IMG/VR virus record: IMGVR_UViG_3300042316_000197
Coordinates: 1-46,444 of that record
DNA from: a virus
Reading direction: 5' to 3' (one strand)
DNA: 46,444 bases
Position 1 is the first letter of the stretch, and every line of letters begins with the position of its first letter. This document shows positions 1 through 46,444 of the stretch, one piece after another. The notes beneath the pieces are model-generated. The model ran no database searches and was not told where the DNA came from. It saw only the letters and a list, made by a program, of their open reading frames with translations. A program made the translations under genes and the position numbers.

Positions 1-1
1 T

Positions 2-703
2 GCAGGAAGTTTAAATACAGGCGCTATAATTATTATATTCAACCCACAAGCAGTGCCTGACGGAATAAGAGCTACTTATGATGGAGTTGTTTATAATAAA
101 TTAAGCTCTCCTGTAGATGGACTTCATCAAAGTTCAAATTATGGTAATTTTACCATTGTAGGAGATTTATTAGCTGATTGTGGTATGTCAGGTGGTACTA
201 CTTTATTTCCGGATTTAGTTGAAAAGCTATATAACGGAATAGAATTTGTAAATACAGGAAATACTCAATCGGTTATTGTATATCCGGGAGATGTTTCACT
301 ATCTTCATATTCTGCTCCGGGTCAATGCGTTATGGTAATACCAAAGCCAAGTGCAACTCCAAACAATGTTTTTATTGAGATGATTGGTCCTTGTTCGGGC
401 ACAGGATTTGATATTGAAATTTATTGCCCTGTAGCATTGCCAAGTTTTATTTCTTCAAATGTATTTCCTTCATCTACAATACTTTGTGGAGCATCTATGC
501 CAAATACATTTTATTTTGCAAAAGTACATAGTACAATTGATGTATATGTAGGTCTTTATGATTATGTATTTACAGATGCTAATGGGGAATTTGCTTTAGC
601 AGATGGGTATTATATGACAAGTAATGTAGCAGTTCCAAATCAAGTATTGCAAATTGTAAATGGAATTGTAGTAGCAATAGTAGGTTGTTCTACACCTTCT
701 TAA
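2..703 (+). CDS. Tail/virion structural protein, 5'-truncated
   Basis: The reading frame is open to the left edge of the window, so the gene starts outside; the GTG at 53 is an internal valine codon rather than the likely start. The visible 233 residues are rich in beta-prone, Gly/Ser/Thr/Val segments with scattered cysteines (for example CGMSGG, PCSGTG, ILCGASMP), as in phage tail or baseplate proteins. It is followed after 10 bases by another structural gene in the same direction. I do not recognise a specific family. The structural role is inferred from composition and neighbours. Confidence 0.6.
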   Translation, partial: AGSLNTGAIIIIFNPQAVPDGIRATYDGVVYNKLSSPVDGLHQSSNYGNFTIVGDLLADCGMSGGTTLFPDLVEKLYNGIEFVNTGNTQSVIVYPGDVSLSSYSAPGQCVMVIPKPSATPNNVFIEMIGPCSGTGFDIEIYCPVALPSFISSNVFPSSTILCGASMPNTFYFAKVHSTIDVYVGLYDYVFTDANGEFALADGYYMTSNVAVPNQVLQIVNGIVVAIVGCSTPS

Positions 704-713
704 TATTAAAATT

Positions 714-1493
714 ATGAATTACACACTATCATATAGCGAAGGAGTTGCCGGTTGGGTATCTTTTTATTCTTATTATCCTGATTGGATGATTGGAATGAAT
801 AATTATTTTTACACTTTTAAAGGAGGAAATATTTATAGACATAACGTAAATGAAGCTCGAAATACATTCTATGGACAATATACACCATCTACGCTACAGA
901 GCGTATTTAATAATGCTGCCCTTGAGAATAAACTATTTAAAACCATTAATCTACAAGGAGATGCTGCTTGGGGTGTTACGTTAGAGACTGATTTACAATA
1001 TTCAGGATATATAGAGCAATCTTGGTTCGAGAAGAAAGAAGCTGCTTATTATGCATTTGTAAGAAACAATTCAATAGGGCAACTTTCTCTTAGAAGTGTG
1101 AATGGTATCGGAAGAAGCTATCAAGTTATATCAGGAACTACGGTTAAGTTCTCAATTAACCCTCTTATAGCTATAGGTAATATTATTAGCATTGGAGATT
1201 TGCTATATTTCTTTGTATCTCCTTCAACTACGCCTTTACTTGCAGGTCAAGTAACTGCTGTAAATGTTGATTATCCAAGTGATTTAAACCAATTGACAAT
1301 AAACACAACAGTACCGGGATATGTAACCACACCTATAACTACTCAAGACGCTTATTTCTTGTATATTAAAAATTCTGTAGCTGAATCACACGGAGTATTA
1401 GGACATTATTGTACCTTTACTCTTTCAAATAATTCTTCAAATAAAATAGAATTATTCTCTGTTCAAACTAATGTAATGAAAAGTTTCCCTTAA
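714..1493 (+). CDS. Tail stabilisation-type structural protein
   Basis: A 259-aa protein with an N-terminal block (residues about 10-45) reading GWVSFYSYYPDWMIGMNN followed by FYTFKGGNIYRHN. This aromatic block is one I associate with a tail 'stabilisation' protein found in crAss-like and other Bacteroidota podoviruses; that link is from memory. No signal peptide or membrane segment is seen. It lies between a tail protein and the internal virion protein genes, which fits a tail or tail-hub component. The start ATG at 714 follows the previous stop by 10 bases. Confidence 0.6.
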   Translation: MNYTLSYSEGVAGWVSFYSYYPDWMIGMNNYFYTFKGGNIYRHNVNEARNTFYGQYTPSTLQSVFNNAALENKLFKTINLQGDAAWGVTLETDLQYSGYIEQSWFEKKEAAYYAFVRNNSIGQLSLRSVNGIGRSYQVISGTTVKFSINPLIAIGNIISIGDLLYFFVSPSTTPLLAGQVTAVNVDYPSDLNQLTINTTVPGYVTTPITTQDAYFLYIKNSVAESHGVLGHYCTFTLSNNSSNKIELFSVQTNVMKSFP

Positions 1494-1499
1494 ATTTAA

Positions 1500-1507
1500 T
1501 ATCTTTG
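1500..1507 (+). promoter_or_regulatory. Bacteroidota-type -7 promoter element (TATCTTTG)
   Basis: TATCTTTG matches the TAnnTTTG -7 consensus of Bacteroidota primary sigma factors. It lies directly before the ATG at 1515, so a transcript starting about 7 bases downstream would be nearly leaderless. It would drive the acetyltransferase and internal virion protein genes. No clear -33 TTG element is seen, so this is a motif match only. Confidence 0.4.
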
Positions 1508-1514
1508 TATCAAT

Positions 1515-1925
1515 ATGGAATTAGAAATTAGACATCTTTACGATACTGACTACGAAGAAATTCTTGTGGAATGGTGGAAACAATGGAATTGGGAGCCACC
1601 CGCAAAAGATTTTTTACCTGATGATGGTAAAGGAGGGGTTATAGTTTATGATGGAGATACGCCAATTTGTGCAGGTTTTATATATGTTACAAATTCAAAA
1701 GTCGCTTGGGTAGATTGGATTATATCTAACAAGGAGTACAGAATAAAAGATAAAAGAAGAGAAGCTATTAAATTACTAATAGAGTCTCTTACAAATATTT
1801 GTAAAAATACAGGAAGTAAATACGGATACGCTTTAATTAAAAACAAAAGCCTTATTAAAACCTACGAAGATTTAGGTTGGTCTAAAGGAGATGGATATAC
1901 AAGTGAAATGATAAAAATATTATAA
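1515..1925 (+). CDS. GNAT-family N-acetyltransferase
   Basis: A 136-aa protein with the layout of a small GNAT acetyltransferase: beta strands carrying GVIVYDGDTPICAGFIYV (about residues 41-58), then a charged helix with RREAIKLLIESL (about 82-93) at the acetyl-CoA binding position, and a C-terminal LIKTYEDLGWSKG segment like the usual 'FYekxGF' end of the fold. Such enzymes move an acetyl group from acetyl-CoA to an amine; the substrate is unknown. It sits between tail and ejection protein genes and ends 1 base before the next ATG. Stand-alone GNAT proteins recur in phage virion gene blocks, so it could be packaged or modify virion or host proteins (inference). Confidence 0.7.
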   Translation: MELEIRHLYDTDYEEILVEWWKQWNWEPPAKDFLPDDGKGGVIVYDGDTPICAGFIYVTNSKVAWVDWIISNKEYRIKDKRREAIKLLIESLTNICKNTGSKYGYALIKNKSLIKTYEDLGWSKGDGYTSEMIKIL

Positions 1926-1926
1926 T

Positions 1927-2709
1927 ATGGGAGTAGCGACAGCAGTAGCAATAGGAGGATTAGCTCTTTCAGCGGGTTCAACAGCAATGTCTTTTATGCA
2001 AGCAGGACAGCAAAAATCAAAACAAAGACAAGCAGAGGCGGCGGCAGCTGCTGCAATGGCAGAGGCACGTAAAAAACTTGAGATAAATTTTACCGATGAA
2101 ATGGCTATAAAGAAAGAGCCTTATGAATTGCAAAGAGAAGCTTTGCTTTCTCAAGGTGCTCAAGCTATTCAGGCAGGTCAAGAATCTGATAGAGGAGCTG
2201 AAGCAACTGCGGGTAAAGTTATGATGGCTCAAAACGAAGCTCAAGCAGGGATAAGAACAGCTATGGGTGCTGAGATGACTGACATTGAAAATAAGAGAAT
2301 TGCAGAAGAAAGTCGTTTAAGAGATTTAGGCGTTCAATTAGATTTAGGAGAGGTTGCGGGTCAGCAAAAAATAGCAGCTGATGCTGAGGCATCGGCAGCT
2401 GCACAAACAGCTCAAGGAATACAAGGAGCCATCAGTACAGCTCAACAAGGATTATCAATGGTTCCTTTATTTGCAGGAGGAGGAGGTAAAGGTAAAGTTG
2501 ATTTATCTACAGCTACTCAATCAGGACAAATGGTTGATATGTCAAATAAGGCATACCAAAGTAAAGCTACTGACCAATTCGCTTCTTATCAATCTCCTAT
2601 ATCAGCACAACAACCTAATCCAAATACATCTTTTGGTCCTCAACTTCCTCAGCCCGGAACTTCGTATGGGACATTTGGAATCAATATGTCGGGGATAGGG
2701 GGTTATTAA
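1927..2709 (+). CDS. Internal virion (ejection) protein, small
   Basis: A 260-aa protein with a small-residue, hydrophobic N-terminus (residues 3-24, VATAVAIGGLALSAG...) followed by an Ala/Gln/Glu-rich stretch to about residue 165 that should be helical or coiled coil, then a Gly-rich turn (AGGGGKGK, about 183-190) and a Gln/Pro/Ser-rich tail. This matches the look of T7 gp14-like ejection proteins, which leave the capsid with the DNA and form a pore in the outer membrane. It is first of three consecutive genes of this class. Family assignment is by pattern only. Confidence 0.65.
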   Translation: MGVATAVAIGGLALSAGSTAMSFMQAGQQKSKQRQAEAAAAAAMAEARKKLEINFTDEMAIKKEPYELQREALLSQGAQAIQAGQESDRGAEATAGKVMMAQNEAQAGIRTAMGAEMTDIENKRIAEESRLRDLGVQLDLGEVAGQQKIAADAEASAAAQTAQGIQGAISTAQQGLSMVPLFAGGGGKGKVDLSTATQSGQMVDMSNKAYQSKATDQFASYQSPISAQQPNPNTSFGPQLPQPGTSYGTFGINMSGIGGY

Positions 2710-2732
2710 CATTAAAATAAAACAAATAAGAT

Positions 2733-4364
2733 ATGCCTTTAGGATATGGTTACGTAGAAAGAGATGTAGATTCCCAAATAAATTGGGCGCAAGTTGGAGC
2801 AGAAGCAAGTGGAATGCTTTTGGAAGTAAATCGTGTACGTGAAGAAAAGAAAGACGCTTTAGCTCAAGCACAAAGAGAATCTTTAAATAACTTGATGAAC
2901 TCTCCTCAAGGAGTTGACCAAAGTGTAAATGGAGTTGTGAATAAATTTGCTCACGATTTAATTGAGCAAACAAAGATTGATTACGATTTACTTATAAGAG
3001 GAGACATGAGCGTAAGGGACTATACCTTGAAAAGACAAAACCAATTAGATGGTACAAATAATCTATTTAAAGTAGCTCCGGAACTTCAAAAAGCAAAAAA
3101 AACTACATTAGATGGTATATCAAATGGTTCATTACAATCAGCAGCAAATATATTTCAAGGAAGTTTTGTTGAAAAAATGGTAGATTTATCTAACTTAAGT
3201 ATTAATGTAAATTCTCCTACAGGAGAAATAAATTTTGGCTTATTAGAAGATAAAATAATTGACGGTAAAACTGTTAAAGTAATGGGAAAAAATATAGCTA
3301 CGTCAAATGTTCTTTTAGGTATGTTAGCTCAACCTATCCAAAGTTTTTATACTGATAAAGAAACTACTAATATGGTTGAAAGATTTGGAAGTAAAAAAGC
3401 AGTAGTGTATCAAGCTGCAACTACAGCAGGAGCAGGTACTATATCTGAATATTTAGGACCTACTTATTTAGCTTCAATAAAAGACCCTGTAGTTAAAGAA
3501 ATAGCAAATAATTTTAATAAAGCTATTGATGATATGGTAGCTTCAAGAATTGGAGGTCCTTCTAATTCATATAATCTTATGGGTGTTATTACTGAAGATT
3601 TAGCTAAGTATGGTTCAGATGATTTTACATATAATAGTGATGAAGCTAAGGCGAATACTAACAAAATACTTGTTAAGATTAATCAGGCTACACATAGAAT
3701 GGACCTTGACGAAACAGGTGCTAATTATGAAAGAATGAAGAAAGAGGCTAATGACTTTGTTAAAAATCAGATTATCCTTAAGTTAGACGAAGAGAAAAAA
3801 ATCACTACTACAGGGCAGTTATCAGAATCATCATATACAAAAGAAAGAGCTGCTAGAATAAATAGAGCACCAAGTGGAGAAACTCCTCCTCCTCCTGTAA
3901 CATTAAAACAAGTTCTTGTACAAACAGAAAAAGACAATACAGGTAAAAAAATTCCTATAGGCGCAATTTCAGCAATTGAAAATTTAGTTCTTGATGAGGC
4001 TAAAGGAGTACAAAATTATATAGAAACTATTGGATATAATGGTAAAAAAGGAACTCTTTATGTTACCGGTTATCAAATATCAGGTAAAGAAACAGATAAA
4101 TCTAATGGTGGAGATAGCGAAACTGTAGTTAAAAGAACTAAACTTCTGAGTAGTGATAAAGGAGATAATGCAGGACTTTTATCTATAGCAGTTCCAAAGT
4201 TACGTAATCCTGAAGACCCGGATGGAGGTAACTTCCAAAGCATTGCCCAAGCAAAAGATTACTACAAAAGAGTATATGAAGGTAAGTTAGGTGGCACTAC
4301 TACTACTGCTACGCCTGCAAAAAAAACAATTCAATTTGATTCACAAGGTAATATTATACAATAA
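2733..4364 (+). CDS. Internal virion (ejection) protein, middle
   Basis: A 543-aa mostly helical protein with long charged segments and no signal peptide or clear membrane span. The N-terminus (MPLGYGYVERDVDSQINWAQ) resembles the starts of T7 gp15-like internal core proteins of phages ('...D..vdWa.vg..'). The C-terminal 60 residues are Thr/Ala/Lys rich and low in complexity. It sits between the small and the giant internal virion proteins, the same order as gp14-gp15-gp16 in T7-type phages. The role in a periplasmic DNA-ejection tube is inferred from that order. Confidence 0.6.
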   Translation: MPLGYGYVERDVDSQINWAQVGAEASGMLLEVNRVREEKKDALAQAQRESLNNLMNSPQGVDQSVNGVVNKFAHDLIEQTKIDYDLLIRGDMSVRDYTLKRQNQLDGTNNLFKVAPELQKAKKTTLDGISNGSLQSAANIFQGSFVEKMVDLSNLSINVNSPTGEINFGLLEDKIIDGKTVKVMGKNIATSNVLLGMLAQPIQSFYTDKETTNMVERFGSKKAVVYQAATTAGAGTISEYLGPTYLASIKDPVVKEIANNFNKAIDDMVASRIGGPSNSYNLMGVITEDLAKYGSDDFTYNSDEAKANTNKILVKINQATHRMDLDETGANYERMKKEANDFVKNQIILKLDEEKKITTTGQLSESSYTKERAARINRAPSGETPPPPVTLKQVLVQTEKDNTGKKIPIGAISAIENLVLDEAKGVQNYIETIGYNGKKGTLYVTGYQISGKETDKSNGGDSETVVKRTKLLSSDKGDNAGLLSIAVPKLRNPEDPDGGNFQSIAQAKDYYKRVYEGKLGGTTTTATPAKKTIQFDSQGNIIQ

Positions 4365-4370
4365 TAAATT

Positions 4371-7300
4371 ATGCTACAACCTGATAAATTAAAAAAATTA
4401 AACGAGAATGCTGCAAAAATGGCTCAAGCAGGAAGTAGTCAAGAGGATATTTTAGCAATGAAAGATGCCTTTATACAGCAATTCGGAAACGAGCAACCAA
4501 TTGATGTAAAAAAAAAAGGTTCTTCGGTATCAAACATACCTCAGCAACAGCAAACAGGTACTACGGAATTACCTGTGGCAGATGGTTCATTGGTTACGCC
4601 TGTACCTACTAAAAAGAAAGCTAATCAGTCAGAATATTATAAAGACCCTGAAGAAAATGTATTTGAAAAAACTGTAGGTTATCTCGGTGGGTTACAATCT
4701 GAAGCAGCTAAATCTACTCTTTCTTTTATTGATAACATTATAGTTAGCGCAAGAAAAGGATTGCAAGGAGAAGGTTTTTTTGATGATGATATTCCTGATA
4801 CTGATACTCCTATGACTGATGCTATGACAAAGAAAGTGTCTTCTAAAAAAGGAGAGATACTTTCTTTAGACCCTAAATATGGTAAACCTAAAAGCGATGG
4901 AGGTCCATTAGACCCAACTCCATTTATTAAAGGCGCTGCTGAAATTGGTTTAAAAGTAATCAATTCAACTATGCCTCAAGACCAAAAAAACTTAATAATA
5001 TCTGCATTGAATTTAGGTTCAGCAAAAGTAGAAAGGTCTATTAGAGGAATTGACAAATATCAAGGATATGTACTTCCAAAAGATAATATACCTACCAATG
5101 TTGTAAAAGGTATAGTTGGTATGGCTCCTGATTTAATAGCGGCATCTGTTATGAAAAGTCCGGCAGCAGCAGAAGGAAGACTTGCTAAAGCTGCAACTGA
5201 AATATCAGCAGGAGCAAAACCTTTAATTCAAAAATATCTACCTAAAGCAGCTAAATTTATTGAAGAAGCAGTAAGAGCACCATTTACCAAAATAATGGCA
5301 GCTAAAGGAACCGTAGAGGGTATAGCTAATGCTGAAGAAGGAAAAGATATAGTAGAAGCAGGTTTTGAAGGAGGTATTGAAGGAGCTAAAGAAGGTATTA
5401 TTATGCACGGTCTTGGAGTAGTGGCAGGTAAAGCTACGCCGGTTATAGCAAAGGTTATATCTAAAACAGGACTAAATAGTACTTGGTCCACAGGAATAGC
5501 TAATCCACTTGCAAATGCAGGAGTATTTACAACAGCTAAAGCTATACGTACACCTATTGAGACAGGAGAATTAGCTACGGGAGAAGAATTAATTATGGAG
5601 GCAGGAACAGGTGTAGGATTTAGTTTACTACACGCAGGAAGTTTAGCTAAAAGCCACAATGAACTTAATCATTATGCTGACAATGCTTTAAAGACAGACG
5701 CTACAGAATCTTTAAAAAGAGTTGTAAACGAGACTAAAGATAATTTAGACTTGGTTTATAATCCTGACTTGACTACTGAAAATATAGTTCAATTAGAAGA
5801 GGCAAGAGACGGTCTTAAAACTGCAATAATAAGAGAACCTGATTTACAAAATAAACAATTATTAATAAATGAAGCACTAAAGATTCAAAATCAATTAGAT
5901 GCTCATTCTGCTGTTAATGATATTATAGAGCATAAAGACTTGCTTATTGAAGGTATTAATGGCGATGAAAGTGCGTCTGATAAGGATAAGGATTTCTATA
6001 CTAAAAAAATAAAAGCTATTGCAGACCATTTTGACAACTCAGAGTTTGGAGTTAAGAAGAAAGAATTAAATGCTAAAATAGCTGATGTTCAAAAAAAATA
6101 CGACATATCAGAATCAGAATCAGATAGAACAGAATTAGAAAACTTAAATGTTGAATTAACTAACTTAATAAAAAACAAAGATGCCGTTCAAAAGCCAACA
6201 ACAGATGAAAGCGTGCTACGCACAGAACAACCCGAAGTGGAACTGCAAGGAGTGGTCGAAGGAAACGCCCAACCTGAAGGAGTTACCGAAGAAACTATCA
6301 CTACTGAGAAACCGGAAGAAGTAGTTAAAGTCAAAAAGTCAGATGACTTTATGAATGATGCAGAACACGTTGTAACTTTAAATGGAAAAGAAGTAGGTAG
6401 AATTTATTACGACAGAAGCTCAAAAACTTGGAAAGACCCTTACTTTGATAGAAGTAAATTTTCGCCTGAATCTTTTGAGCGTATATATGGAGATATATTA
6501 GGAGAAACAAAACAGGAATCAATAGATAAATTAGTTGAAAGATATAAAGAATCTTTACCTAAAGAAGAAATTCCTATTGAAGAAACAATAGTGGAAAAAA
6601 CTGAAGAACCGAAAGGAGTTCAGTTTACAAAAGATACTGTGTTAAATAAATTTTTAAATAAATTAAATAGTTTAAATCCTGTTCAAATAAATCCTATTAA
6701 TAATAAATCATTTATATATGGAGATAAAGCATCTTTAGAATTTAATAGATTTGACAAAGGAGATAAAAACGAAATATCATTAGAAGGTATATCTTCTTTA
6801 GAAAAAGGTAAAGGTTTAGGTAAAGAAGCTATGATTGATGTAATAAAATCTGCTGACGAACTTGGAACAACTCTTACATTAGATGCAAAACCTTTTGGAA
6901 GAGAAGGTTTAGGTAAGAAAGAACTAATAGATTTTTATAAAAAGAATGGTTTTGAAGTTGATAAGCAATATTTAGAAGACCTTGATTTTGCTTCAGAAAA
7001 AGAAGCAATTGATTATGTTTTAGAAAATGAATCAGAGGCATTACCAATGACAAGAGAACCTAAAAAAGTAGAAGTTGTCGTAGAAACTAAACCTGCACAA
7101 ACAATTGAAGAAGCAATAAAAACTCTTGAAAAATCAAAAGAATATATTGAGGCAGATGATATTCAGAAAGAAGCTTTAGTTAGAGCTACTCGTAAAGAGT
7201 TTGGTCTAAAGGAGAAGTCAGCTCCATCTGTGAATAGGTTATTCGGTAAGCTGAAAGATATTGCTAAGATAACAATGACTGAGAAAGCTGCTCTTGTAAA

Positions 7301-10300
7301 ACAGTTAAGAGATAAAGCAAGAGGGGCGAGAGAGTCTATTCAAGAATGGAAGAAACAAACTAAAGAATTAACAGATGAATTAAGTGATTTAAAGAAGTCA
7401 GGAAAGATAACTTTAAATCAAGAGACAGCAATACTTAATAAGTTTGGAAAAGTAAATATATTCAGCGAGAAATCAGTGAGTAGATTTACAGACTATGTGA
7501 CTAAGGTATTTAATGATGCCAACTACAAACAAAAATTAGATGTTGCAAGAAAAAATCTTTCATCAATAAAAAAATTATCTAAAAATGAAACAAAGAATGC
7601 AGACCTTAGAGTATTAGGCGCTGAGTTTGCTAAAATAGACCCTTCAATGTTAGAAAATATTGATGAGTATAATGATTTGTCATCTAAAATAAATAAAGCT
7701 ATAGATGGCTCTAAAATAAGAAAAGAAAACGTAAAAATTGCTGAGACAGTAGATATTGAGAAAGTAACAGAATATGTTGAAAAAACCCTTGAAGAACAAG
7801 AAGTAAAACTTCGTGAAGAAAAAATAGCAGAGCTACAAGATTTACTTGGCGTAGATGCAAAAGATTTTAGTGCAGAAGAAATTGATGCTTTATTACAATC
7901 AGATAAAGAACTTTCTAAAGATGATGAAAAAATTGTTAGGTCAACAATTAAAAAAGCATTTGACATTTACTCTACTGTTGTAAAAGAAATGGTAACAACA
8001 GGGGAAGATGCTTTTACAGGGGAAGAAGTTTCTTTTGATAAAAAGCAAAAAGACCTTATAGAAAGGTTTATGAATATAGACCCTAATAAAATTAAAGACC
8101 CAAAAGAAGCACTTGGAACTGTTGACTCTTTAATAAACTTTATTCAAAATAAATCAACGGCAGGTATGCTTAAACCAATTGCTGATTTTGAAGCAATTAA
8201 AGGAGGGGAAGAAATTATAAATAAAGGTCTTACAGCTATTAGACTTAGAAAATATTTTAGTCCAAAATTAGGAAGAGCACTTGGTCAACAAACAACAACG
8301 CTTCCTGTATTGGGAGAAAAAATGTTTAAAGGAGTAAATCGTTCTTTAGATTTTGAAGAATTTTCAGGTGTATCTGATTTAATTAATAATAGTTCTAAAG
8401 CAGAATCAGAATCTAATTTAATTGCAAAAAGTTATATAAAAGAGTTCTATAAAAGAAAGGCAAATGGAGAGTCTTATAATACAGCATATAATGATGTAGA
8501 AAGAGGAGTGTTTGCTCACATGATGAGAAATGTAATTGGTATAGAATCAAGAATGAAAAAAGTTTTTGATAAAAGAAAGCAAGAGGTTTTAGATACTGCA
8601 AATTTATTATCATCTAAAGGAAACGAATCTGAACAAGAAATTGCAAAACTTATTAAAAAAGCATACGACAAAATATTAGATGGTTCAGAGAATATTAAAG
8701 ATACCAAATCAAAAACTGATATTAATAATTCCGAAGGAGTTGAGTATTGGGTAAATCAATGGGGTAGTAGATACGAAGCATTATCTGATTTAGCTATTAA
8801 TTTTTATAATAAAGTATTAGGAAAAGATTTAGGATATACACCTGATAGATTAGTTAGACTTCAAGATAAGAGAGAGGATATTCCATTAGAAGATATTAAG
8901 TCTCAATTCTTTGCTAATACTGACGAAATATTATACGATAAAAAGTCAGGTAGTTTAATGGATAAGCAAGAGAATAGAAGAATACCTAAAGATATGTACA
9001 TTGACTTTTCGTTTGATAAAAAAAATGCAAACGCAATGAATGATGCTTTGACAGATTTGTACACTGCATTTGATACAAGAAAGGTAGGTTCTTTTTTAAA
9101 TTCTGATAATTATAAAAAAATATTTCCATCTAATAGAGATGCTAATCTTTACGATAAAAGAATAAAGAAGTTTGTCAGAATAACAAGAAAGAAAACTCCG
9201 TTTTCAAATAGTGAAGTATCTGATTTAATTAAAAATGCAGATAGAATAGCTAAATTAGGAGTTACAATGTCATTAGCATCGGTTAAACAGCCTTTTATTC
9301 AGACAATTCCTGTTTTGGTAAGTACTACAATTAATGCGGGATATGTAAATCCATTAATTGGTTTTGACCCTGTATATAATAAATGGCTTGGAGATTTAGG
9401 ATATGCTGTATCAAATAGAGGAGTTGAATCTCAAGGACAACTTGAGTCTTTAAATAAGCTTTTAGAAAAAGCAGCAACAATGCCTCGTGAAAAAGCTATG
9501 AAGTTTATAGAAAAAATTCAAGATGAATCTTTAAAATTATTATTAGTTAAAGGAGATGTATTAGTTGCAAGAGCTTCTTTTAAGGCGTACTATGAGCAGT
9601 CTTTAAAACAACAAGGTCTTTACAAAACTACCGAAACAACACAGACAGACAGTGGAGAAAGAATAGTGGAAACAAAAGGTATAGATTATAGTAAGCACGA
9701 ACCTAATAAAAGAGCTGCAAATTATGCTCAAAGAATGGTCGATAGACAACAGAATATATCTAATCCGGCATTAGCGGGAGATTTATATACAAGTGAATCA
9801 GATATTCAAAAAGTAGTTATTAAAATGCTTATGCCTTTTTCAAGCTTTAGAATGAATCAATCATCAAGATTAGGTTCTGATTTAAGTACTTTAGAATATT
9901 GGAATACATCAACTAAAGCAGATAAAACTATAGCATTAAGGTCTATTGCGGGATACGCATCAGAGCAAGCTACATATAGAGCTTTGCAAATTGGGTTTAC
10001 TATATTATTTAATTCTATTGCATCAAAAATAATGGGAGATGATGATGAAGAAGAAGATAAAAAATCAACACAAAACTCAATTAAAAATGCTGCAACAGGA
10101 GCTTTTGTAGATACATTTTCTCCTATTCCATTGTCAGACCCTTTTGTACAAGATGCATTAGCATATAGTGTTGAAGAACTTCAAGATGTTATGGATATGC
10201 CTGAAGATGAAAAGATAAAATTATTTGGGTCTCAAGAACAGTCTGCATTAAAAATTTTTGGGTCTTATGGTATCCCTTTTCAAAAGGCAAAAGATATATA

Positions 10301-10565
10301 TGATTTAGGTAAATTAGCATACAGTAGAAAATATAAAGATAAGTATGGTAATGAAAAAGAAATATCTGAAGAAAATGCTAATAAATTAAAAATTTTTATT
10401 GGACCATTAATGGCAGTTACAATAGCAGGAGCGTTTAATGCTGATATTTCAGCTATAAAAAGAAAAGCGGTTAAGATAGCTCAAAAAGGCGGTGGAGGAA
10501 TAAGTAAAGAAGAACTTAAAAAGTCAGACCCGAAGATGTATAAGATAATGTATGGAAATGACTAA
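4371..10565 (+). CDS. Giant internal virion protein with embedded GNAT-like domain
   Basis: A 2064-aa protein, the largest in the window, third in the ejection-protein series. Visible parts: a disordered Gln/Lys-rich N-terminus (1-90); an Ala/Gly-rich region (about 200-440); Glu/Lys-rich low-complexity linkers (about 580-660 and 890-930); a GNAT-like acetyltransferase segment at about 780-866 with GKGLGKEAMIDVI as acetyl-CoA loop and IDFYKKNGFEV at its end; long coiled-coil-like stretches (950-1250); and a conserved-looking helical C-terminal half with APK-type motifs such as KQPFIQTIPVLVSTTINAG (about 1640) and a hydrophobic segment near 1880. The layout fits the gp16 class that forms the inner-membrane end of the ejection channel. 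I saw no RNA polymerase DxDGD signature and no lytic transglycosylase motif. The stop codon overlaps the convergent gene on the other strand by 4 bases. Confidence 0.65.
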   Translation: MLQPDKLKKLNENAAKMAQAGSSQEDILAMKDAFIQQFGNEQPIDVKKKGSSVSNIPQQQQTGTTELPVADGSLVTPVPTKKKANQSEYYKDPEENVFEKTVGYLGGLQSEAAKSTLSFIDNIIVSARKGLQGEGFFDDDIPDTDTPMTDAMTKKVSSKKGEILSLDPKYGKPKSDGGPLDPTPFIKGAAEIGLKVINSTMPQDQKNLIISALNLGSAKVERSIRGIDKYQGYVLPKDNIPTNVVKGIVGMAPDLIAASVMKSPAAAEGRLAKAATEISAGAKPLIQKYLPKAAKFIEEAVRAPFTKIMAAKGTVEGIANAEEGKDIVEAGFEGGIEGAKEGIIMHGLGVVAGKATPVIAKVISKTGLNSTWSTGIANPLANAGVFTTAKAIRTPIETGELATGEELIMEAGTGVGFSLLHAGSLAKSHNELNHYADNALKTDATESLKRVVNETKDNLDLVYNPDLTTENIVQLEEARDGLKTAIIREPDLQNKQLLINEALKIQNQLDAHSAVNDIIEHKDLLIEGINGDESASDKDKDFYTKKIKAIADHFDNSEFGVKKKELNAKIADVQKKYDISESESDRTELENLNVELTNLIKNKDAVQKPTTDESVLRTEQPEVELQGVVEGNAQPEGVTEETITTEKPEEVVKVKKSDDFMNDAEHVVTLNGKEVGRIYYDRSSKTWKDPYFDRSKFSPESFERIYGDILGETKQESIDKLVERYKESLPKEEIPIEETIVEKTEEPKGVQFTKDTVLNKFLNKLNSLNPVQINPINNKSFIYGDKASLEFNRFDKGDKNEISLEGISSLEKGKGLGKEAMIDVIKSADELGTTLTLDAKPFGREGLGKKELIDFYKKNGFEVDKQYLEDLDFASEKEAIDYVLENESEALPMTREPKKVEVVVETKPAQTIEEAIKTLEKSKEYIEADDIQKEALVRATRKEFGLKEKSAPSVNRLFGKLKDIAKITMTEKAALVKQLRDKARGARESIQEWKKQTKELTDELSDLKKSGKITLNQETAILNKFGKVNIFSEKSVSRFTDYVTKVFNDANYKQKLDVARKNLSSIKKLSKNETKNADLRVLGAEFAKIDPSMLENIDEYNDLSSKINKAIDGSKIRKENVKIAETVDIEKVTEYVEKTLEEQEVKLREEKIAELQDLLGVDAKDFSAEEIDALLQSDKELSKDDEKIVRSTIKKAFDIYSTVVKEMVTTGEDAFTGEEVSFDKKQKDLIERFMNIDPNKIKDPKEALGTVDSLINFIQNKSTAGMLKPIADFEAIKGGEEIINKGLTAIRLRKYFSPKLGRALGQQTTTLPVLGEKMFKGVNRSLDFEEFSGVSDLINNSSKAESESNLIAKSYIKEFYKRKANGESYNTAYNDVERGVFAHMMRNVIGIESRMKKVFDKRKQEVLDTANLLSSKGNESEQEIAKLIKKAYDKILDGSENIKDTKSKTDINNSEGVEYWVNQWGSRYEALSDLAINFYNKVLGKDLGYTPDRLVRLQDKREDIPLEDIKSQFFANTDEILYDKKSGSLMDKQENRRIPKDMYIDFSFDKKNANAMNDALTDLYTAFDTRKVGSFLNSDNYKKIFPSNRDANLYDKRIKKFVRITRKKTPFSNSEVSDLIKNADRIAKLGVTMSLASVKQPFIQTIPVLVSTTINAGYVNPLIGFDPVYNKWLGDLGYAVSNRGVESQGQLESLNKLLEKAATMPREKAMKFIEKIQDESLKLLLVKGDVLVARASFKAYYEQSLKQQGLYKTTETTQTDSGERIVETKGIDYSKHEPNKRAANYAQRMVDRQQNISNPALAGDLYTSESDIQKVVIKMLMPFSSFRMNQSSRLGSDLSTLEYWNTSTKADKTIALRSIAGYASEQATYRALQIGFTILFNSIASKIMGDDDEEEDKKSTQNSIKNAATGAFVDTFSPIPLSDPFVQDALAYSVEELQDVMDMPEDEKIKLFGSQEQSALKIFGSYGIPFQKAKDIYDLGKLAYSRKYKDKYGNEKEISEENANKLKIFIGPLMAVTIAGAFNADISAIKRKAVKIAQKGGGGISKEELKKSDPKMYKIMYGND

Positions 10566-10975
10566 ACAAATCTAACGTACTTCAATGACTTTTGTTTATC
10601 ATAGAATATCATAAGCTCTAAATCATTATAAGAGTTATCACGTGGGGTTCGACCACCCCACTTGATTTCTCCTTTTAATTTCTCAATCCTACCGTAGATT
10701 ATACCATCTTCGCAGGACCATATTACTACAGGTGTTAATCTCTTATCTGAAAGTTTAAGGACTTTTCTTGCTGCTATTGGTAGTGGATAGGCATTATACA
10801 TTGTTCTTATTCTTCCTTTTACCTCTGCGTATGCAATTAATTTCCCATCTTTATCAAATACTTTGTAATCAATATCTTGAGGGTCGAGTTTTTGGAATGA
10901 ACCTCCGAATGTATTTACGAATGTAGTTATAGCTTTATGTTCTCTTTTTAAATCTTGCTCTGTTTCAAAAGTCAT
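10562..10975 (-). CDS. PD-(D/E)XK nuclease-like protein
   Basis: A 137-aa protein with a restriction-endonuclease-like core: D34/D36 in DPQDIDYKVF, then a strand LIAYAEVKGR giving E51-x-K53, preceded by an N-terminal helix with E/H residues. This D...ExK spacing is the usual metal-binding set of the fold. Likely activity is Mg-dependent DNA cleavage, either a structure-specific or a homing-type nuclease. It is the last gene of the minus-strand block and overlaps the next upstream gene (ATG side) by 11 bases. The biological role is not clear. Confidence 0.6.
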   Translation of the reverse strand: MTFETEQDLKREHKAITTFVNTFGGSFQKLDPQDIDYKVFDKDGKLIAYAEVKGRIRTMYNAYPLPIAARKVLKLSDKRLTPVVIWSCEDGIIYGRIEKLKGEIKWGGRTPRDNSYNDLELMIFYDKQKSLKYVRFV

Positions 10976-11159
10976 CTTCTTCTATTGATTTTAGTATCAA
11001 TCTTAATTCTACAATTAGAAACTGAGTTTCTTTTCTTACCATTTTAAAATCACGGTCAACTAAATTCTCATATACATTTGCTAATGATATATGGTATTCA
11101 TTTACTCTATAAGCAATACGAGCTGCTCTTTCGTCTTCGCTATTTAAAATTGATTTCAT
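10965..11159 (-). CDS. Hypothetical helical protein
   Basis: A 64-aa, all-helical, charged protein (NSEDERAARIAYRVNEYHIS..., IEEDDF end). I do not recognise it. It overlaps the downstream nuclease gene by 11 bases and starts 3 bases after the DnaA-like gene's stop, so it is in the same transcript. Confidence 0.55.
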   Translation of the reverse strand: MKSILNSEDERAARIAYRVNEYHISLANVYENLVDRDFKMVRKETQFLIVELRLILKSIEEDDF

Positions 11160-11162
11160 ATT

Positions 11163-11675
11163 TTAGCTATTAAACTTTGGTAAAATGTTCCGTTTAATAT
11201 CGAGAACATTAGGTATATATCCTGTTGTTTTTTCAAATTGTTCTAAATAATCTACAAATTTAGTCAATATTTCCTTCTTTTCTTTAATAGCATCTTGAAG
11301 CTCTCCATTTAGTCTAATTATAGTCATAAATAAATCAACATCTTTCTTTCTGCTATTAAGAATAAGCTCTCCCTTTCCTTCAAGAAATAAGCTTTTACAA
11401 GATAAATACTTGTCTCTTAAATTTTTATCATATAAAAGTATAGAGTCAATACTTGACATATAATGTATTATTGTAGCGTGGTCTCTATTTAAAGATTTAG
11501 CTATTAGTTCGTAAGTATGTCCTCTATCTCGTAATACCTTTGAATATACTTTACGGGCATCAACTAATTTTCTTTCTCTTGTATTCTCGGACAAATCAAC
11601 GCTAAACATATTATTTATTATCTCTTTTAGAGAATTTATTTCTGACTCAGTTGTTTCGTAATATGATAATTCCAT
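11163..11675 (-). CDS. DnaA domain IV-like DNA-binding protein
   Basis: A 170-aa protein. Residues about 24-80 (NMFSVDLSENTRERKLVDARKVY, then YELIAKSLNRDHATIIHYMSS) match the C-terminal DNA-binding domain of bacterial DnaA, including the RDHATI-type signature helix that contacts DnaA boxes. The AAA+ ATPase and domain I are absent; the C-terminal half is a charged helical region. DnaA-domain-IV-only proteins could bind origin or operator repeats without ATP-driven assembly. Candidate targets here are the iteron-like repeats at 34401-34470 or 33539-33580 (inference). Confidence 0.75.
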   Translation of the reverse strand: MELSYYETTESEINSLKEIINNMFSVDLSENTRERKLVDARKVYSKVLRDRGHTYELIAKSLNRDHATIIHYMSSIDSILLYDKNLRDKYLSCKSLFLEGKGELILNSRKKDVDLFMTIIRLNGELQDAIKEKKEILTKFVDYLEQFEKTTGYIPNVLDIKRNILPKFNS

Positions 11676-11679
11676 TTAA

Positions 11680-11922
11680 TTAGATTGGTTTAAACACTTC
11701 GGCTTTTACTCCGTGTTCGGTTAATTCTTTTATCCTGTACTCTTGTAGCTTCGATAGCTTTCCTGTCGGTCCTTTGACTTCATAAAACTCAACGTCTGAG
11801 TTTTTAGGAATAGCTAAAATGTCACAAATACCGTTCTTGTTGGTTTTAATCAACTTCAAAACATAATATCCCTGAGCTTCAAGTTCTTTAATCTTTTTCG
11901 ATTGTATTTGGCTCTCTTTCAT
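11680..11922 (-). CDS. VRR-NUC family small nuclease
   Basis: An 80-aa protein with the compact VRR-NUC (PD-(D/E)XK) pattern: ESQIQSKKIKELEAQGYYV helix, GICDILAIP (catalytic D), EFYEVKGPTGKLS (ExK), then KLQEYRIKELTEHGVKAEVF. Stand-alone VRR-NUC proteins are common in phages and cleave branched DNA such as Holliday junctions. I use the ATG at 11922; a TTG at 11940 in the same frame would add six residues but lies inside the attC-like repeat at 11920-11994. The start codon itself overlaps the repeat's outer end. Confidence 0.75.
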   Translation of the reverse strand: MKESQIQSKKIKELEAQGYYVLKLIKTNKNGICDILAIPKNSDVEFYEVKGPTGKLSKLQEYRIKELTEHGVKAEVFKPI

Positions 11923-11994
11923 AACTAAGTATTGTAGCAATTTTATATTGCTTGATTATTTACTTTTAAAACTGCGACAATACGACAGTTATGC
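11920..11994 (-). repeat. attC-like inverted repeat 3 (after macro-domain gene)
   Basis: On the minus strand this 75-base site begins GCATAACTGTCGTATTGTCG and ends with TACAATACTTAGTTATG. The arms pair imperfectly: CATAACT and GTATTGT on one side with ACAATAC and AGTTATG on the other, leaving bulged bases. Outer AAC...GTT core ends, imperfect arms and a position right after a gene's stop codon are the features of integron attC recombination sites. The macro-domain gene's stop codon lies inside the outer core. Confidence 0.55.
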
Positions 11995-12399
11995 TCCATT
12001 GCTAACCTTGTGCCAAAATCGAGATGGTAGGTGGATATTGAAAACATTAACAGCCTCTTTAAATAAAAGTGCTACTTCTTTTGGTTTCAAGCCAGCTAAT
12101 CCGCAACCTATTTCAGTTACAAGAAAAATCAATTTTTCATTAGCCTTTGCAAACTCAATAAACTCATCTACAAAAGGCTTTATTTCTTCAATGGTTAATG
12201 TTCGTCTTATACTCGCATCTTTTGTTGGTATTCCGTATGTTCTACCTTGTAAGCCTTTTGCTTGTCCCCACTTTGCACCCCAACCAAGTGCAGTTTTAGC
12301 AGCACCTTTTCCGTGCCTACCTGATAAGTTTGACCCAAACACAAAAATTTGATTTTCTGCAAGGCTGTTAATGTTTTCGGGTGTTGTTCTTTCAATCAT
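11989..12399 (-). CDS. Macro-domain-like protein (possible ADP-ribose binding)
   Basis: A 136-aa protein with the pattern IFVFGSNLSGRHGKGAAKTA (about residues 18-37) and LVTEIGCGLAGLKPKEVALLF (about 93-113), which correspond to the ligand-binding loops of macro-domain-like proteins. Macro domains bind or remove ADP-ribose and its derivatives. In a phage such an activity could counter NAD- or ADP-ribose-based immunity, but that is inference. It is flanked by attC-like repeats on both sides (11920-11994 and 12428-12559), so it looks like a captured gene cassette. A 134-aa open frame on the opposite strand is its shadow. Confidence 0.7.
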   Translation of the reverse strand: MIERTTPENINSLAENQIFVFGSNLSGRHGKGAAKTALGWGAKWGQAKGLQGRTYGIPTKDASIRRTLTIEEIKPFVDEFIEFAKANEKLIFLVTEIGCGLAGLKPKEVALLFKEAVNVFNIHLPSRFWHKVSNGA

Positions 12400-12427
12400 A
12401 ATTTATCGTTTTAAATCCGCAACGAGA

Positions 12428-12559
12428 GCATAACAGCGTGTATAAAAAATGGCGGGTTTCGTGCCATTTAGAAACATTTGTGCTGATATGAACTGCATTG
12501 CTTTCAAGTTAATTTTGTGCTTTAATTCCGCCACTTCTTATACACGCAAAACGTTAACA
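12428..12559 (-). repeat. attC-like inverted repeat 1 (long variable loop)
   Basis: The plus-strand left arm GCGTGTATAAAAAATGGCGG and the reverse complement of the right arm, GCGTGTATAAGAAGTGGCGG, agree at 18 of 20 positions. Outer ends are GCATAAC and GTTAACA. About 80 bases lie between the arms and may form an extra hairpin, as in long attC sites. It fills the gap between the hypothetical gene (stop at 12560) and the macro-domain gene (start 12399). Confidence 0.6.
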
Positions 12560-12889
12560 TTAATTATATGAAACCGAAATAACGCCCGAAGGATAAACTA
12601 CAATATCTTCGCTTGCTTTTTTATTTGTAATAAGCGTTACAAAAGATTTACAACCGCCTTGAATTTTCATAATTCCTACACTTACTGATTGCGGAGTTAT
12701 AATATTTAAGTTTTCTATTTTAAATGTTCCATCTTCATTTTTAAAAATGTTAGCGTGATAGTATTTCGGATATTTAGCATAATCATGCGTAATAGTTCCT
12801 ACTAATTCATTTACTTCTTTTTCAACAAAGGAATTAATAACTATTTGTCCTAATTGTGGGTGGTTAATTTGAATTTGTTTTACTTTCAT
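12560..12889 (-). CDS. Hypothetical protein in attC-like cassette
   Basis: A 109-aa protein of mixed strands and helices (QIQINHPQLGQIVINSFVEKEVNELVGTI...). I do not recognise it. It is bounded exactly by attC-like repeats: its stop codon touches the repeat at 12428-12559, and its start is 33 bases from the repeat at 12923-13003. Cassette genes without known function are the norm in integrons. Confidence 0.6.
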   Translation of the reverse strand: MKVKQIQINHPQLGQIVINSFVEKEVNELVGTITHDYAKYPKYYHANIFKNEDGTFKIENLNIITPQSVSVGIMKIQGGCKSFVTLITNKKASEDIVVYPSGVISVSYN

Positions 12890-12922
12890 TTTGTTTAATT
12901 TTTAATATTTATAAATAACTAA

Positions 12923-13003
12923 TGTTAACAGCGGTTTTACGCTATTGTGCCGAATCAACTAACCGCACAGGCACAACAGACGTAAAGCCACATAACGTTA
13001 TAT
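12923..13003 (-). repeat. attC-like inverted repeat 2
   Basis: On the plus strand GGTTTTACGCTATTGTGCC pairs with GGCACAACAGACGTAAAGCC across an 18-base loop, with one bulged base and two or three mismatches, and with outer ends TGTTAAC and CGTTATAT. The stop codon of the gene at 12998-13303 lies inside the GTTA outer end. Same architecture as the other two sites, but the arm sequence is different, as is usual for attC sites. Confidence 0.6.
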
Positions 13004-13303
13004 CTCTACCTTGGTTGTTTTCATTAGTTCATTTACAGAAAATGTTATGTGGTTGCATTCTTTGATGAACTCAATTAGTTTATCTAAGTCTTCTTTTTTA
13101 AAGGAAAATCGACTCGCTAAGAACCACGTGAAAGGAGAACAACTATCATCAAGGTCAATCTCTTGAACTTGAAAAGCCAATTGTTTTTGAGGTAGCACAG
13201 TCATGCTAAAAGCCAACGTGTACTCTTTATCTTTTTCTAACCACTTGTGCTGAGGTATCTTACTCGGTCTGTTATCTGCATTTATGCACACGCACTTTAT
13301 CAT
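12998..13303 (-). CDS. Hypothetical phage protein
   Basis: A 101-aa protein beginning MIKCVCINADNRPSKIP...HKWLEKDKEYTL. The pattern 'CI...nrP.eIP..kW...g..Y' recurs in phage hypothetical proteins as far as I recall, so this is probably a phage backbone gene at whose 3' end the cassettes were added. It overlaps the upstream gene by 4 bases. No function can be assigned. Confidence 0.6.
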   Translation of the reverse strand: MIKCVCINADNRPSKIPQHKWLEKDKEYTLAFSMTVLPQKQLAFQVQEIDLDDSCSPFTWFLASRFSFKKEDLDKLIEFIKECNHITFSVNELMKTTKVEI

Positions 13304-13599
13304 TTCTTACTTGATTTTCCGTTCTGACCATTTCTCGCTCTGTTGGACATCATATTCTCTTTTACCATACCGCCAACTTTTGTATGGCTCATATCCAATC
13401 CATCTCCATTACCGTATGTTCCGGCATCACGATTAGCTTTGTTTAGTTTCTCACGGTAGTTAACCCTCTTAGGACTGTTCTGATACTTGGTATCATAGGC
13501 TAATTTCTTCTTTCTTCTTTCCTCTGACATACCTAACTTGTCATAAGATGGGTGCTCCCCTGCCATTTTATTTTTCATCTTGTTTTGATTTTTTTCCAT
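13300..13599 (-). CDS. Conserved phage protein of unknown function
   Basis: A 99-aa, strongly basic protein with a distinctive central pattern: SEERRKKKLAYDTKYQNSP, RVNYREKLNKANR, GTYGNGDGLDMSH. I have a memory of similar proteins in many marine phages, always without known function. It could be nucleic-acid binding because of its charge. An internal ATG (residue 8) is an alternative start. It overlaps the gene upstream by 25 bases. Confidence 0.6.
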   Translation of the reverse strand: MEKNQNKMKNKMAGEHPSYDKLGMSEERRKKKLAYDTKYQNSPKRVNYREKLNKANRDAGTYGNGDGLDMSHTKVGGMVKENMMSNRARNGQNGKSSKK

Positions 13600-13706
13600 A
13601 ATTGTTTTTTCTTATTCCATTTTACATACTCAATTTCTGATGTAGTATGTTTTGTTGGTCCTGTAAAATCAATTATGGGAGAATTAATAATTATTTCTTT
13701 TTTCAT
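13575..13706 (-). CDS. Hypothetical small protein
   Basis: A 43-aa protein (MKKEIIINSPIIDFTGPTKH...). A longer open frame starts at 13775, but its first 23 codons overlap the zinc-ribbon gene in another frame; the ATG at 13706 directly follows that gene's TGA, which fits the overlap style of this block. Function unknown. Confidence 0.5.
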   Translation of the reverse strand: MKKEIIINSPIIDFTGPTKHTTSEIEYVKWNKKKQLWKKIKTR

Positions 13707-13707
13707 A

Positions 13708-13830
13708 TCAATTATCTGATTTATATGCTTTTGCACATTCTTTACTACAAAATTCTCTATCTGAGTCCTCTCCACAATATTTGCAAGTACACTCTTTTTC
13801 TTCGGGTGGGTAATCGTTCCAATCTGTCAT
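13708..13830 (-). CDS. Small zinc-ribbon protein
   Basis: A 40-aa protein with four or five cysteines in the order CTCKYCG ... FCSKECAKAY, i.e. CxCxxC followed by CxxxC, a zinc-binding knuckle. Its ATG overlaps the stop of the upstream gene as ATGA. Small zinc-finger proteins like this are frequent among early phage proteins and may bind nucleic acid or a host protein (inference). Confidence 0.6.
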   Translation of the reverse strand: MTDWNDYPPEEKECTCKYCGEDSDREFCSKECAKAYKSDN

Positions 13831-14039
13831 AACTTTAATTTTAGTTTTAAATCCTCAAAATCTTTTTCTTCAAGTTCTGAATTATATAGTTCAAATTCTA
13901 TTTCTTCAATATGATTATCTGTAATTATTAAAACGTGATAATTTTCAGACAATTCCATTTTTAAATTAAACTCAATGTTTCTAAACATTTCAAGGTCTAT
14001 ATTCTCACTTGGTAATCTACATACAAATATTGGTTTCAT
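13827..14039 (-). CDS. Hypothetical protein
   Basis: A 70-aa acidic protein (MKPIFVCRLPSENIDLEMF..., ending in a Lys/Leu-rich helix). No family recognised. Linked by 4-base ATGA overlaps to the genes on both sides, so translational coupling is likely. Confidence 0.55.
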   Translation of the reverse strand: MKPIFVCRLPSENIDLEMFRNIEFNLKMELSENYHVLIITDNHIEEIEFELYNSELEEKDFEDLKLKLKL

Positions 14040-14245
14040 AATCTTTTTTCTTTTTTAACTTCGTGTATCCTACTTTTTTTATTATAAATTACATTTTCTT
14101 TCGGTATAATTTTAACTTCACTTATTAAAACTTTACAAGGTTCGTCTAAATACCAAATATAATCTTTATCTGTTTCTGAAATCATACCTGCTTCGCAATA
14201 CTGCTCTCGGATGCCCGGTGGTTGAAAATAAATTGTTTCTGTCAT
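14036..14245 (-). CDS. Hypothetical protein
   Basis: A 69-aa protein (MTETIYFQPPGIREQYCEAG...) with a basic C-terminal tail. No recognised domain. It lies directly downstream of the SNF2-type helicase gene and overlaps it by 4 bases. Confidence 0.55.
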   Translation of the reverse strand: MTETIYFQPPGIREQYCEAGMISETDKDYIWYLDEPCKVLISEVKIIPKENVIYNKKSRIHEVKKEKRL

Positions 14246-15732
14246 AAGTAAAAATCTTTTTTAAAGTGGGCTAACGTGTAGTCCTTCTTCTTGGTTACTG
14301 CTTTATAAATCTCTTGTTCAATACCTCCCTTAGCAAAAATCCAAAATACTTGGTTCTCTAATCTTTCTTTGGTAGTCATTCTGTCTTTAGACTGCCAATA
14401 ACTTGTTGCGCTAAAGTCTATGTTGTAATACACAAGGTAGTCTGCTTTCTTTAAACTAATACCTTCTCGACCTGATACAATCTGCAATGCAATGTTCTTA
14501 TAACTACTATTGAACTCATCTAAATCAGTCGTTAATTCATCTCCGAATATTTTCTGTAAAGCTACTAATTCTTCTTTAAACTTATAGAAGATACCAATCT
14601 GACATCCCATAAATTGTTCTTGAATAAACTCAGCCTTTGTGGTATCAATAACCATTGACTTCCCGCTCTCAAACTTTACTGTCCCTGAGTACAATTGATG
14701 TATCTTACTCATCAATTTTACAGGAGTATCTCCTAAGATTACTTCTTCTTTACCTTGAATAACTAATTCTCTTTTCAGCTTACTAATCATCTTATAAGTT
14801 GATTCTTTAAGCTCAACCTCAAATATTTCTTCAGTAGTTTTAGCTACAAATCCTGCTTCTGCTTGAGTATAATTAATTGTGTATGGGTCCATTTCTTCAA
14901 CAATGGTGTACATACCGTCAGAGTAATCTTTAATTACTAACCCATTAATCATTTTAGTTTTTACAATTACAAATTTATCACAAAATCTGTAGAAATTCTT
15001 AAATTCTCTAAAAGGATTTTTAGGTATTCCATAAACTTGATGATACATCTGAGAGTAGGACTCAGGAGTAGGTGTGCCTGATAAGAGAATAACATTCGCT
15101 TTTGATTTAGCAATTAAGTCTTTAACCTGAACTGCTCTATTACTTGGCTTAGCAAATGCACCCATTGAATGAGCTTCATCACAAACAATTAAATCCCATT
15201 TTGATTCGGGTATTTTATGTATGCTTTCATAGTTCGTAACGGTAAGTTCGTATGGAGGATTTAAAAGATTGTAATCTGTTTTTATACTTCCTATTGCTTT
15301 CTTTTTTGTTAAGAACAATACATTGCTACTGTTAATTCTTTCCGCTATCCCAAGACTTGTTAGTGTCTTACCTGTACGAACTTCCATAGCGAGATAGACA
15401 AATCCATTTTTAGTTAGTATGTCTGTTCCTTTTCTAATAATGTCGTTTTGATAATCCCTAAACTCTATTTGATTGTTTCTTTCCATATCTTTCTCGTGAA
15501 GTTTCTTATAATGCTCACAACTATTAGCTATCCTGTCTCTTACCTCTGAAGGGGTATTGTGTTTGAAGCTTTGTATTATTCTAACATTTTTACCCCTTCC
15601 TGTCTTTGTTTCAATAGTTTGAAATACAACGCTCTTTAATAACTCGCATTGCTTCCACATCTCTTCATTATTGAAACCTGTGTTTCTCTCGAGTATGTCT
15701 ATCGTTTGAGTCTCTGATTGCATAGTGAGCAT
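14242..15732 (-). CDS. SNF2-type (SF2) DNA helicase/translocase
   Basis: A 496-aa superfamily 2 ATPase. Motif I is AMEVRTGKTLTSL (about residue 116-128), motif II is DEAH (about 185), motif III is LLSGTPTPES (about 215), and the C-terminal lobe has SGREGISL (motif V) and YWQSKDRMTT (motif VI, about 445) ahead of a segment on uncoupled use of 'IEQEIYKAV'. The N-terminal Q-motif region is FRDYQNDIIRKG. SNF2-type proteins of this size are regular members of phage replication modules and move along or remodel duplex DNA. It overlaps its upstream neighbour by 34 bases. Confidence 0.85.
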   Translation of the reverse strand: MLTMQSETQTIDILERNTGFNNEEMWKQCELLKSVVFQTIETKTGRGKNVRIIQSFKHNTPSEVRDRIANSCEHYKKLHEKDMERNNQIEFRDYQNDIIRKGTDILTKNGFVYLAMEVRTGKTLTSLGIAERINSSNVLFLTKKKAIGSIKTDYNLLNPPYELTVTNYESIHKIPESKWDLIVCDEAHSMGAFAKPSNRAVQVKDLIAKSKANVILLSGTPTPESYSQMYHQVYGIPKNPFREFKNFYRFCDKFVIVKTKMINGLVIKDYSDGMYTIVEEMDPYTINYTQAEAGFVAKTTEEIFEVELKESTYKMISKLKRELVIQGKEEVILGDTPVKLMSKIHQLYSGTVKFESGKSMVIDTTKAEFIQEQFMGCQIGIFYKFKEELVALQKIFGDELTTDLDEFNSSYKNIALQIVSGREGISLKKADYLVYYNIDFSATSYWQSKDRMTTKERLENQVFWIFAKGGIEQEIYKAVTKKKDYTLAHFKKDFYL

Positions 15733-16034
15733 TTTATTTTAGGAACGTACTCATCAATCTCAGGCATATCGCATTTGCAACAACCTTCTTTGTAAGTACC
15801 ATCTTCATTGAATGTTTTAGCTACATACTCTTTTAGTTGTGCGCATTTCTCGTACATCTCAATCTCTTTGAAATAGAATATCATAAAGTTAATACTATCT
15901 AATGCGGCTTCCTCGTCAGGTAAGTGTGCGAATACGCCTATTCCTGCATTTATAACTTGCTCAACAGATACTTTTTCTGTTAGTATGTTGAATGAATTTA
16001 TCATCCCAATGTGTGTCATTTGTGTACTGTTCAT
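15699..16034 (-). CDS. Hypothetical protein with C-terminal zinc ribbon
   Basis: A 111-aa protein: a helical body (about 1-80) and a C-terminal CCKCDMPE ... IKCSLCNQRLKR segment, giving two CxxC pairs that could bind zinc. It overlaps the helicase gene downstream by 34 bases and the gene upstream by 4. The function is unknown; a partner role for the helicase is possible but not shown. Confidence 0.55.
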   Translation of the reverse strand: MNSTQMTHIGMINSFNILTEKVSVEQVINAGIGVFAHLPDEEAALDSINFMIFYFKEIEMYEKCAQLKEYVAKTFNEDGTYKEGCCKCDMPEIDEYVPKIKCSLCNQRLKR

Positions 16035-16432
16035 AATCTTGATTTTACAAGTTCAAATAATTTTTCGTGAGATGTTGAGCCAAAAAAATTATGTCCTACA
16101 AGACCTCTTACATCATTAAAACATAAACAAGGTTTATACTGTATTATAAAATCTCTTGCTCCTTCTTTACTACTAAAGTGTTTTTTAATATCTGTATCTA
16201 CTCTAATATCAGGTATCTTAATTGGCTCCCAAGCATTATGAAAAGGCATATCAGTTAAAGAAACCATATAGCAAGTATCTTCAACCTCCTCCCAAAACTC
16301 AGAATAGTCCTCTACGCTATGTCTAAAAATAAGATAACTATTAGCCATATAAATTTTATCGTCTCTTTTTTCAACTTCTGTTCCTAATATAGGACCGCCC
16401 GGATACTCTTTTATTAATTTAAACTTTTTCAT
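16031..16432 (-). CDS. Conserved phage protein of unknown function
   Basis: A 133-aa protein with the N-terminal pattern KLIKEYPGGPILGTEVEKRD and a later SEFWEEVE. A 'KLiKEYPGsP.lGt' start followed by 'p.FWe.v' is a phrase I recall in several Bacteroidota phage hypothetical proteins. No catalytic motif is visible. Confidence 0.55.
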   Translation of the reverse strand: MKKFKLIKEYPGGPILGTEVEKRDDKIYMANSYLIFRHSVEDYSEFWEEVEDTCYMVSLTDMPFHNAWEPIKIPDIRVDTDIKKHFSSKEGARDFIIQYKPCLCFNDVRGLVGHNFFGSTSHEKLFELVKSRL

Positions 16433-16443
16433 AATTTTTCTAT

Positions 16444-16632
16444 TTATTGTTTAACTTCTTGCCAATATGATGGATAAAGGATATTTGAATTTAATCTATC
16501 ATTTATTAACTCATCAACTGCTATTAATGCACATTGTTTTGCCCGTTTATAACTCATTGATGATTCCCATTTGTTTCTAGTTCTTTGGATAAAACTATCC
16601 ATTAAATCTAATGCTTTTTCTTTTGGTGTCAT
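16444..16632 (-). CDS. Hypothetical helical protein
   Basis: A 62-aa helical protein starting MTPKEKALDLMDSFIQRT, with conserved-looking CALIAVDELI. Proteins with 'kekA..L.d.f......A..CA.iaVdEil' are common in phages of this host group; function unknown. Confidence 0.6.
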   Translation of the reverse strand: MTPKEKALDLMDSFIQRTRNKWESSMSYKRAKQCALIAVDELINDRLNSNILYPSYWQEVKQ

Positions 16633-16697
16633 AGTGTGTATGCTAAAATTAGTGTTATTATTGCGAAGTATATTACATTGAGTAATATGTTAAACAA
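16629..16697 (-). CDS. Possible tiny membrane peptide
   Basis: A 22-codon frame beginning at a TTG (16697) encodes a single hydrophobic span (FNILLNVIYFAIITLILAYTL) and its TGA overlaps the next ATG as ATGA, the coupling style of this block. There is no ATG start, and a perfect 7-bp hairpin (16670-16688) lies in the same bases, so it may instead be non-coding. Compare the other tiny membrane proteins at 24196, 25363, 31510 and 21870. Confidence 0.3.
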   Translation of the reverse strand: MFNILLNVIYFAIITLILAYTL

Positions 16698-16705
16698 TTA
16701 TCTCT

Positions 16706-16918
16706 TCATAGTGTTCTGATTATTTCTTTTGAACGTGAGTCGAACTTCTTATGCGGCATTAACTTCTTTGTGTTACATACAACCACATCAAATGACCTCT
16801 TGGTGTAATGGTCAAACCTGCCCCAATTATCTAATACATACTTGCGTATATTAATTCCTTCTTCCACTTCTAAGCTATCTAATAGATGATGAAGTCTCTG
16901 TACTTTTGTTACTTTCAT
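16706..16918 (-). CDS. Hypothetical basic protein
   Basis: A 70-aa basic protein (MKVTKVQRLHHLLDSLEV...). No recognised family. Its ATG overlaps the TGA of the 52-aa gene upstream. Confidence 0.5.
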   Translation of the reverse strand: MKVTKVQRLHHLLDSLEVEEGINIRKYVLDNWGRFDHYTKRSFDVVVCNTKKLMPHKKFDSRSKEIIRTL

Positions 16919-17073
16919 ATTCTTTTACGTTTTGGTTTTTCTAATCTTAAATTTGAAATACAAACCTCATAGCGTTCCTTGAAATCAGGATGCTGTAAGG
17001 TCATATCAATATCATTCATAAACCTGATGATGTACTCATCTTTGCTCTCGCTTTTCTGTCTGTATAATATCAT
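16915..17073 (-). CDS. Hypothetical small protein
   Basis: A 52-aa basic protein (MILYRQKSESKDEYIIRF...) ending in LEKPKRKRI. Supported by ATGA overlaps at both ends with neighbouring frames. Function unknown. Confidence 0.5.
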   Translation of the reverse strand: MILYRQKSESKDEYIIRFMNDIDMTLQHPDFKERYEVCISNLRLEKPKRKRI

Positions 17074-17192
17074 TCTATTATTTTTAAAATTTTACGATAT
17101 AATTCATTAACTCTCTCTGAATTGACTCCTCTTTTGTAGTAGAAGTCCATTACTTTTTTAATTCTTGTAATTGGTTTAAAATATCTTGACAT
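17070..17192 (-). CDS. Hypothetical small protein
   Basis: A 40-aa basic, helical protein (MSRYFKPITRIKKVMDFYY...). It overlaps the downstream gene by 4 bases and starts 2 bases after the upstream stop. Function unknown. Confidence 0.5.
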   Translation of the reverse strand: MSRYFKPITRIKKVMDFYYKRGVNSERVNELYRKILKIIE

Positions 17193-17194
17193 AA

Positions 17195-17371
17195 TTAAAT
17201 TAATTTTAGTTGACTAATATCTAATGTTTTCCAATATTCTTTTTGCTTTCTTACTTTGAATAATGTTTTGTTCAGTTCTTTGCGTTGTAATAATAACTCA
17301 TCTTCTCTGTCTCTGAAGATATTAATGTTTTTTAGAACTTCTTTTTGACTGTAAATTTTAGGTTCTTCCAT
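17195..17371 (-). CDS. Hypothetical coiled-coil protein
   Basis: A 58-aa charged helical protein (MEEPKIYSQKEVLKNINIF...) directly after the primase-helicase gene, separated by one base. Its size and place suggest a small partner of the replication protein, but nothing in the sequence shows it. Confidence 0.5.
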   Translation of the reverse strand: MEEPKIYSQKEVLKNINIFRDREDELLLQRKELNKTLFKVRKQKEYWKTLDISQLKLI

Positions 17372-17372
17372 A

Positions 17373-19802
17373 TCATTCTTTATTTAATTGAATTTGTGTT
17401 TCGTTATCTGCTCTCTTCTTAATAATTATCCATCTACCCAAGTGGTCTCGGTCCTCTTCAGGCATTAGTCCTTCTTTGTATATAGCATAAGCTATCAGCC
17501 ATTTGTAGAACTTTGTCCTACTAATTGTCATCTTACCTCTTGAACCGTAGTCAGGATACTCATCGACAAACGTATGGTACAACTCGTTCTTATATAGTCT
17601 AACATTTGTAGGAAGCGCAGTACTCTTGTCATTGTTATCTACCAATCCAACCCACTCAATAAACTCGTGGCAAGTCTCTGCTGATAACTGTCTAATCTTT
17701 AAGTTTACAAACTTAGACTTAACTAATCCGTAAGTAAGATAGTAACTCAAACACCCAATCATATAGTTATCAAACTCACACCAATCATCATCATTCCAAT
17801 CTCCAAACATCATCTTTCCAAAATCGTCTCTTGGCGTGAAATCTAATGTGTAATACTGATGTAGTTCTAATTCCCATTTTCGTCTCGCAAATGAGTTCCC
17901 TGCACCTTTGATTGCGTAGTTAGTTGTTATTGCAACTTTTGGAGATTTGTTGAATGGTATCTTGATAGCGTCTTTATTCTTCTTCTCTAATGTCAACCCC
18001 TCAGTAATCACACTGAACAGTCTCTCAAAATCAAAATGTTTCTTGACATCATCAAAGCAAAGTATCTGCGTATCTGCCGATACCAACTGATAAGGAAATG
18101 ACTTCTCAAAGTTGAATGACTTACCATCAATTACTACGAGCTTCTTCATATTACTTAGAGCGTTCATAACCAATCCCTTTCCCGTACCGCCTTCAGGGTT
18201 ATCACTAATGACCTCATCGTTAAGTATCACAGCAGGACAGAAAGATAAGTTCTTATATCCGTGTTGAAGGAATCCTATCGTACTCTCCATTGTTTTTATC
18301 CTGTTCTCATCATTGCCATTTATGTTCGATATAAACTGTTTGAAATCACATTTACCTGTAACAGGACAAAGACTAAAGTTCCTATCAATCACGTGGTCTT
18401 TCCATACATATCCACCTAAGTCTAAGTAGTCAATAATCAAGATACCATCTTTAGTAATCTTTACAGCACAGTTTTTATAATACAAGTACGCTGAGTCTTT
18501 CTTATCTGCGATAAAGTATATGTCAATCGTTGATAGCATTGATAAGAAGTCGTCTTTAAAGTATCTCGTATTGTCTGCGAAGTAATTGTATATACTGTAA
18601 TCATCTAACTCTAACAAATGTGTAAGAACAAAATCCTTAATCTCTTTCTCTGATGTATGGTCAATAAGATTGTTAGTAACCTTTACAAATACATAATTCC
18701 TACTACCTTCAGGACAGAACTTATAGAAGCCTGAGTCCTCAAGGAATTGCTTGAATAGTATGTGCTCTATTTTTATAACTCCTTTATCGTTCTTTGTCCA
18801 AAATGTCATTTTAGAATTTTCATCCTCAACTTTATTTAGCACAGCATCGATAGTATCGCTATCCAAATTGGAGTCTTGCAGTTGGTAGCGAATTTCCTTT
18901 TTTGATACACCTCGTCTTAGCTTTGCACGTATCTGATTGATACGCTCCTCATCTTCATAATACTTAGTGCCGAAGTTAGCAGTATGTTTATAAGCTGAAT
19001 CAATTGTAATAGCTATCTCTGAAATTGAGAAGTCAGCAGTAGCAAATTGATTTAAGATATAAGCTGCAAGACTTTTGTTAACACCAAAATCATTGAAAGC
19101 CATAGCTAAAATATATGCATTGTGGTTTCTCTGACCTTCCTGCATAGGATATTTCTTCTCCCACCACTTAACCAATATCTCAACAATCTTATTCTCATCT
19201 GAGATTGGTATCGTTGCTTGGTCTCTAACTCTATTTACTTCAACGTATTCGGGTTCTTCAATTATATCCCAAACAGAGGAGTTCTCATTAACGTGAATTA
19301 AAGGGTCATAAGACTCGTAGCATACTCGACTAAGGTTTTTACTTGTTTTGTCGAAATAAGGGCTATTAAAATGCTTTTCTAAGCTATTGAAGTAGTTTGT
19401 ATGATTGTCTGCGTCAGCAGGAATCTTAACCAATACTTTTAAACCATTACCTGAAGGAGATATGAATACTGAAAATACATATTTGTTTTTCGATATAGTC
19501 TCTTTGTCTTGCAATAACTCTTTTTGTTTTGAATACCCATCAAAATCCAAACATACAAGTCCTGAGTGTTGGTCCAATGCGTTATCTAATCTTTTATTGA
19601 ACGTACCGCTGAAACAAATAGCGGGTAGTAATTTCTTAATCTCATTACGTTCTGATTTATTCTTTTCTTTTCTGATGCGTTGGACAATGTCTTTGGTAGC
19701 ACCTGTACCGTCTTTGATTCTCTCAAGTATTATATTAACATCCCTGAAGAACGGAGTGTCCGTATCTCGTATGTTTTGGAAGATTGTTACTGTGTGCGTC
19801 AT
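17373..19802 (-). CDS. Primase-helicase (VirE/BT4734-like N-terminus, SF3 helicase)
   Basis: An 809-aa replication protein. The N-terminal third has LVCLDFDGYSK (about 82-92) and FSVFISPSGNGLKVLVKI (about 109-126), which match the BT4734/VirE N-terminal and primase-like domains of Bacteroidota elements (acidic metal-binding residues and a G-N-G-L-K loop). The middle, with NHNAYILAMAFNDFGV, resembles the primase C-terminal helical domain. The C-terminal half is an SF3-type helicase: Walker A NPEGGTGKGL (about 530), Walker B ILCFDDVKK (about 575), and the sensor-like KVAITTNYAIKGAG. It likely makes primers and unwinds DNA at the phage origin. CGACAT-type repeats lie directly before its start. 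Confidence 0.85.
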   Translation of the reverse strand: MTHTVTIFQNIRDTDTPFFRDVNIILERIKDGTGATKDIVQRIRKEKNKSERNEIKKLLPAICFSGTFNKRLDNALDQHSGLVCLDFDGYSKQKELLQDKETISKNKYVFSVFISPSGNGLKVLVKIPADADNHTNYFNSLEKHFNSPYFDKTSKNLSRVCYESYDPLIHVNENSSVWDIIEEPEYVEVNRVRDQATIPISDENKIVEILVKWWEKKYPMQEGQRNHNAYILAMAFNDFGVNKSLAAYILNQFATADFSISEIAITIDSAYKHTANFGTKYYEDEERINQIRAKLRRGVSKKEIRYQLQDSNLDSDTIDAVLNKVEDENSKMTFWTKNDKGVIKIEHILFKQFLEDSGFYKFCPEGSRNYVFVKVTNNLIDHTSEKEIKDFVLTHLLELDDYSIYNYFADNTRYFKDDFLSMLSTIDIYFIADKKDSAYLYYKNCAVKITKDGILIIDYLDLGGYVWKDHVIDRNFSLCPVTGKCDFKQFISNINGNDENRIKTMESTIGFLQHGYKNLSFCPAVILNDEVISDNPEGGTGKGLVMNALSNMKKLVVIDGKSFNFEKSFPYQLVSADTQILCFDDVKKHFDFERLFSVITEGLTLEKKNKDAIKIPFNKSPKVAITTNYAIKGAGNSFARRKWELELHQYYTLDFTPRDDFGKMMFGDWNDDDWCEFDNYMIGCLSYYLTYGLVKSKFVNLKIRQLSAETCHEFIEWVGLVDNNDKSTALPTNVRLYKNELYHTFVDEYPDYGSRGKMTISRTKFYKWLIAYAIYKEGLMPEEDRDHLGRWIIIKKRADNETQIQLNKE

Positions 19803-19973
19803 CTCGTGTCGATTTTATGTCGTTTTTTGTTTCTTAACTTATTGATAATCAGTACTACTGTCTTTTATGTCAATTATTTTCTCTTTTTCTATTTTAAAAA
19901 AAAATAATATATATATATTTATATAGAGTAGTAGTAGGGAAAATTTATTGTCATTTGCGGTATGGACTGTCGG
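19803..19973 (-). promoter_or_regulatory. Control region upstream of primase-helicase
   Basis: A 170-base gap with no gene. Read on the minus strand, it holds AACGACATAAAATCGACAC within 25 bases of the start codon and ATTGACATAAAAGACAG about 40 bases further upstream, both like the CGACATAAA units of the iteron array at 34401-34470. Upstream are an A/T-rich run with alternating TA and a GTAGTAGTAG-like stretch. A regulator shared with the chaperonin operon is possible (inference). Confidence 0.45.
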
Positions 19974-20002
19974 TAAAAAAAGAGGAACTGTTACATTCCT
20001 CT
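19974..20002 (-). terminator. Rho-independent terminator after HNH gene
   Basis: On the minus strand a 6-bp stem (GAGGAA with TTCCTC, 8-base loop) is followed by a run of seven T. It lies between the stop of the HNH gene (20027) and the control region of the primase-helicase, so it separates two transcripts. Confidence 0.75.
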
Positions 20003-20026
20003 CTTAACTACTTAGTAATTAGTAAG

Positions 20027-20554
20027 TTAAATATTTAATATTTTATTAATAAAAGAAATATGTTTTTCTTTAGTGTCTAATAAAACGTCGTTTATATCTC
20101 TGTACATAAATGTTAATTCGTCATATTTCATAAACCTATGTATTTTAGCGTGGTCTTTATGTGTTAATTCTATTACGTCTTTTGCAAATTCAATATTATA
20201 ATTCCAATGATGTAAATGGTTTCCTTTTGTTTCACAGGATAAATATTGAGAAAGATTTTTTGCTTTAAGTTTTTCAGGATATTTTAATAAATATTTTTGA
20301 ATTATTCTTTTCTTATCATCATAAGAAGGCTTATGTTTTTCTTTATATTCTAATCTATGGTATTTATCTCTACACCTTTCTCTTTCTTTCTCAAGTCCTT
20401 CGGGTGTTGAAACTTTTTCAAGATGCTTTATTAAAGAATCTTTTTTTGTACAAGTCTTACATTTACCTAAATATCCATCCGCCATTTGCTTATGAGCGTA
20501 AAATTCAGACGTTAATTTTTCTTTACTGCATTTAAAACATACCTTCGTTGTCAT
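20027..20554 (-). CDS. HNH endonuclease with N-terminal zinc ribbon
   Basis: A 175-aa protein. N-terminus: CFKCSKEK ... CKTCTKK, two CxxC pairs. C-terminal part: [18 protein letters not shown] followed by [11 protein letters not shown], a His-rich HNH nuclease core. It has its own promoter-like TACCTTTG upstream and a strong terminator downstream, so it is a separate transcription unit, typical of a free-standing homing-type endonuclease inserted between genes. Confidence 0.75.
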
Positions 20555-20576
20555 AATTATTTTTTAAAGTTCACAA

Positions 20577-20584
20577 CAAAGGTA
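20577..20584 (-). promoter_or_regulatory. Bacteroidota-type -7 element (TACCTTTG)
   Basis: TACCTTTG on the minus strand fits TAnnTTTG and lies 22 bases before the ATG of the HNH gene. Together with the terminator at 19974-20002 it suggests an independent unit. No good -33 TTG element was found. Confidence 0.4.
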
Positions 20585-20595
20585 GTGTTTAAAAT

Positions 20596-20615
20596 GGTAA
20601 TAAAAAAATATTACC
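20596..20615 (-). terminator. Possible hairpin terminator after SSB-like gene
   Basis: GGTAATA and TATTACC pair over a 6-base homopolymer loop (T on the minus strand), followed by ATTTT. It lies just past the stop of the SSB-like gene. The tail is weak, so termination is uncertain. Confidence 0.3.
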
Positions 20616-20623
20616 TTACCTTT

Positions 20624-20950
20624 TTAAAAGGGTAAATCTTGGTCGTCTTCTTCCTCTTCCTCTTGAACAGTTGGTTGTTGTTTAGTTTCTGCCTTTTTGT
20701 TGTAATTATCGACAGCACTTTCTTTAGGAGAACTATCATTCGCTTGAAAAGTATCCAAGTCCATATAGTAATTCCCACTACGAGCAGTCTTTACGTTTAG
20801 GTTTACCCATCCGCTTTTCTCGTGTTTCTTCATAAATGCAATTGCATCTTCTACTTTAATTGATAATCGACCCACTACGAAGTCGGGTGCTTTTTCGTTT
20901 CTCTTGAATACGAATCCATCTGCAAAAATCTTTTCTTGGTCTTGTGCCAT
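20624..20950 (-). CDS. SSB-like single-stranded DNA-binding protein
   Basis: A 108-aa protein: a small beta-rich body (GFVFKRNEKAPDFVVGRLSI, then GWVNLNVKTARSGNYYMDLD) with aromatic residues suited to stacking on bases, then a disordered linker and a very acidic tail ending EEEDDQDLPF. An acidic tail ending in D-x-PF-like residues is the hallmark of bacterial and phage SSBs, where it binds partner proteins. It lies beside the recombination pair and the replication genes. A predicted RNA pseudoknot sits 20 bases before its start (20971-21024). Confidence 0.75.
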   Translation of the reverse strand: MAQDQEKIFADGFVFKRNEKAPDFVVGRLSIKVEDAIAFMKKHEKSGWVNLNVKTARSGNYYMDLDTFQANDSSPKESAVDNYNKKAETKQQPTVQEEEEEDDQDLPF

Positions 20951-20970
20951 TGTAATAATTTATTTAGTTT

Positions 20971-21024
20971 ATCTCAGTCTATTTGAACCAAGCATAACTC
21001 CCTGAGATTAAAGCTATGCTTGGT
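20971..21024 (-). promoter_or_regulatory. Predicted H-type RNA pseudoknot in SSB-like gene leader
   Basis: In minus-strand order the leader has ACCAAGCATA, 6 bases, ATCTCAG, 5 bases, TATGCTTGGT, 9 bases, CTGAGAT. The first and third pair perfectly over 10 bp, the second and fourth over 7 bp, and the pairs interleave, which defines an H-type pseudoknot. A U/A-rich unstructured 20 bases leads to the start codon. T4 gene 32 (an SSB) controls its own translation through a leader pseudoknot next to an A/U-rich stretch; the same design here is inferred. It could instead end transcription of the SPFH gene, but no T-run follows. Confidence 0.6.
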
Positions 21025-21030
21025 GTATTA

Positions 21031-21873
21031 TTATTTATTTAAAAGAATACCTGATGCTGTTCCAAATACATTATTAGAACCATAAGGAGACTTACCTTTA
21101 TTTGCCCATACTCTTTCTGTCTCTGCTCTGTATAACTCAAGTAATTTAGGTTGCGATAAGATTTCTTTTGTTTTGGCATCGTATTGTGCTGCCTCGTAGT
21201 TACCTTTAGCTAATGCTACTTTCTTCAATGCTGTCTGCTCTGCCTGTTTAGTTTGAGAGATGATTGTTGCTGTTTCTTGCAACACGGCAATCTTTCTTTC
21301 AATAGCTTTCTTGTATGATGATGGTAATGCCATCTTTAAAATTGCAATATTATTAAGTGTAAAACCTTCTTTCTCTAATGATAAAGTTAATGTCTTTGTT
21401 ACATTTGCTTCATACACGTTTCTATGTTGTAATAAACTATCTGATGCAAAATTAACAGCGTTATCTAAAAGTTCTTTTCTAACAATTGTTCTTACTCTTG
21501 TATCTATTAAATCATTCATATCAACTCTATACTTGATAAACAACTCTGACGCTCTTGCTCTTTGAAGTTGTAAGTTTACAGATACATCAAGTCCGAATGT
21601 AGCCCCATCTGATGAGGTTACGTCAATATGTTCATCTGTTTCTGAACCCTCTTGATTGTCTGCGGTCCAAACTTTATGTTGAACTGATGTTGGATACATA
21701 AATACATCCTGTGTTGGTGGGAAGTAGAATATAAATCCTGATTCCATTTGGATATTTGGAACTCCTTTGTCGTTACCTATTTGGTCAACTACTAATGCCA
21801 CTTCTGATGAGTCGGCTGTTGTGCAAGATGCTACTGAAATTGCTACTAAAAATGCTAATGCTAATTTTTTCAT
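21031..21873 (-). CDS. SPFH (prohibitin/band 7) lipoprotein
   Basis: A 280-aa protein with a lipoprotein signal peptide (MKKLALAFLVAISVASC, lipobox VASC with C17) and an SPFH-type domain after it: VDVTSSDG-like strand with FGLDVSVNLQL (about 90-105), VRTIVRKELLDNAVNFASDSLL (about 127-150), and the Ala/Glu/Lys-rich coiled-coil tail (about 190-255). Band 7 proteins form large rings at membranes. A signal for lipid attachment means it is exported to the inner or outer membrane. Its place in an early block next to a two-span membrane protein suggests a membrane-acting role, maybe exclusion of other phages or protection from proteases (inference). Confidence 0.8.
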   Translation of the reverse strand: MKKLALAFLVAISVASCTTADSSEVALVVDQIGNDKGVPNIQMESGFIFYFPPTQDVFMYPTSVQHKVWTADNQEGSETDEHIDVTSSDGATFGLDVSVNLQLQRARASELFIKYRVDMNDLIDTRVRTIVRKELLDNAVNFASDSLLQHRNVYEANVTKTLTLSLEKEGFTLNNIAILKMALPSSYKKAIERKIAVLQETATIISQTKQAEQTALKKVALAKGNYEAAQYDAKTKEILSQPKLLELYRAETERVWANKGKSPYGSNNVFGTASGILLNK

Positions 21874-22046
21874 TTTGATTTAATTTGAGTGAATAATTTT
21901 GTTTTGATTATTAAATATCCCAATAAGAATATTCCGATTATAGCGAAAATATTCGCAATAGTATTGCCTTTATTCAACAAGAATAATAGTTTCATAAAGG
22001 CTAATACTGATAGAAACGTAAGTACTACGCTGATTAAATATTTCAT
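21870..22046 (-). CDS. Small membrane protein (two spans)
   Basis: A 58-aa protein with two hydrophobic segments (about 3-24 and 29-49) and a lysine-rich end. Its TGA overlaps the ATG of the SPFH gene, so the two are probably co-translated and may act together at the membrane. A longer plus-strand frame over the same bases is a shadow. Confidence 0.65.
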   Translation of the reverse strand: MKYLISVVLTFLSVLAFMKLLFLLNKGNTIANIFAIIGIFLLGYLIIKTKLFTQIKSK

Positions 22047-22051
22047 ATCTC

Positions 22052-22798
22052 TTAATATAAAAATTCATCAATGTAATAATTGTCAATGTCGTCTGAAGGA
22101 TTGGCTGAGAAGTATCTCTGATACATATCAATAGCTCGTGCTACTTTTTCCTCGCCACCTTTTACAAATTCCTCAGTTGGTTTAAATACCGCAAGGATAC
22201 CTGTTACCTTGTCGATAACGTAGAACACTAAAGGCTTACCGAATAGTTTTTGGTATATGTAGCACTGTGAATCGTAATTATATTTCTTAGCGTTCCACTT
22301 GAACTTTTGTATATCACTCGTGGTCTTCAAGTCAATCACACATTCGTTAGTAACGATGTCTGCTTTACCTTTCCACATCATACCTTGAATCTCTCCAACA
22401 GCAGGAACCTCAAACTGATTACCGTCTTTATATATCTCCTCAAAAAATGCGATATTACCGTTGATAATCTTTACAAGACCCTTGACTTCATCTATTTCCT
22501 TTTTAAGCAAACAGAACGGTAATTTGTTAGCTATGCAGAACTCTTTGTATTCCTTAGTAGTTCGAGTACTTACATCAACAAACAATACATCTTTAATCTT
22601 CTCACGTTCTAAGATAGATTGATGAAAGTATCTGCCTTCAGCAAACGCTTTATTATCTTCACGTGGCTTACCGAACTCTTTCGGGTTCTCTAATAATGTT
22701 CCGATGTCTGAGTTGGATAAATAATTCTTTCCGATACCTGAGTAATACTCAGTATCGTTTCTTAATAAATCAAGTATCTGTTCGTTTACTACTGCCAT
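22052..22798 (-). CDS. RecB-type PD-(D/E)XK exonuclease (recombination partner)
   Basis: A 248-aa protein with the λ-exonuclease/RecE-like core: FAEGRYFHQSILE (helix with H), GMMWKGKADIVTNECVIDLKTTSD with catalytic D...D-x-K (about 130-152), and YNYDSQCYIYQKLF (QxxxY motif, about 165-178). It resembles phage exodeoxyribonuclease VIII-type nucleases that make 3' single-strand tails. It is directly coupled (TAATG overlap) to the annealing protein gene, the normal arrangement for a phage recombination pair. Confidence 0.8.
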   Translation of the reverse strand: MAVVNEQILDLLRNDTEYYSGIGKNYLSNSDIGTLLENPKEFGKPREDNKAFAEGRYFHQSILEREKIKDVLFVDVSTRTTKEYKEFCIANKLPFCLLKKEIDEVKGLVKIINGNIAFFEEIYKDGNQFEVPAVGEIQGMMWKGKADIVTNECVIDLKTTSDIQKFKWNAKKYNYDSQCYIYQKLFGKPLVFYVIDKVTGILAVFKPTEEFVKGGEEKVARAIDMYQRYFSANPSDDIDNYYIDEFLY

Positions 22799-23469
22799 TA
22801 TGCTGTTGTTTTTATGATGATTGCTATTTCTTTCTTAAGAGCAGGACTGATTTTGTATTTACGATTTAACTGCGTTCCGATTTTCTCCATACCTAACTCT
22901 TTATTAGCTGTAACGTATTTAACTACATTAATCCAATTGTCGGTATCTTTAATAAGTTGAGGTAATTCAGTAGCTTCTTCTTTCTTTAGATTGGCTGCTG
23001 CAACAGGAGCTGTAGGTTCAGTTGGCGTATCAGGCAAGTCTTCTCCTGCATAGATATAAATACCCATACCAAACATAGCAAGGTTCTTAACCAAGCATCT
23101 CATTAATGTTTTGTTGATGTCAAACATTGTAGCGGCTTCTACTGACTTCTCTGCGTATCTTGTAGTGTAGCTATATGGCGTAGCTTTCATAGCTTTGTTG
23201 GCGCCATCCATAACAGGTAGCCACATTCCTAAAGTTTCTTCATCTATAGTGACTTCAGTGACCACCATATATCCAAGATTCTCATCGTAGAAATAAGGCT
23301 TCCCTGTACTTGGGTCTGTTACCACTACGTACTTTGCATCAGGACAAGCCTTCTTAGCTTCTGACCACGCCCACGCCCAACTTAAATAAGTTAATCCGCT
23401 TTTCTTTTCTACCTTTGCGTTCACATTGATAGCTGACAATTTCTCGAATGTCGATTGTTTTAATTCCAT
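22798..23469 (-). CDS. Single-strand annealing protein (DUF1071/Sak-like)
   Basis: A 223-aa protein. Residues about 10-75 read SAINVNAKVEKKSGLTYLSW...WSEAKKACPDAKY and about 88-150 VVTEVTIDEETLGMWLPVMD...NKTLMRCLVKNLAMFGMG, the typical DUF1071 pattern of phage annealing proteins related to Erf/RecT functions. The last 70 residues are a variable tail. With the exonuclease downstream it would anneal complementary strands during recombination-dependent replication. The ATG is preceded by an ATCAAATCAAATCAAATG leader. Confidence 0.85.
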   Translation of the reverse strand: MELKQSTFEKLSAINVNAKVEKKSGLTYLSWAWAWSEAKKACPDAKYVVVTDPSTGKPYFYDENLGYMVVTEVTIDEETLGMWLPVMDGANKAMKATPYSYTTRYAEKSVEAATMFDINKTLMRCLVKNLAMFGMGIYIYAGEDLPDTPTEPTAPVAAANLKKEEATELPQLIKDTDNWINVVKYVTANKELGMEKIGTQLNRKYKISPALKKEIAIIIKTTA

Positions 23470-23487
23470 TTGATTTGATTTGATTAA

Positions 23488-23790
23488 TTATATAAAAACT
23501 GCTTTCTCTATGTCGTTGATAATGATTTTGTAATCTCTATCTTCTTCAAGTTTAATCTCAACGTTTTTTACTCCGTTAGCAATTGAATTATTGAATATAG
23601 AAACGCCATTATTCTCCATAAATCTTTGTATGATAATAGACTTGATTTGTCTTTTATGGCACAGGTAGTAAACTAACTGTCTTGCATCTACTATGTGCCT
23701 TTGTTTTGACTTTGAGAAAAAGGTTTCTCTGTCCATATTGAATAGGTCTAATACCTTTCCAACGTATTGATTGAATACATCTTCTTTCAT
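23488..23790 (-). CDS. Second DnaA domain IV-like protein
   Basis: A 100-aa protein. Residues about 23-72 (SKSKQRHIVDARQLVYYLC, KSIIIQRFMENNGVSIFNNS) resemble the helix-turn-helix of DnaA domain IV, though the RDHST signature is replaced by NNGVSIFNN. The open frame extends upstream to 23856, but a TATCTTTG promoter element lies in that extension, so the ATG at 23790 with its ATCAAATCAAATG leader is chosen. Likely sequence-specific DNA binding. Confidence 0.6.
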   Translation of the reverse strand: MKEDVFNQYVGKVLDLFNMDRETFFSKSKQRHIVDARQLVYYLCHKRQIKSIIIQRFMENNGVSIFNNSIANGVKNVEIKLEEDRDYKIIINDIEKAVFI

Positions 23791-23812
23791 TTGATTTGAT
23801 TTAATTAAAGTA

Positions 23813-23820
23813 CAAAGATA
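23813..23820 (-). promoter_or_regulatory. Bacteroidota-type -7 element (TATCTTTG)
   Basis: TATCTTTG on the minus strand, 22 bases before the chosen ATG at 23790, with a TTTG at 23843-23846 in roughly the -33 position (about 22 bases away). It would drive the recombination and SSB genes downstream. This is one of the better promoter matches in the window. Confidence 0.55.
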
Positions 23821-23849
23821 CAAAAAAAATTCATATCCCATACAAATTT

Positions 23850-24194
23850 CTAACATTTATTACACCAAAGTTTTTCAAATATTAAAAACCATACTATATC
23901 TTCAACTTGGTCAAGTATTTTGCTATGTATCTTTGAGTTGTATCTAAATGTACCTGACTCCATTACTTGAATGTAATGTGCTCCCGGATATTGTATTACT
24001 TCTACGCAAGATGCGAGTACTACCCCTGTTGGATTTTCGTCAAGGAATTGTTTTTTAGGTATGAACCTACCTAATGATTTCCATTCAGTCAATGTTATTG
24101 TGCCTCTGTCTAATATTTTTGACAGTATTGACAGCAATAAAGTGTTTGGATTTTCTTGACTTGACTCTAAGTTAAATTGGTCTTGAATTGTCAT
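23850..24194 (-). CDS. Hypothetical protein
   Basis: A 114-aa protein (MTIQDQFNLESSQENPNTLL...), helical at the ends with a central strand-rich part. No recognised domain. Starts 1 base after the stop of the 29-aa membrane protein. Confidence 0.55.
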   Translation of the reverse strand: MTIQDQFNLESSQENPNTLLLSILSKILDRGTITLTEWKSLGRFIPKKQFLDENPTGVVLASCVEVIQYPGAHYIQVMESGTFRYNSKIHSKILDQVEDIVWFLIFEKLWCNKC

Positions 24195-24195
24195 T

Positions 24196-24285
24196 TTAAA
24201 TTGTATTTGTTATTAATAATAATGATAGTGTTATGATTGCTATAAACAGCAACCACATTAATGCTCCGTAAATTTTGTATTTCAT
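24196..24285 (-). CDS. Tiny membrane protein
   Basis: A 29-aa frame with one membrane span (GALMWLLFIAIITLSLLLI). ATG overlaps the TGA of the upstream gene. Similar single-span peptides recur in this block. Confidence 0.45.
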   Translation of the reverse strand: MKYKIYGALMWLLFIAIITLSLLLITNTI

Positions 24286-24584
24286 TTATAAAGTTTTAAA
24301 TCTGTGAATTTTACATAGACAAAACCATTTAGTGTAATCTTGTCTGCGTTATCCCAACTCTCTTTTGTTATTATATGCCCATCGGGAAAAGTAGGACTAC
24401 TCTCTAACTCTGACTTTAGCTTCTCAATATACAGCGATGCATCCATTAGTTCTTCCTGTAAGTGGGTAAGCCACTGTAAGAAGTTTAAATCATCACGCTC
24501 TAATGTAACTCCATACTTCTCTTGACCAACCGCTGAGCGTTGTTGGTATTTATCAACTACTGACTGTACTATTTTATCTTCCAT
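24282..24584 (-). CDS. MazG-like nucleotide pyrophosphohydrolase-type protein
   Basis: A 100-aa protein. Residues 1-60 (YQQRSAVGQEKYGVTLERDD, FLQWLTHLQEELMDASLYI) match the small MazG-like family of phages, with the EE..D pattern in the second helix; the C-terminal 35 residues are a separate small strand-rich tail. MazG-like enzymes hydrolyse (d)NTPs to monophosphates or lower ppGpp-type signals. It overlaps the HNH gene upstream by 11 bases. Confidence 0.65.
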   Translation of the reverse strand: MEDKIVQSVVDKYQQRSAVGQEKYGVTLERDDLNFLQWLTHLQEELMDASLYIEKLKSELESSPTFPDGHIITKESWDNADKITLNGFVYVKFTDLKLYK

Positions 24585-24966
24585 ATTCTTCTACTGCTTT
24601 TTTAATTTCATAATAATTTGCGTTCATTCTGTTTGCGTTTATTTTAACAAGTATCGCTCTTGGAATAGCTATTAGATTATCCAATTGGTCATTGTCCTTA
24701 TCTTTATCTAAGTGGTATATAATCCAACCTTTAGGAATTTTTCCATTAGCATCTTCATATACTTTTTTGGGTCTTCTGACTCGTTTGTTTATTCCTTCAT
24801 AAAGATATGCACAATCATTCTTAACTAATTGAACACCGCCTTTCCAACTATAGTGTTCTTTACCAAACCTTTCTCCTTTCTTGAACTCTGTATCAGGACT
24901 GAGATGCATTCCCTTTAGCCCTAAGTTCCAAGGTTTATTTCCTTTTTTAAAGCAGCCACTATTCAT
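24574..24966 (-). CDS. HNH homing-type endonuclease
   Basis: A 130-aa protein: N-terminal GNKPWNLGLKGMHLSPDTEF, which matches the NUMOD-like DNA-binding start of phage HNH proteins, and a core with YSWKGGV and IPKGWIIYHLDKDKDNDQLDNL (the H...N/D core, about 85-105). Usually such proteins cut DNA to spread their own gene. It lies between two MazG-type genes. Confidence 0.75.
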   Translation of the reverse strand: MNSGCFKKGNKPWNLGLKGMHLSPDTEFKKGERFGKEHYSWKGGVQLVKNDCAYLYEGINKRVRRPKKVYEDANGKIPKGWIIYHLDKDKDNDQLDNLIAIPRAILVKINANRMNANYYEIKKAVEEYGR

Positions 24967-24968
24967 AT

Positions 24969-25274
24969 CTACTTATCCTTGTAAAACTGTCCGTTTCTCA
25001 TAACTCCTGTTCGCTTACTTATTACATCGTATGCAGCGTTCAAACATTCTTCGATAGTCATACCTTGCATCTTGGCTTGAATGATTAGTGTTACCACAAT
25101 ATCTCCAATAGCATCTTTAATCTCTTCCCTGTTGTTATCAAGGATAGCATTACACAACTCAGTCAACTCTTCTTGAGTCTTCATTGCTTGTTTCATAGGT
25201 GTAGCCTTAGCCAATATACCTTTCTCTTCTGCCCATTGCTCTACGCAAACTTCTAATTCAAAATAATCTTTCAT
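24969..25274 (-). CDS. MazG nucleotide pyrophosphohydrolase
   Basis: A 101-aa protein with the MazG core: QEELTELCNAILD (E..E) and EEIKDAIGDIVVTLIIQAKM (E..D), the metal-binding residues that hydrolyse NTPs. Phage MazG enzymes are thought to shift the host nucleotide or (p)ppGpp pool in favour of phage replication. The C-terminus GVMRNGQFYKDK is typical for the phage form. Confidence 0.85.
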   Translation of the reverse strand: MKDYFELEVCVEQWAEEKGILAKATPMKQAMKTQEELTELCNAILDNNREEIKDAIGDIVVTLIIQAKMQGMTIEECLNAAYDVISKRTGVMRNGQFYKDK

Positions 25275-25277
25275 AAT

Positions 25278-25361
25278 TTACTTTTTATCTTTTATTACAT
25301 AACCTACTAATATAAACTTTCCATAACACCATTTATAATACGGCACTTCGTCTTCTTTCAT
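25278..25361 (-). CDS. Hypothetical tiny protein
   Basis: A 27-aa frame (MKEDEVPYYKWCYGKFILVG...) between close neighbours (3-base gap to the MazG gene, 1-base gap to the next). It looks translated because it fills the gap, but I do not recognise it. Confidence 0.4.
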   Translation of the reverse strand: MKEDEVPYYKWCYGKFILVGYVIKDKK

Positions 25362-25362
25362 T

Positions 25363-25467
25363 TTACTTGATAAATTTGTTTACTAAATATTCTATTACTA
25401 TTCCTGCAATCGTAAAAACACCAATTATAAAAAATAATATTACTATAACTTCTAATATTTCTTTCAT
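25363..25467 (-). CDS. Tiny membrane protein
   Basis: A 34-aa protein with one membrane span (about 5-26, LEVIVILFFIIGVFTIAGIV). 1-base gaps on both sides. A longer plus-strand frame is a shadow. Confidence 0.5.
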   Translation of the reverse strand: MKEILEVIVILFFIIGVFTIAGIVIEYLVNKFIK

Positions 25468-25468
25468 C

Positions 25469-25663
25469 TTACTTCTTTTTAAATGTTTCGTTGTAGTATT
25501 GTTCGGGTTCTTTTATACCCATACCATAGGCATAGTTTCCATCATCATAAGCATCAACTATTTGTTGCTTTTCCATTTCTTTGGCTTGTTCAAAAAGTTT
25601 AACTATATTAAACGGTGGTTTTAAAATTTTATCTTCTAACCATTCTACTGCTGATTGTTTCAT
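25469..25663 (-). CDS. Hypothetical phage protein
   Basis: A 64-aa protein of the common 'QSAVEWLEDKI...FEQAKEMEKQQIVDAY..G' type found in many phages of Bacteroidota; it ends YYNETFKKK. Function unknown, but the pattern is easy to recognise. Confidence 0.65.
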   Translation of the reverse strand: MKQSAVEWLEDKILKPPFNIVKLFEQAKEMEKQQIVDAYDDGNYAYGMGIKEPEQYYNETFKKK

Positions 25664-25678
25664 AATCTTATTTCTTTT

Positions 25679-25819
25679 TTAAATTGTTTCTTTGTAATCC
25701 TCTCTTATTATGTTAAACTCTGTTCTCCAATTTACATCCCCATTTTCTTTAAATGTTACAAGATAAAATTTATTGGTTGTAATTATATCCCAAATTGCTA
25801 ACGCTTTTTTTTTTAATAT
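25679..25819 (-). pseudogene. Phage hypothetical gene with damaged start
   Basis: The frame encodes KALAIWDIITTNKFYLVTF...EDYKETI, which looks like a genuine protein, but it has no ATG, GTG or TTG at its start. Just upstream an ATG (25827) is in another frame and reaches TAA after four codons, next to a run of ten or more A. Removing two bases (AG) would give an intact MKILKKKALAIWDII start. So the start is probably lost, unless ATA (25819) is used or the homopolymer was mis-sequenced. Confidence 0.4.
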
Positions 25820-25828
25820 CTTTTCATC

Positions 25829-26551
25829 TTATTTCTTTTTAAATTGTTTAAACCATTTATTTAATATTTTAGTTCCAACTTCAGTAGATGTCAAAACAGA
25901 ATAGTCTAAATTTCCACCATTGCAAAAAGCTTTTTTCATATCTTCCTCACTATAACTTCTTTTTTCAAGTTCAGAAATATATCTTAATACACTAATTGGT
26001 GTAGTAATGTAATTTTCTTCACAATTTTTTTTCCAATAGCTTATATCTTTTACTTCTTCAAGTGTTTCTTGTTTAGGTTTTAATCCTGCTGATTCCATAA
26101 ATGCTTCTTTACCGCCACAAGTTTCTATTATTTGCTCCCAAACTTGTTTAGGTTCTTCTTTTGGAATGATTGATAAATAAGAATATCCACTTTCATCAAA
26201 GTACGGAACTTTAATAGTTTCAACTCTCTCACAATTTGGATTCTTAACAAACCATTCAAGGAACTCATCATCAATCTTTTGCACACCATCTTTGATTAAG
26301 TCTTGGTCTGTTGTTAGGATGATTTTTTTAGATATATCCCAAACACTCTTATTTAAAGTACTTGCTTTATATATATTAATTCCACAAATAATACAATCTC
26401 CTTCTTTAATTTCTGCATCATTAGTGATGTAGATGTTTCTACCCAATCTCCATTGTAAAGGTTCTTTTGATAAACCCATTGGAGATAGGAAGTCGTATTC
26501 GTGTAACCTACTCGGTTTATCTGTTTGTTGTAATATGTGTATGTTTTTCAT
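25829..26551 (-). CDS. Conserved phage hypothetical protein
   Basis: A 240-aa protein starting MKNIHILQQTDKPSRLHEYD. An upstream in-frame ATG at 26596 would overlap the preceding gene, so I use 26551. Residues about 29-60 (KEPLQWRLGRNIYITNDAEI, EGDCIICG) and 70-100 (KKIILTTDQDLIKDGVQKID, EFLEWFVKNP) recall a recurring phage hypothetical family. The C-terminus (SEEDMKKAFCNGG, ILNKWFKQFKKK) is another recurring phage motif. Function unknown. Confidence 0.6.
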   Translation of the reverse strand: MKNIHILQQTDKPSRLHEYDFLSPMGLSKEPLQWRLGRNIYITNDAEIKEGDCIICGINIYKASTLNKSVWDISKKIILTTDQDLIKDGVQKIDDEFLEWFVKNPNCERVETIKVPYFDESGYSYLSIIPKEEPKQVWEQIIETCGGKEAFMESAGLKPKQETLEEVKDISYWKKNCEENYITTPISVLRYISELEKRSYSEEDMKKAFCNGGNLDYSVLTSTEVGTKILNKWFKQFKKK

Positions 26552-26553
26552 AA

Positions 26554-26814
26554 TTATGATAGTTCTTTTAAGTTCATATCTTCTGCCATAAAACAAACAG
26601 CAATGTGTATCTGCTCTACTGTTGACTCACTTGTAAGTGCCTTGTATAATAACTCCTGAGCCTGTTCCTCTGTACATTCCCAAATATCTGTAATGTCACA
26701 AGTTTGCCATAAGTTATCGACAAAATACCCGTGCCCTCTTAATAACTTCTTTGCATCGTCAATAGCATCTAATGTTTTTGCTGTAAACGATTGTAGTGTT
26801 TCATTTTGTTCCAT
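26554..26814 (-). CDS. Hypothetical protein
   Basis: An 86-aa protein (MEQNETLQSFTAKTLDAIDD...), acidic and helical. The frame runs on to 26886 but the extra part lies inside the tRNA-like element, so the ATG at 26814, preceded by AATTAAATCAAATG, is the likely start. Function unknown. Confidence 0.6.
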   Translation of the reverse strand: MEQNETLQSFTAKTLDAIDDAKKLLRGHGYFVDNLWQTCDITDIWECTEEQAQELLYKALTSESTVEQIHIAVCFMAEDMNLKELS

Positions 26815-26835
26815 TTGATTTAATTTAAAATTAGT

Positions 26836-26901
26836 GGTCGATAGGGGAATCGAACCCCTATCTCGAGGCAGCCTCGATGTTACCAATTACACCAATCGAC
26901 C
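26836..26901 (-). tRNA. tRNA-like element A with 3-base anticodon loop
   Basis: Minus strand. A 7-bp acceptor (GGTCGAT with ATCGACC), a D-arm (GTGT/ACAT with an AATTGGTA loop) and a perfect T-arm (AGGGG, TTCGATT, CCCCT) are all present. The anticodon arm is CGAGG, CTG, CCTCG: a perfect 5-bp stem closed by a 3-base loop instead of seven. Read as a 7-base loop (GGCTGCC) the middle triplet is CTG (Gln) but position 33 is G, not U, and the stem is only 3-4 bp. Total length is 66 bases. So it may be a damaged or repurposed tRNA(Gln)-type gene. No CCA is encoded. Confidence 0.55.
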
Positions 26902-26979
26902 TGTACGGAGTTTTTGTCAATCTCTCTTGGGTTCTTCCGTTGTTACCACCAAGTTCATTCGGTAGCTATCCGACACCGT

Positions 26980-27067
26980 GGGCAAGGCAGGAATCGAACC
27001 TGCATTTACGTCTAATCTTGTCTAGCCGACCATACCCAACAAAGCGTTTCCATTTCGCCACTTGCCC
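26980..27067 (-). tRNA. tRNA-like element B with enlarged anticodon loop
   Basis: Minus strand. 7-bp acceptor (GGGCAAG with CTTGCCC), D-arm (GCG/CGC with AAATGGAAA loop), perfect T-arm (GCAGG, TTCGATT, CCTGC). Between D- and T-arms are 40 bases. The best local fold is a stem TTTGT/ACAAG (one G-U pair) with a 17-base loop, then a 13-base variable region (ATT...AAT could pair). Length of 88 suits a class II tRNA (Leu, Ser, Tyr type), but no standard 7-base anticodon loop with U33 is found, so the isotype cannot be called. Confidence 0.5.
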
Positions 27068-27071
27068 GTAT

Positions 27072-27087
27072 GCTCGTCTTTCCGAGC
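27072..27087. other. Small hairpin next to tRNA-like element B
   Basis: GCTCG and CGAGC pair perfectly with a 6-base loop (TCTTTC on the plus strand). It lies 4 bases outside the acceptor stem of element B, on the 5' side of its transcript, where it could be part of a leader that is cut off during processing. Confidence 0.35.
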
Positions 27088-27098
27088 TGTCAATCTTA

Positions 27099-27167
27099 TT
27101 GTAATTTCAGTATTATGAGTAGAGCGTAAACTCTGAGCAGCGACTGAATTGACCAATAGCATTACAA
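27099..27167 (-). ncRNA. Structured non-coding element
   Basis: A 69-base region in the gene-free interval 26902-27212. TTGTAAT pairs with ATTACAA (7 bp) at the outside; directly inside, TTCAGT pairs with ACTGAA (6 bp) with a 12-base one-sided bulge (GCTATTGGTCAA on the minus strand); a further AGAG/CTCT hairpin lies in the 31-base loop. No tRNA arms fit. It may be a small RNA or leader structure of the block; strand is assumed from the genes. Confidence 0.4.
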
Positions 27168-27212
27168 CGACCTACATTACCGATAAGTAAGGATTTTTTA
27201 ACCGCCGCCCTT

Positions 27213-27437
27213 CTAAATTGTAATCGTATCGAACTCTGTGTATAGCTCGATAGCTTTTCTTGAATACTTCTTTCTTAAAGCATCAAGTAATAATTCGTTA
27301 TCGTAATCCTCGTAGCCATCACGTTCTCGCATAACTATTGGTGTTACTACATCTATGATTTCCTGTTCTGTTATCTCTGTATGTAAGAAGAAGTCCTCCT
27401 CTTCATACGCAGTTGTACTTACTCTATATACTTTCAT
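27213..27437 (-). CDS. Hypothetical protein
   Basis: A 74-aa acidic protein (MKVYRVSTTAYEEEDFFLHT...). No recognised family. It overlaps the upstream gene by 14 bases and is the last gene before the gene-free interval with tRNA-like elements. Confidence 0.55.
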   Translation of the reverse strand: MKVYRVSTTAYEEEDFFLHTEITEQEIIDVVTPIVMRERDGYEDYDNELLLDALRKKYSRKAIELYTEFDTITI

Positions 27438-27630
27438 AAAATCCTACTTCAATTACTAATTGCGCTCCCTCTTTGGCAGCTTCTCCTATCTCTTCAATGC
27501 TTTCAATGAGGGTATCTGTGCCATCATCGAATAGCAAATATAACTCAAATATTCCTGATATGAATATGAATTTGGCTTGACTTTCGGTTAGAACTTTCCA
27601 AACGAAATTGTCTTCTGTTACTTTAATCAT
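27424..27630 (-). CDS. Hypothetical protein
   Basis: A 68-aa acidic protein (MIKVTEDNFVWKVLTESQAK...FYESI). A start of the type 'tednFvWkv.te.qAk.iy.sg.FElY.L' recurs in phage proteins, function unknown. It overlaps neighbours on both sides. Confidence 0.6.
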   Translation of the reverse strand: MIKVTEDNFVWKVLTESQAKFIFISGIFELYLLFDDGTDTLIESIEEIGEAAKEGAQLVIEVGFYESI

Positions 27631-27985
27631 TTTTATAATACCATTTAATAAATTCTACACAGGCTATATATATAGCGTTTCTTTTTTCTGTACCCGCAAA
27701 AGTACCTTGCTTTGAAAATATACAAGGAGATATTATTACACCATTCTTATCTATTGACTGAATACTAACTGCATACTTAGTAATTGAAAATTGAATTTCA
27801 CTATTAAAATATTTAGTGCTCTCAATCTTTTCCACCACAGGAATCAACCAATTCCAATCCACATCAAATCTTAATATATCAAATGTATTCTCATATTTAA
27901 AAGGTAGGCATTCCTCTGCATCATACCAACCTATAGGTGTGTGTTGAAATCCCATAAATTCTGCAATTAATTTGTTATCTTTCAT
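27623..27985 (-). CDS. Conserved phage hypothetical protein
   Basis: A 120-aa protein starting MKDNKLIAEFMGFQHTPIGW. The pattern 'nklIAeFMg....' then 'Y..DW.wLmpvvekIe' (here FDVDWNWLIPVVEKIE) and a C-terminal 'A.Y.a.veFIkWYN' (here AIYIACVEFIKWYY) is a very common Bacteroidota phage family of unknown role. The frame extends to 28039 but the ATG at 27985 gives the normal start. Confidence 0.75.
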   Translation of the reverse strand: MKDNKLIAEFMGFQHTPIGWYDAEECLPFKYENTFDILRFDVDWNWLIPVVEKIESTKYFNSEIQFSITKYAVSIQSIDKNGVIISPCIFSKQGTFAGTEKRNAIYIACVEFIKWYYKND

Positions 27986-28017
27986 CTGTTCTGATTTGTT
28001 AAATCCTCCGTGAGGCG

Positions 28018-28440
28018 TTACTGTTTGTGTGTGTTGCATATCTCAATTAATTTCTTTAAACAAGCAAGTTCAGCTTCTTCTTGAGATGGATATTCGCCAT
28101 TATCTCCATAACACACGGTTCCATCACATATTACATATTCGGTCCATTCTTCTTTTGGTAAATACCAAAGTATCTGCCAATTAAAATTTATTCCATCCCT
28201 ATAAAATTCAGGACATATAGTATGATATAATCCATGTATATCTCTAAACCATCTAAATGCTTGTGCGAATGTTGGTGCTAAACAACATTTTTCTAATCTT
28301 AGATTATCAATTTGTAATTTAGCTACTTTATAATCAGGTACAAAAAGGCTTCTAACATTATAAAAACCTATGCAAGGTTCATCAAATCCTAATTCTTTTA
28401 AAATTGATGCAATCCCATAAGGTATAAATTCTTTAGTCAT
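28018..28440 (-). CDS. Conserved phage hypothetical protein
   Basis: A 140-aa protein (MTKEFIPYGIASILKELGFD..., with LAPTFAQAFRWFRDIHGL in the middle and EAELACLKKLIEIC near the end). The phrase 'a.tf.qafrWFre.hgl' and 'yeeAe.aCL.kLIei' recurs in phage proteins without known function. The ATG at 28440 overlaps the 48-aa gene upstream (ATGA), so I prefer it over 28461. Confidence 0.7.
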   Translation of the reverse strand: MTKEFIPYGIASILKELGFDEPCIGFYNVRSLFVPDYKVAKLQIDNLRLEKCCLAPTFAQAFRWFRDIHGLYHTICPEFYRDGINFNWQILWYLPKEEWTEYVICDGTVCYGDNGEYPSQEEAELACLKKLIEICNTHKQ

Positions 28441-28583
28441 TGTTTTAGTTTTTTGTACCACACGATGAAGTTATCTCCACAGTCGTTGGCTAATTGGTTA
28501 CATAGTTTCTTTGCTCTGTATAGGGTTGAGGTGCTGATAAGCACCTCGTTACACCCTCTATACTCTAAGTAGATAGTGTACAT
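28437..28583 (-). CDS. Hypothetical small protein
   Basis: A 48-aa protein (MYTIYLEYRGCNEVLISTST...VWYKKLKQ). Joined by overlaps to both neighbours. A strong hairpin at 28526-28550 in the DNA lies inside this frame. Function unknown. Confidence 0.5.
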   Translation of the reverse strand: MYTIYLEYRGCNEVLISTSTLYRAKKLCNQLANDCGDNFIVWYKKLKQ

Positions 28584-28717
28584 TTCCGTTCTCTTTTAAT
28601 TGGTTCAACACTGTTTTGATATACCGTATCGAACGCCTTGCTCATACGGTAATTGTCTGCTAAATGAATGCTCTTAATTTTTAAGAGCCACTCATAAAAT
28701 TTGGTTACGTCTTCCAT
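28565..28717 (-). CDS. Hypothetical small protein
   Basis: A 50-aa basic protein (MEDVTKFYEWLLKIKSIHLA...). It follows the amidotransferase gene by 14 bases and overlaps the next gene by 19. Not recognised. Confidence 0.5.
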   Translation of the reverse strand: MEDVTKFYEWLLKIKSIHLADNYRMSKAFDTVYQNSVEPIKRERKCTLST

Positions 28718-28731
28718 AATGATGATAGTTT

Positions 28732-29550
28732 TTAAAGTACGATAGTATCGTACAGTTCAGTAATAGTTTTAGCTCCGTTTAAGTCCATATATATCTCAAT
28801 CTCCTTGAATGATGACTCATCGTTAGGGTCTAATCCGTATAGGTCGCATAAGTATTCGTATATCTCCCACTCATCATACAACTCCTTGTCATCATAGGTA
28901 TATGTCTTAGGCGTAGGGCTATCCCATACATCCATATCGTCCCACTTAGCTGAGAAGTCAACGCTATTGTTAGCACCCTTAGCTACCTTAACATTCCCGT
29001 GGTACGAGTAGTCATTATATTCTTTATACGAATCGTTTGAGTACCAATTGCCACTTGACCACTTGCCTAACTCTTCGTTGATAATGGTGTACTTGTCTTT
29101 ATTATCTAAGAAGATTAACTTGCTATACCCTATGTACTCTGATATGAAGAACTTACTCATCTCACACGTTAAGAAGTTATGACTGAATTTCTTAAGCATA
29201 TCGTTGAACTCATACGTATCTGAGAATGTTTTATTACCTAATCCCTTAATCACTCCGTTATGTACGAACCCTAAGTTATCATTGGTAAGGAATGGGTGTA
29301 GGTTATGCTCTCCTTTGTATCCGCTTGTGGCTATCCTGAAATGTAGGACAATATGCCCGATAGACTTATCATCACGCAGCTCGTTATACTTCTCGATATA
29401 CTCTTCGTACTCATACGTTTTGAATACATTTAACTTGTTATCTTTATTCCATAGAAGCCCTGCTCCCATATCATTGTTATCCCAAGAATTTTGAATTTGT
29501 TTTTTAGGTAATCTTCCACCTTTTTTACAGTTTAATATTGCTATGCACAT
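28732..29550 (-). CDS. Class II glutamine amidotransferase-like protein
   Basis: A 272-aa protein with an Ntn-type glutaminase domain: nucleophile Cys2 right after the initiator Met (MCIAIL), IVLHFRIATSG (about 67-77), NLHPF (about 82) and GFVHNG (about 93-98), all hallmarks of GATase class II. This domain frees ammonia from glutamine. The acidic C-terminal 100 residues have no recognised domain. It is 6 bases downstream of an amidoligase gene. GAT-II and amidoligase genes have been described as neighbours in predicted peptide- or metabolite-modification systems (Iyer and co-workers, amidoligases), so the two may act as one enzyme system. Confidence 0.75.
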   Translation of the reverse strand: MCIAILNCKKGGRLPKKQIQNSWDNNDMGAGLLWNKDNKLNVFKTYEYEEYIEKYNELRDDKSIGHIVLHFRIATSGYKGEHNLHPFLTNDNLGFVHNGVIKGLGNKTFSDTYEFNDMLKKFSHNFLTCEMSKFFISEYIGYSKLIFLDNKDKYTIINEELGKWSSGNWYSNDSYKEYNDYSYHGNVKVAKGANNSVDFSAKWDDMDVWDSPTPKTYTYDDKELYDEWEIYEYLCDLYGLDPNDESSFKEIEIYMDLNGAKTITELYDTIVL

Positions 29551-29556
29551 AATGTT

Positions 29557-30771
29557 TTATTTTTTATTGTTATTAATATCTAATCCTTCAAATTGTTTTG
29601 TAAACTTTATAAATCTTTCTTTCAACTCAACCAACTTCTCATCAGAGTAGGTTTGCTTGAGTAATTTTGTGAACTTGGTATCTACATTGTAGTATGCCTT
29701 GATAATGTCATTGGTAGGGTGTTGTAGAATCATCATCAACAACTTAGTTCGCCACTTCAATGTCTTAACGTTTGGTACTGCACTGATAATTCTGAACTCA
29801 ATACGGTCGTGGTGTATCTTAATTGCTTGGTACTTCTCGTTCTCACACTTGAGGTCAATGTTAGCCTTACCTTTACAGTATGTTTTGTCAACTCTACCAT
29901 AGTACAATGCGTAGAACAGTGGCGTATAACCTTTTACCTTGTCAAATAGCTGCTCTCCTGACAACCCCTCTTCTGATAAGTGGATATGTCCACCACATCG
30001 TGTTGAAATCTCTGCATTGATATGCTCTACCAACGTACTATTGCCCTCGATATGCTCAAATATTTTGTCAATGTTGAACTCAAATGTAGGACTGATTAAC
30101 TCGTAGCCTGTGTCGTCATTAAGACTGCCGTCTCTCTCTTTACGCCATACACCCCCCGTCTCTTGCTCGAAGTCCTCAATGTTAATAGATTCTAATACCC
30201 TTTGGTCTTCCTTCTCAATCTCATAGCCAATTTTATACTTAGACTTGCCGTCAAAGTTTACGGATTGGTACGAGCCATTGTGATACCCTCGTGTGTATTC
30301 CTGTCTGTCACTAGGATATGTGTACCAACAGCCATCTTCTTCGTGATGATATGCGCTATCTTCATTCATAATCTCCCCTGCATCTTCAACATATACAAGT
30401 TCGTGGTACTCTAAAGCGCTACCGTCGTAGTATTCTCCACGATGCTCGTTCCAATCACAGTTCTGCTCGGCATATCTGCGACTGTATCTATTTTTATCCC
30501 TATACTCATAGACGGTCACAGTGTAATCTTTGTGGAAGTATTCTTCATATCCACTACACCAAAACGCATTGTCTATTTCTACTAAATTACTATAGTAGTC
30601 AATCACATAGTCATCGCTTGAGTAGTAAAGATTGCCATACTTGAAGTAATCTCCGCACTCGATGTCGTCAATACTTACATACTCTTTGTCAATACTACTG
30701 ATTGCCATCTGTACCAATGTTCTGTCTTGGTTGAACACTTCGTAAAGTATTCTTAATTCTGATAATCTCAT
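29557..30771 (-). CDS. Amidoligase (glutamine-synthetase-like COOH-NH2 ligase)
   Basis: A 404-aa protein. The N-terminal half (1-175) is rich in Tyr/Asp/Cys/His with WCSGYEEYFH and EHRGEYYDGS, likely small metal-binding repeats. The C-terminal half is the amidoligase fold: KIGYEIEKED (about 180), KERDGSLNDDTGYELISP (about 207-224), CGGHIHLS (about 258-265), ALYYGRVDKTYC (about 283-294) and HHDRIEFRIISAVPN (about 317-331). Such enzymes use ATP to join a carboxyl to an amine, for example in peptide side chains. With the adjacent amidotransferase it forms a likely two-gene system; substrate unknown. Confidence 0.8.
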   Translation of the reverse strand: MRLSELRILYEVFNQDRTLVQMAISSIDKEYVSIDDIECGDYFKYGNLYYSSDDYVIDYYSNLVEIDNAFWCSGYEEYFHKDYTVTVYEYRDKNRYSRRYAEQNCDWNEHRGEYYDGSALEYHELVYVEDAGEIMNEDSAYHHEEDGCWYTYPSDRQEYTRGYHNGSYQSVNFDGKSKYKIGYEIEKEDQRVLESINIEDFEQETGGVWRKERDGSLNDDTGYELISPTFEFNIDKIFEHIEGNSTLVEHINAEISTRCGGHIHLSEEGLSGEQLFDKVKGYTPLFYALYYGRVDKTYCKGKANIDLKCENEKYQAIKIHHDRIEFRIISAVPNVKTLKWRTKLLMMILQHPTNDIIKAYYNVDTKFTKLLKQTYSDEKLVELKERFIKFTKQFEGLDINNNKK

Positions 30772-30797
30772 AATGTTAATTGTTTAGTTAATAATCA

Positions 30798-31010
30798 TTA
30801 TTCTTGTTCGTACTCTATTAATTCATTGTTAAACGTGTCGGCTAAGTCATCTAATTGGTCTTTCGTGTAGATGAAAAACTCATCGCATAACTCTTTTACA
30901 ATAGTAAAGTCAGCTCTCCTGACTGCTCTCATCAGTCCCTCATATAGGAACTCATCGTTAAAAAATAAGAGACTTAGCTCTTGGTCTGAATAATGTGTAA
31001 TGTCTGTCAT
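30798..31010 (-). CDS. Hypothetical acidic protein
   Basis: A 70-aa very acidic protein (MTDITHYSDQELSLLFFNDE...NELIEYEQE) of the 'sdqELselifNdE.lY......df..l..l.de.fiYT.eQl..L..tf..D..e' type, common and uncharacterised in Bacteroidota phages. Confidence 0.65.
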   Translation of the reverse strand: MTDITHYSDQELSLLFFNDEFLYEGLMRAVRRADFTIVKELCDEFFIYTKDQLDDLADTFNNELIEYEQE

Positions 31011-31014
31011 AATG

Positions 31015-31170
31015 TTAATTGATTAATGATTTGATTATACTTATTTCTATTGTGCCGTATTTGTCGTGGACTTTTTTGAGTTTCTCGTACGCATCTTTCC
31101 ACGCCTGTACTGTTGGTGGATTTAGATAGGTATCTGTCCACTCCTGAATATATGTTAACTCTGTTTGCAT
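31015..31170 (-). CDS. Hypothetical small protein
   Basis: A 51-aa protein (MQTELTYIQEWTDTYLNPPT...), Lys/Glu-rich and helical at the end. 4-base gaps to its neighbours. Unknown function. Confidence 0.5.
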   Translation of the reverse strand: MQTELTYIQEWTDTYLNPPTVQAWKDAYEKLKKVHDKYGTIEISIIKSLIN

Positions 31171-31174
31171 ATCT

Positions 31175-31513
31175 TTATTCTCTGTAGTCATCGTATATCT
31201 CTATCCAACCGTCAATATCTTCGTGGTCTACGTTGGTTCCGAATACTATTTTACCTGCATTATCTTTAGTGATGGAATACAATTCCTCAAGCGTAGTAAC
31301 ATCTATAATTTCAATGACATTTTTAACTACTCTATGACATACTCCGTCATCATCAATCCAACCTTTAATAACTCTGTCATCAAGTTCAATCCACCTTAAC
31401 TTGTTTCTCTCGGCTCTTTCCTTATCTTCCATATAGAAGAATTCGTGTGTTTGTTCTTGAAGAATCTCTTTTGAATACGAACCTTCAATCGGTCTATCTA
31501 TTATAAATTTCAT
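31175..31513 (-). CDS. Hypothetical protein
   Basis: A 112-aa acidic protein (MKFIIDRPIEGSYSKEILQE...) with WIDDDGVCHRVV and an acidic C-terminus. The ATG at 31513 overlaps the TGA of the 39-aa gene; the longer frame to 31564 only overlaps that gene. Unknown function. Confidence 0.55.
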   Translation of the reverse strand: MKFIIDRPIEGSYSKEILQEQTHEFFYMEDKERAERNKLRWIELDDRVIKGWIDDDGVCHRVVKNVIEIIDVTTLEELYSITKDNAGKIVFGTNVDHEDIDGWIEIYDDYRE

Positions 31514-31629
31514 CTTACTATTGATTTGATATTGATTAATACTATTGCTACTATTCCAATGCACATTACAGCATTGTCCACCGTTAACAGCGTGATTGAC
31601 GCTACTACGAAATTGATTATATTCTTCAT
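31510..31629 (-). CDS. Tiny membrane protein
   Basis: A 39-aa protein with one or two short hydrophobic stretches (NFVVASITLLTV and VMCIGIVAIVLIN). ATGA overlaps at both ends support it as a gene. Confidence 0.5.
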   Translation of the reverse strand: MKNIINFVVASITLLTVDNAVMCIGIVAIVLINIKSIVR

Positions 31630-31847
31630 ATTACTGTTATAAATGGATTGAAACAACCTGACACATATTGTACTTTATACGTTACACCTTTGTAGTCAGT
31701 TTTACAAAAGTCCGCATCTTTTTTGTCGTGATTAATTGTACATACATATCCGTATTCACTTAAGTACACATTATCAATATCAAATTCACATTCCCTTGCC
31801 ATCTTACGAAGTATGGCGTTACCTACTCTTAAATCTTTTATTATCAT
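31626..31847 (-). CDS. Conserved phage hypothetical protein
   Basis: A 73-aa protein starting MIIKDLRVGNAILRKMARE, of the 'ir..nlRiGNyi.......' type seen often in phages and mobile elements of Bacteroidota, where the C-terminal part would hold a small SH3-like fold. Function unknown. Confidence 0.6.
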   Translation of the reverse strand: MIIKDLRVGNAILRKMARECEFDIDNVYLSEYGYVCTINHDKKDADFCKTDYKGVTYKVQYVSGCFNPFITVI

Positions 31848-31850
31848 AAT

Positions 31851-32063
31851 TTATAGTGTTAACATTAAATTTACTGCAATGGTATTGATACCATACTCTT
31901 TACAAATATCTTTTTTAATATTATCAATTATAGATAGTATATCTAACAATTGATTGTGTTTCTCACTCATTGTAATTAACCCCATATTATAGTTGGTAAC
32001 TACATCGTGAAGTGTACTCGAGTTTAACTTAATCTCACTTAATTGTTGGTGCAATGTTCTCAT
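31851..32063 (-). CDS. Hypothetical helical protein
   Basis: A 70-aa helical protein (MRTLHQQLSEIKLNSSTLHD...). No recognised family. 4-base gap to the next gene upstream. Confidence 0.5.
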   Translation of the reverse strand: MRTLHQQLSEIKLNSSTLHDVVTNYNMGLITMSEKHNQLLDILSIIDNIKKDICKEYGINTIAVNLMLTL

Positions 32064-32067
32064 AATC

Positions 32068-32250
32068 TTAATTAGTTTTAAAGGTTAGTCTGTACTCTAT
32101 TCTCGCTTCAAGCATACGTTTCGCATCTTTGTACGCTAAATTGTATAACTTCATTACTGTTTTGACAGCCTTTGAATAGGCTGTAAATTCATTTTCAATT
32201 TGTTGAATTACGCTTTCAACATTTACTTTGGTTTCAATACGTGTTCTCAT
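32068..32250 (-). CDS. Hypothetical helical protein
   Basis: A 60-aa helical, basic protein (MRTRIETKVNVESVIQQIEN...). It is the last clear gene before the non-coding structured region. Confidence 0.5.
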   Translation of the reverse strand: MRTRIETKVNVESVIQQIENEFTAYSKAVKTVMKLYNLAYKDAKRMLEARIEYRLTFKTN

Positions 32251-32271
32251 TTTGGTTTATTTTAAAGTTAG

Positions 32272-32323
32272 TGTATAGTGTGGAATCGAACCACATTGAC
32301 TATTCCAATAGCTATACCATACA
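32272..32323 (-). tRNA. tRNA-like minihelix element C without anticodon arm
   Basis: Minus strand. A 7-bp acceptor (TGTATGG with CTATACA, one G-U pair) and a perfect T-arm (TGTGG, TTCGATT, CCACA) are separated by only 21 bases, in which CTATT/AATAG can pair. There is no room for both a D-arm and an anticodon arm, and total length is 52 bases. The intact TTCGATT loop, the same as in elements A and B, argues against chance. It cannot decode. Confidence 0.5.
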
Positions 32324-32370
32324 ATATTCCACCTCACTATGTGCAAGGTGGTATTGTTATTTATATTTGT

Positions 32371-32386
32371 GTTTACATTTGTAAAC
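32371..32386. promoter_or_regulatory. Palindromic operator-like dyad 1
   Basis: GTTTACATTTGTAAAC is a near-perfect dyad (GTTTAC, four central bases, GTAAAC). The same core occurs at 32548, 32571 and 33539, in a gene-free area. Dyads of this size are normal binding sites for dimeric repressors. The plus strand also contains TACATTTG, a fit to the -7 consensus. Confidence 0.45.
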
Positions 32387-32547
32387 ATACCTCTTTTGTC
32401 TAAGTCATAATTGACTTTTTTGCATATTAAAACCGCTTGCAAGCGGGCTTGACTATATATATTACGTATCAACTAAGGCGTGCCTATGGCTGTCAATACT
32501 GTAACTATATACGATTTTGTGATGGCACTTTCGTGATGTTCCAAGTC

Positions 32548-32585
32548 GTTACATTTGTAAACATAATTTATTTACATTTGTAAAA
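32548..32585. promoter_or_regulatory. Palindromic operator-like dyads 2 and 3
   Basis: GTTACATTTGTAAAC (32548-32562) and TTTACATTTGTAAAA (32571-32585) lie 23 bases apart, about two helical turns, so proteins bound there would face the same side. Confidence 0.45.
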
Positions 32586-32766
32586 GTCAATTTCATAATT
32601 GAATAAATAGTGTACTAAACTATTTAATATATAGTATATTCCCATTAAGGCAAATTTTCGCTATACTCTCAATAAGTCCGTAATTTTTGCACGTTAAAAT
32701 CATTTATTCTAAGCATTTCGCCCGTCGCATTTCGCAAATGAATTTTGGTGTATTACATACATTTGA

Positions 32767-32845
32767 AGGGGTGCAAATTTTCGCTATTTGCAAGGCACAC
32801 GCACACCCCTTATTTAGAACGTTTCTAAATAGGCTATTTTTTAGC
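32767..32845 (-). terminator. Cluster of nested hairpins after the 119-aa gene
   Basis: Just beyond the stop of the gene at 32834-33193 are three stems: GGCTA/TAGCC over the stop codon (32831-32845), TATTTAGAA/TTCTAAATA with a 3-base loop (32811-32831), and an outer AAGGGGTG/CACCCCTT (32767-32811) enclosing TGCAAAT/ATTTGCA. Stable 3' structure that could end transcription or protect the RNA; no T-run is seen. Confidence 0.4.
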
Positions 32846-33193
32846 CTCGATTTTATTTTGTCTTACTACTTTTTTTGTAAGTTCATTTTTAGCGTTAAAT
32901 TTCGCAAAGGTTAAAAACCCTATCCAATTAGAATAATTATCCTTAACAGGTAACTTTGCAATAAATTCCGCAAAGGTTGGAATTTTGCTACCACCCAAAA
33001 TGTTTTTGATTTCAGGATTTGAAACGCAATTTTTATAAACTTTAGATGCCGTTTTGTTTTCTAATTTGTCCGTTACATTAGCTAATTTCACATAATCAAA
33101 TGTACTTTTGTTTTCTTTGCTACTTAACAGGGCTTTTTTGTCCGTTAATGATACTTTTACTACTGTTTTGGCAATGTTTGATACTGTTTTCAT
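32834..33193 (-). CDS. Hypothetical basic protein
   Basis: A 119-aa lysine-rich protein (MKTVSNIAKTVVKVSLTDKK...RQNKIEAKK). It is the first gene of the minus-strand block after the candidate origin, preceded by a leader of about 85 bases and a TATATTTG promoter element. Early, basic and small suggests a takeover protein or DNA-binding protein, but there is no recognised domain. Confidence 0.6.
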   Translation of the reverse strand: MKTVSNIAKTVVKVSLTDKKALLSSKENKSTFDYVKLANVTDKLENKTASKVYKNCVSNPEIKNILGGSKIPTFAEFIAKLPVKDNYSNWIGFLTFAKFNAKNELTKKVVRQNKIEAKK

Positions 33194-33278
33194 AATGTTT
33201 GAATTTTAATTTACTGATTATCAGTGTTTTATGTTGAAATGTGGGTTAATATGGTTAATTTCCCTTGCAATTCTGAAA

Positions 33279-33286
33279 CAAATATA
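33279..33286 (-). promoter_or_regulatory. Bacteroidota-type -7 element (TATATTTG)
   Basis: TATATTTG on the minus strand fits TAnnTTTG; it would give an mRNA with a leader of roughly 80 bases for the gene at 32834-33193, and perhaps for the whole leftward block. A TTTTTG stretch lies further upstream (33301-33304). Confidence 0.45.
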
Positions 33287-33538
33287 AGACAAAAAAGAAA
33301 CAAAAATGTTAAGGAAATGTTAAAGTTTTTAAAAAAGATTAAAATAAATAGTAAGTTGTTGAAAATCAAGTAGTTATGAATAGCAATAAAGTGAAATTTT
33401 TATTGATTAAATAAGGCGAAGGGCAATAACCCAATGTTTACGGGGCTTCCCGAGCTTTTTAACTAACGCTTGTTAGTTTACAATTTCAGCGTAATAATGT
33501 AATGCGCGCGCGTATGTATATATAAACCAATTCAATAA

Positions 33539-33583
33539 TTTACATTTGTAAACATTTGTAAACGTTTGTAGTCGTTTGTTGTC
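33539..33583. repeat. 10-bp tandem repeats of the TACATTTGTA type
   Basis: Four successive 10-base units: TACATTTGTA, AACATTTGTA, AACGTTTGTA, GTCGTTTGTT. The first is embedded in TTTACATTTGTAAAC, the same dyad as at 32371. The 10-bp period (about one helix turn) matches the second array at 34401-34470, though the sequence differs. Confidence 0.55.
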
Positions 33584-33603
33584 GGATAATTACAGGGCGA
33601 CGT

Positions 33604-33700
33604 ATTGCAACGAAGCAACGAAGGCGAAGCAACGGGCGAAGCTATGAAGCGAAGCAATAGGATACCAACGTATAAAGCGAAGTAATGCAAGGCGTTACAA
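33604..33700. repeat. GCGAAGC/ACGAAGC direct repeats
   Basis: The run CGAAGCAACGAAGGCGAAGC and its surroundings carry at least seven copies of CGAAGC or close relatives, in an otherwise AT-rich context. It is locally richer in G and C than the neighbours and does not encode a protein. Confidence 0.5.
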
Positions 33701-33844
33701 TGTAGCGTACCAAAAAGCCAAAAAAACGGGCGTAAATTGCTAAAAACAGAACCCCACCCCCTCGAAAAATAACGACTTTCTGTGACGGTGGCTCGCTGTC
33801 AAATGGGTATACTACCCAAACACTACCCTAACCTAATAAATTAC

Positions 33845-33852
33845 TATCTTTG
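33845..33852 (+). promoter_or_regulatory. Bacteroidota-type -7 element (TATCTTTG) with upstream repeats
   Basis: TATCTTTG is 25 bases before the ATG at 33878. Just upstream are ACTACCC repeats and GGGTATACTACCC (33805-33817), a hairpin or operator. No TTG at -33. Confidence 0.45.
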
Positions 33853-33877
33853 TCCTTCACTTTAAAAATCGAATAAG

Positions 33878-34114
33878 ATGAAACAACCTTTAAATTTAAA
33901 GAACAGTATCTACCAACAGAAGAACGCAGGTTCTCTAAATGGATTAACTGTTAAAGACGGTATGTTGATTAACAACCGACCTGATGGACAAACGGGAATT
34001 GCACAAGCCGCACAATTGAGAAAAGCTGCTTATAGAGCAGAGAAAATCTCTACTATGGCTACTGCTTTTTCACTTGGAGAGATGTCTTCCGATATGGGAG
34101 AGTCTTGTAAATAA
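33878..34114 (+). CDS. Hypothetical small protein, own transcription unit
   Basis: A 78-aa protein (MKQPLNLKNSIYQQKNAGSL...DMGESCK), Gln/Ala-rich in the middle and of low complexity. It is flanked by its own promoter (33845) and a strong terminator (34139-34167), so it is probably expressed alone and perhaps at high level. The Cys near the end recalls the small proteins at 38148-39309 (which end KTC and SIC). Confidence 0.6.
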   Translation: MKQPLNLKNSIYQQKNAGSLNGLTVKDGMLINNRPDGQTGIAQAAQLRKAAYRAEKISTMATAFSLGEMSSDMGESCK

Positions 34115-34138
34115 CAAAAATCCACATAAAGAAAAACA

Positions 34139-34167
34139 CCCCATATACTCTATGGGGTTTCTTTTTA
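34139..34167 (+). terminator. Rho-independent terminator
   Basis: CCCCATA pairs with TATGGGG over a 5-base loop (TACTC) and is followed by TTTCTTTTT. It is right behind the single-gene unit 33878-34114. Confidence 0.85.
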
Positions 34168-34169
34168 TT

Positions 34170-34552
34170 AATAATCGACATAATCGACTAGGTTTTACGA
34201 CGTTTTTGCGACGACTTGATTTTTGTAACTATCTCTTTATTAATACTTTATTCTTTTAATGTCGAAAATGTCAAAAAAAAGAAGAGAATAGAGTCTATAA
34301 AAAAAGAGAGAGAGTAGTATTTATAGAGAGAGAGTATAAAAAAATAAAATCACATTTCGACATATTTCCAATGTTTATTGTACTTAACGTGGTTTTAAAC
34401 CGACATAAACCGACATAAACCGACATTTTTCGACATAAATCGTCATAAATCGTCACAAATCGACATTTACCCCTACAATCTACACTAAAAGTTATTTGCA
34501 CTGCTATCGCAAATTCTTTTGTAAATATGGTATTAATTAGAATTAATTGTAT
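34170..34552 (+). promoter_or_regulatory. Control region upstream of chaperonin operon
   Basis: About 380 bases without a gene. It contains scattered CGACAT or its complement (34176, 34185, 34260, 34358), two GAGAGAGAGTA runs (34306-34335) in an A-rich setting, and a seven-unit iteron array (34401-34470). Its layout of A-runs, GA-runs and CGACAT sites resembles the region before the primase-helicase at 19803-19973. Confidence 0.55.
34401..34470. repeat. Seven tandem 10-bp iterons (CGACATAAAC type)
   Basis: Units, each exactly 10 bases: CGACATAAAC twice, CGACATTTTT, CGACATAAAT, CGTCATAAAT, CGTCACAAAT, CGACATTTAC. A 10-base period places each site on the same face of the helix. This suits cooperative binding of a regulator or replication initiator; a CRISPR array is excluded because there are no spacers. 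Confidence 0.75.
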
Positions 34553-34560
34553 TATATTTG
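34553..34560 (+). promoter_or_regulatory. Bacteroidota-type -7 element (TATATTTG)
   Basis: TATATTTG lies 26 bases before the GroEL-like ATG. The leader then reads AATCAAATCAAATG, as at other starts in the window. It probably begins the chaperonin operon. Confidence 0.55.
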
Positions 34561-34586
34561 CATATAACAATTAAAAATCAAATCAA

Positions 34587-36203
34587 ATGTTAGAAAATCA
34601 AGGTTATTCCCCTAAAGATTTGTTCTTTGGAGAGCAAGGAAGGAAAAAATTAGTCAGTGGCGTAGTGAAAATGTCAAAGGCTGTGAAGAGTACGTTGGGT
34701 CCCGGAGGGAATACAGTGCTAATTGAGAGTCCGAACCACACGCACGGAATTACTGTAACCAAAGATGGGGTAACTGTTGCTAAAGCTATTGACCTATTTG
34801 ACCCATCTGAGAACCTTGCGGTTAAGATGATGAAAGAAGCGGCAGACAAAACAGCTTCATCAGCAGGAGACGGTACAACTACAGCGATTGTTTTGACTGA
34901 AGGATTAGTACTTGGCGGACTTGAGTTTATAACTCCTGAGATGAACCGGACAGAAGTTTTGAGAAGCATAGTGGACATTAGCGACAAGGTGGTGGACAAG
35001 TTGAGAAAACGTAGCAAGAGAGTTACGAGTACAATGTTAGTTGATGTAGCTACTATATCTGCAAACAATGACAAAGAGATTGGTAAGATTATCTCTGAGG
35101 TTTACAAAGACGTTGGTAAAACAGGAATTGTTACAGTTGAGAAAAGTCAGAACGATGAGACTTACGCTGAGACCACATTGGGATTGAAATTTGACAGAGG
35201 GTATTTAAGTCCGATGTTTATCAATGACCAAAAGAAAGACGAGTGTGTGTTTGAGGATGTGATGGTATTAGTTGCTGATATGGAGATTAGTAATATCCTT
35301 CAGATTGAGAACGTATTGAAACCAATTATCACAGAGGGTAAAAAACTTCTAATCATTTCTCCGTGTAACACGAACGTGATAAATACTTTTGCTGCCAATG
35401 TAGTAAAAGGGAATGCTAAGATATGTATCGTTGCGCCTCCGGCATTTGGCTACAAGCAACACGAGCTAATGCACGACATAGCAATAAGTGTTGGAGCGAC
35501 ATACTTCAGTGAGAAAACAGGAGATGATTTGAGCATTATCAACTACGGGGACTTAGGTCACGCAGCTAAAATAATTGTTAGCAAAGACAAGACTGTTATC
35601 ATCAAATCAGGACTAAGGATAGACCAAGAGGTTATTGCCGAGAGAGTAACTCAGTTATGGGATTCACATAAGATGGCAACTAAGAAAGCAGAGAAGGATT
35701 TCTTGTTAGAGAGAATTGCTTCGCTTACAGGTGGGATTGGTGTGATATTCGTAGGAGGTCAAACTGACTTGGAGCAAAAAGAGTTGTACGACAGGGTCGA
35801 TGATGCTGTTTGTGCAGTAAGGTCTGCGCTTGAGGAAGGGATTCTTCCCGGAGCAGGTAAAGCATTACTTGAGGAGTCAGCTGCTTTGTTTACAGATGTA
35901 AATAAAAGTGCTGAGTATAGTGCAGCAATTGCAATTTTAAAGGTAGCGCTTATGGCTCCGTTCTTACAGATACTTGCAAATGCAGGACTAAAAGCAGAGG
36001 ATATTTATAAAGATGGTATTGCTGAGGGTCAAGGTTACAATTTAAAAACAAAAGAGTTTGGAGACTTGATTAAGATGGGAGTAATTGACCCGCTTAAAGT
36101 AACACGTTCTGCATTACAAAATGCAGTAAGTGTAGCTGTAACAATCCTAAGCACTGATGCTACAATTACGTTGGCACGTACTTATGAGCAAGCTCAGGAC
36201 TAA
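34587..36203 (+). CDS. GroEL-like chaperonin (Hsp60)
   Basis: A 538-aa protein, normal size for GroEL (about 548). Diagnostic parts: KSTLGPGGNTV (about 35-44), HGITVTKDGVTVAKAI (about 53-68), SAGDGTTTA (about 92-100, nucleotide binding), and GILPGAGKALL (about 420). The C-terminus lacks the usual GGM repeats and ends EQAQD. It should form a double ring and fold proteins with ATP; a GroES-like gene is in the same operon. Phage GroELs are rare; they are thought to fold phage proteins such as the capsid subunit. The control region before it has iterons. Confidence 0.9.
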   Translation: MLENQGYSPKDLFFGEQGRKKLVSGVVKMSKAVKSTLGPGGNTVLIESPNHTHGITVTKDGVTVAKAIDLFDPSENLAVKMMKEAADKTASSAGDGTTTAIVLTEGLVLGGLEFITPEMNRTEVLRSIVDISDKVVDKLRKRSKRVTSTMLVDVATISANNDKEIGKIISEVYKDVGKTGIVTVEKSQNDETYAETTLGLKFDRGYLSPMFINDQKKDECVFEDVMVLVADMEISNILQIENVLKPIITEGKKLLIISPCNTNVINTFAANVVKGNAKICIVAPPAFGYKQHELMHDIAISVGATYFSEKTGDDLSIINYGDLGHAAKIIVSKDKTVIIKSGLRIDQEVIAERVTQLWDSHKMATKKAEKDFLLERIASLTGGIGVIFVGGQTDLEQKELYDRVDDAVCAVRSALEEGILPGAGKALLEESAALFTDVNKSAEYSAAIAILKVALMAPFLQILANAGLKAEDIYKDGIAEGQGYNLKTKEFGDLIKMGVIDPLKVTRSALQNAVSVAVTILSTDATITLARTYEQAQD

Positions 36204-36405
36204 GGAGTTCATACGATTTACTGTAATATGGGTGGCGTGTAACCTATCAATACCATTTTGGATGGTAGGACACGTACACCTAACAGTAAATATCTACGAG
36301 GATTTTTATGAGATAGTAGCATCTATGGGAATGAACATTATTGTTGCTATTGGATTTTGGCTAAATTGGAAAGATGAATCGAAAAATTATGATAAGAGGG
36401 ATTGA
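36184..36405 (+). CDS. Small membrane protein
   Basis: A 73-aa protein with two hydrophobic segments (IRFTVIWVACNLSIPFWMV and IVASMGMNIIVAIGFWL). The ATG at 36184 overlaps the end of the GroEL gene by 20 bases; I prefer it to 36157. Looks like a phage holin-like or accessory membrane protein, function unknown. Confidence 0.6.
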   Translation: MSKLRTKEFIRFTVIWVACNLSIPFWMVGHVHLTVNIYEDFYEIVASMGMNIIVAIGFWLNWKDESKNYDKRD

Positions 36406-36625
36406 TTACGCAACAGTTGAAGTAGCGGGAATTGGAAAGAATTATAGCCATACACTTGAGCAGTGTAATGAGATGCTAAATAACTTCCCGATATTCAGAG
36501 AGTTTGAGACTACAGTTTTACAAAGTCGCAACGATGGCTTCGTAGATGTATTGCTTAAACCTAAAGATGGAGACAAGAAGAAATTTATTAAGAATTTAAG
36601 GAATATTGGTTATGAGCACTCTTAA
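36374..36625 (+). CDS. Hypothetical protein
   Basis: An 83-aa protein (MNRKIMIRGIDYATVEVAGI...DVLLKPKDGDKKKFIKNLRN) with alternating strands and helices, perhaps a small ferredoxin-like fold. Overlaps both neighbours. Not recognised. Confidence 0.5.
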   Translation: MNRKIMIRGIDYATVEVAGIGKNYSHTLEQCNEMLNNFPIFREFETTVLQSRNDGFVDVLLKPKDGDKKKFIKNLRNIGYEHS

Positions 36626-36968
36626 TGCAATATTAGAATCTTTGGAAAACCTAAAGACAAAATATGTAATCGCAAAAGACTACGAGAGAGCCGCAAAAGT
36701 TAGAGAAGTAATTAAATTAATAAAAGACAAAATGGAAACAAGAGAATTAACATTTGGAGAAAAATTAGTTGGATTAACATTCAACCCATCGGGAGATGAA
36801 AAAGTTCAAAGAGCAAAAGAGCTTTGTGCAGAGTTAGCAGATTTATTAAACAATAATGCAGACCCAAATTCAGAAAGACCTTTGTGTAGATTATTATTTG
36901 ATAAAACTATCGGAGATATTTTAGACGCTCAAATGAATGTTGTTAAAGTATTAACTTTTAAATATTAA
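36612..36968 (+). CDS. UVR-motif protein with possible Acb2/Tad1-like C-terminal half
   Basis: A 118-aa protein in two parts. Residues about 18-37 (YVIAKDYERAAKVREVIKLI) match the UVR motif (a UvrB/UvrC-type helical hairpin). After an internal Met-Glu-Thr (residue about 42) follow TFGEKLVGLTFNPSGDEKVQ, AKELCAELADLL and ILDAQMNVVKVLTFKY. That second pattern (FNPSGD..V...K...A...DLL, then I...AQM..VK.LT) recalls a phage family that I connect, with low certainty, to Acb2/Tad1-type helical hairpins that sequester cyclic nucleotides of CBASS/Thoeris immunity. It sits between chaperonin genes. A TTG at 36606 is an unlikely alternative start. Confidence 0.5.
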   Translation: MSTLNAILESLENLKTKYVIAKDYERAAKVREVIKLIKDKMETRELTFGEKLVGLTFNPSGDEKVQRAKELCAELADLLNNNADPNSERPLCRLLFDKTIGDILDAQMNVVKVLTFKY

Positions 36969-36971
36969 ATT

Positions 36972-37235
36972 ATGTCATTAAAGCCAATAGGTAAATACAT
37001 AGTCATCAAGACTATTGATGAAGAGTTAAAAACAGAATCAGGATTGATTCTATCAGGAGAAGATGTAAATCAAATGCGTTACAAGCGTGGTATAGTTATA
37101 GCATCAGGAACAGATGTGCCTGACATCAAGAAAGATGATGACATCTACTACGATAAAGGACACGGATTTACAATGTTGATTGATGATAAACAATACACGA
37201 TTATCACAGAACGGGATGTCGTTGTTGTTTTATAA
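36972..37235 (+). CDS. GroES-like co-chaperonin
   Basis: An 87-aa protein with the Cpn10 pattern: KPIGKYIVIKTIDEELKTES, GLILSGEDVNQMRYKRG (mobile-loop region is GLILSGED), VIASGTDV, and YDKGHGFTMLID near the end with TERDVVVVL. It would cap the GroEL-like ring; phages such as T4 (gp31) use a GroES substitute, but having both partners is uncommon. The 3' end overlaps a convergent gene by 32 bases. Confidence 0.85.
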   Translation: MSLKPIGKYIVIKTIDEELKTESGLILSGEDVNQMRYKRGIVIASGTDVPDIKKDDDIYYDKGHGFTMLIDDKQYTIITERDVVVVL

Positions 37236-37644
37236 TTTTATTCATCTCAATAATCATATCACGATAAACCTTATCTGTGTAGGGTACGTTCTTCATAAAT
37301 ATTCTATTACCAACAGAGCTAACGGGGATTTCTTCCCCGCTTAGTTTTCTGTAAACAGATTGAATCATAGACTCAGCTTTATGAGTAAGTTTATACAAAG
37401 CTTTTCTTTTACCAACTTGGTTTCTAAACTTCACAATCCATTCTTCTCTTACAAGTCTTTGGAACCGCATTACATCCCATCCTAAGAGTTTATCGAACTC
37501 ATCAAACTTATCTCTTCCGAAATACTTTTCAGAGTATAAAAACAATAGCATATCTAAGTCACACTGAGTTAGTTTGTATTGTACTTGAGCAAATTTACGA
37601 ATCACTCTCCAATATTTTAGGTAATCATCAAGATTTGATTTCAT
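37204..37644 (-). CDS. Winged-helix (MarR-like) DNA-binding protein
   Basis: A 146-aa protein on the minus strand with an LTQCDLDMLLFLYSEKYFGR helix-turn-helix region (about 25-45), a DKLLGWDVMRFQRLVREEWI recognition helix segment (about 50-70) and a wing with KRKALYKLTHKAESMI (about 80-95). The 'tqce.dmlLflysE.yF....F.e.......rf.rL..eGwi....' pattern is familiar from Bacteroidota phages. As a lone leftward gene inside rightward blocks it is a good candidate for a regulator of late genes. Confidence 0.75.
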   Translation of the reverse strand: MKSNLDDYLKYWRVIRKFAQVQYKLTQCDLDMLLFLYSEKYFGRDKFDEFDKLLGWDVMRFQRLVREEWIVKFRNQVGKRKALYKLTHKAESMIQSVYRKLSGEEIPVSSVGNRIFMKNVPYTDKVYRDMIIEMNKIIKQQRHPVL

Positions 37645-37659
37645 TTGAATTTTTTTTTA

Positions 37660-37667
37660 TACATTTG
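37660..37667 (+). promoter_or_regulatory. Bacteroidota-type -7 element (TACATTTG)
   Basis: TACATTTG fits TAnnTTTG and is 32 bases before the ATG at 37700, in the gap between the divergent regulator and the late small-protein genes. It forms TACATTTGTA, the same core as the dyads at 32371, 32548, 32571 and 33541. Confidence 0.5.
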
Positions 37668-37699
37668 TACAAAGTTATTAATTAAAACTATATAAAAAA

Positions 37700-37933
37700 A
37701 TGAGAGGACTTAAAATTAATAAACAAACAAGCGGTAGAGATTATCCATTATCAGCTACACCTGAGCCGGTTGGAATGCAACAAGAAAGGGAAAGAAAGGC
37801 TATAGAATCAATAAGTTCTTTAAGATTAATGCAAGAAAAAAGAGCTAAAGAAAAAGATTCTACGAAACAAGATGCTATGAAACAAGATGCTATGAAAGGT
37901 GCGGCAGAGCGTTTAAAAAATAATCAAATATAA
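37700..37933 (+). CDS. Small protein with D(T/Y)PL..TP motif (1)
   Basis: A 77-aa, disordered, Lys/Glu/Gln-rich protein with RDYPLSATPEPVG (residues about 13-25). First of four neighbours that share this short N-terminal motif. C-terminus has a repeated QDAMK. Function unknown. Confidence 0.65.
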   Translation: MRGLKINKQTSGRDYPLSATPEPVGMQQERERKAIESISSLRLMQEKRAKEKDSTKQDAMKQDAMKGAAERLKNNQI

Positions 37934-37935
37934 CA

Positions 37936-38145
37936 ATGCAAAGACCTGATACACCATTAGCAAATACACCTGAACCCACTCCTGTTAATTCAGGATTACA
38001 ACCCATGGGTCAAGCACCCTCTCAACCTATTAGTAAGTATCAAGCAACTGCTGATGCTGCTATACAACAGATAGGAAGGCTTTCAAGAGAAAGTATGCCT
38101 CAAGCACAACCTACTCAGCTAATTGATAACCAACAACAACAATAA
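37936..38145 (+). CDS. Small protein with DTPL..TP motif (2)
   Basis: A 69-aa Gln/Pro-rich protein starting MQRPDTPLANTPEPTP. Motif 2 of the set; the rest is disordered and ends in a Gln run. Confidence 0.65.
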   Translation: MQRPDTPLANTPEPTPVNSGLQPMGQAPSQPISKYQATADAAIQQIGRLSRESMPQAQPTQLIDNQQQQ

Positions 38146-38147
38146 TT

Positions 38148-38675
38148 ATGGCAATTAATCAAAGACCTGATACTCCGTTAGCAGCTACACCTGATGCAAA
38201 AATAGACCCGCCAATAAAAAGAACTCAAAGTGTTGACCCTGATACAGGAGCTATAACATACAGACAATCTTGGAGTGGTTCAAGTAAATCAAATGCACCT
38301 CCTTCGTCTTTACATAGATTAAGTAGAAGTTCAGATGCACCTGCTAAAAGCTCGTCGTTTAAATCAGCAACTTCAGGTTCAAGAGAGATTACATCAGCTC
38401 CTATTCCTAAAACAGCAGGAGTTAAGAAAGAGGAAATTAAAGCTCCTCTTATGAAAGCTGAGAATAAATTTACTCCAACTACTCAGAAAGAAAAAGTTAT
38501 TGAAAATAAAATAGAGGATTACAAAAAGAATAAATCAGAAAGTGAATCATTTGATACTTACAGAAAAAGAATCCAAGAAAGAGCTAATGAAAACGCAGCT
38601 AAAGCAAAAAGCACTTCTTCAAAAGGTGTAATGTCAAGTAGTAAAAATAAAGACACATCTTGTAAAACTTGTTAA
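38148..38675 (+). CDS. Small protein with DTPL..TP motif (3)
   Basis: A 175-aa Ser/Lys/Thr-rich, disordered protein starting MAINQRPDTPLAATPDAKID. It ends KNKDTSCKTC. Likely a virion-associated or scaffold-like protein, judged from composition and place (inference). Confidence 0.65.
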   Translation: MAINQRPDTPLAATPDAKIDPPIKRTQSVDPDTGAITYRQSWSGSSKSNAPPSSLHRLSRSSDAPAKSSSFKSATSGSREITSAPIPKTAGVKKEEIKAPLMKAENKFTPTTQKEKVIENKIEDYKKNKSESESFDTYRKRIQERANENAAKAKSTSSKGVMSSSKNKDTSCKTC

Positions 38676-38676
38676 T

Positions 38677-38919
38677 ATGAAAAAAGAAGAAGATAGAGAT
38701 ACCCCATTATCTAAAAGTCCTGATGCTATCGCACCGGTAACTGATTTAAAATCAGCATTAGCTGATATTGATGCGAGAAGTTCGGCAAGGCAAAAATCTA
38801 TAGCCGCATCAAACGCTAAACTTAATGCAGCAAGAGCTGAAAGAAGTAAAGAAAAAACTAATCAATCAGATGGAAAATTGTATGGATTGGCATCGTTTGC
38901 ATCCACAACAGGAAAATAA
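38677..38919 (+). CDS. Small protein with DTPL..SP motif (4)
   Basis: An 80-aa protein starting MKKEEDRDTPLSKSPDAIAP, then an Ala/Ser/Lys-rich helix. Fourth of the set. Overlap of codon use with the others and 1-base spacing to the preceding gene. Confidence 0.65.
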   Translation: MKKEEDRDTPLSKSPDAIAPVTDLKSALADIDARSSARQKSIAASNAKLNAARAERSKEKTNQSDGKLYGLASFASTTGK

Positions 38920-38944
38920 TAATTAACACAAACACTAAATTAAA

Positions 38945-39109
38945 ATGGCAAAAGCAAAAGCAACACCGGATTTACCTGCATCATCAAGATTGAAGATGCC
39001 AACATCAGCAGCAAAACCTGCAATTAAAGGAGCAATTAAAGGAGCTGTCAAAGGGGCAGTAAAAGGAGCTTTAAAAGGAATTGTAAAAACAGCAATCAAA
39101 AAGAAGTAA
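38945..39109 (+). CDS. Lysine-rich repeat peptide (KGAIK type)
   Basis: A 54-aa protein. N-terminus MAKAKATPDLPASSRLKMP, then from about residue 26 a 4-residue repeat (AIKGAIKGAVKGAVKGALKG) ending KKK. It would form a basic amphipathic helix, like histone-H1 tails or membrane-active peptides. TP.LP.SSR..MP is also in the next gene. Its stop overlaps the next ATG. Confidence 0.6.
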   Translation: MAKAKATPDLPASSRLKMPTSAAKPAIKGAIKGAVKGAVKGALKGIVKTAIKKK

Positions 39110-39309
39110 TGGCTAAAGAAAAAGACACTCCGAATTTACCGGGTTCATCTCGTATGCAGATGCCAAGCACCGGTGGTAATGGTACTAATGGTTTAATTAA
39201 AGAAACCGGAAGTATGTTAGGCGGTAGCAAAGGAACTTCTAAAAGAGTTCTTAGTAGCGCATCAGGAACAGGGCTTAAAAAAGCTAATCCTTACGGAAGC
39301 ATTTGTTAA
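39109..39309 (+). CDS. Small protein with TPNLPGSSR motif
   Basis: A 66-aa Gly/Ser-rich, disordered protein starting MAKEKDTPNLPGSSRMQMP. The start matches the preceding gene's TPDLPASSRLKMP. Ends NPYGSIC. Function unknown. Confidence 0.6.
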   Translation: MAKEKDTPNLPGSSRMQMPSTGGNGTNGLIKETGSMLGGSKGTSKRVLSSASGTGLKKANPYGSIC

Positions 39310-39327
39310 TTTTAAAAATAAAAAAAA

Positions 39328-39483
39328 ATGGCAAAAGCAAAAGCAAAAGCAAAAGATGTCACTATTGACGAAACAATAGTGGACATAGTAGTAGTAGCTG
39401 AAGAAGTTACTCCTGTATCACTAAACGTAGCTGTTCCTGAAAAGGAAGCTCCGGGAAATGCTTCAAGAGCATTTAGACAATAA
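39328..39483 (+). CDS. Small Lys/Ala-start acidic protein
   Basis: A 51-aa protein: MAKAKAKAKDVTIDETIVDI, then valine-rich strand and a tail ending ASRAFRQ. The first part repeats the MAKAK start of the gene at 38945. It is followed by a terminator. Confidence 0.55.
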   Translation: MAKAKAKAKDVTIDETIVDIVVVAEEVTPVSLNVAVPEKEAPGNASRAFRQ

Positions 39484-39491
39484 ATAAATAT

Positions 39492-39513
39492 GGGGTATTA
39501 AGTTACCCCTTTT
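39492..39513 (+). terminator. Rho-independent terminator
   Basis: GGGGTA pairs with TACCCC over a 6-base loop (TTAAGT), then TTTTATATTTT. It ends the small-protein array transcript. Confidence 0.7.
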
Positions 39514-39525
39514 ATATTTTAAATT

Positions 39526-39831
39526 ATGGCTATAGATAAAAAAAATATGCCTTGCAATAAGCCTAGACCTGCTAACGATGGTAAGCACAAAAGAGTTGTT
39601 AAAGCTTGTTCCGGAGGAGAAGAAAAAATAGTTAGATATGGAGCTAAAGGATATAGTTCAAATTATAGTCCTGAGGCAAGAAAACAATATAAACAAAGAC
39701 ACGCAGGAGAGGGAAATCAATCTAAATTAACAGCAGGTTATTGGGCTATGCACGACTTATGGAGTCCAAAATCTAAAGTATATAGAGAAGGAAAAACTTC
39801 GGGAGTCGGAGAAAGATTTAAAAAGAAATGA
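39526..39831 (+). CDS. Conserved basic phage protein
   Basis: A 101-aa basic protein: GGEEKIVRYGAKGYSSNYSP, EARKQYKQRHAG and SKLTAGYWAMHDLWSPK. The 'a.k.fkaRH......k.saaYWa...lW' pattern is recognisable in phage virion proteins of unknown function. Follows a terminator, so a new transcript may start here. Confidence 0.65.
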   Translation: MAIDKKNMPCNKPRPANDGKHKRVVKACSGGEEKIVRYGAKGYSSNYSPEARKQYKQRHAGEGNQSKLTAGYWAMHDLWSPKSKVYREGKTSGVGERFKKK

Positions 39832-39941
39832 AAAAAGATAAAGCAAAGCAATACGAGTCAAAAAAATCATTGGATGGTAAGATGAAATTCTTAAAAGGAA
39901 ATGTTAGTAAATTACCTGTTCAAAAAAATAAAAAAAAGTAA
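39828..39941 (+). CDS. Small lysine-rich protein
   Basis: A 37-aa very basic peptide (MKKDKAKQYESKKSLDGKMK...). ATG overlaps the preceding TGA. Not recognised; may bind nucleic acid. Confidence 0.45.
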   Translation: MKKDKAKQYESKKSLDGKMKFLKGNVSKLPVQKNKKK

Positions 39942-39953
39942 TATCTTTACAAA

Positions 39954-40163
39954 ATGAAATCACAAGGTTTAGGAGATACAATTGAAAAGTTTACTAAAGC
40001 AACAGGTATAAAAAAAATAGTTGATACTATTTCTGAGGCTATAGATATAGATTGTGGATGCGAAGGTCGAAAGGTTGCTGCTAATAATCCAACTTCTTTT
40101 ATCAATAGAACATTTTATAAACAAAATTTAATAATTAATAAAACATTATATAAAATAAACTAA
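39954..40163 (+). CDS. Conserved phage protein with Cys-Gly-Cys motif
   Basis: A 69-aa protein with SQGLGDTIEKFTKATGIKKI, VDTISEAIDIDCGCEGRK. The 'GLGDTiekitKaTGikk.v......g.dCGCeeRk..lN' pattern is widespread in Bacteroidota phages; role unknown. Confidence 0.7.
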   Translation: MKSQGLGDTIEKFTKATGIKKIVDTISEAIDIDCGCEGRKVAANNPTSFINRTFYKQNLIINKTLYKIN

Positions 40164-40165
40164 TT

Positions 40166-40687
40166 ATGTCAAGTACAAAATTTAACCCAACGAGAGCATT
40201 AAAGGTAATACCTTCAGACAACTGTAATGTTCCATACCCTACTGCTTTAGCATCAGGAACATCTACAAATACTAGTACAAACGAATTAATAGATACTAAT
40301 ATTGTTTTTTTTGTTGACCCTGAAATTGGTGGAAGACAGTACGTAGTAAACGTTGGAGATGTTGTTTATAATATCTCAACACAAACAGCTGCCACAATTG
40401 TAGAAGTTATAAAGCAAGATACTTTATTATTGAATGCCGATATAATAGTATCAGGAGATAATTATATTATATATCAAGAAGGACCTACTACAGGTCAAGG
40501 AAATCAAGGTTGTATTTTGTATTTAGGAGGAACTCAAAATCTAGGAGAGATACACGTAACAACAATAGGCGGGGATGATATGGTTGTTTCTAAAGTAACT
40601 AAACCATTTTTTCCTATACAAGTTAAAAAGGTTTGGCTTACAGGAACGGAATCATTAGAGTATTCAGATATATATGCTCTTTGGTAA
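40166..40687 (+). CDS. Virion structural protein (minor capsid or decoration type)
   Basis: A 173-aa beta-rich protein (MSSTKFNPTRALKVIPSDNC...YSDIYALW), with many Val/Ile/Thr strands and no membrane or signal segments. Proteins of this look with 'N.sr.l.ViPsDn.niP.P' start are common virion proteins in this phage group. Structural role inferred. Confidence 0.55.
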   Translation: MSSTKFNPTRALKVIPSDNCNVPYPTALASGTSTNTSTNELIDTNIVFFVDPEIGGRQYVVNVGDVVYNISTQTAATIVEVIKQDTLLLNADIIVSGDNYIIYQEGPTTGQGNQGCILYLGGTQNLGEIHVTTIGGDDMVVSKVTKPFFPIQVKKVWLTGTESLEYSDIYALW

Positions 40688-40743
40688 AATGTCAAAGTTA
40701 AAAAATAAAGAGTATATTAAAATCAAGTAAGAATTACATAAAG

Positions 40744-40756
40744 CCTATAATAGGCA
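40744..40756 (+). promoter_or_regulatory. Short palindrome before holin
   Basis: GCCTATAATAGGC is a perfect 6-bp inverted repeat around one base. In RNA the loop would be too small for the last pairs. It lies 10 bases before the holin ATG, so it may limit holin translation or be an operator. Confidence 0.3.
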
Positions 40757-40765
40757 AAGTAGATA

Positions 40766-41233
40766 ATGAATATTAAAGAAACTATATATAATCATTTGAA
40801 TGAAATAAAAACAACTCTATATTTGGTTTTTGTTTTTTTAAATATCGATACCGACATTGTAAAAATTTTAACGATATTAATGTTTATCGATACTGTCTCA
40901 GGTATTATAAAATCATTTATTATTAGCGAAGATTTTAGCTTTAAATTATTATTCTTTGGTTTATGTAGTAAGATATTAGTATTGCTGATACCAATGACCT
41001 TAGCTTTAGTAGGCAAAGGCATTTCAAAGACCTATGACTTTACTCCTATATTAGATTCTGTTTTAAGAATTTTAGTTGTATCTGAAGGTTTGTCAATAAT
41101 TACAAATTTTTATGTTATTAAGACAAAAAAAATAGTAAAGAATTTTGATATAATATCAATGTTATTATCCGCTCTACGAAGAGGTATGTTAGGTATTATT
41201 AATCAGACATTAAAAACAATAGATAAACCATGA
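40766..41233 (+). CDS. Holin (phage_holin_4/toxin-secretion type)
   Basis: A 155-aa membrane protein with three or four hydrophobic spans (about 15-45 TLYLVFVFLNIDTDIVKILT, 65-85, 95-115). The TYPE is DIVKILTILMFIDTVSGII, which matches the start of the phage_holin_4 family. Its gene overlaps the M15 endopeptidase gene by 4 bases, the common holin-endolysin pairing. It would open the inner membrane for the endolysin. Confidence 0.75.
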   Translation: MNIKETIYNHLNEIKTTLYLVFVFLNIDTDIVKILTILMFIDTVSGIIKSFIISEDFSFKLLFFGLCSKILVLLIPMTLALVGKGISKTYDFTPILDSVLRILVVSEGLSIITNFYVIKTKKIVKNFDIISMLLSALRRGMLGIINQTLKTIDKP

Positions 41234-41655
41234 AAAATATATCAAAATACATTAGTTACGAAGAAGCTGTAACAAGTCAAACAGCTACAAGAAAAGCTAT
41301 TTTAAACGTTCCTAACGAAAAAGAATTGATTTGTATGCAATTAGTCGGTATTCGAGTTTTCGATGCTGTAAGAGAACATTTTGGCACACCGTTGAGAGTA
41401 TCAAGTTTTTTTAGATGTTTACTTTTAAATAATGCTGTTGGAGGCTCTAAAACTTCGCAACATTGCAAAGGTCAAGCCATAGACATACAGGGAACCGGCA
41501 AAGTTACCAATAAAATGATTTTCGATTATATAAAAGAGAATTTAGACTTTGACCAATTAATATGGGAATTTGGAAACGAAAATAATCCTGCTTGGGTTCA
41601 CGTTTCTTATAATTCAAAAGAAAAAAATAGAAAACAAATTTTAACAATTAAATAA
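41230..41655 (+). CDS. M15 family peptidase (endolysin)
   Basis: A 141-aa protein: RVSSFFRC (about 57-64), SKTSQHCKGQAIDIQG (about 72-87, the zinc-binding H and D) and NPAWVHVSYN (about 117-126, second H). This is the M15A D-Ala-D-Ala carboxypeptidase / endopeptidase pattern used in phage endolysins to cut peptidoglycan cross-links. No signal peptide, so it depends on the holin. Confidence 0.85.
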   Translation: MKNISKYISYEEAVTSQTATRKAILNVPNEKELICMQLVGIRVFDAVREHFGTPLRVSSFFRCLLLNNAVGGSKTSQHCKGQAIDIQGTGKVTNKMIFDYIKENLDFDQLIWEFGNENNPAWVHVSYNSKEKNRKQILTIK

Positions 41656-41656
41656 T

Positions 41657-41812
41657 ATGATACCATACGAAATTAAAAACGCATTAGATGAAGTAGCAGT
41701 TAAGTATTCGGAAAGTCCAAGCACTACAAATGCAGGATTCTTTTTGAGATTAGTTTGTAAATTTATAAGCCCAAGTACGCTTATTAAAATGTTTGCTCAC
41801 AAGTTAACATAG
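41657..41812 (+). CDS. Hypothetical small protein
   Basis: A 51-aa protein (MIPYEIKNALDEVAVKYSES...MFAHKLT) starting one base after the peptidase stop. Not recognised. Confidence 0.5.
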   Translation: MIPYEIKNALDEVAVKYSESPSTTNAGFFLRLVCKFISPSTLIKMFAHKLT

Positions 41813-41820
41813 TTTTTTCA

Positions 41821-41828
41821 TATCTTTG
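41821..41828 (+). promoter_or_regulatory. Bacteroidota-type -7 element (TATCTTTG)
   Basis: TATCTTTG is 32 bases before the ATG at 41861, between two gene groups. No -33 TTG, so only the -7 match supports it. Confidence 0.45.
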
Positions 41829-41860
41829 TATAATTAATAATCAAATAAAATTAAATTAAA

Positions 41861-42097
41861 ATGTCAAACACACAAGTATCACAGGAAGAATTAACAACAA
41901 TTCAAGAATTGAACGCAGAGTTCAACAAAGCAAAAATGGCTATCGGAGATGTTGAGTTGCAAAAACTAAACATAGTACGCCACATCGAAGAGTTAAAAGC
42001 TAAATTTACAGCTCACGAACAACAATTAGTTGAGAAGTACGGTGCTGATGCAGTTATTAACATTCAAACAGGAGAGGTAACACATAAAACAGAATAG
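41861..42097 (+). CDS. Coiled-coil protein
   Basis: A 78-aa acidic helical protein (MSNTQVSQEELTTIQELNAE..., GADAVINIQTGEVT). The pattern 'lseeEL..iq.l...f......iG..E.qk..l...i..lk..f...e..L..kYG...IniqTGE' is common in phages and likely forms a trimeric or dimeric coiled coil. Confidence 0.65.
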   Translation: MSNTQVSQEELTTIQELNAEFNKAKMAIGDVELQKLNIVRHIEELKAKFTAHEQQLVEKYGADAVINIQTGEVTHKTE

Positions 42098-42099
42098 AT

Positions 42100-42441
42100 A
42101 TGACACCGGGAAAATTTATCGGAACATTGTTCCAATCAAGAGATGCAATGCACATCGCTCATCTTCAAACAACATCGTTTGCAGAACATAAAGCATTAAA
42201 TGCTTATTATGATGGAATCCTTGATTTGACTGACAAATTTACTGAAGCTTACTTCGGTAGAAATAAAAGAGTCGAGATAGTTATTCCTGAGTCTAAGTTA
42301 TTAGACGCTACTTCGCATTTAAAAGAGTTACGTTCAACAATTGATTCAGAAAGAACAAATTATCCATCAGAGTTACAAAACATTATGGATGAGATGCTTG
42401 CATTAATAGATAAGATTTTATATCTTTTAACTTTAAACTAA
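42100..42441 (+). CDS. DUF5856-type phage protein (ferritin-like helices)
   Basis: A 113-aa helical protein: GTLFQSRDAMHIAHLQTTSF, AEHKALNAYYDGILDLTDKF. 'H..H..ttSya.H.al..yYd.i....d...E...G' is the DUF5856 pattern, which resembles the Dps/ferritin-like four-helix fold. Role in phage unknown. Confidence 0.7.
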   Translation: MTPGKFIGTLFQSRDAMHIAHLQTTSFAEHKALNAYYDGILDLTDKFTEAYFGRNKRVEIVIPESKLLDATSHLKELRSTIDSERTNYPSELQNIMDEMLALIDKILYLLTLN

Positions 42442-42442
42442 A

Positions 42443-42706
42443 ATGGCTAAGATTAGTACATACCCACAACCAACTCCTCCTTCTTTAGGAGATTATGTTA
42501 TTGGAACAGATATTAGTGATTTATTAATGACTAAGAATTATCTTATTTCAGACATTATTACTCTTGCTACAACTACAGGTCAATTTGTTACTACAGTAGG
42601 TAGCACTCTTCCTACATACGCAGATAATGCTGCTGCTATAACCGGTGGTCTTGCTGTCGATTCAATATACAAAACAGCTACCGGAGAAGTTAGAATTGTT
42701 GTTTAA
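42443..42706 (+). CDS. Small tail-fibre-like protein (N-terminal paralogue)
   Basis: An 87-aa protein starting MAKISTYPQPTPPSLGDYVI, GTDISDLLMTKNYLI. The next gene begins MAKISTYPSADVPLQL with ...IGTEA...TKNFSL, so the two N-termini are related copies. It may be a virion attachment module or remnant of a duplicated fibre gene. Confidence 0.6.
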   Translation: MAKISTYPQPTPPSLGDYVIGTDISDLLMTKNYLISDIITLATTTGQFVTTVGSTLPTYADNAAAITGGLAVDSIYKTATGEVRIVV

Positions 42707-42724
42707 TAATTAAGATAAAATGAA

Positions 42725-45127
42725 ATGGCAAAAATATCTACTTATCCATCAGCGGATGTTCCTTTACAATTAAGCGATAGGCTGATAGGTACAGAAGCTA
42801 TTAGACCTGTTCCCTCTCCTACTCCCCTTGCGACAAAAAACTTCTCGTTAGGGGAGTTGTTGCAGTTATTCTCTTCAAACTTCCCTGCGGCATCGTTGCA
42901 GGCTGTTCTTGATACGGGAAATACTGCTACTCAAAACATTACATTAGTAGGTACTATTGATACTACATTAATAAAGCCCGATAATATTGAGGATACAAGT
43001 GGAAGTCAAGGAACGACATTTCAATTTCTAAGTAAAGGAACCTCAAGTATAAATTGGGTTGACTTACCTATAAGTAATCTTCAATCAGTTCTTGACCAAG
43101 GAAATTCAGCTACTCAAGATATTAATCTTGCAGGTACTATTTATTCGACTTTAATATCTCCAAATAATATACAAGACGAAAAACCAAGTTTAGGCAATTT
43201 GGGTCAAGTTCTTACTAAGTCAGCAACAGGTATTGTTTGGGCTGATAATCCTTTTGCAACAACACCGGGATTAGCGGATGTATTATCTGTTAGTAATACT
43301 GCTACTAATGACATTACTCTTATTGGAGATATTACTTCAACTAAAGCAATACCTACTAATATTCAAGATGAAACAGCAAGTATCGGTGCTTTAAATCAAG
43401 TACTTTCTAAAACATTGACAGGTATAAAGTGGATAGACAATACTCCATCTTCAGATATAACTTTGACTGTATTAGGAAATTCAGGTGCTTCAACATTAAT
43501 ATCAGGAGTACTTAATGTACCAACATATACATTAAGTGGGCTAGGCGGGCAACCATTATCAACTAATTTAACTTCTTTATCAGAGTTAAATTATTCTTCA
43601 TTGTCATTTGTAAAGATGACTGCCGCAGGTACATTTGTATTAGATGCGAATACATACCTAACTACGGCTGTAACGTCTATAGGTATTACTGTGCCTCCTG
43701 CATTTAGTGTTACACCGAGTTCTATTACAACATCAGGAACATTTGCAATAACAGGAGCAGGAACAGCTTCTCAATATATTAGAGGAGATGGACAGTTAGC
43801 GACTTTTCCAACAAGTGGGGGTGGAGGTTCATCCGTGTTCTATTATCTAAATGGTTCAGTCGCTGCGTCAGTTGCCACTTACAAGCAAATGTCAAACGCT
43901 GCGGTAATTGGAACGGGTACTGATTTTAGTTTAACAGGTAATGGATTAATTGCACAATTTTTAACAGACGCAGGTAATCCAAATAGACTTGAGATACCCG
44001 GAGGTGCTTGGAACTTTGAGATGTTTTTTTCAATGTCATCAAGCGGAGGGACTCCTAAATTTTACGTTGAACTTTTAAAATATGACGGGGCTGTATTTAC
44101 AAGTATTGCAAATGGGTCTTTAGCGCCTGAAACAATAAGCGGAGGTACTTCGCTTGATTTATATTTATCATCTTTAGCAGTGCCTACAACTACATTGTTA
44201 TTAACAGATAGATTAGCTGTTAGGGTTTATATAGTTAATAATTCAGGGGGAAGAACAGCTACGTTACATACTGAGGATAGTCATTTGTGCCAAATAATTA
44301 CTACTTTTTCGTCAGGAATTTCTGCGATTAATGGGTTAACTTCTAATAATCAATATTTAGCAGTAGGAACTTCAGGAACAGATTTTAATATCAATAGCGC
44401 ACTTGAAACACATACATTTAATTTGCCATCAGCATCAGCAACCGCAAGAGGATTAGTAACTATAAATGGGCAAACATTTGCGGGAGCAAAAACATTTTCA
44501 ACTGCGCCAATATTAAGTTCATTAACTGCATCACAGTTATTAGCGTTAGACGCAAGTAAAAATATTCAGTCATTAGATACTGCAACATATCCTTCATTAA
44601 CTGAATTAAGTTATGTAAAAGGAGTTACTAGCCCAATACAAACTCAGTTAAACGCAATAAGTAATAGTATAAAGTCAGTTGTAAAAGATACAGTTCCAAA
44701 AATAATAACAGGAACAGTGTCCCAAACAATAGTATCAAGTTATTTAATTTCAGCAAATACGTTTGTTGCAAATGACTTTTTAAGGATAACAAATTTAATG
44801 TTTTCACATAGTGGTTTAGGTACTTGGGTTGTAATTGTATATGTAAATTCAAGTGCAAGTTTAACTGGTGCTGTAAGAATAGCTGGTACATCAACACAAG
44901 GTGCAACTTCATTATTTGGGCAATTACAAAAAAGTTTTGCTTTAGACGGTACTAATATGCGTGGGGCTGGTTTTGGAGTTTTATCATTTACTGATATAAA
45001 TTCATCGACAGCTACAATAGGTTCAACTGCTTATAATTTAACACAAGACAAATACATAATAGTAACTATTACTCCTTCATTATCAGCTGATATTAATACA
45101 CAAGAAGGAATAAATATAACAAACTAA
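42725..45127 (+). CDS. Tail fibre / receptor-binding protein with internal repeats
   Basis: An 800-aa beta-rich protein. N-terminal virion-attachment part (1-55) shared with the gene before; then three copies of a roughly 62-residue repeat (about 58-245) of the form LQ.VLD.GN.AT..I.L.G.I.ST.I.P.NI.DE; a Gly/Ser/Thr-rich middle; and long Ala/Ser/Thr strands to the end. It is the probable host-recognition protein. No cysteine or enzymatic motif was seen, and no intramolecular chaperone domain at the end. Confidence 0.8.
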   Translation: MAKISTYPSADVPLQLSDRLIGTEAIRPVPSPTPLATKNFSLGELLQLFSSNFPAASLQAVLDTGNTATQNITLVGTIDTTLIKPDNIEDTSGSQGTTFQFLSKGTSSINWVDLPISNLQSVLDQGNSATQDINLAGTIYSTLISPNNIQDEKPSLGNLGQVLTKSATGIVWADNPFATTPGLADVLSVSNTATNDITLIGDITSTKAIPTNIQDETASIGALNQVLSKTLTGIKWIDNTPSSDITLTVLGNSGASTLISGVLNVPTYTLSGLGGQPLSTNLTSLSELNYSSLSFVKMTAAGTFVLDANTYLTTAVTSIGITVPPAFSVTPSSITTSGTFAITGAGTASQYIRGDGQLATFPTSGGGGSSVFYYLNGSVAASVATYKQMSNAAVIGTGTDFSLTGNGLIAQFLTDAGNPNRLEIPGGAWNFEMFFSMSSSGGTPKFYVELLKYDGAVFTSIANGSLAPETISGGTSLDLYLSSLAVPTTTLLLTDRLAVRVYIVNNSGGRTATLHTEDSHLCQIITTFSSGISAINGLTSNNQYLAVGTSGTDFNINSALETHTFNLPSASATARGLVTINGQTFAGAKTFSTAPILSSLTASQLLALDASKNIQSLDTATYPSLTELSYVKGVTSPIQTQLNAISNSIKSVVKDTVPKIITGTVSQTIVSSYLISANTFVANDFLRITNLMFSHSGLGTWVVIVYVNSSASLTGAVRIAGTSTQGATSLFGQLQKSFALDGTNMRGAGFGVLSFTDINSSTATIGSTAYNLTQDKYIIVTITPSLSADINTQEGINITN

Positions 45128-45288
45128 TGAAAACAATAATAGATAAATTTACAGGTAAAGTTCTTTATGCTACAATAATAGAAGTGCACTTGTTAGAAAC
45201 TGAAATTGAAATAGACGAATTATTAACAGAATATTTTGAAAATCCTTATTTTGATTTTGAAAGTAGAACTTTTTATAATAAAGAATAA
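45127..45288 (+). CDS. Small protein after the tail fibre
   Basis: A 53-aa acidic protein (MKTIIDKFTGKVLYATIIEV...) of the type often found behind tail fibre genes, sometimes an assembly helper. ATG overlaps the fibre stop (TAATGA) and its stop overlaps the next ATG. Confidence 0.55.
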   Translation: MKTIIDKFTGKVLYATIIEVHLLETEIEIDELLTEYFENPYFDFESRTFYNKE

Positions 45289-45491
45289 TGAGCACAAAAG
45301 AAAAAGTAGATTTACTATTAAGTAAATGGGTTAGTAGAAAGTTAATGGTATTTATAATAGCATCAGTTGGATTATTTTTTGGTAATTTGGAATCTAATGA
45401 TTGGGTAATTGTAGCGACGGCATATATTGCAATAGAGGGAACGACAAGCATCGTAGAAAGATTAATGAAGTCTAAACTAGACTTAAAATAA
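45288..45491 (+). CDS. Second holin-like membrane protein
   Basis: A 67-aa protein with two hydrophobic spans (LMVFIIASVGLFFG and WVIVATAYIAIEGTTSI) and a basic end. The pattern 'vsRKl.v.iiat..lf.g.l.S..wv.ia..Yi..qg..d' is typical of phage holin-like proteins next to lysis enzymes. Confidence 0.7.
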   Translation: MSTKEKVDLLLSKWVSRKLMVFIIASVGLFFGNLESNDWVIVATAYIAIEGTTSIVERLMKSKLDLK

Positions 45492-45500
45492 ACAATACTA

Positions 45501-45884
45501 ATGGTAATAACAATAAAAAGATTATACAAAACTGAAACCTCAACAATAGGAGAACTTCTAGTTAATGGGATATGGGAATGTTTTACACTAGAAGATACCG
45601 AAAGGAAAATAAAAATAAAAGGCGAAACAGCAATACCTAAAGGTACTTATAGGGTAATAATAAATGAATCAAATAGATTTAAAAGATTATTGCCTTTATT
45701 AATTGATGTTCCTAATTTTGAAGGCGTGCGTATTCATAGCGGGAATTCAAATCATGATACAGAAGGTTGTATACTTGTGGGTCAAACAAGAAACAAGAAC
45801 TACATAGGACAATCAAGGAAGGCGTTTGAAAAGTTATTTAAAAAAATGCAAGCAGCTAAAGATATAACATTAACAATTTTATAA
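45501..45884 (+). CDS. DUF5675 family lysis protein (L,D-transpeptidase-like)
   Basis: A 127-aa protein with FTLEDTERK (about 30), AIPKGTYRVIINES (about 45-58), NFEGVRIHSGNSNHDTEGCI (about 72-91) and ILVGQTR. The HxG...S/T.GC pattern resembles YkuD-like catalytic sites. It lies between a holin-like and a spanin-like gene, so it most likely acts on the cell wall as a second lysis enzyme. Confidence 0.75.
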   Translation: MVITIKRLYKTETSTIGELLVNGIWECFTLEDTERKIKIKGETAIPKGTYRVIINESNRFKRLLPLLIDVPNFEGVRIHSGNSNHDTEGCILVGQTRNKNYIGQSRKAFEKLFKKMQAAKDITLTIL

Positions 45885-45885
45885 T

Positions 45886-46386
45886 ATGAAGAATATAATA
45901 ACAATGCTTCTTTTGGTTTTAATTACATCCTGCGGGGCTAGGAAAGTTAGTAAAGAAACACTAACGATAAAAAAAGATAGCATTGTAAAAACAGACATTG
46001 CGGTTACAACTATAGAAAACCAAAATAAAAAAGACTCTACAAACATAAACACATTAGTTTTAACAGACGAGTTTATTATAACGCCAATAGATACAGCTAA
46101 GCCGATATTCGTAAATAACGTAGAATATAAAAACGTTGTTTTAAAGATAAAAAAAACTAAAGCTAATACTTTATATACAAATAACAAAACGGAGTCTAAT
46201 ACTAAGCTTAAAGACTCAATAGTAGGCATTGTAGCCATTAAAAAAGAAACTGTAAATGAAGACTCAAAGTTTATTGACAAAAAAGAAAGTATTGTTGGGA
46301 ATATTATCGTATATTCAATACTATTATTATTTTGGATTATTGTTATATTGTTTATTAGAAAAACGTATAAAGAGTATGTTGCGTAG
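45886..46386 (+). CDS. Probable unimolecular spanin (u-spanin)
   Basis: A 166-aa protein with a lipoprotein signal peptide (MKNIITMLLLVLITSC, lipobox ITSC, C16) and also a C-terminal membrane span (about 140-157, IIVYSILLLFWIIVILFI). Lipid anchor at one end and inner-membrane anchor at the other is the u-spanin layout known from phage T1 gp11; the middle is Thr/Lys/Val-rich and would span the periplasm. It would fuse inner and outer membranes at the end of lysis. It directly follows the DUF5675 gene. Confidence 0.75.
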   Translation: MKNIITMLLLVLITSCGARKVSKETLTIKKDSIVKTDIAVTTIENQNKKDSTNINTLVLTDEFIITPIDTAKPIFVNNVEYKNVVLKIKKTKANTLYTNNKTESNTKLKDSIVGIVAIKKETVNEDSKFIDKKESIVGNIIVYSILLLFWIIVILFIRKTYKEYVA

Positions 46387-46422
46387 TTAAAGTTAAAAAT
46401 TATACGTAATAATAAAATTATT

Positions 46423-46440
46423 CAATCAAATCAAATCAAA
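46423..46440 (+). promoter_or_regulatory. Translation leader of the next (cut-off) gene
   Basis: The window ends in CAATCAAATCAAATCAAA followed by TTAA. The same ATCAAA repeat stands directly before the ATGs of the genes at 34587 (plus), 23469 and 23790 (minus) and, in shorter form, 26814 and 21873. So another gene probably starts right after position 46444. Confidence 0.45.
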
Positions 46441-46444
46441 TTAA

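Follow-up and report, generated by a model that had tools for sequence, protein, structure and literature searches.

According to the accessible parts of Qi et al. (2023, PMC9892861), phage-borne cassette arrays without an integrase are already known: 17 CALINs are counted among 10,705 phage genomes screened, and IntI1 was active on five of six phage attC sites. They consist of attC clusters with cassette genes but no integrase, and occur in lytic phages, including the Bacteroidota phage P12002L of Polaribacter, which has methyltransferase cassettes. In those same parts, an empty site, genes flipped relative to attC and an XerC-like recombinase are not reported. Integrons of Bacteroidetes are treated as rare in the portions available of the IntegronFinder 2.0 paper (PMC9024848), with only In0 known before the one complete integron found in Salinibacter ruber; the available text of The Natural History of Integrons (PMC8618304) places Bacteroidota among the phyla with integrons.

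The DNA analysed here (the window, an IMG/VR virus record of 46,444 bases) has a cassette region that reads on the minus strand. As in an integron with IntI and attI, it is composed of cassette units that end in a structured site. Sites recognised by a covariance model, mobility of the block that contains them, and the absence of a tyrosine recombinase together lead to the reading of an integrase-less cassette array in a phage. The observation made in the initial annotation is confirmed, and its interpretation as an attC cassette array is supported. The window is quite likely to be a phage, probably of Bacteroidota, with an integron-type array that lacks an integrase, while cassette exchange in trans by a host recombinase is an inference. 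What looks new is the cassette system behind the array, with an unfamiliar attC type and a likely recombinase other than IntI, the role of which is inferred.

Layout of the phage locus

The features are listed in the direction of reading, with scores from the covariance model (R1) described below.

12998..13303, minus strand: phage gene upstream of the insert; its frame stops in the TAA of site C's TAAC
11923..13004, minus strand: inserted block (site C, hypothetical gene, site B, A1S_2505 gene, site A), absent in the relative L061; ends ambiguous by one base
12923..13003, minus strand: site C, attC-type (53.3 bits, E 5.8e-9)
12560..12889, minus strand: cassette 1, hypothetical protein of 109 aa; a relative with 72% aa identity is found in viral contig L312
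12428..12559, minus strand: site B, attC-type (94.2 bits, E 1.6e-17)
11989..12399, minus strand: cassette 2, A1S_2505-family phage non-structural protein of 136 aa (NF049995, E 5.3e-39)
11919..11994, minus strand: site A, weak attC-type match (19.5 bits, E 0.069); starts TAACT like the end sites
11680..11922, minus strand: VRR_NUC nuclease gene, with its ATG at 11922 directly after the GTT of site A, the right-hand edge of the insert

The initial annotation had described two gene-plus-repeat units with an inverted repeat behind each gene, and this layout stands: all three imperfect inverted repeats are real, and each lies on the minus strand right behind the stop codon of a minus-strand gene. 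The label of a macro-domain protein for cassette 2 had to be abandoned, as Pfam gave no match at E<=0.1 and NF049995 did; the protein is a clear member of the A1S_2505 family, differing in that its gene is here flanked by cassette recombination sites. Cassette 1 found no match in Pfam, NCBIfam or PHROG at the limits used. The absence of a tyrosine integrase is borne out, with no match to TIGR02249 in the window, and none to PF00589 in 12 virus records including the window (some of them fragments), a search in which 14 of 14 control genomes were positive. Rfam returned just one chance match (mir-140) for positions 11000-14500 at E<=5. The VRR_NUC gene is adjoined by a gene for a small protein with a DnaA C-terminal helix-turn-helix domain (11163-11675), which is present in many loci of the phage family.

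In each site, the two arms pair with each other and lie between TAAC and GTTA. A scanner for such TAAC...GTTA arms gave scores of 29.9 for site A, 44.2 for B and 39.2 for C, and no score >=28 in six first-order Markov resamplings of one 46-kb window strand. Folded as single-stranded DNA, the minus strand had z-scores of -3.4 (A), -1.6 (B, where 13 of 200 shuffles fold equally well) and -2.6 (C). The plus strand did about as well (A -4.2, B -1.2, C -2.8), so folding alone neither establishes site B nor chooses the strand. The outer boxes are TGTTAAC/GTTATGC (B), ATATAAC/GTTAACA (C) and GCATAAC/GTTATGA (A), and their outer bases deviate from RYYYAAC/GTTRRRY; as had been pointed out, the strict consensus is not kept, the common ends being TAAC/GTTA only. 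Sites B and C have the attC features of an imperfect inverted repeat, conserved outer boxes and variable yet complementary arms and, at about 360 bp apart and with no integrase (PF00589) found, they fit the definition of a CALIN, which needs at least two attC and no integrase.

The phage contig L001 shares an 18-base string with the 5' end of site B; searched with this string, viral contigs gave 48 matching stretches and genome contigs 5, many of them in arrays with up to 10 scanner sites (score >=32) per locus. Over 193 loci, some of which overlap on the same contig, there were 156 scanner sites of score >=32. Model R1 was built from 49 aligned sites, none from the window or L001. In this alignment, 94.6% of cells pair (63.9% when shuffled, at most 48.7% when slid), 19 of 24 pairs have changed on both sides, and the covariation score is 0.676 (0.151 shuffled, <=0.107 slid). 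Since arm pairing was a selection rule for the 49 sites, the covariation arises partly by construction, which is bounded by the null rate of the scanner. Extrahelical bases set the choice of strand in attC sites. The 49-site alignment has no universal bulge; such places are taken by a G.U opposition that is invariant (46 of 47) and appears as a C.A mismatch on the opposite strand, and by a pair that is unpaired in 20 of the 49.

R1 recovers B and C on the minus strand at exactly the coordinates first annotated. Site B has arms in common with members of the training set; site C, by eye, does not. The plus strand of site B reaches only 17.9 bits, which is barely exceeded by site A, as is a chance match at 6537-6610 (14.5 bits). 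An attC design with significant covariance hits is thus firm for two of the three sites, and site A remains a weak match, interpretable as a degenerate attC or an attI-like end site. The Scalindua locus L189 was considered as a member of this family and rejected as a chance pattern match, R1 finding no site in its genome, and L300 (contig G002:C202) holds an array of mostly near-identical sites (GTTCCGGGTTAATGAAGTGGCGGA...), unlike the diverse arms elsewhere.

Mobility of the block and its cassettes

The relative L061 lacks exactly the 1082 bp from 11923 to 13004; its identity to the window is 96.2% over 10557-11922 on one side of the gap, and 94.3% over 13005-13578 and 97.1% over 14240-18533 on the other. 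Its gene corresponding to that at 12998 directly meets the VRR_NUC start and, as read from the sequences, its frame continues into the VRR_NUC gene; R1 finds no site in L061. The junction reads AAGGTAG-ATGAAAG in L061 and AAGGTAGAGATATAACG...TTAGTT-ATGAAAG in the window. On the left, about 8 extra bases precede TAACG, and on the right there is an extra TT; the insertion is therefore not accounted for by one attC x GTT crossover at a target like that of L061. The stretch at 13579-14239 also differs from L061, aligning over only 123 bp, and is therefore generally variable. Six other loci (L065, L068, L069, L071, L072 and L073) have ACGTATCAATTCCGTAAAAA-type stretches, some repeated, just before the VRR_NUC start, which is the cassette junction in the window; this junction may be tolerant to insertions.

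The initial annotation had proposed the precise presence or absence of gene-plus-repeat units between relatives as support, and this is observed for the whole block in the window and L061, and again at another locus of the same phage family. There, L080 is empty and reads GAGCTATGACAAATG. L083 is occupied: a weak TAACG site (E 0.024) precedes one gene and a second site (E 3e-14) precedes another, after which CGCTAACTAGTTTATTG leads to the ATG that is also present in L080. The flanks are 84-94% identical. This second insertion carries a TAACT end site. Among 76 loci of the family, R1 matches only L083 and L076, the latter a training site; L076 and L077 were examined as a further occupied and empty pair and set aside, the differing region being larger and mixed. 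No gain or loss of a single gene-plus-site unit was seen in the window itself, but genes and sites do move together, as judged from L061 and from homology breakpoints that fall at sites.

Both cassettes recur in other viral contigs. The A1S_2505 cassette matches L001 at 94% DNA identity from 12444 to 11987 only, a span that begins within the 3' arm of site B and ends at site A's TAAC; none of 13 other window proteins tried matches L001, an IMG/VR contig with ORFs that look lysozyme- and tail-like by eye. For the hypothetical cassette, the match is with L312 (80.5% identity over 12916-12552), and homology stops at the hairpins. L001 has six scanner sites, five of which R1 finds. Sixteen loci are related to L001 through its lysozyme-like protein; five have R1 sites (L204, which is L001's contig, L205, L206, L208 and L216) and eleven have none. 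The site in L205 is weak (E 0.001), and L208 and L216 have one each. Four of these loci (L204, L205, L206 and L208) have a conserved end stretch: behind the last gene come TAACTA... and TGTATTACAA, and then a 60-aa gene common to them. A comparable stretch, TAACTACTTACTAACACCTATAA, is seen in L216. In L001, the gene immediately upstream of the array's first attC-type site (L001 1387-2280) by eye resembles a serine recombinase and has no tblastn match elsewhere among the lysozyme-related loci.

P12002L and its sister P12002S were compared over about 13-15 kb. In the long pieces that both have, identity is 97.6-99.8% (99.7% over 5.0 kb); the two differ at two methyltransferase-gene blocks bounded by short TAACG...GTTA hairpins, with the same ACAACGGATAAAACAAG stretch repeated at both blocks in P12002L. 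The short hairpins of P12002L escape R1 (best E 0.36). The 39.7-kb contig G002:C436, binned in a bacterial MAG, has at least ten attC-type sites; with its portal, terminase and tape-measure genes, it is a phage.

Bacterial arrays, recombinases and gene orientation

R1 matches occur in four of the five genomes behind the pattern matches (up to 73 matches), in 43 of 58 relatives of the Bacteroidia MAG G003 (itself counted in), and in 114 of 247 genomes of its phylum, probably Bacteroidota (E<=1e-6). The last count is a lower bound, because 13 candidates were scored per genome. Genomes from the phylum of the Scalindua MAG gave 0 of 79, and the earlier suggestion of a Bacteroidota-type variant gains support from this difference. 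The hypothetical cassette gene itself was found in 0 of 395 genomes (a search without a positive control), and A1S_2505 in five matches in the 395 (43-62% identity), with no site in the approximately 3.4 kb examined around each.

None of the 58 G003 relatives has an IntI over the TIGR02249 cut-off, although 43 carry sites. Below the cut-off, 18 places at E<=1e-30 represent an XerC-like recombinase, of which 12 were testable, with at least 2 kb of contig beyond the 3' end of the gene (the other six were untestable or had <1.4 kb). At 10 of these 12, an R1 site is observed within about 5.2 kb 3' of the recombinase, its model strand opposite to the recombinase. Taking the site density of G003, which ranks among the denser genomes, 0.035 sites would be expected per locus by chance. 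Some of the sites are weak (E 0.001-0.002 in L349 and L351; in L358 the nearest has E 0.03 and another, at 4 kb, 1.8e-5), and in L342 and L356 the tested 3' stretch has no R1 site. Starting instead from 20 arrays, a recombinase is present in 8 regions, in the same layout in 7 but not in one (L386), and none was seen in the other 12. Several G003 contigs (C4, C8, C14, C28, C30, C31, C51 and C55) contain short fragments of the recombinase C-terminus, several at contig ends and some near attC-type sites, which are either assembly breaks at a repeated gene or remnants.

The array-side recombinases share PF00589 and a SAM-like N domain with XerC/XerD-like tyrosine recombinases, and their best PDB matches are XerC-like 4a8e and IntI4 2a3v. 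They differ from the XerC/XerD-like enzymes in that most have an added N-terminal stretch and in recurring beside cassette arrays. In 19 of 20, the motifs GKGxKDR and HxLRH are 58-64 residues apart (one protein is truncated), compared with 100 in two Scalindua IntI and 66 in three XerC/D-like proteins. Judged from this spacing, the array-side enzymes are without the IntI insertion, the element of IntI that binds folded attC. A complete integron, defined by an intI gene with the IntI-specific insertion, is accordingly found neither in the window nor in the chromosomal arrays.

At 18 of 23 recombinase loci, a TAACTnGTTTATA-like motif (TAACT-GTTTATA-type) lies 72-154 nt beyond the recombinase stop codon, although its consensus was taken from the same sequences that were counted. 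In the direction of the recombinase, it reads like TATAAAC.AGTTRRR and resembles an attI core. The end site of L083 scores 16.8 on the matrix of these end sites, where ten resampled window strands reach maxima of 6.0-13.7 and the window itself peaks at 10.9. Site A has no rank on this matrix, and the end stretches of the L001 group do not score on it (1.3-6.1 where ranked). The chromosomal order of recombinase, GTTRRRY-like site, gene and site is that of an integron. The arrays are unlike an IntI integron in that the recombinase falls under the TIGR02249 cut-off, that it points the same way as most chromosomal cassette genes, and that the phage arrays have no recombinase and have flipped genes.

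This flipping is observed directly. Among 26 phage sites, 22 have an ORF stop at their TAAC on the model strand (1 reversed, 3 neither), as do 36 of the 41 model-building sites, nearly all from IMG/VR (3 reversed). Chromosomal sites of the array-started set give 7 of 69 on the model strand and 49 reversed, and those of the recombinase-started set 11 of 43 and 22. Counted per locus, 60 matches of the latter set comprise 16 of model type and 30 reversed, with 9 of the 16 sitting in the phage contig G002:C436. For 22:1 (phage) against 7:49 (chromosomal), the Fisher p is 1.6e-12; sites within one array are not independent, so this overstates the case, yet the contrast is still large. The idea that chromosomal cassette genes point towards the recombinase was rejected, as most of them have the recombinase's own direction and lead away from it. 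An ORF stop within 15 nt of the site was found for 3 of 66 on the model strand and 26 of 66 on the reverse, against 4 of 66 at random positions. As chromosomal genes are mostly opposite relative to attC, phage cassettes are not a random sample of the chromosomal pool; the phage arrays seem to keep the attI-attC order and yet carry their ORFs flipped.

Proposed mechanism and competing explanations

Two accessory genes bounded by directional, foldable attC-type sites (TAAC/GTTA) form a single 1082-bp block between two phage genes, oriented along the phage operon. The gene-plus-site units are mobile: one relative has the empty site, and copies of the units recur in other phage contigs, where homology breaks off at the sites. 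They are inferred to belong to a Bacteroidota cassette pool that is kept in chromosomal arrays beside the XerC-like tyrosine recombinase. A host enzyme of this kind may swap phage cassettes in trans through folded attC and an attI-like end site at the edge of the array. Action of the recombinase on the sites, in single-stranded form and in trans on phages, is inferred, and its activity on them is untested. Weighing against this reading are the extra bases at the junctions, the variable neighbourhood, the weak site A, the 11 lysozyme-related loci that lack a site, the failure to find either cassette in a chromosomal array, and the mostly opposite gene orientation in such arrays. Whether the block first entered the phage by the recombinase at a secondary site or by ordinary phage recombination is undecided. 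The broader picture can be put forward only tentatively, with slightly less than even confidence: widespread Bacteroidota arrays are served by an XerC-like recombinase without the IntI insertion and with an attI-like site of its own, and phages keep a parallel, flipped pool with an attI-like end site, exchanged in trans by the host enzyme. A title- and abstract-level literature search, which did not cover bioRxiv, found no published description of an XerC-like cassette system.

Hairpins that follow stop codons and fold could also be transcription terminators or 3'-end RNA structures rather than recombination sites. This is very improbable here, given that the sites come and go with the block, that homology to copies of these genes elsewhere breaks off at the sites, and that genes in the chromosomal arrays are mostly opposite to the model strand. 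The locus might instead be an ordinary integron CALIN, mobilised by a classical host IntI. Its attC-like structure would fit, as would the recombination of one P12002L attC with IntI1 in a published assay (accessible text of PMC9892861). This is nevertheless hard to reconcile with the 58 relatives in which no IntI exceeds the cut-off while 43 carry sites, and with neighbouring recombinases that lack the insertion (58-64 residues between the motifs, against 100), and appears rather unlikely; gaps in draft genomes could hide an IntI.

A stronger competitor, though still an unlikely one, is passive capture, in which ordinary phage or illegitimate recombination copied a stretch of an array once and left it as inert cargo. 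The phage has no recombinase, site A is weak, the adjoining stretch is variable too, and the junctions are not clean attC x GTT products, the right edge having ATGAAAG in common with the target; illegitimate recombination is also suggested as a route of entry in the available portion of Qi et al. (2023, PMC9892861). A single event of this kind is opposed by L083/L080, a second insertion on the same plan, by the L001 phage group, with differing arrays and a conserved end stretch, and by P12002L and P12002S, which differ at hairpin-bounded cassettes and are nearly identical beside them. If the arrays are one system, cassette capture would be common in Bacteroidota, and missed because searches ask for IntI. 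It would then also be apparent how phages swap accessory genes, for example methyltransferases, without an integrase of their own, and the need for the IntI insertion in using folded sites would become testable.

Elsewhere, the window also contains a phage-encoded GroEL (34587-36203; PHROG chaperonin, E 1e-130) and a tRNA-Pro (TGG) gene at 26978-27067.

Follow-up and report, generated by a model that had tools for sequence, protein, structure and literature searches.

The leader pseudoknot of T4 gene 32 is the textbook case of a single-strand DNA-binding protein (SSB) controlling its own translation, and the locus described here raises the question of whether an unrelated phage group uses a similar RNA in front of a probable SSB gene. 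The window, by which we mean the whole stretch that was analyzed, is 46,444 nt of virus DNA (IMG/VR record IMGVR_UViG_3300042316_000197). The leader of a 108-aa SSB-like gene, read on the minus strand, can form an H-type pseudoknot, which runs 5' to 3' as ACCAAGCAUAGCUUU-A-AUCUCAG-GGAGUUAUGCUUGGU-UCAAAUAGA-CUGAGAU-(20 nt)-AUG. Its parts are listed in order of transcription, followed by the gene itself.

21010-21024, minus strand: stem 1, 5' strand, ACCAAGCAUAGCUUU (from sequence, folding and covariation)
21009, minus strand: loop 1, a single A, the same in 69 of 69 leaders
21002-21008, minus strand: stem 2, 5' strand, AUCUCAG (7 bp, from covariation)
20987-21001, minus strand: stem 1, 3' strand, GGAGUUAUGCUUGGU, with a zero-nucleotide junction to stem 2
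20978-20986, minus strand: loop 3, UCAAAUAGA, 9 nt, with the 3' end AYAGA in 65 of 69 leaders
20971-20977, minus strand: stem 2, 3' strand, CUGAGAU (from covariation)
20951-20970, minus strand: A/U-rich spacer of 20 nt up to the start codon, 19-21 nt long in 57 of 69 leaders
20948-20950, minus strand: ATG of the SSB-like gene
20624-20950, minus strand: SSB-like gene, 108 aa, a compact core and an acidic tail ending in QDLPF

The four interleaved segments of the original prediction lie where it had placed them, on the minus strand, and its 7-bp stem 2 stands. Stem 1 had been given as 10 bp, but those pairs continue inward through GCTTT/GGAGT, so that the stem has 15 bp when G.U pairs are counted; this reduces loop 1 to a single A and the junction to 0 nt. 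The hairpin loop of stem 1 has eight nucleotides, one A and seven that pair downstream. The pseudoknot ends 20 bases before the ATG, as predicted. Stem 1 alone was calculated at -20.7 kcal/mol (z of -4.4 compared to shuffles) and stem 2 as a duplex at -7.6 kcal/mol. Loop 3 can span stem 1, since a simple bound puts the distance at less than 55 Å (42 Å of rise and half a helix turn), compared to a reach of about 60 Å for 9 nt. An A/U-rich stretch was also predicted before the ATG. It is present, with 90% A+T in the spacer, but it is not a distinctive mark: 18 other gene leaders checked in the window had 55-95% A+T. Because other leaders of the genome are equally rich, the spacer does not provide evidence for an operator.

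In a geometric search, the pseudoknot scored 22.25, and it was the sole site to score at least 18 on either strand of the 46-kb window. It could be suspected that both the hairpin and its second stem arose by chance, as low-complexity A/T-rich leaders do yield weak pseudoknots, and 25 of 3,000 dinucleotide shuffles of the leader scored 15 or more. None of the 3,000 reached 20, and the compensatory changes in the 69 leaders described below refute a chance structure; we give this explanation a negligible probability.

The same pseudoknot precedes the same gene in 69 distinct IMG/VR leaders from uncultured phages. Relatives of the window protein were collected from IMG/VR by protein search, which gave 57, and by wider profile searches, which gave more than 500. 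A model-free finder, applied to 118 distinct leaders, split them cleanly into 69 with the structure (scores of at least 15.5) and others at 14.5 or below. Stem 2 had 7 bp, loop 1 was one A and the junction was zero in all 69 leaders. The finder slightly favored this 7/1/0 combination and also allowed 6-8 bp for stem 2, 1-3 nt for loop 1 and 0-2 nt for the junction. Stem 1 ranged from 14 to 16 bp and loop 3 was mostly 8-10 nt, with conserved letters both in loop 3 and at the junction of the two stems.

The original prediction had named covariation as a check, and both stems do covary in independent phages. Stem 2 was found in 21 sequence versions, none with a broken pair. In an alignment of 41 distinct leaders, 91.8% of cells were paired and double changes were seen at 18 of the 22 pairs; none of 500 shuffles matched this pairing, and sliding the partners by one column reduced it to 50%. 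When 34 disjoint leader pairs were compared, stem 2 showed 17 double changes that kept pairing (1.6 expected), five G.U changes and no breaks. Stem 1 was looser, with 20 kept (12.6 double changes expected) and 21 single breaks. A covariance model trained on the stem 1 pairs only was then tried on 37 loci outside the training set, and in the majority it located the element immediately in front of the start codon. New forms of stem 2 appeared in these loci: GGCGUAG/CUACGCC, GCCCCAA/UUGGGGC, GGUAUGG/CCAUACC and GGCACAG/CUGUGCC. At the level of sequence comparison, these data show that the leader pseudoknot is maintained by selection.

The remaining 49 of the 118 sampled leaders, from divergent family members, did not score as bearing a pseudoknot. 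Since many divergent members are without such a structure, the SSB-like protein evidently does not need it in general. On a primase/helicase tree, a single change accounts for the structure, with moderate branch support (85/57). The absence in divergent members parallels the T4-like phages, among which the gene 32 pseudoknot is missing even from some relatives of T4, such as RB49, whose gene 32 leader lacks it (PMC3014915).

A strong intergenic hairpin at a place where inserts accumulate could also terminate transcription or act at the DNA level, for example as an origin or a site of recombination. In 67 of 69 leaders, a U.G pair occupies the second position from the junction, and over all pairs the sense strand is paired in 95.8% of cells, compared to 79% for the opposite strand. 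Because of this U.G pair and the sense-strand bias, the data speak for an element that acts as RNA and not as DNA. The fixed distance to the AUG and a selection on stem 2 as strong as that on stem 1 also argue against the DNA-level and terminator readings, to which we attach a very small probability. A terminator was ruled out since no such site was found in the region, and a DNA-level element was ruled out by the G.U pairs and strand bias.

The element is linked to one gene. All of the 28 phage contigs examined were positive, with one element at the SSB-like gene, and one contig had an additional tandem copy. A scan of IMG/VR with the exact pattern gave 30 matches on 30 contigs. Six of these contigs were new, and the gene after the element was the SSB-like gene in each; the others were already known through the SSB-like protein search. 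The element was found before no other gene of the Sak-exonuclease-primase/helicase module. The order of the genes does not vary: Sak annealing protein, exonuclease, element with SSB-like gene, primase/helicase and helicase. Sak is an annealing protein of the Rad52-like kind. The neighboring genes in the window are the following.

22798-23469, minus strand: Sak single-strand annealing protein
22052-22798, minus strand: exonuclease of the DUF3799/RecE type, the normal upstream neighbor of the SSB-like gene
21031-21873, minus strand: Band 7/SPFH lipoprotein gene between the exonuclease and the pseudoknot, also in the near twin L001; it lies outside the element
17373-19802, minus strand: primase/helicase, the conserved downstream neighbor

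Inserts gather between the exonuclease gene and the pseudoknot, and none separates the pseudoknot from the ATG. They include the Band 7 lipoprotein gene in the window, a methylase-like gene in L097 and tRNA-like elements elsewhere. L097 carries an extra pseudoknot copy of the window's sequence type (1169-1244). A short broken frame and a tRNA-like element come next, and then a second pseudoknot with an intact gene. This tandem arrangement is a recombination scar. In bacterial genomes, the search found only three contigs, all of one Aliivibrio MAG and probably phage DNA. Only chance matches were obtained when the leader was compared to named phages by blastn, and a literature search found no description of this leader element.

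The identity of the protein was examined next, as the comparison with gene 32 depends on it. The SSB-like protein had no match in Pfam, including the OB-fold domain PF00436, or in NCBIfam, no convincing match in PHROG and no match to gp32-type or other SSB families. One relative matched phrog_4932, 'single strand DNA binding', weakly (E of 0.0018). AlphaFold gave a pLDDT of 52 with a shallow alignment; a core-only run with 107 rows gave a 73-aa model with a pLDDT of 88 and the order beta-beta-alpha-beta-beta. A PDB fold search with this core model returned no solved counterpart, and only four viral models were matched in fold searches, apparently of the same kind and without names. The core is only slightly basic, with a median net charge of +1. 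The C-terminal tip resembles the acidic tip of bacterial SSBs (DDDIPF kind): 132 of 138 distinct proteins end in PF, and at least two acidic residues stand just before it in 127. A search of 24 phage contigs for PF00436 SSB genes was negative, and the control genomes were positive.

There is a precedent for such a pair of genes. In HK620, the annealing protein Sak4 is encoded beside a divergent SSB, and the partnership depends on the acidic PF tip at the SSB C terminus (PMC5928155). The module described here is similar in having an annealing protein gene near a divergent, here putative, SSB with an acidic PF tip. Sak4 is RecA-like and its SSB belongs to another family (DUF669), whereas the annealing protein here is Sak, and a leader pseudoknot was not encountered in the passages considered on the HK620 module. 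The acidic PF tip, the absence of a PF00436 SSB from the contigs and this precedent make it likely that the protein is an SSB, on the basis of its acidic LPF tail and gene context. The results also provide a functional lead for a widespread and unannotated phage protein family.

How such a leader might work is known from T4, where gp32 first binds at the pseudoknot and from there covers the unstructured region of the start site, with excess protein repressing translation and ssDNA relieving it (PMC535899, PMC3014915). Autogenous repression by the SSB-like protein is, with moderate confidence, our best explanation of the leader pseudoknot, which would be a cis-acting translational operator. The pseudoknot has its 3' edge some 20 nt before the AUG, about where the ribosome footprint would begin, and leaves the start site open. 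SSB-like protein in excess over the free ssDNA from replication and recombination would use the pseudoknot as a specific site of nucleation, from which it would spread across the unstructured spacer. Ribosomes would then be kept off the SSB-like gene itself, and perhaps off the downstream primase/helicase gene too. When ssDNA appears, the protein would leave the mRNA and synthesis would resume. We consider this the most likely mode since the start site is open and protein nucleated at the pseudoknot would block initiation, which the fold alone need not do. The ligand and the direction of control are what we infer, and the position by the start codon, the single copy per phage and the attachment to a single gene fit cis-acting autoregulation.

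Next in rank is another reader of the same element. Sak, the primase/helicase, a host RNA-binding protein or the ribosome, through a standby or start-site function, could use it to control the same gene. Position and spacing indicate translation control and name no ligand, the conserved letters in loop 3 and at the stem 1/stem 2 junction could be read by a protein, and the Sak and primase/helicase genes are always nearby. Against this, attachment to one gene, with no copy before other genes of the module, is a hallmark of autogenous control, and in T4, T2 and RB69 it is the SSB itself that regulates its gene. We therefore regard another reader as rather unlikely.

Small H-type pseudoknots with conserved loops are also a known layout of riboswitches, which could suggest that the leader senses a metabolite. 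The leader had no Rfam match even at a permissive threshold, it accompanies a single class of gene that is not metabolic, and its start site is free and not sequestered, which make a metabolite riboswitch very unlikely.

Another possible explanation is that the pseudoknot stabilizes the mRNA, shielding the 5' end of a processed transcript from nucleases. Of the 69 leaders, 24 have a tRNA-like element immediately before the pseudoknot, and 3' processing of the tRNA type would leave the pseudoknot at the 5' end. Similarly, T4 gene 32 mRNA is cut at -71, a few nucleotides ahead of the pseudoknot, which lies at -67 (PMC3014915). The other 45 leaders, including that of the window, have no tRNA-like element there, and an element that served stability alone would not be expected to keep so narrow a distance to the AUG, so this role seems improbable. 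An extended form of the autogenous model joins the two: an SSB with a fold absent from the PDB would have independently evolved gp32-style autogenous repression that relies on a pseudoknot with matching loop geometry, and in about one-third of the phages processing at an upstream tRNA mimic would put the operator at the mRNA 5' end. This combination is speculative, and as a whole we think it doubtful.

The likeness to gene 32, on which the original prediction drew, is closer than had been recognized. Both groups have an H-type pseudoknot in the leader of a gene for a phage ssDNA-binding protein, which is putative here. In T2, the gene 32 RNA (gcugaccagcuaugaggucauacaucgucauagcac) forms a 5-bp and a 7-bp stem with a loop of 7 nt (PMC5684407); loop 1 is therefore one A and there is no junction. 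The one-A loop 1, 7-bp stem 2 and zero junction are found in all 69 of our leaders. In operators of the T4 type, an unstructured A/U-rich stretch with UUAAA/UAAA repeats covers the start site; the spacer here is A/U-rich, as are the other gene leaders checked in the window. The groups differ in stem 1, which is 14-16 bp here and 5 bp in T2 (three times longer in the window), and in loop 3, mostly 8-10 nt here compared to 7. The pseudoknot ends 20 nt from the AUG here, whereas that of T4 starts at about -67 and is followed by more than 40 unstructured nucleotides. Autoregulation is proven in the T4 group and is proposed here from sequence.

No sequence shared with T4 gene 32 was seen, and no protein match marked the protein as a gp32 homologue. 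The element is thus not a member of the gene 32 operator family and works like that operator if the model is right. Since neither shared sequence nor protein homology was seen, the likeness suggests convergence of unrelated phages on the same solution. If true, the one-A/7-bp geometry in front of a probable SSB gene in another phage group, unrelated to that of T4, would allow convergence to be tested. It would also reveal whether an ssDNA-binding protein requires this shape to distinguish its mRNA from other nucleic acids, and dozens of natural pseudoknot variants are on offer for binding studies.

Known RNA families were ruled out, as the leader had no Rfam match at the gathering score or at the permissive one. 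The STAXI motif (RF01728) is a pseudoknot often found near ssDNA-binding protein genes (PMC2864571). In contrast to our element, it is enterobacterial, repeated two or three times and near several kinds of DNA-handling genes.

Two other structures were observed upstream of the pseudoknot in relatives. One is a perfect hairpin, GTGTCTTYRAAGACAC, which is recurrent and intergenic (L003, L004, L005, L008, L010, L014, L021, L034, L054 and others) and absent from the window. The other is the tRNA-like element (L009, L015, L016, L019, L020, L022, L024-L026, L028-L032, L035, L039, L042 and others), which is 69-157 nt long and mostly ends 2-4 nt before stem 1. It has the acceptor AGTCAGG/CCTGACT, a good T arm and a hypervariable middle, and a GNAA tetraloop takes the place of the anticodon loop in L022, L024 and L032. 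These elements are possibly tRNA mimics that serve as RNA-processing signals. In the window, two Rfam tRNA matches were found on the minus strand, at 26835-26901 and 26979-27067. The first has a 3-nt loop for the anticodon loop, lies directly before a short A-rich start region and resembles the tRNA-like elements of the relatives.
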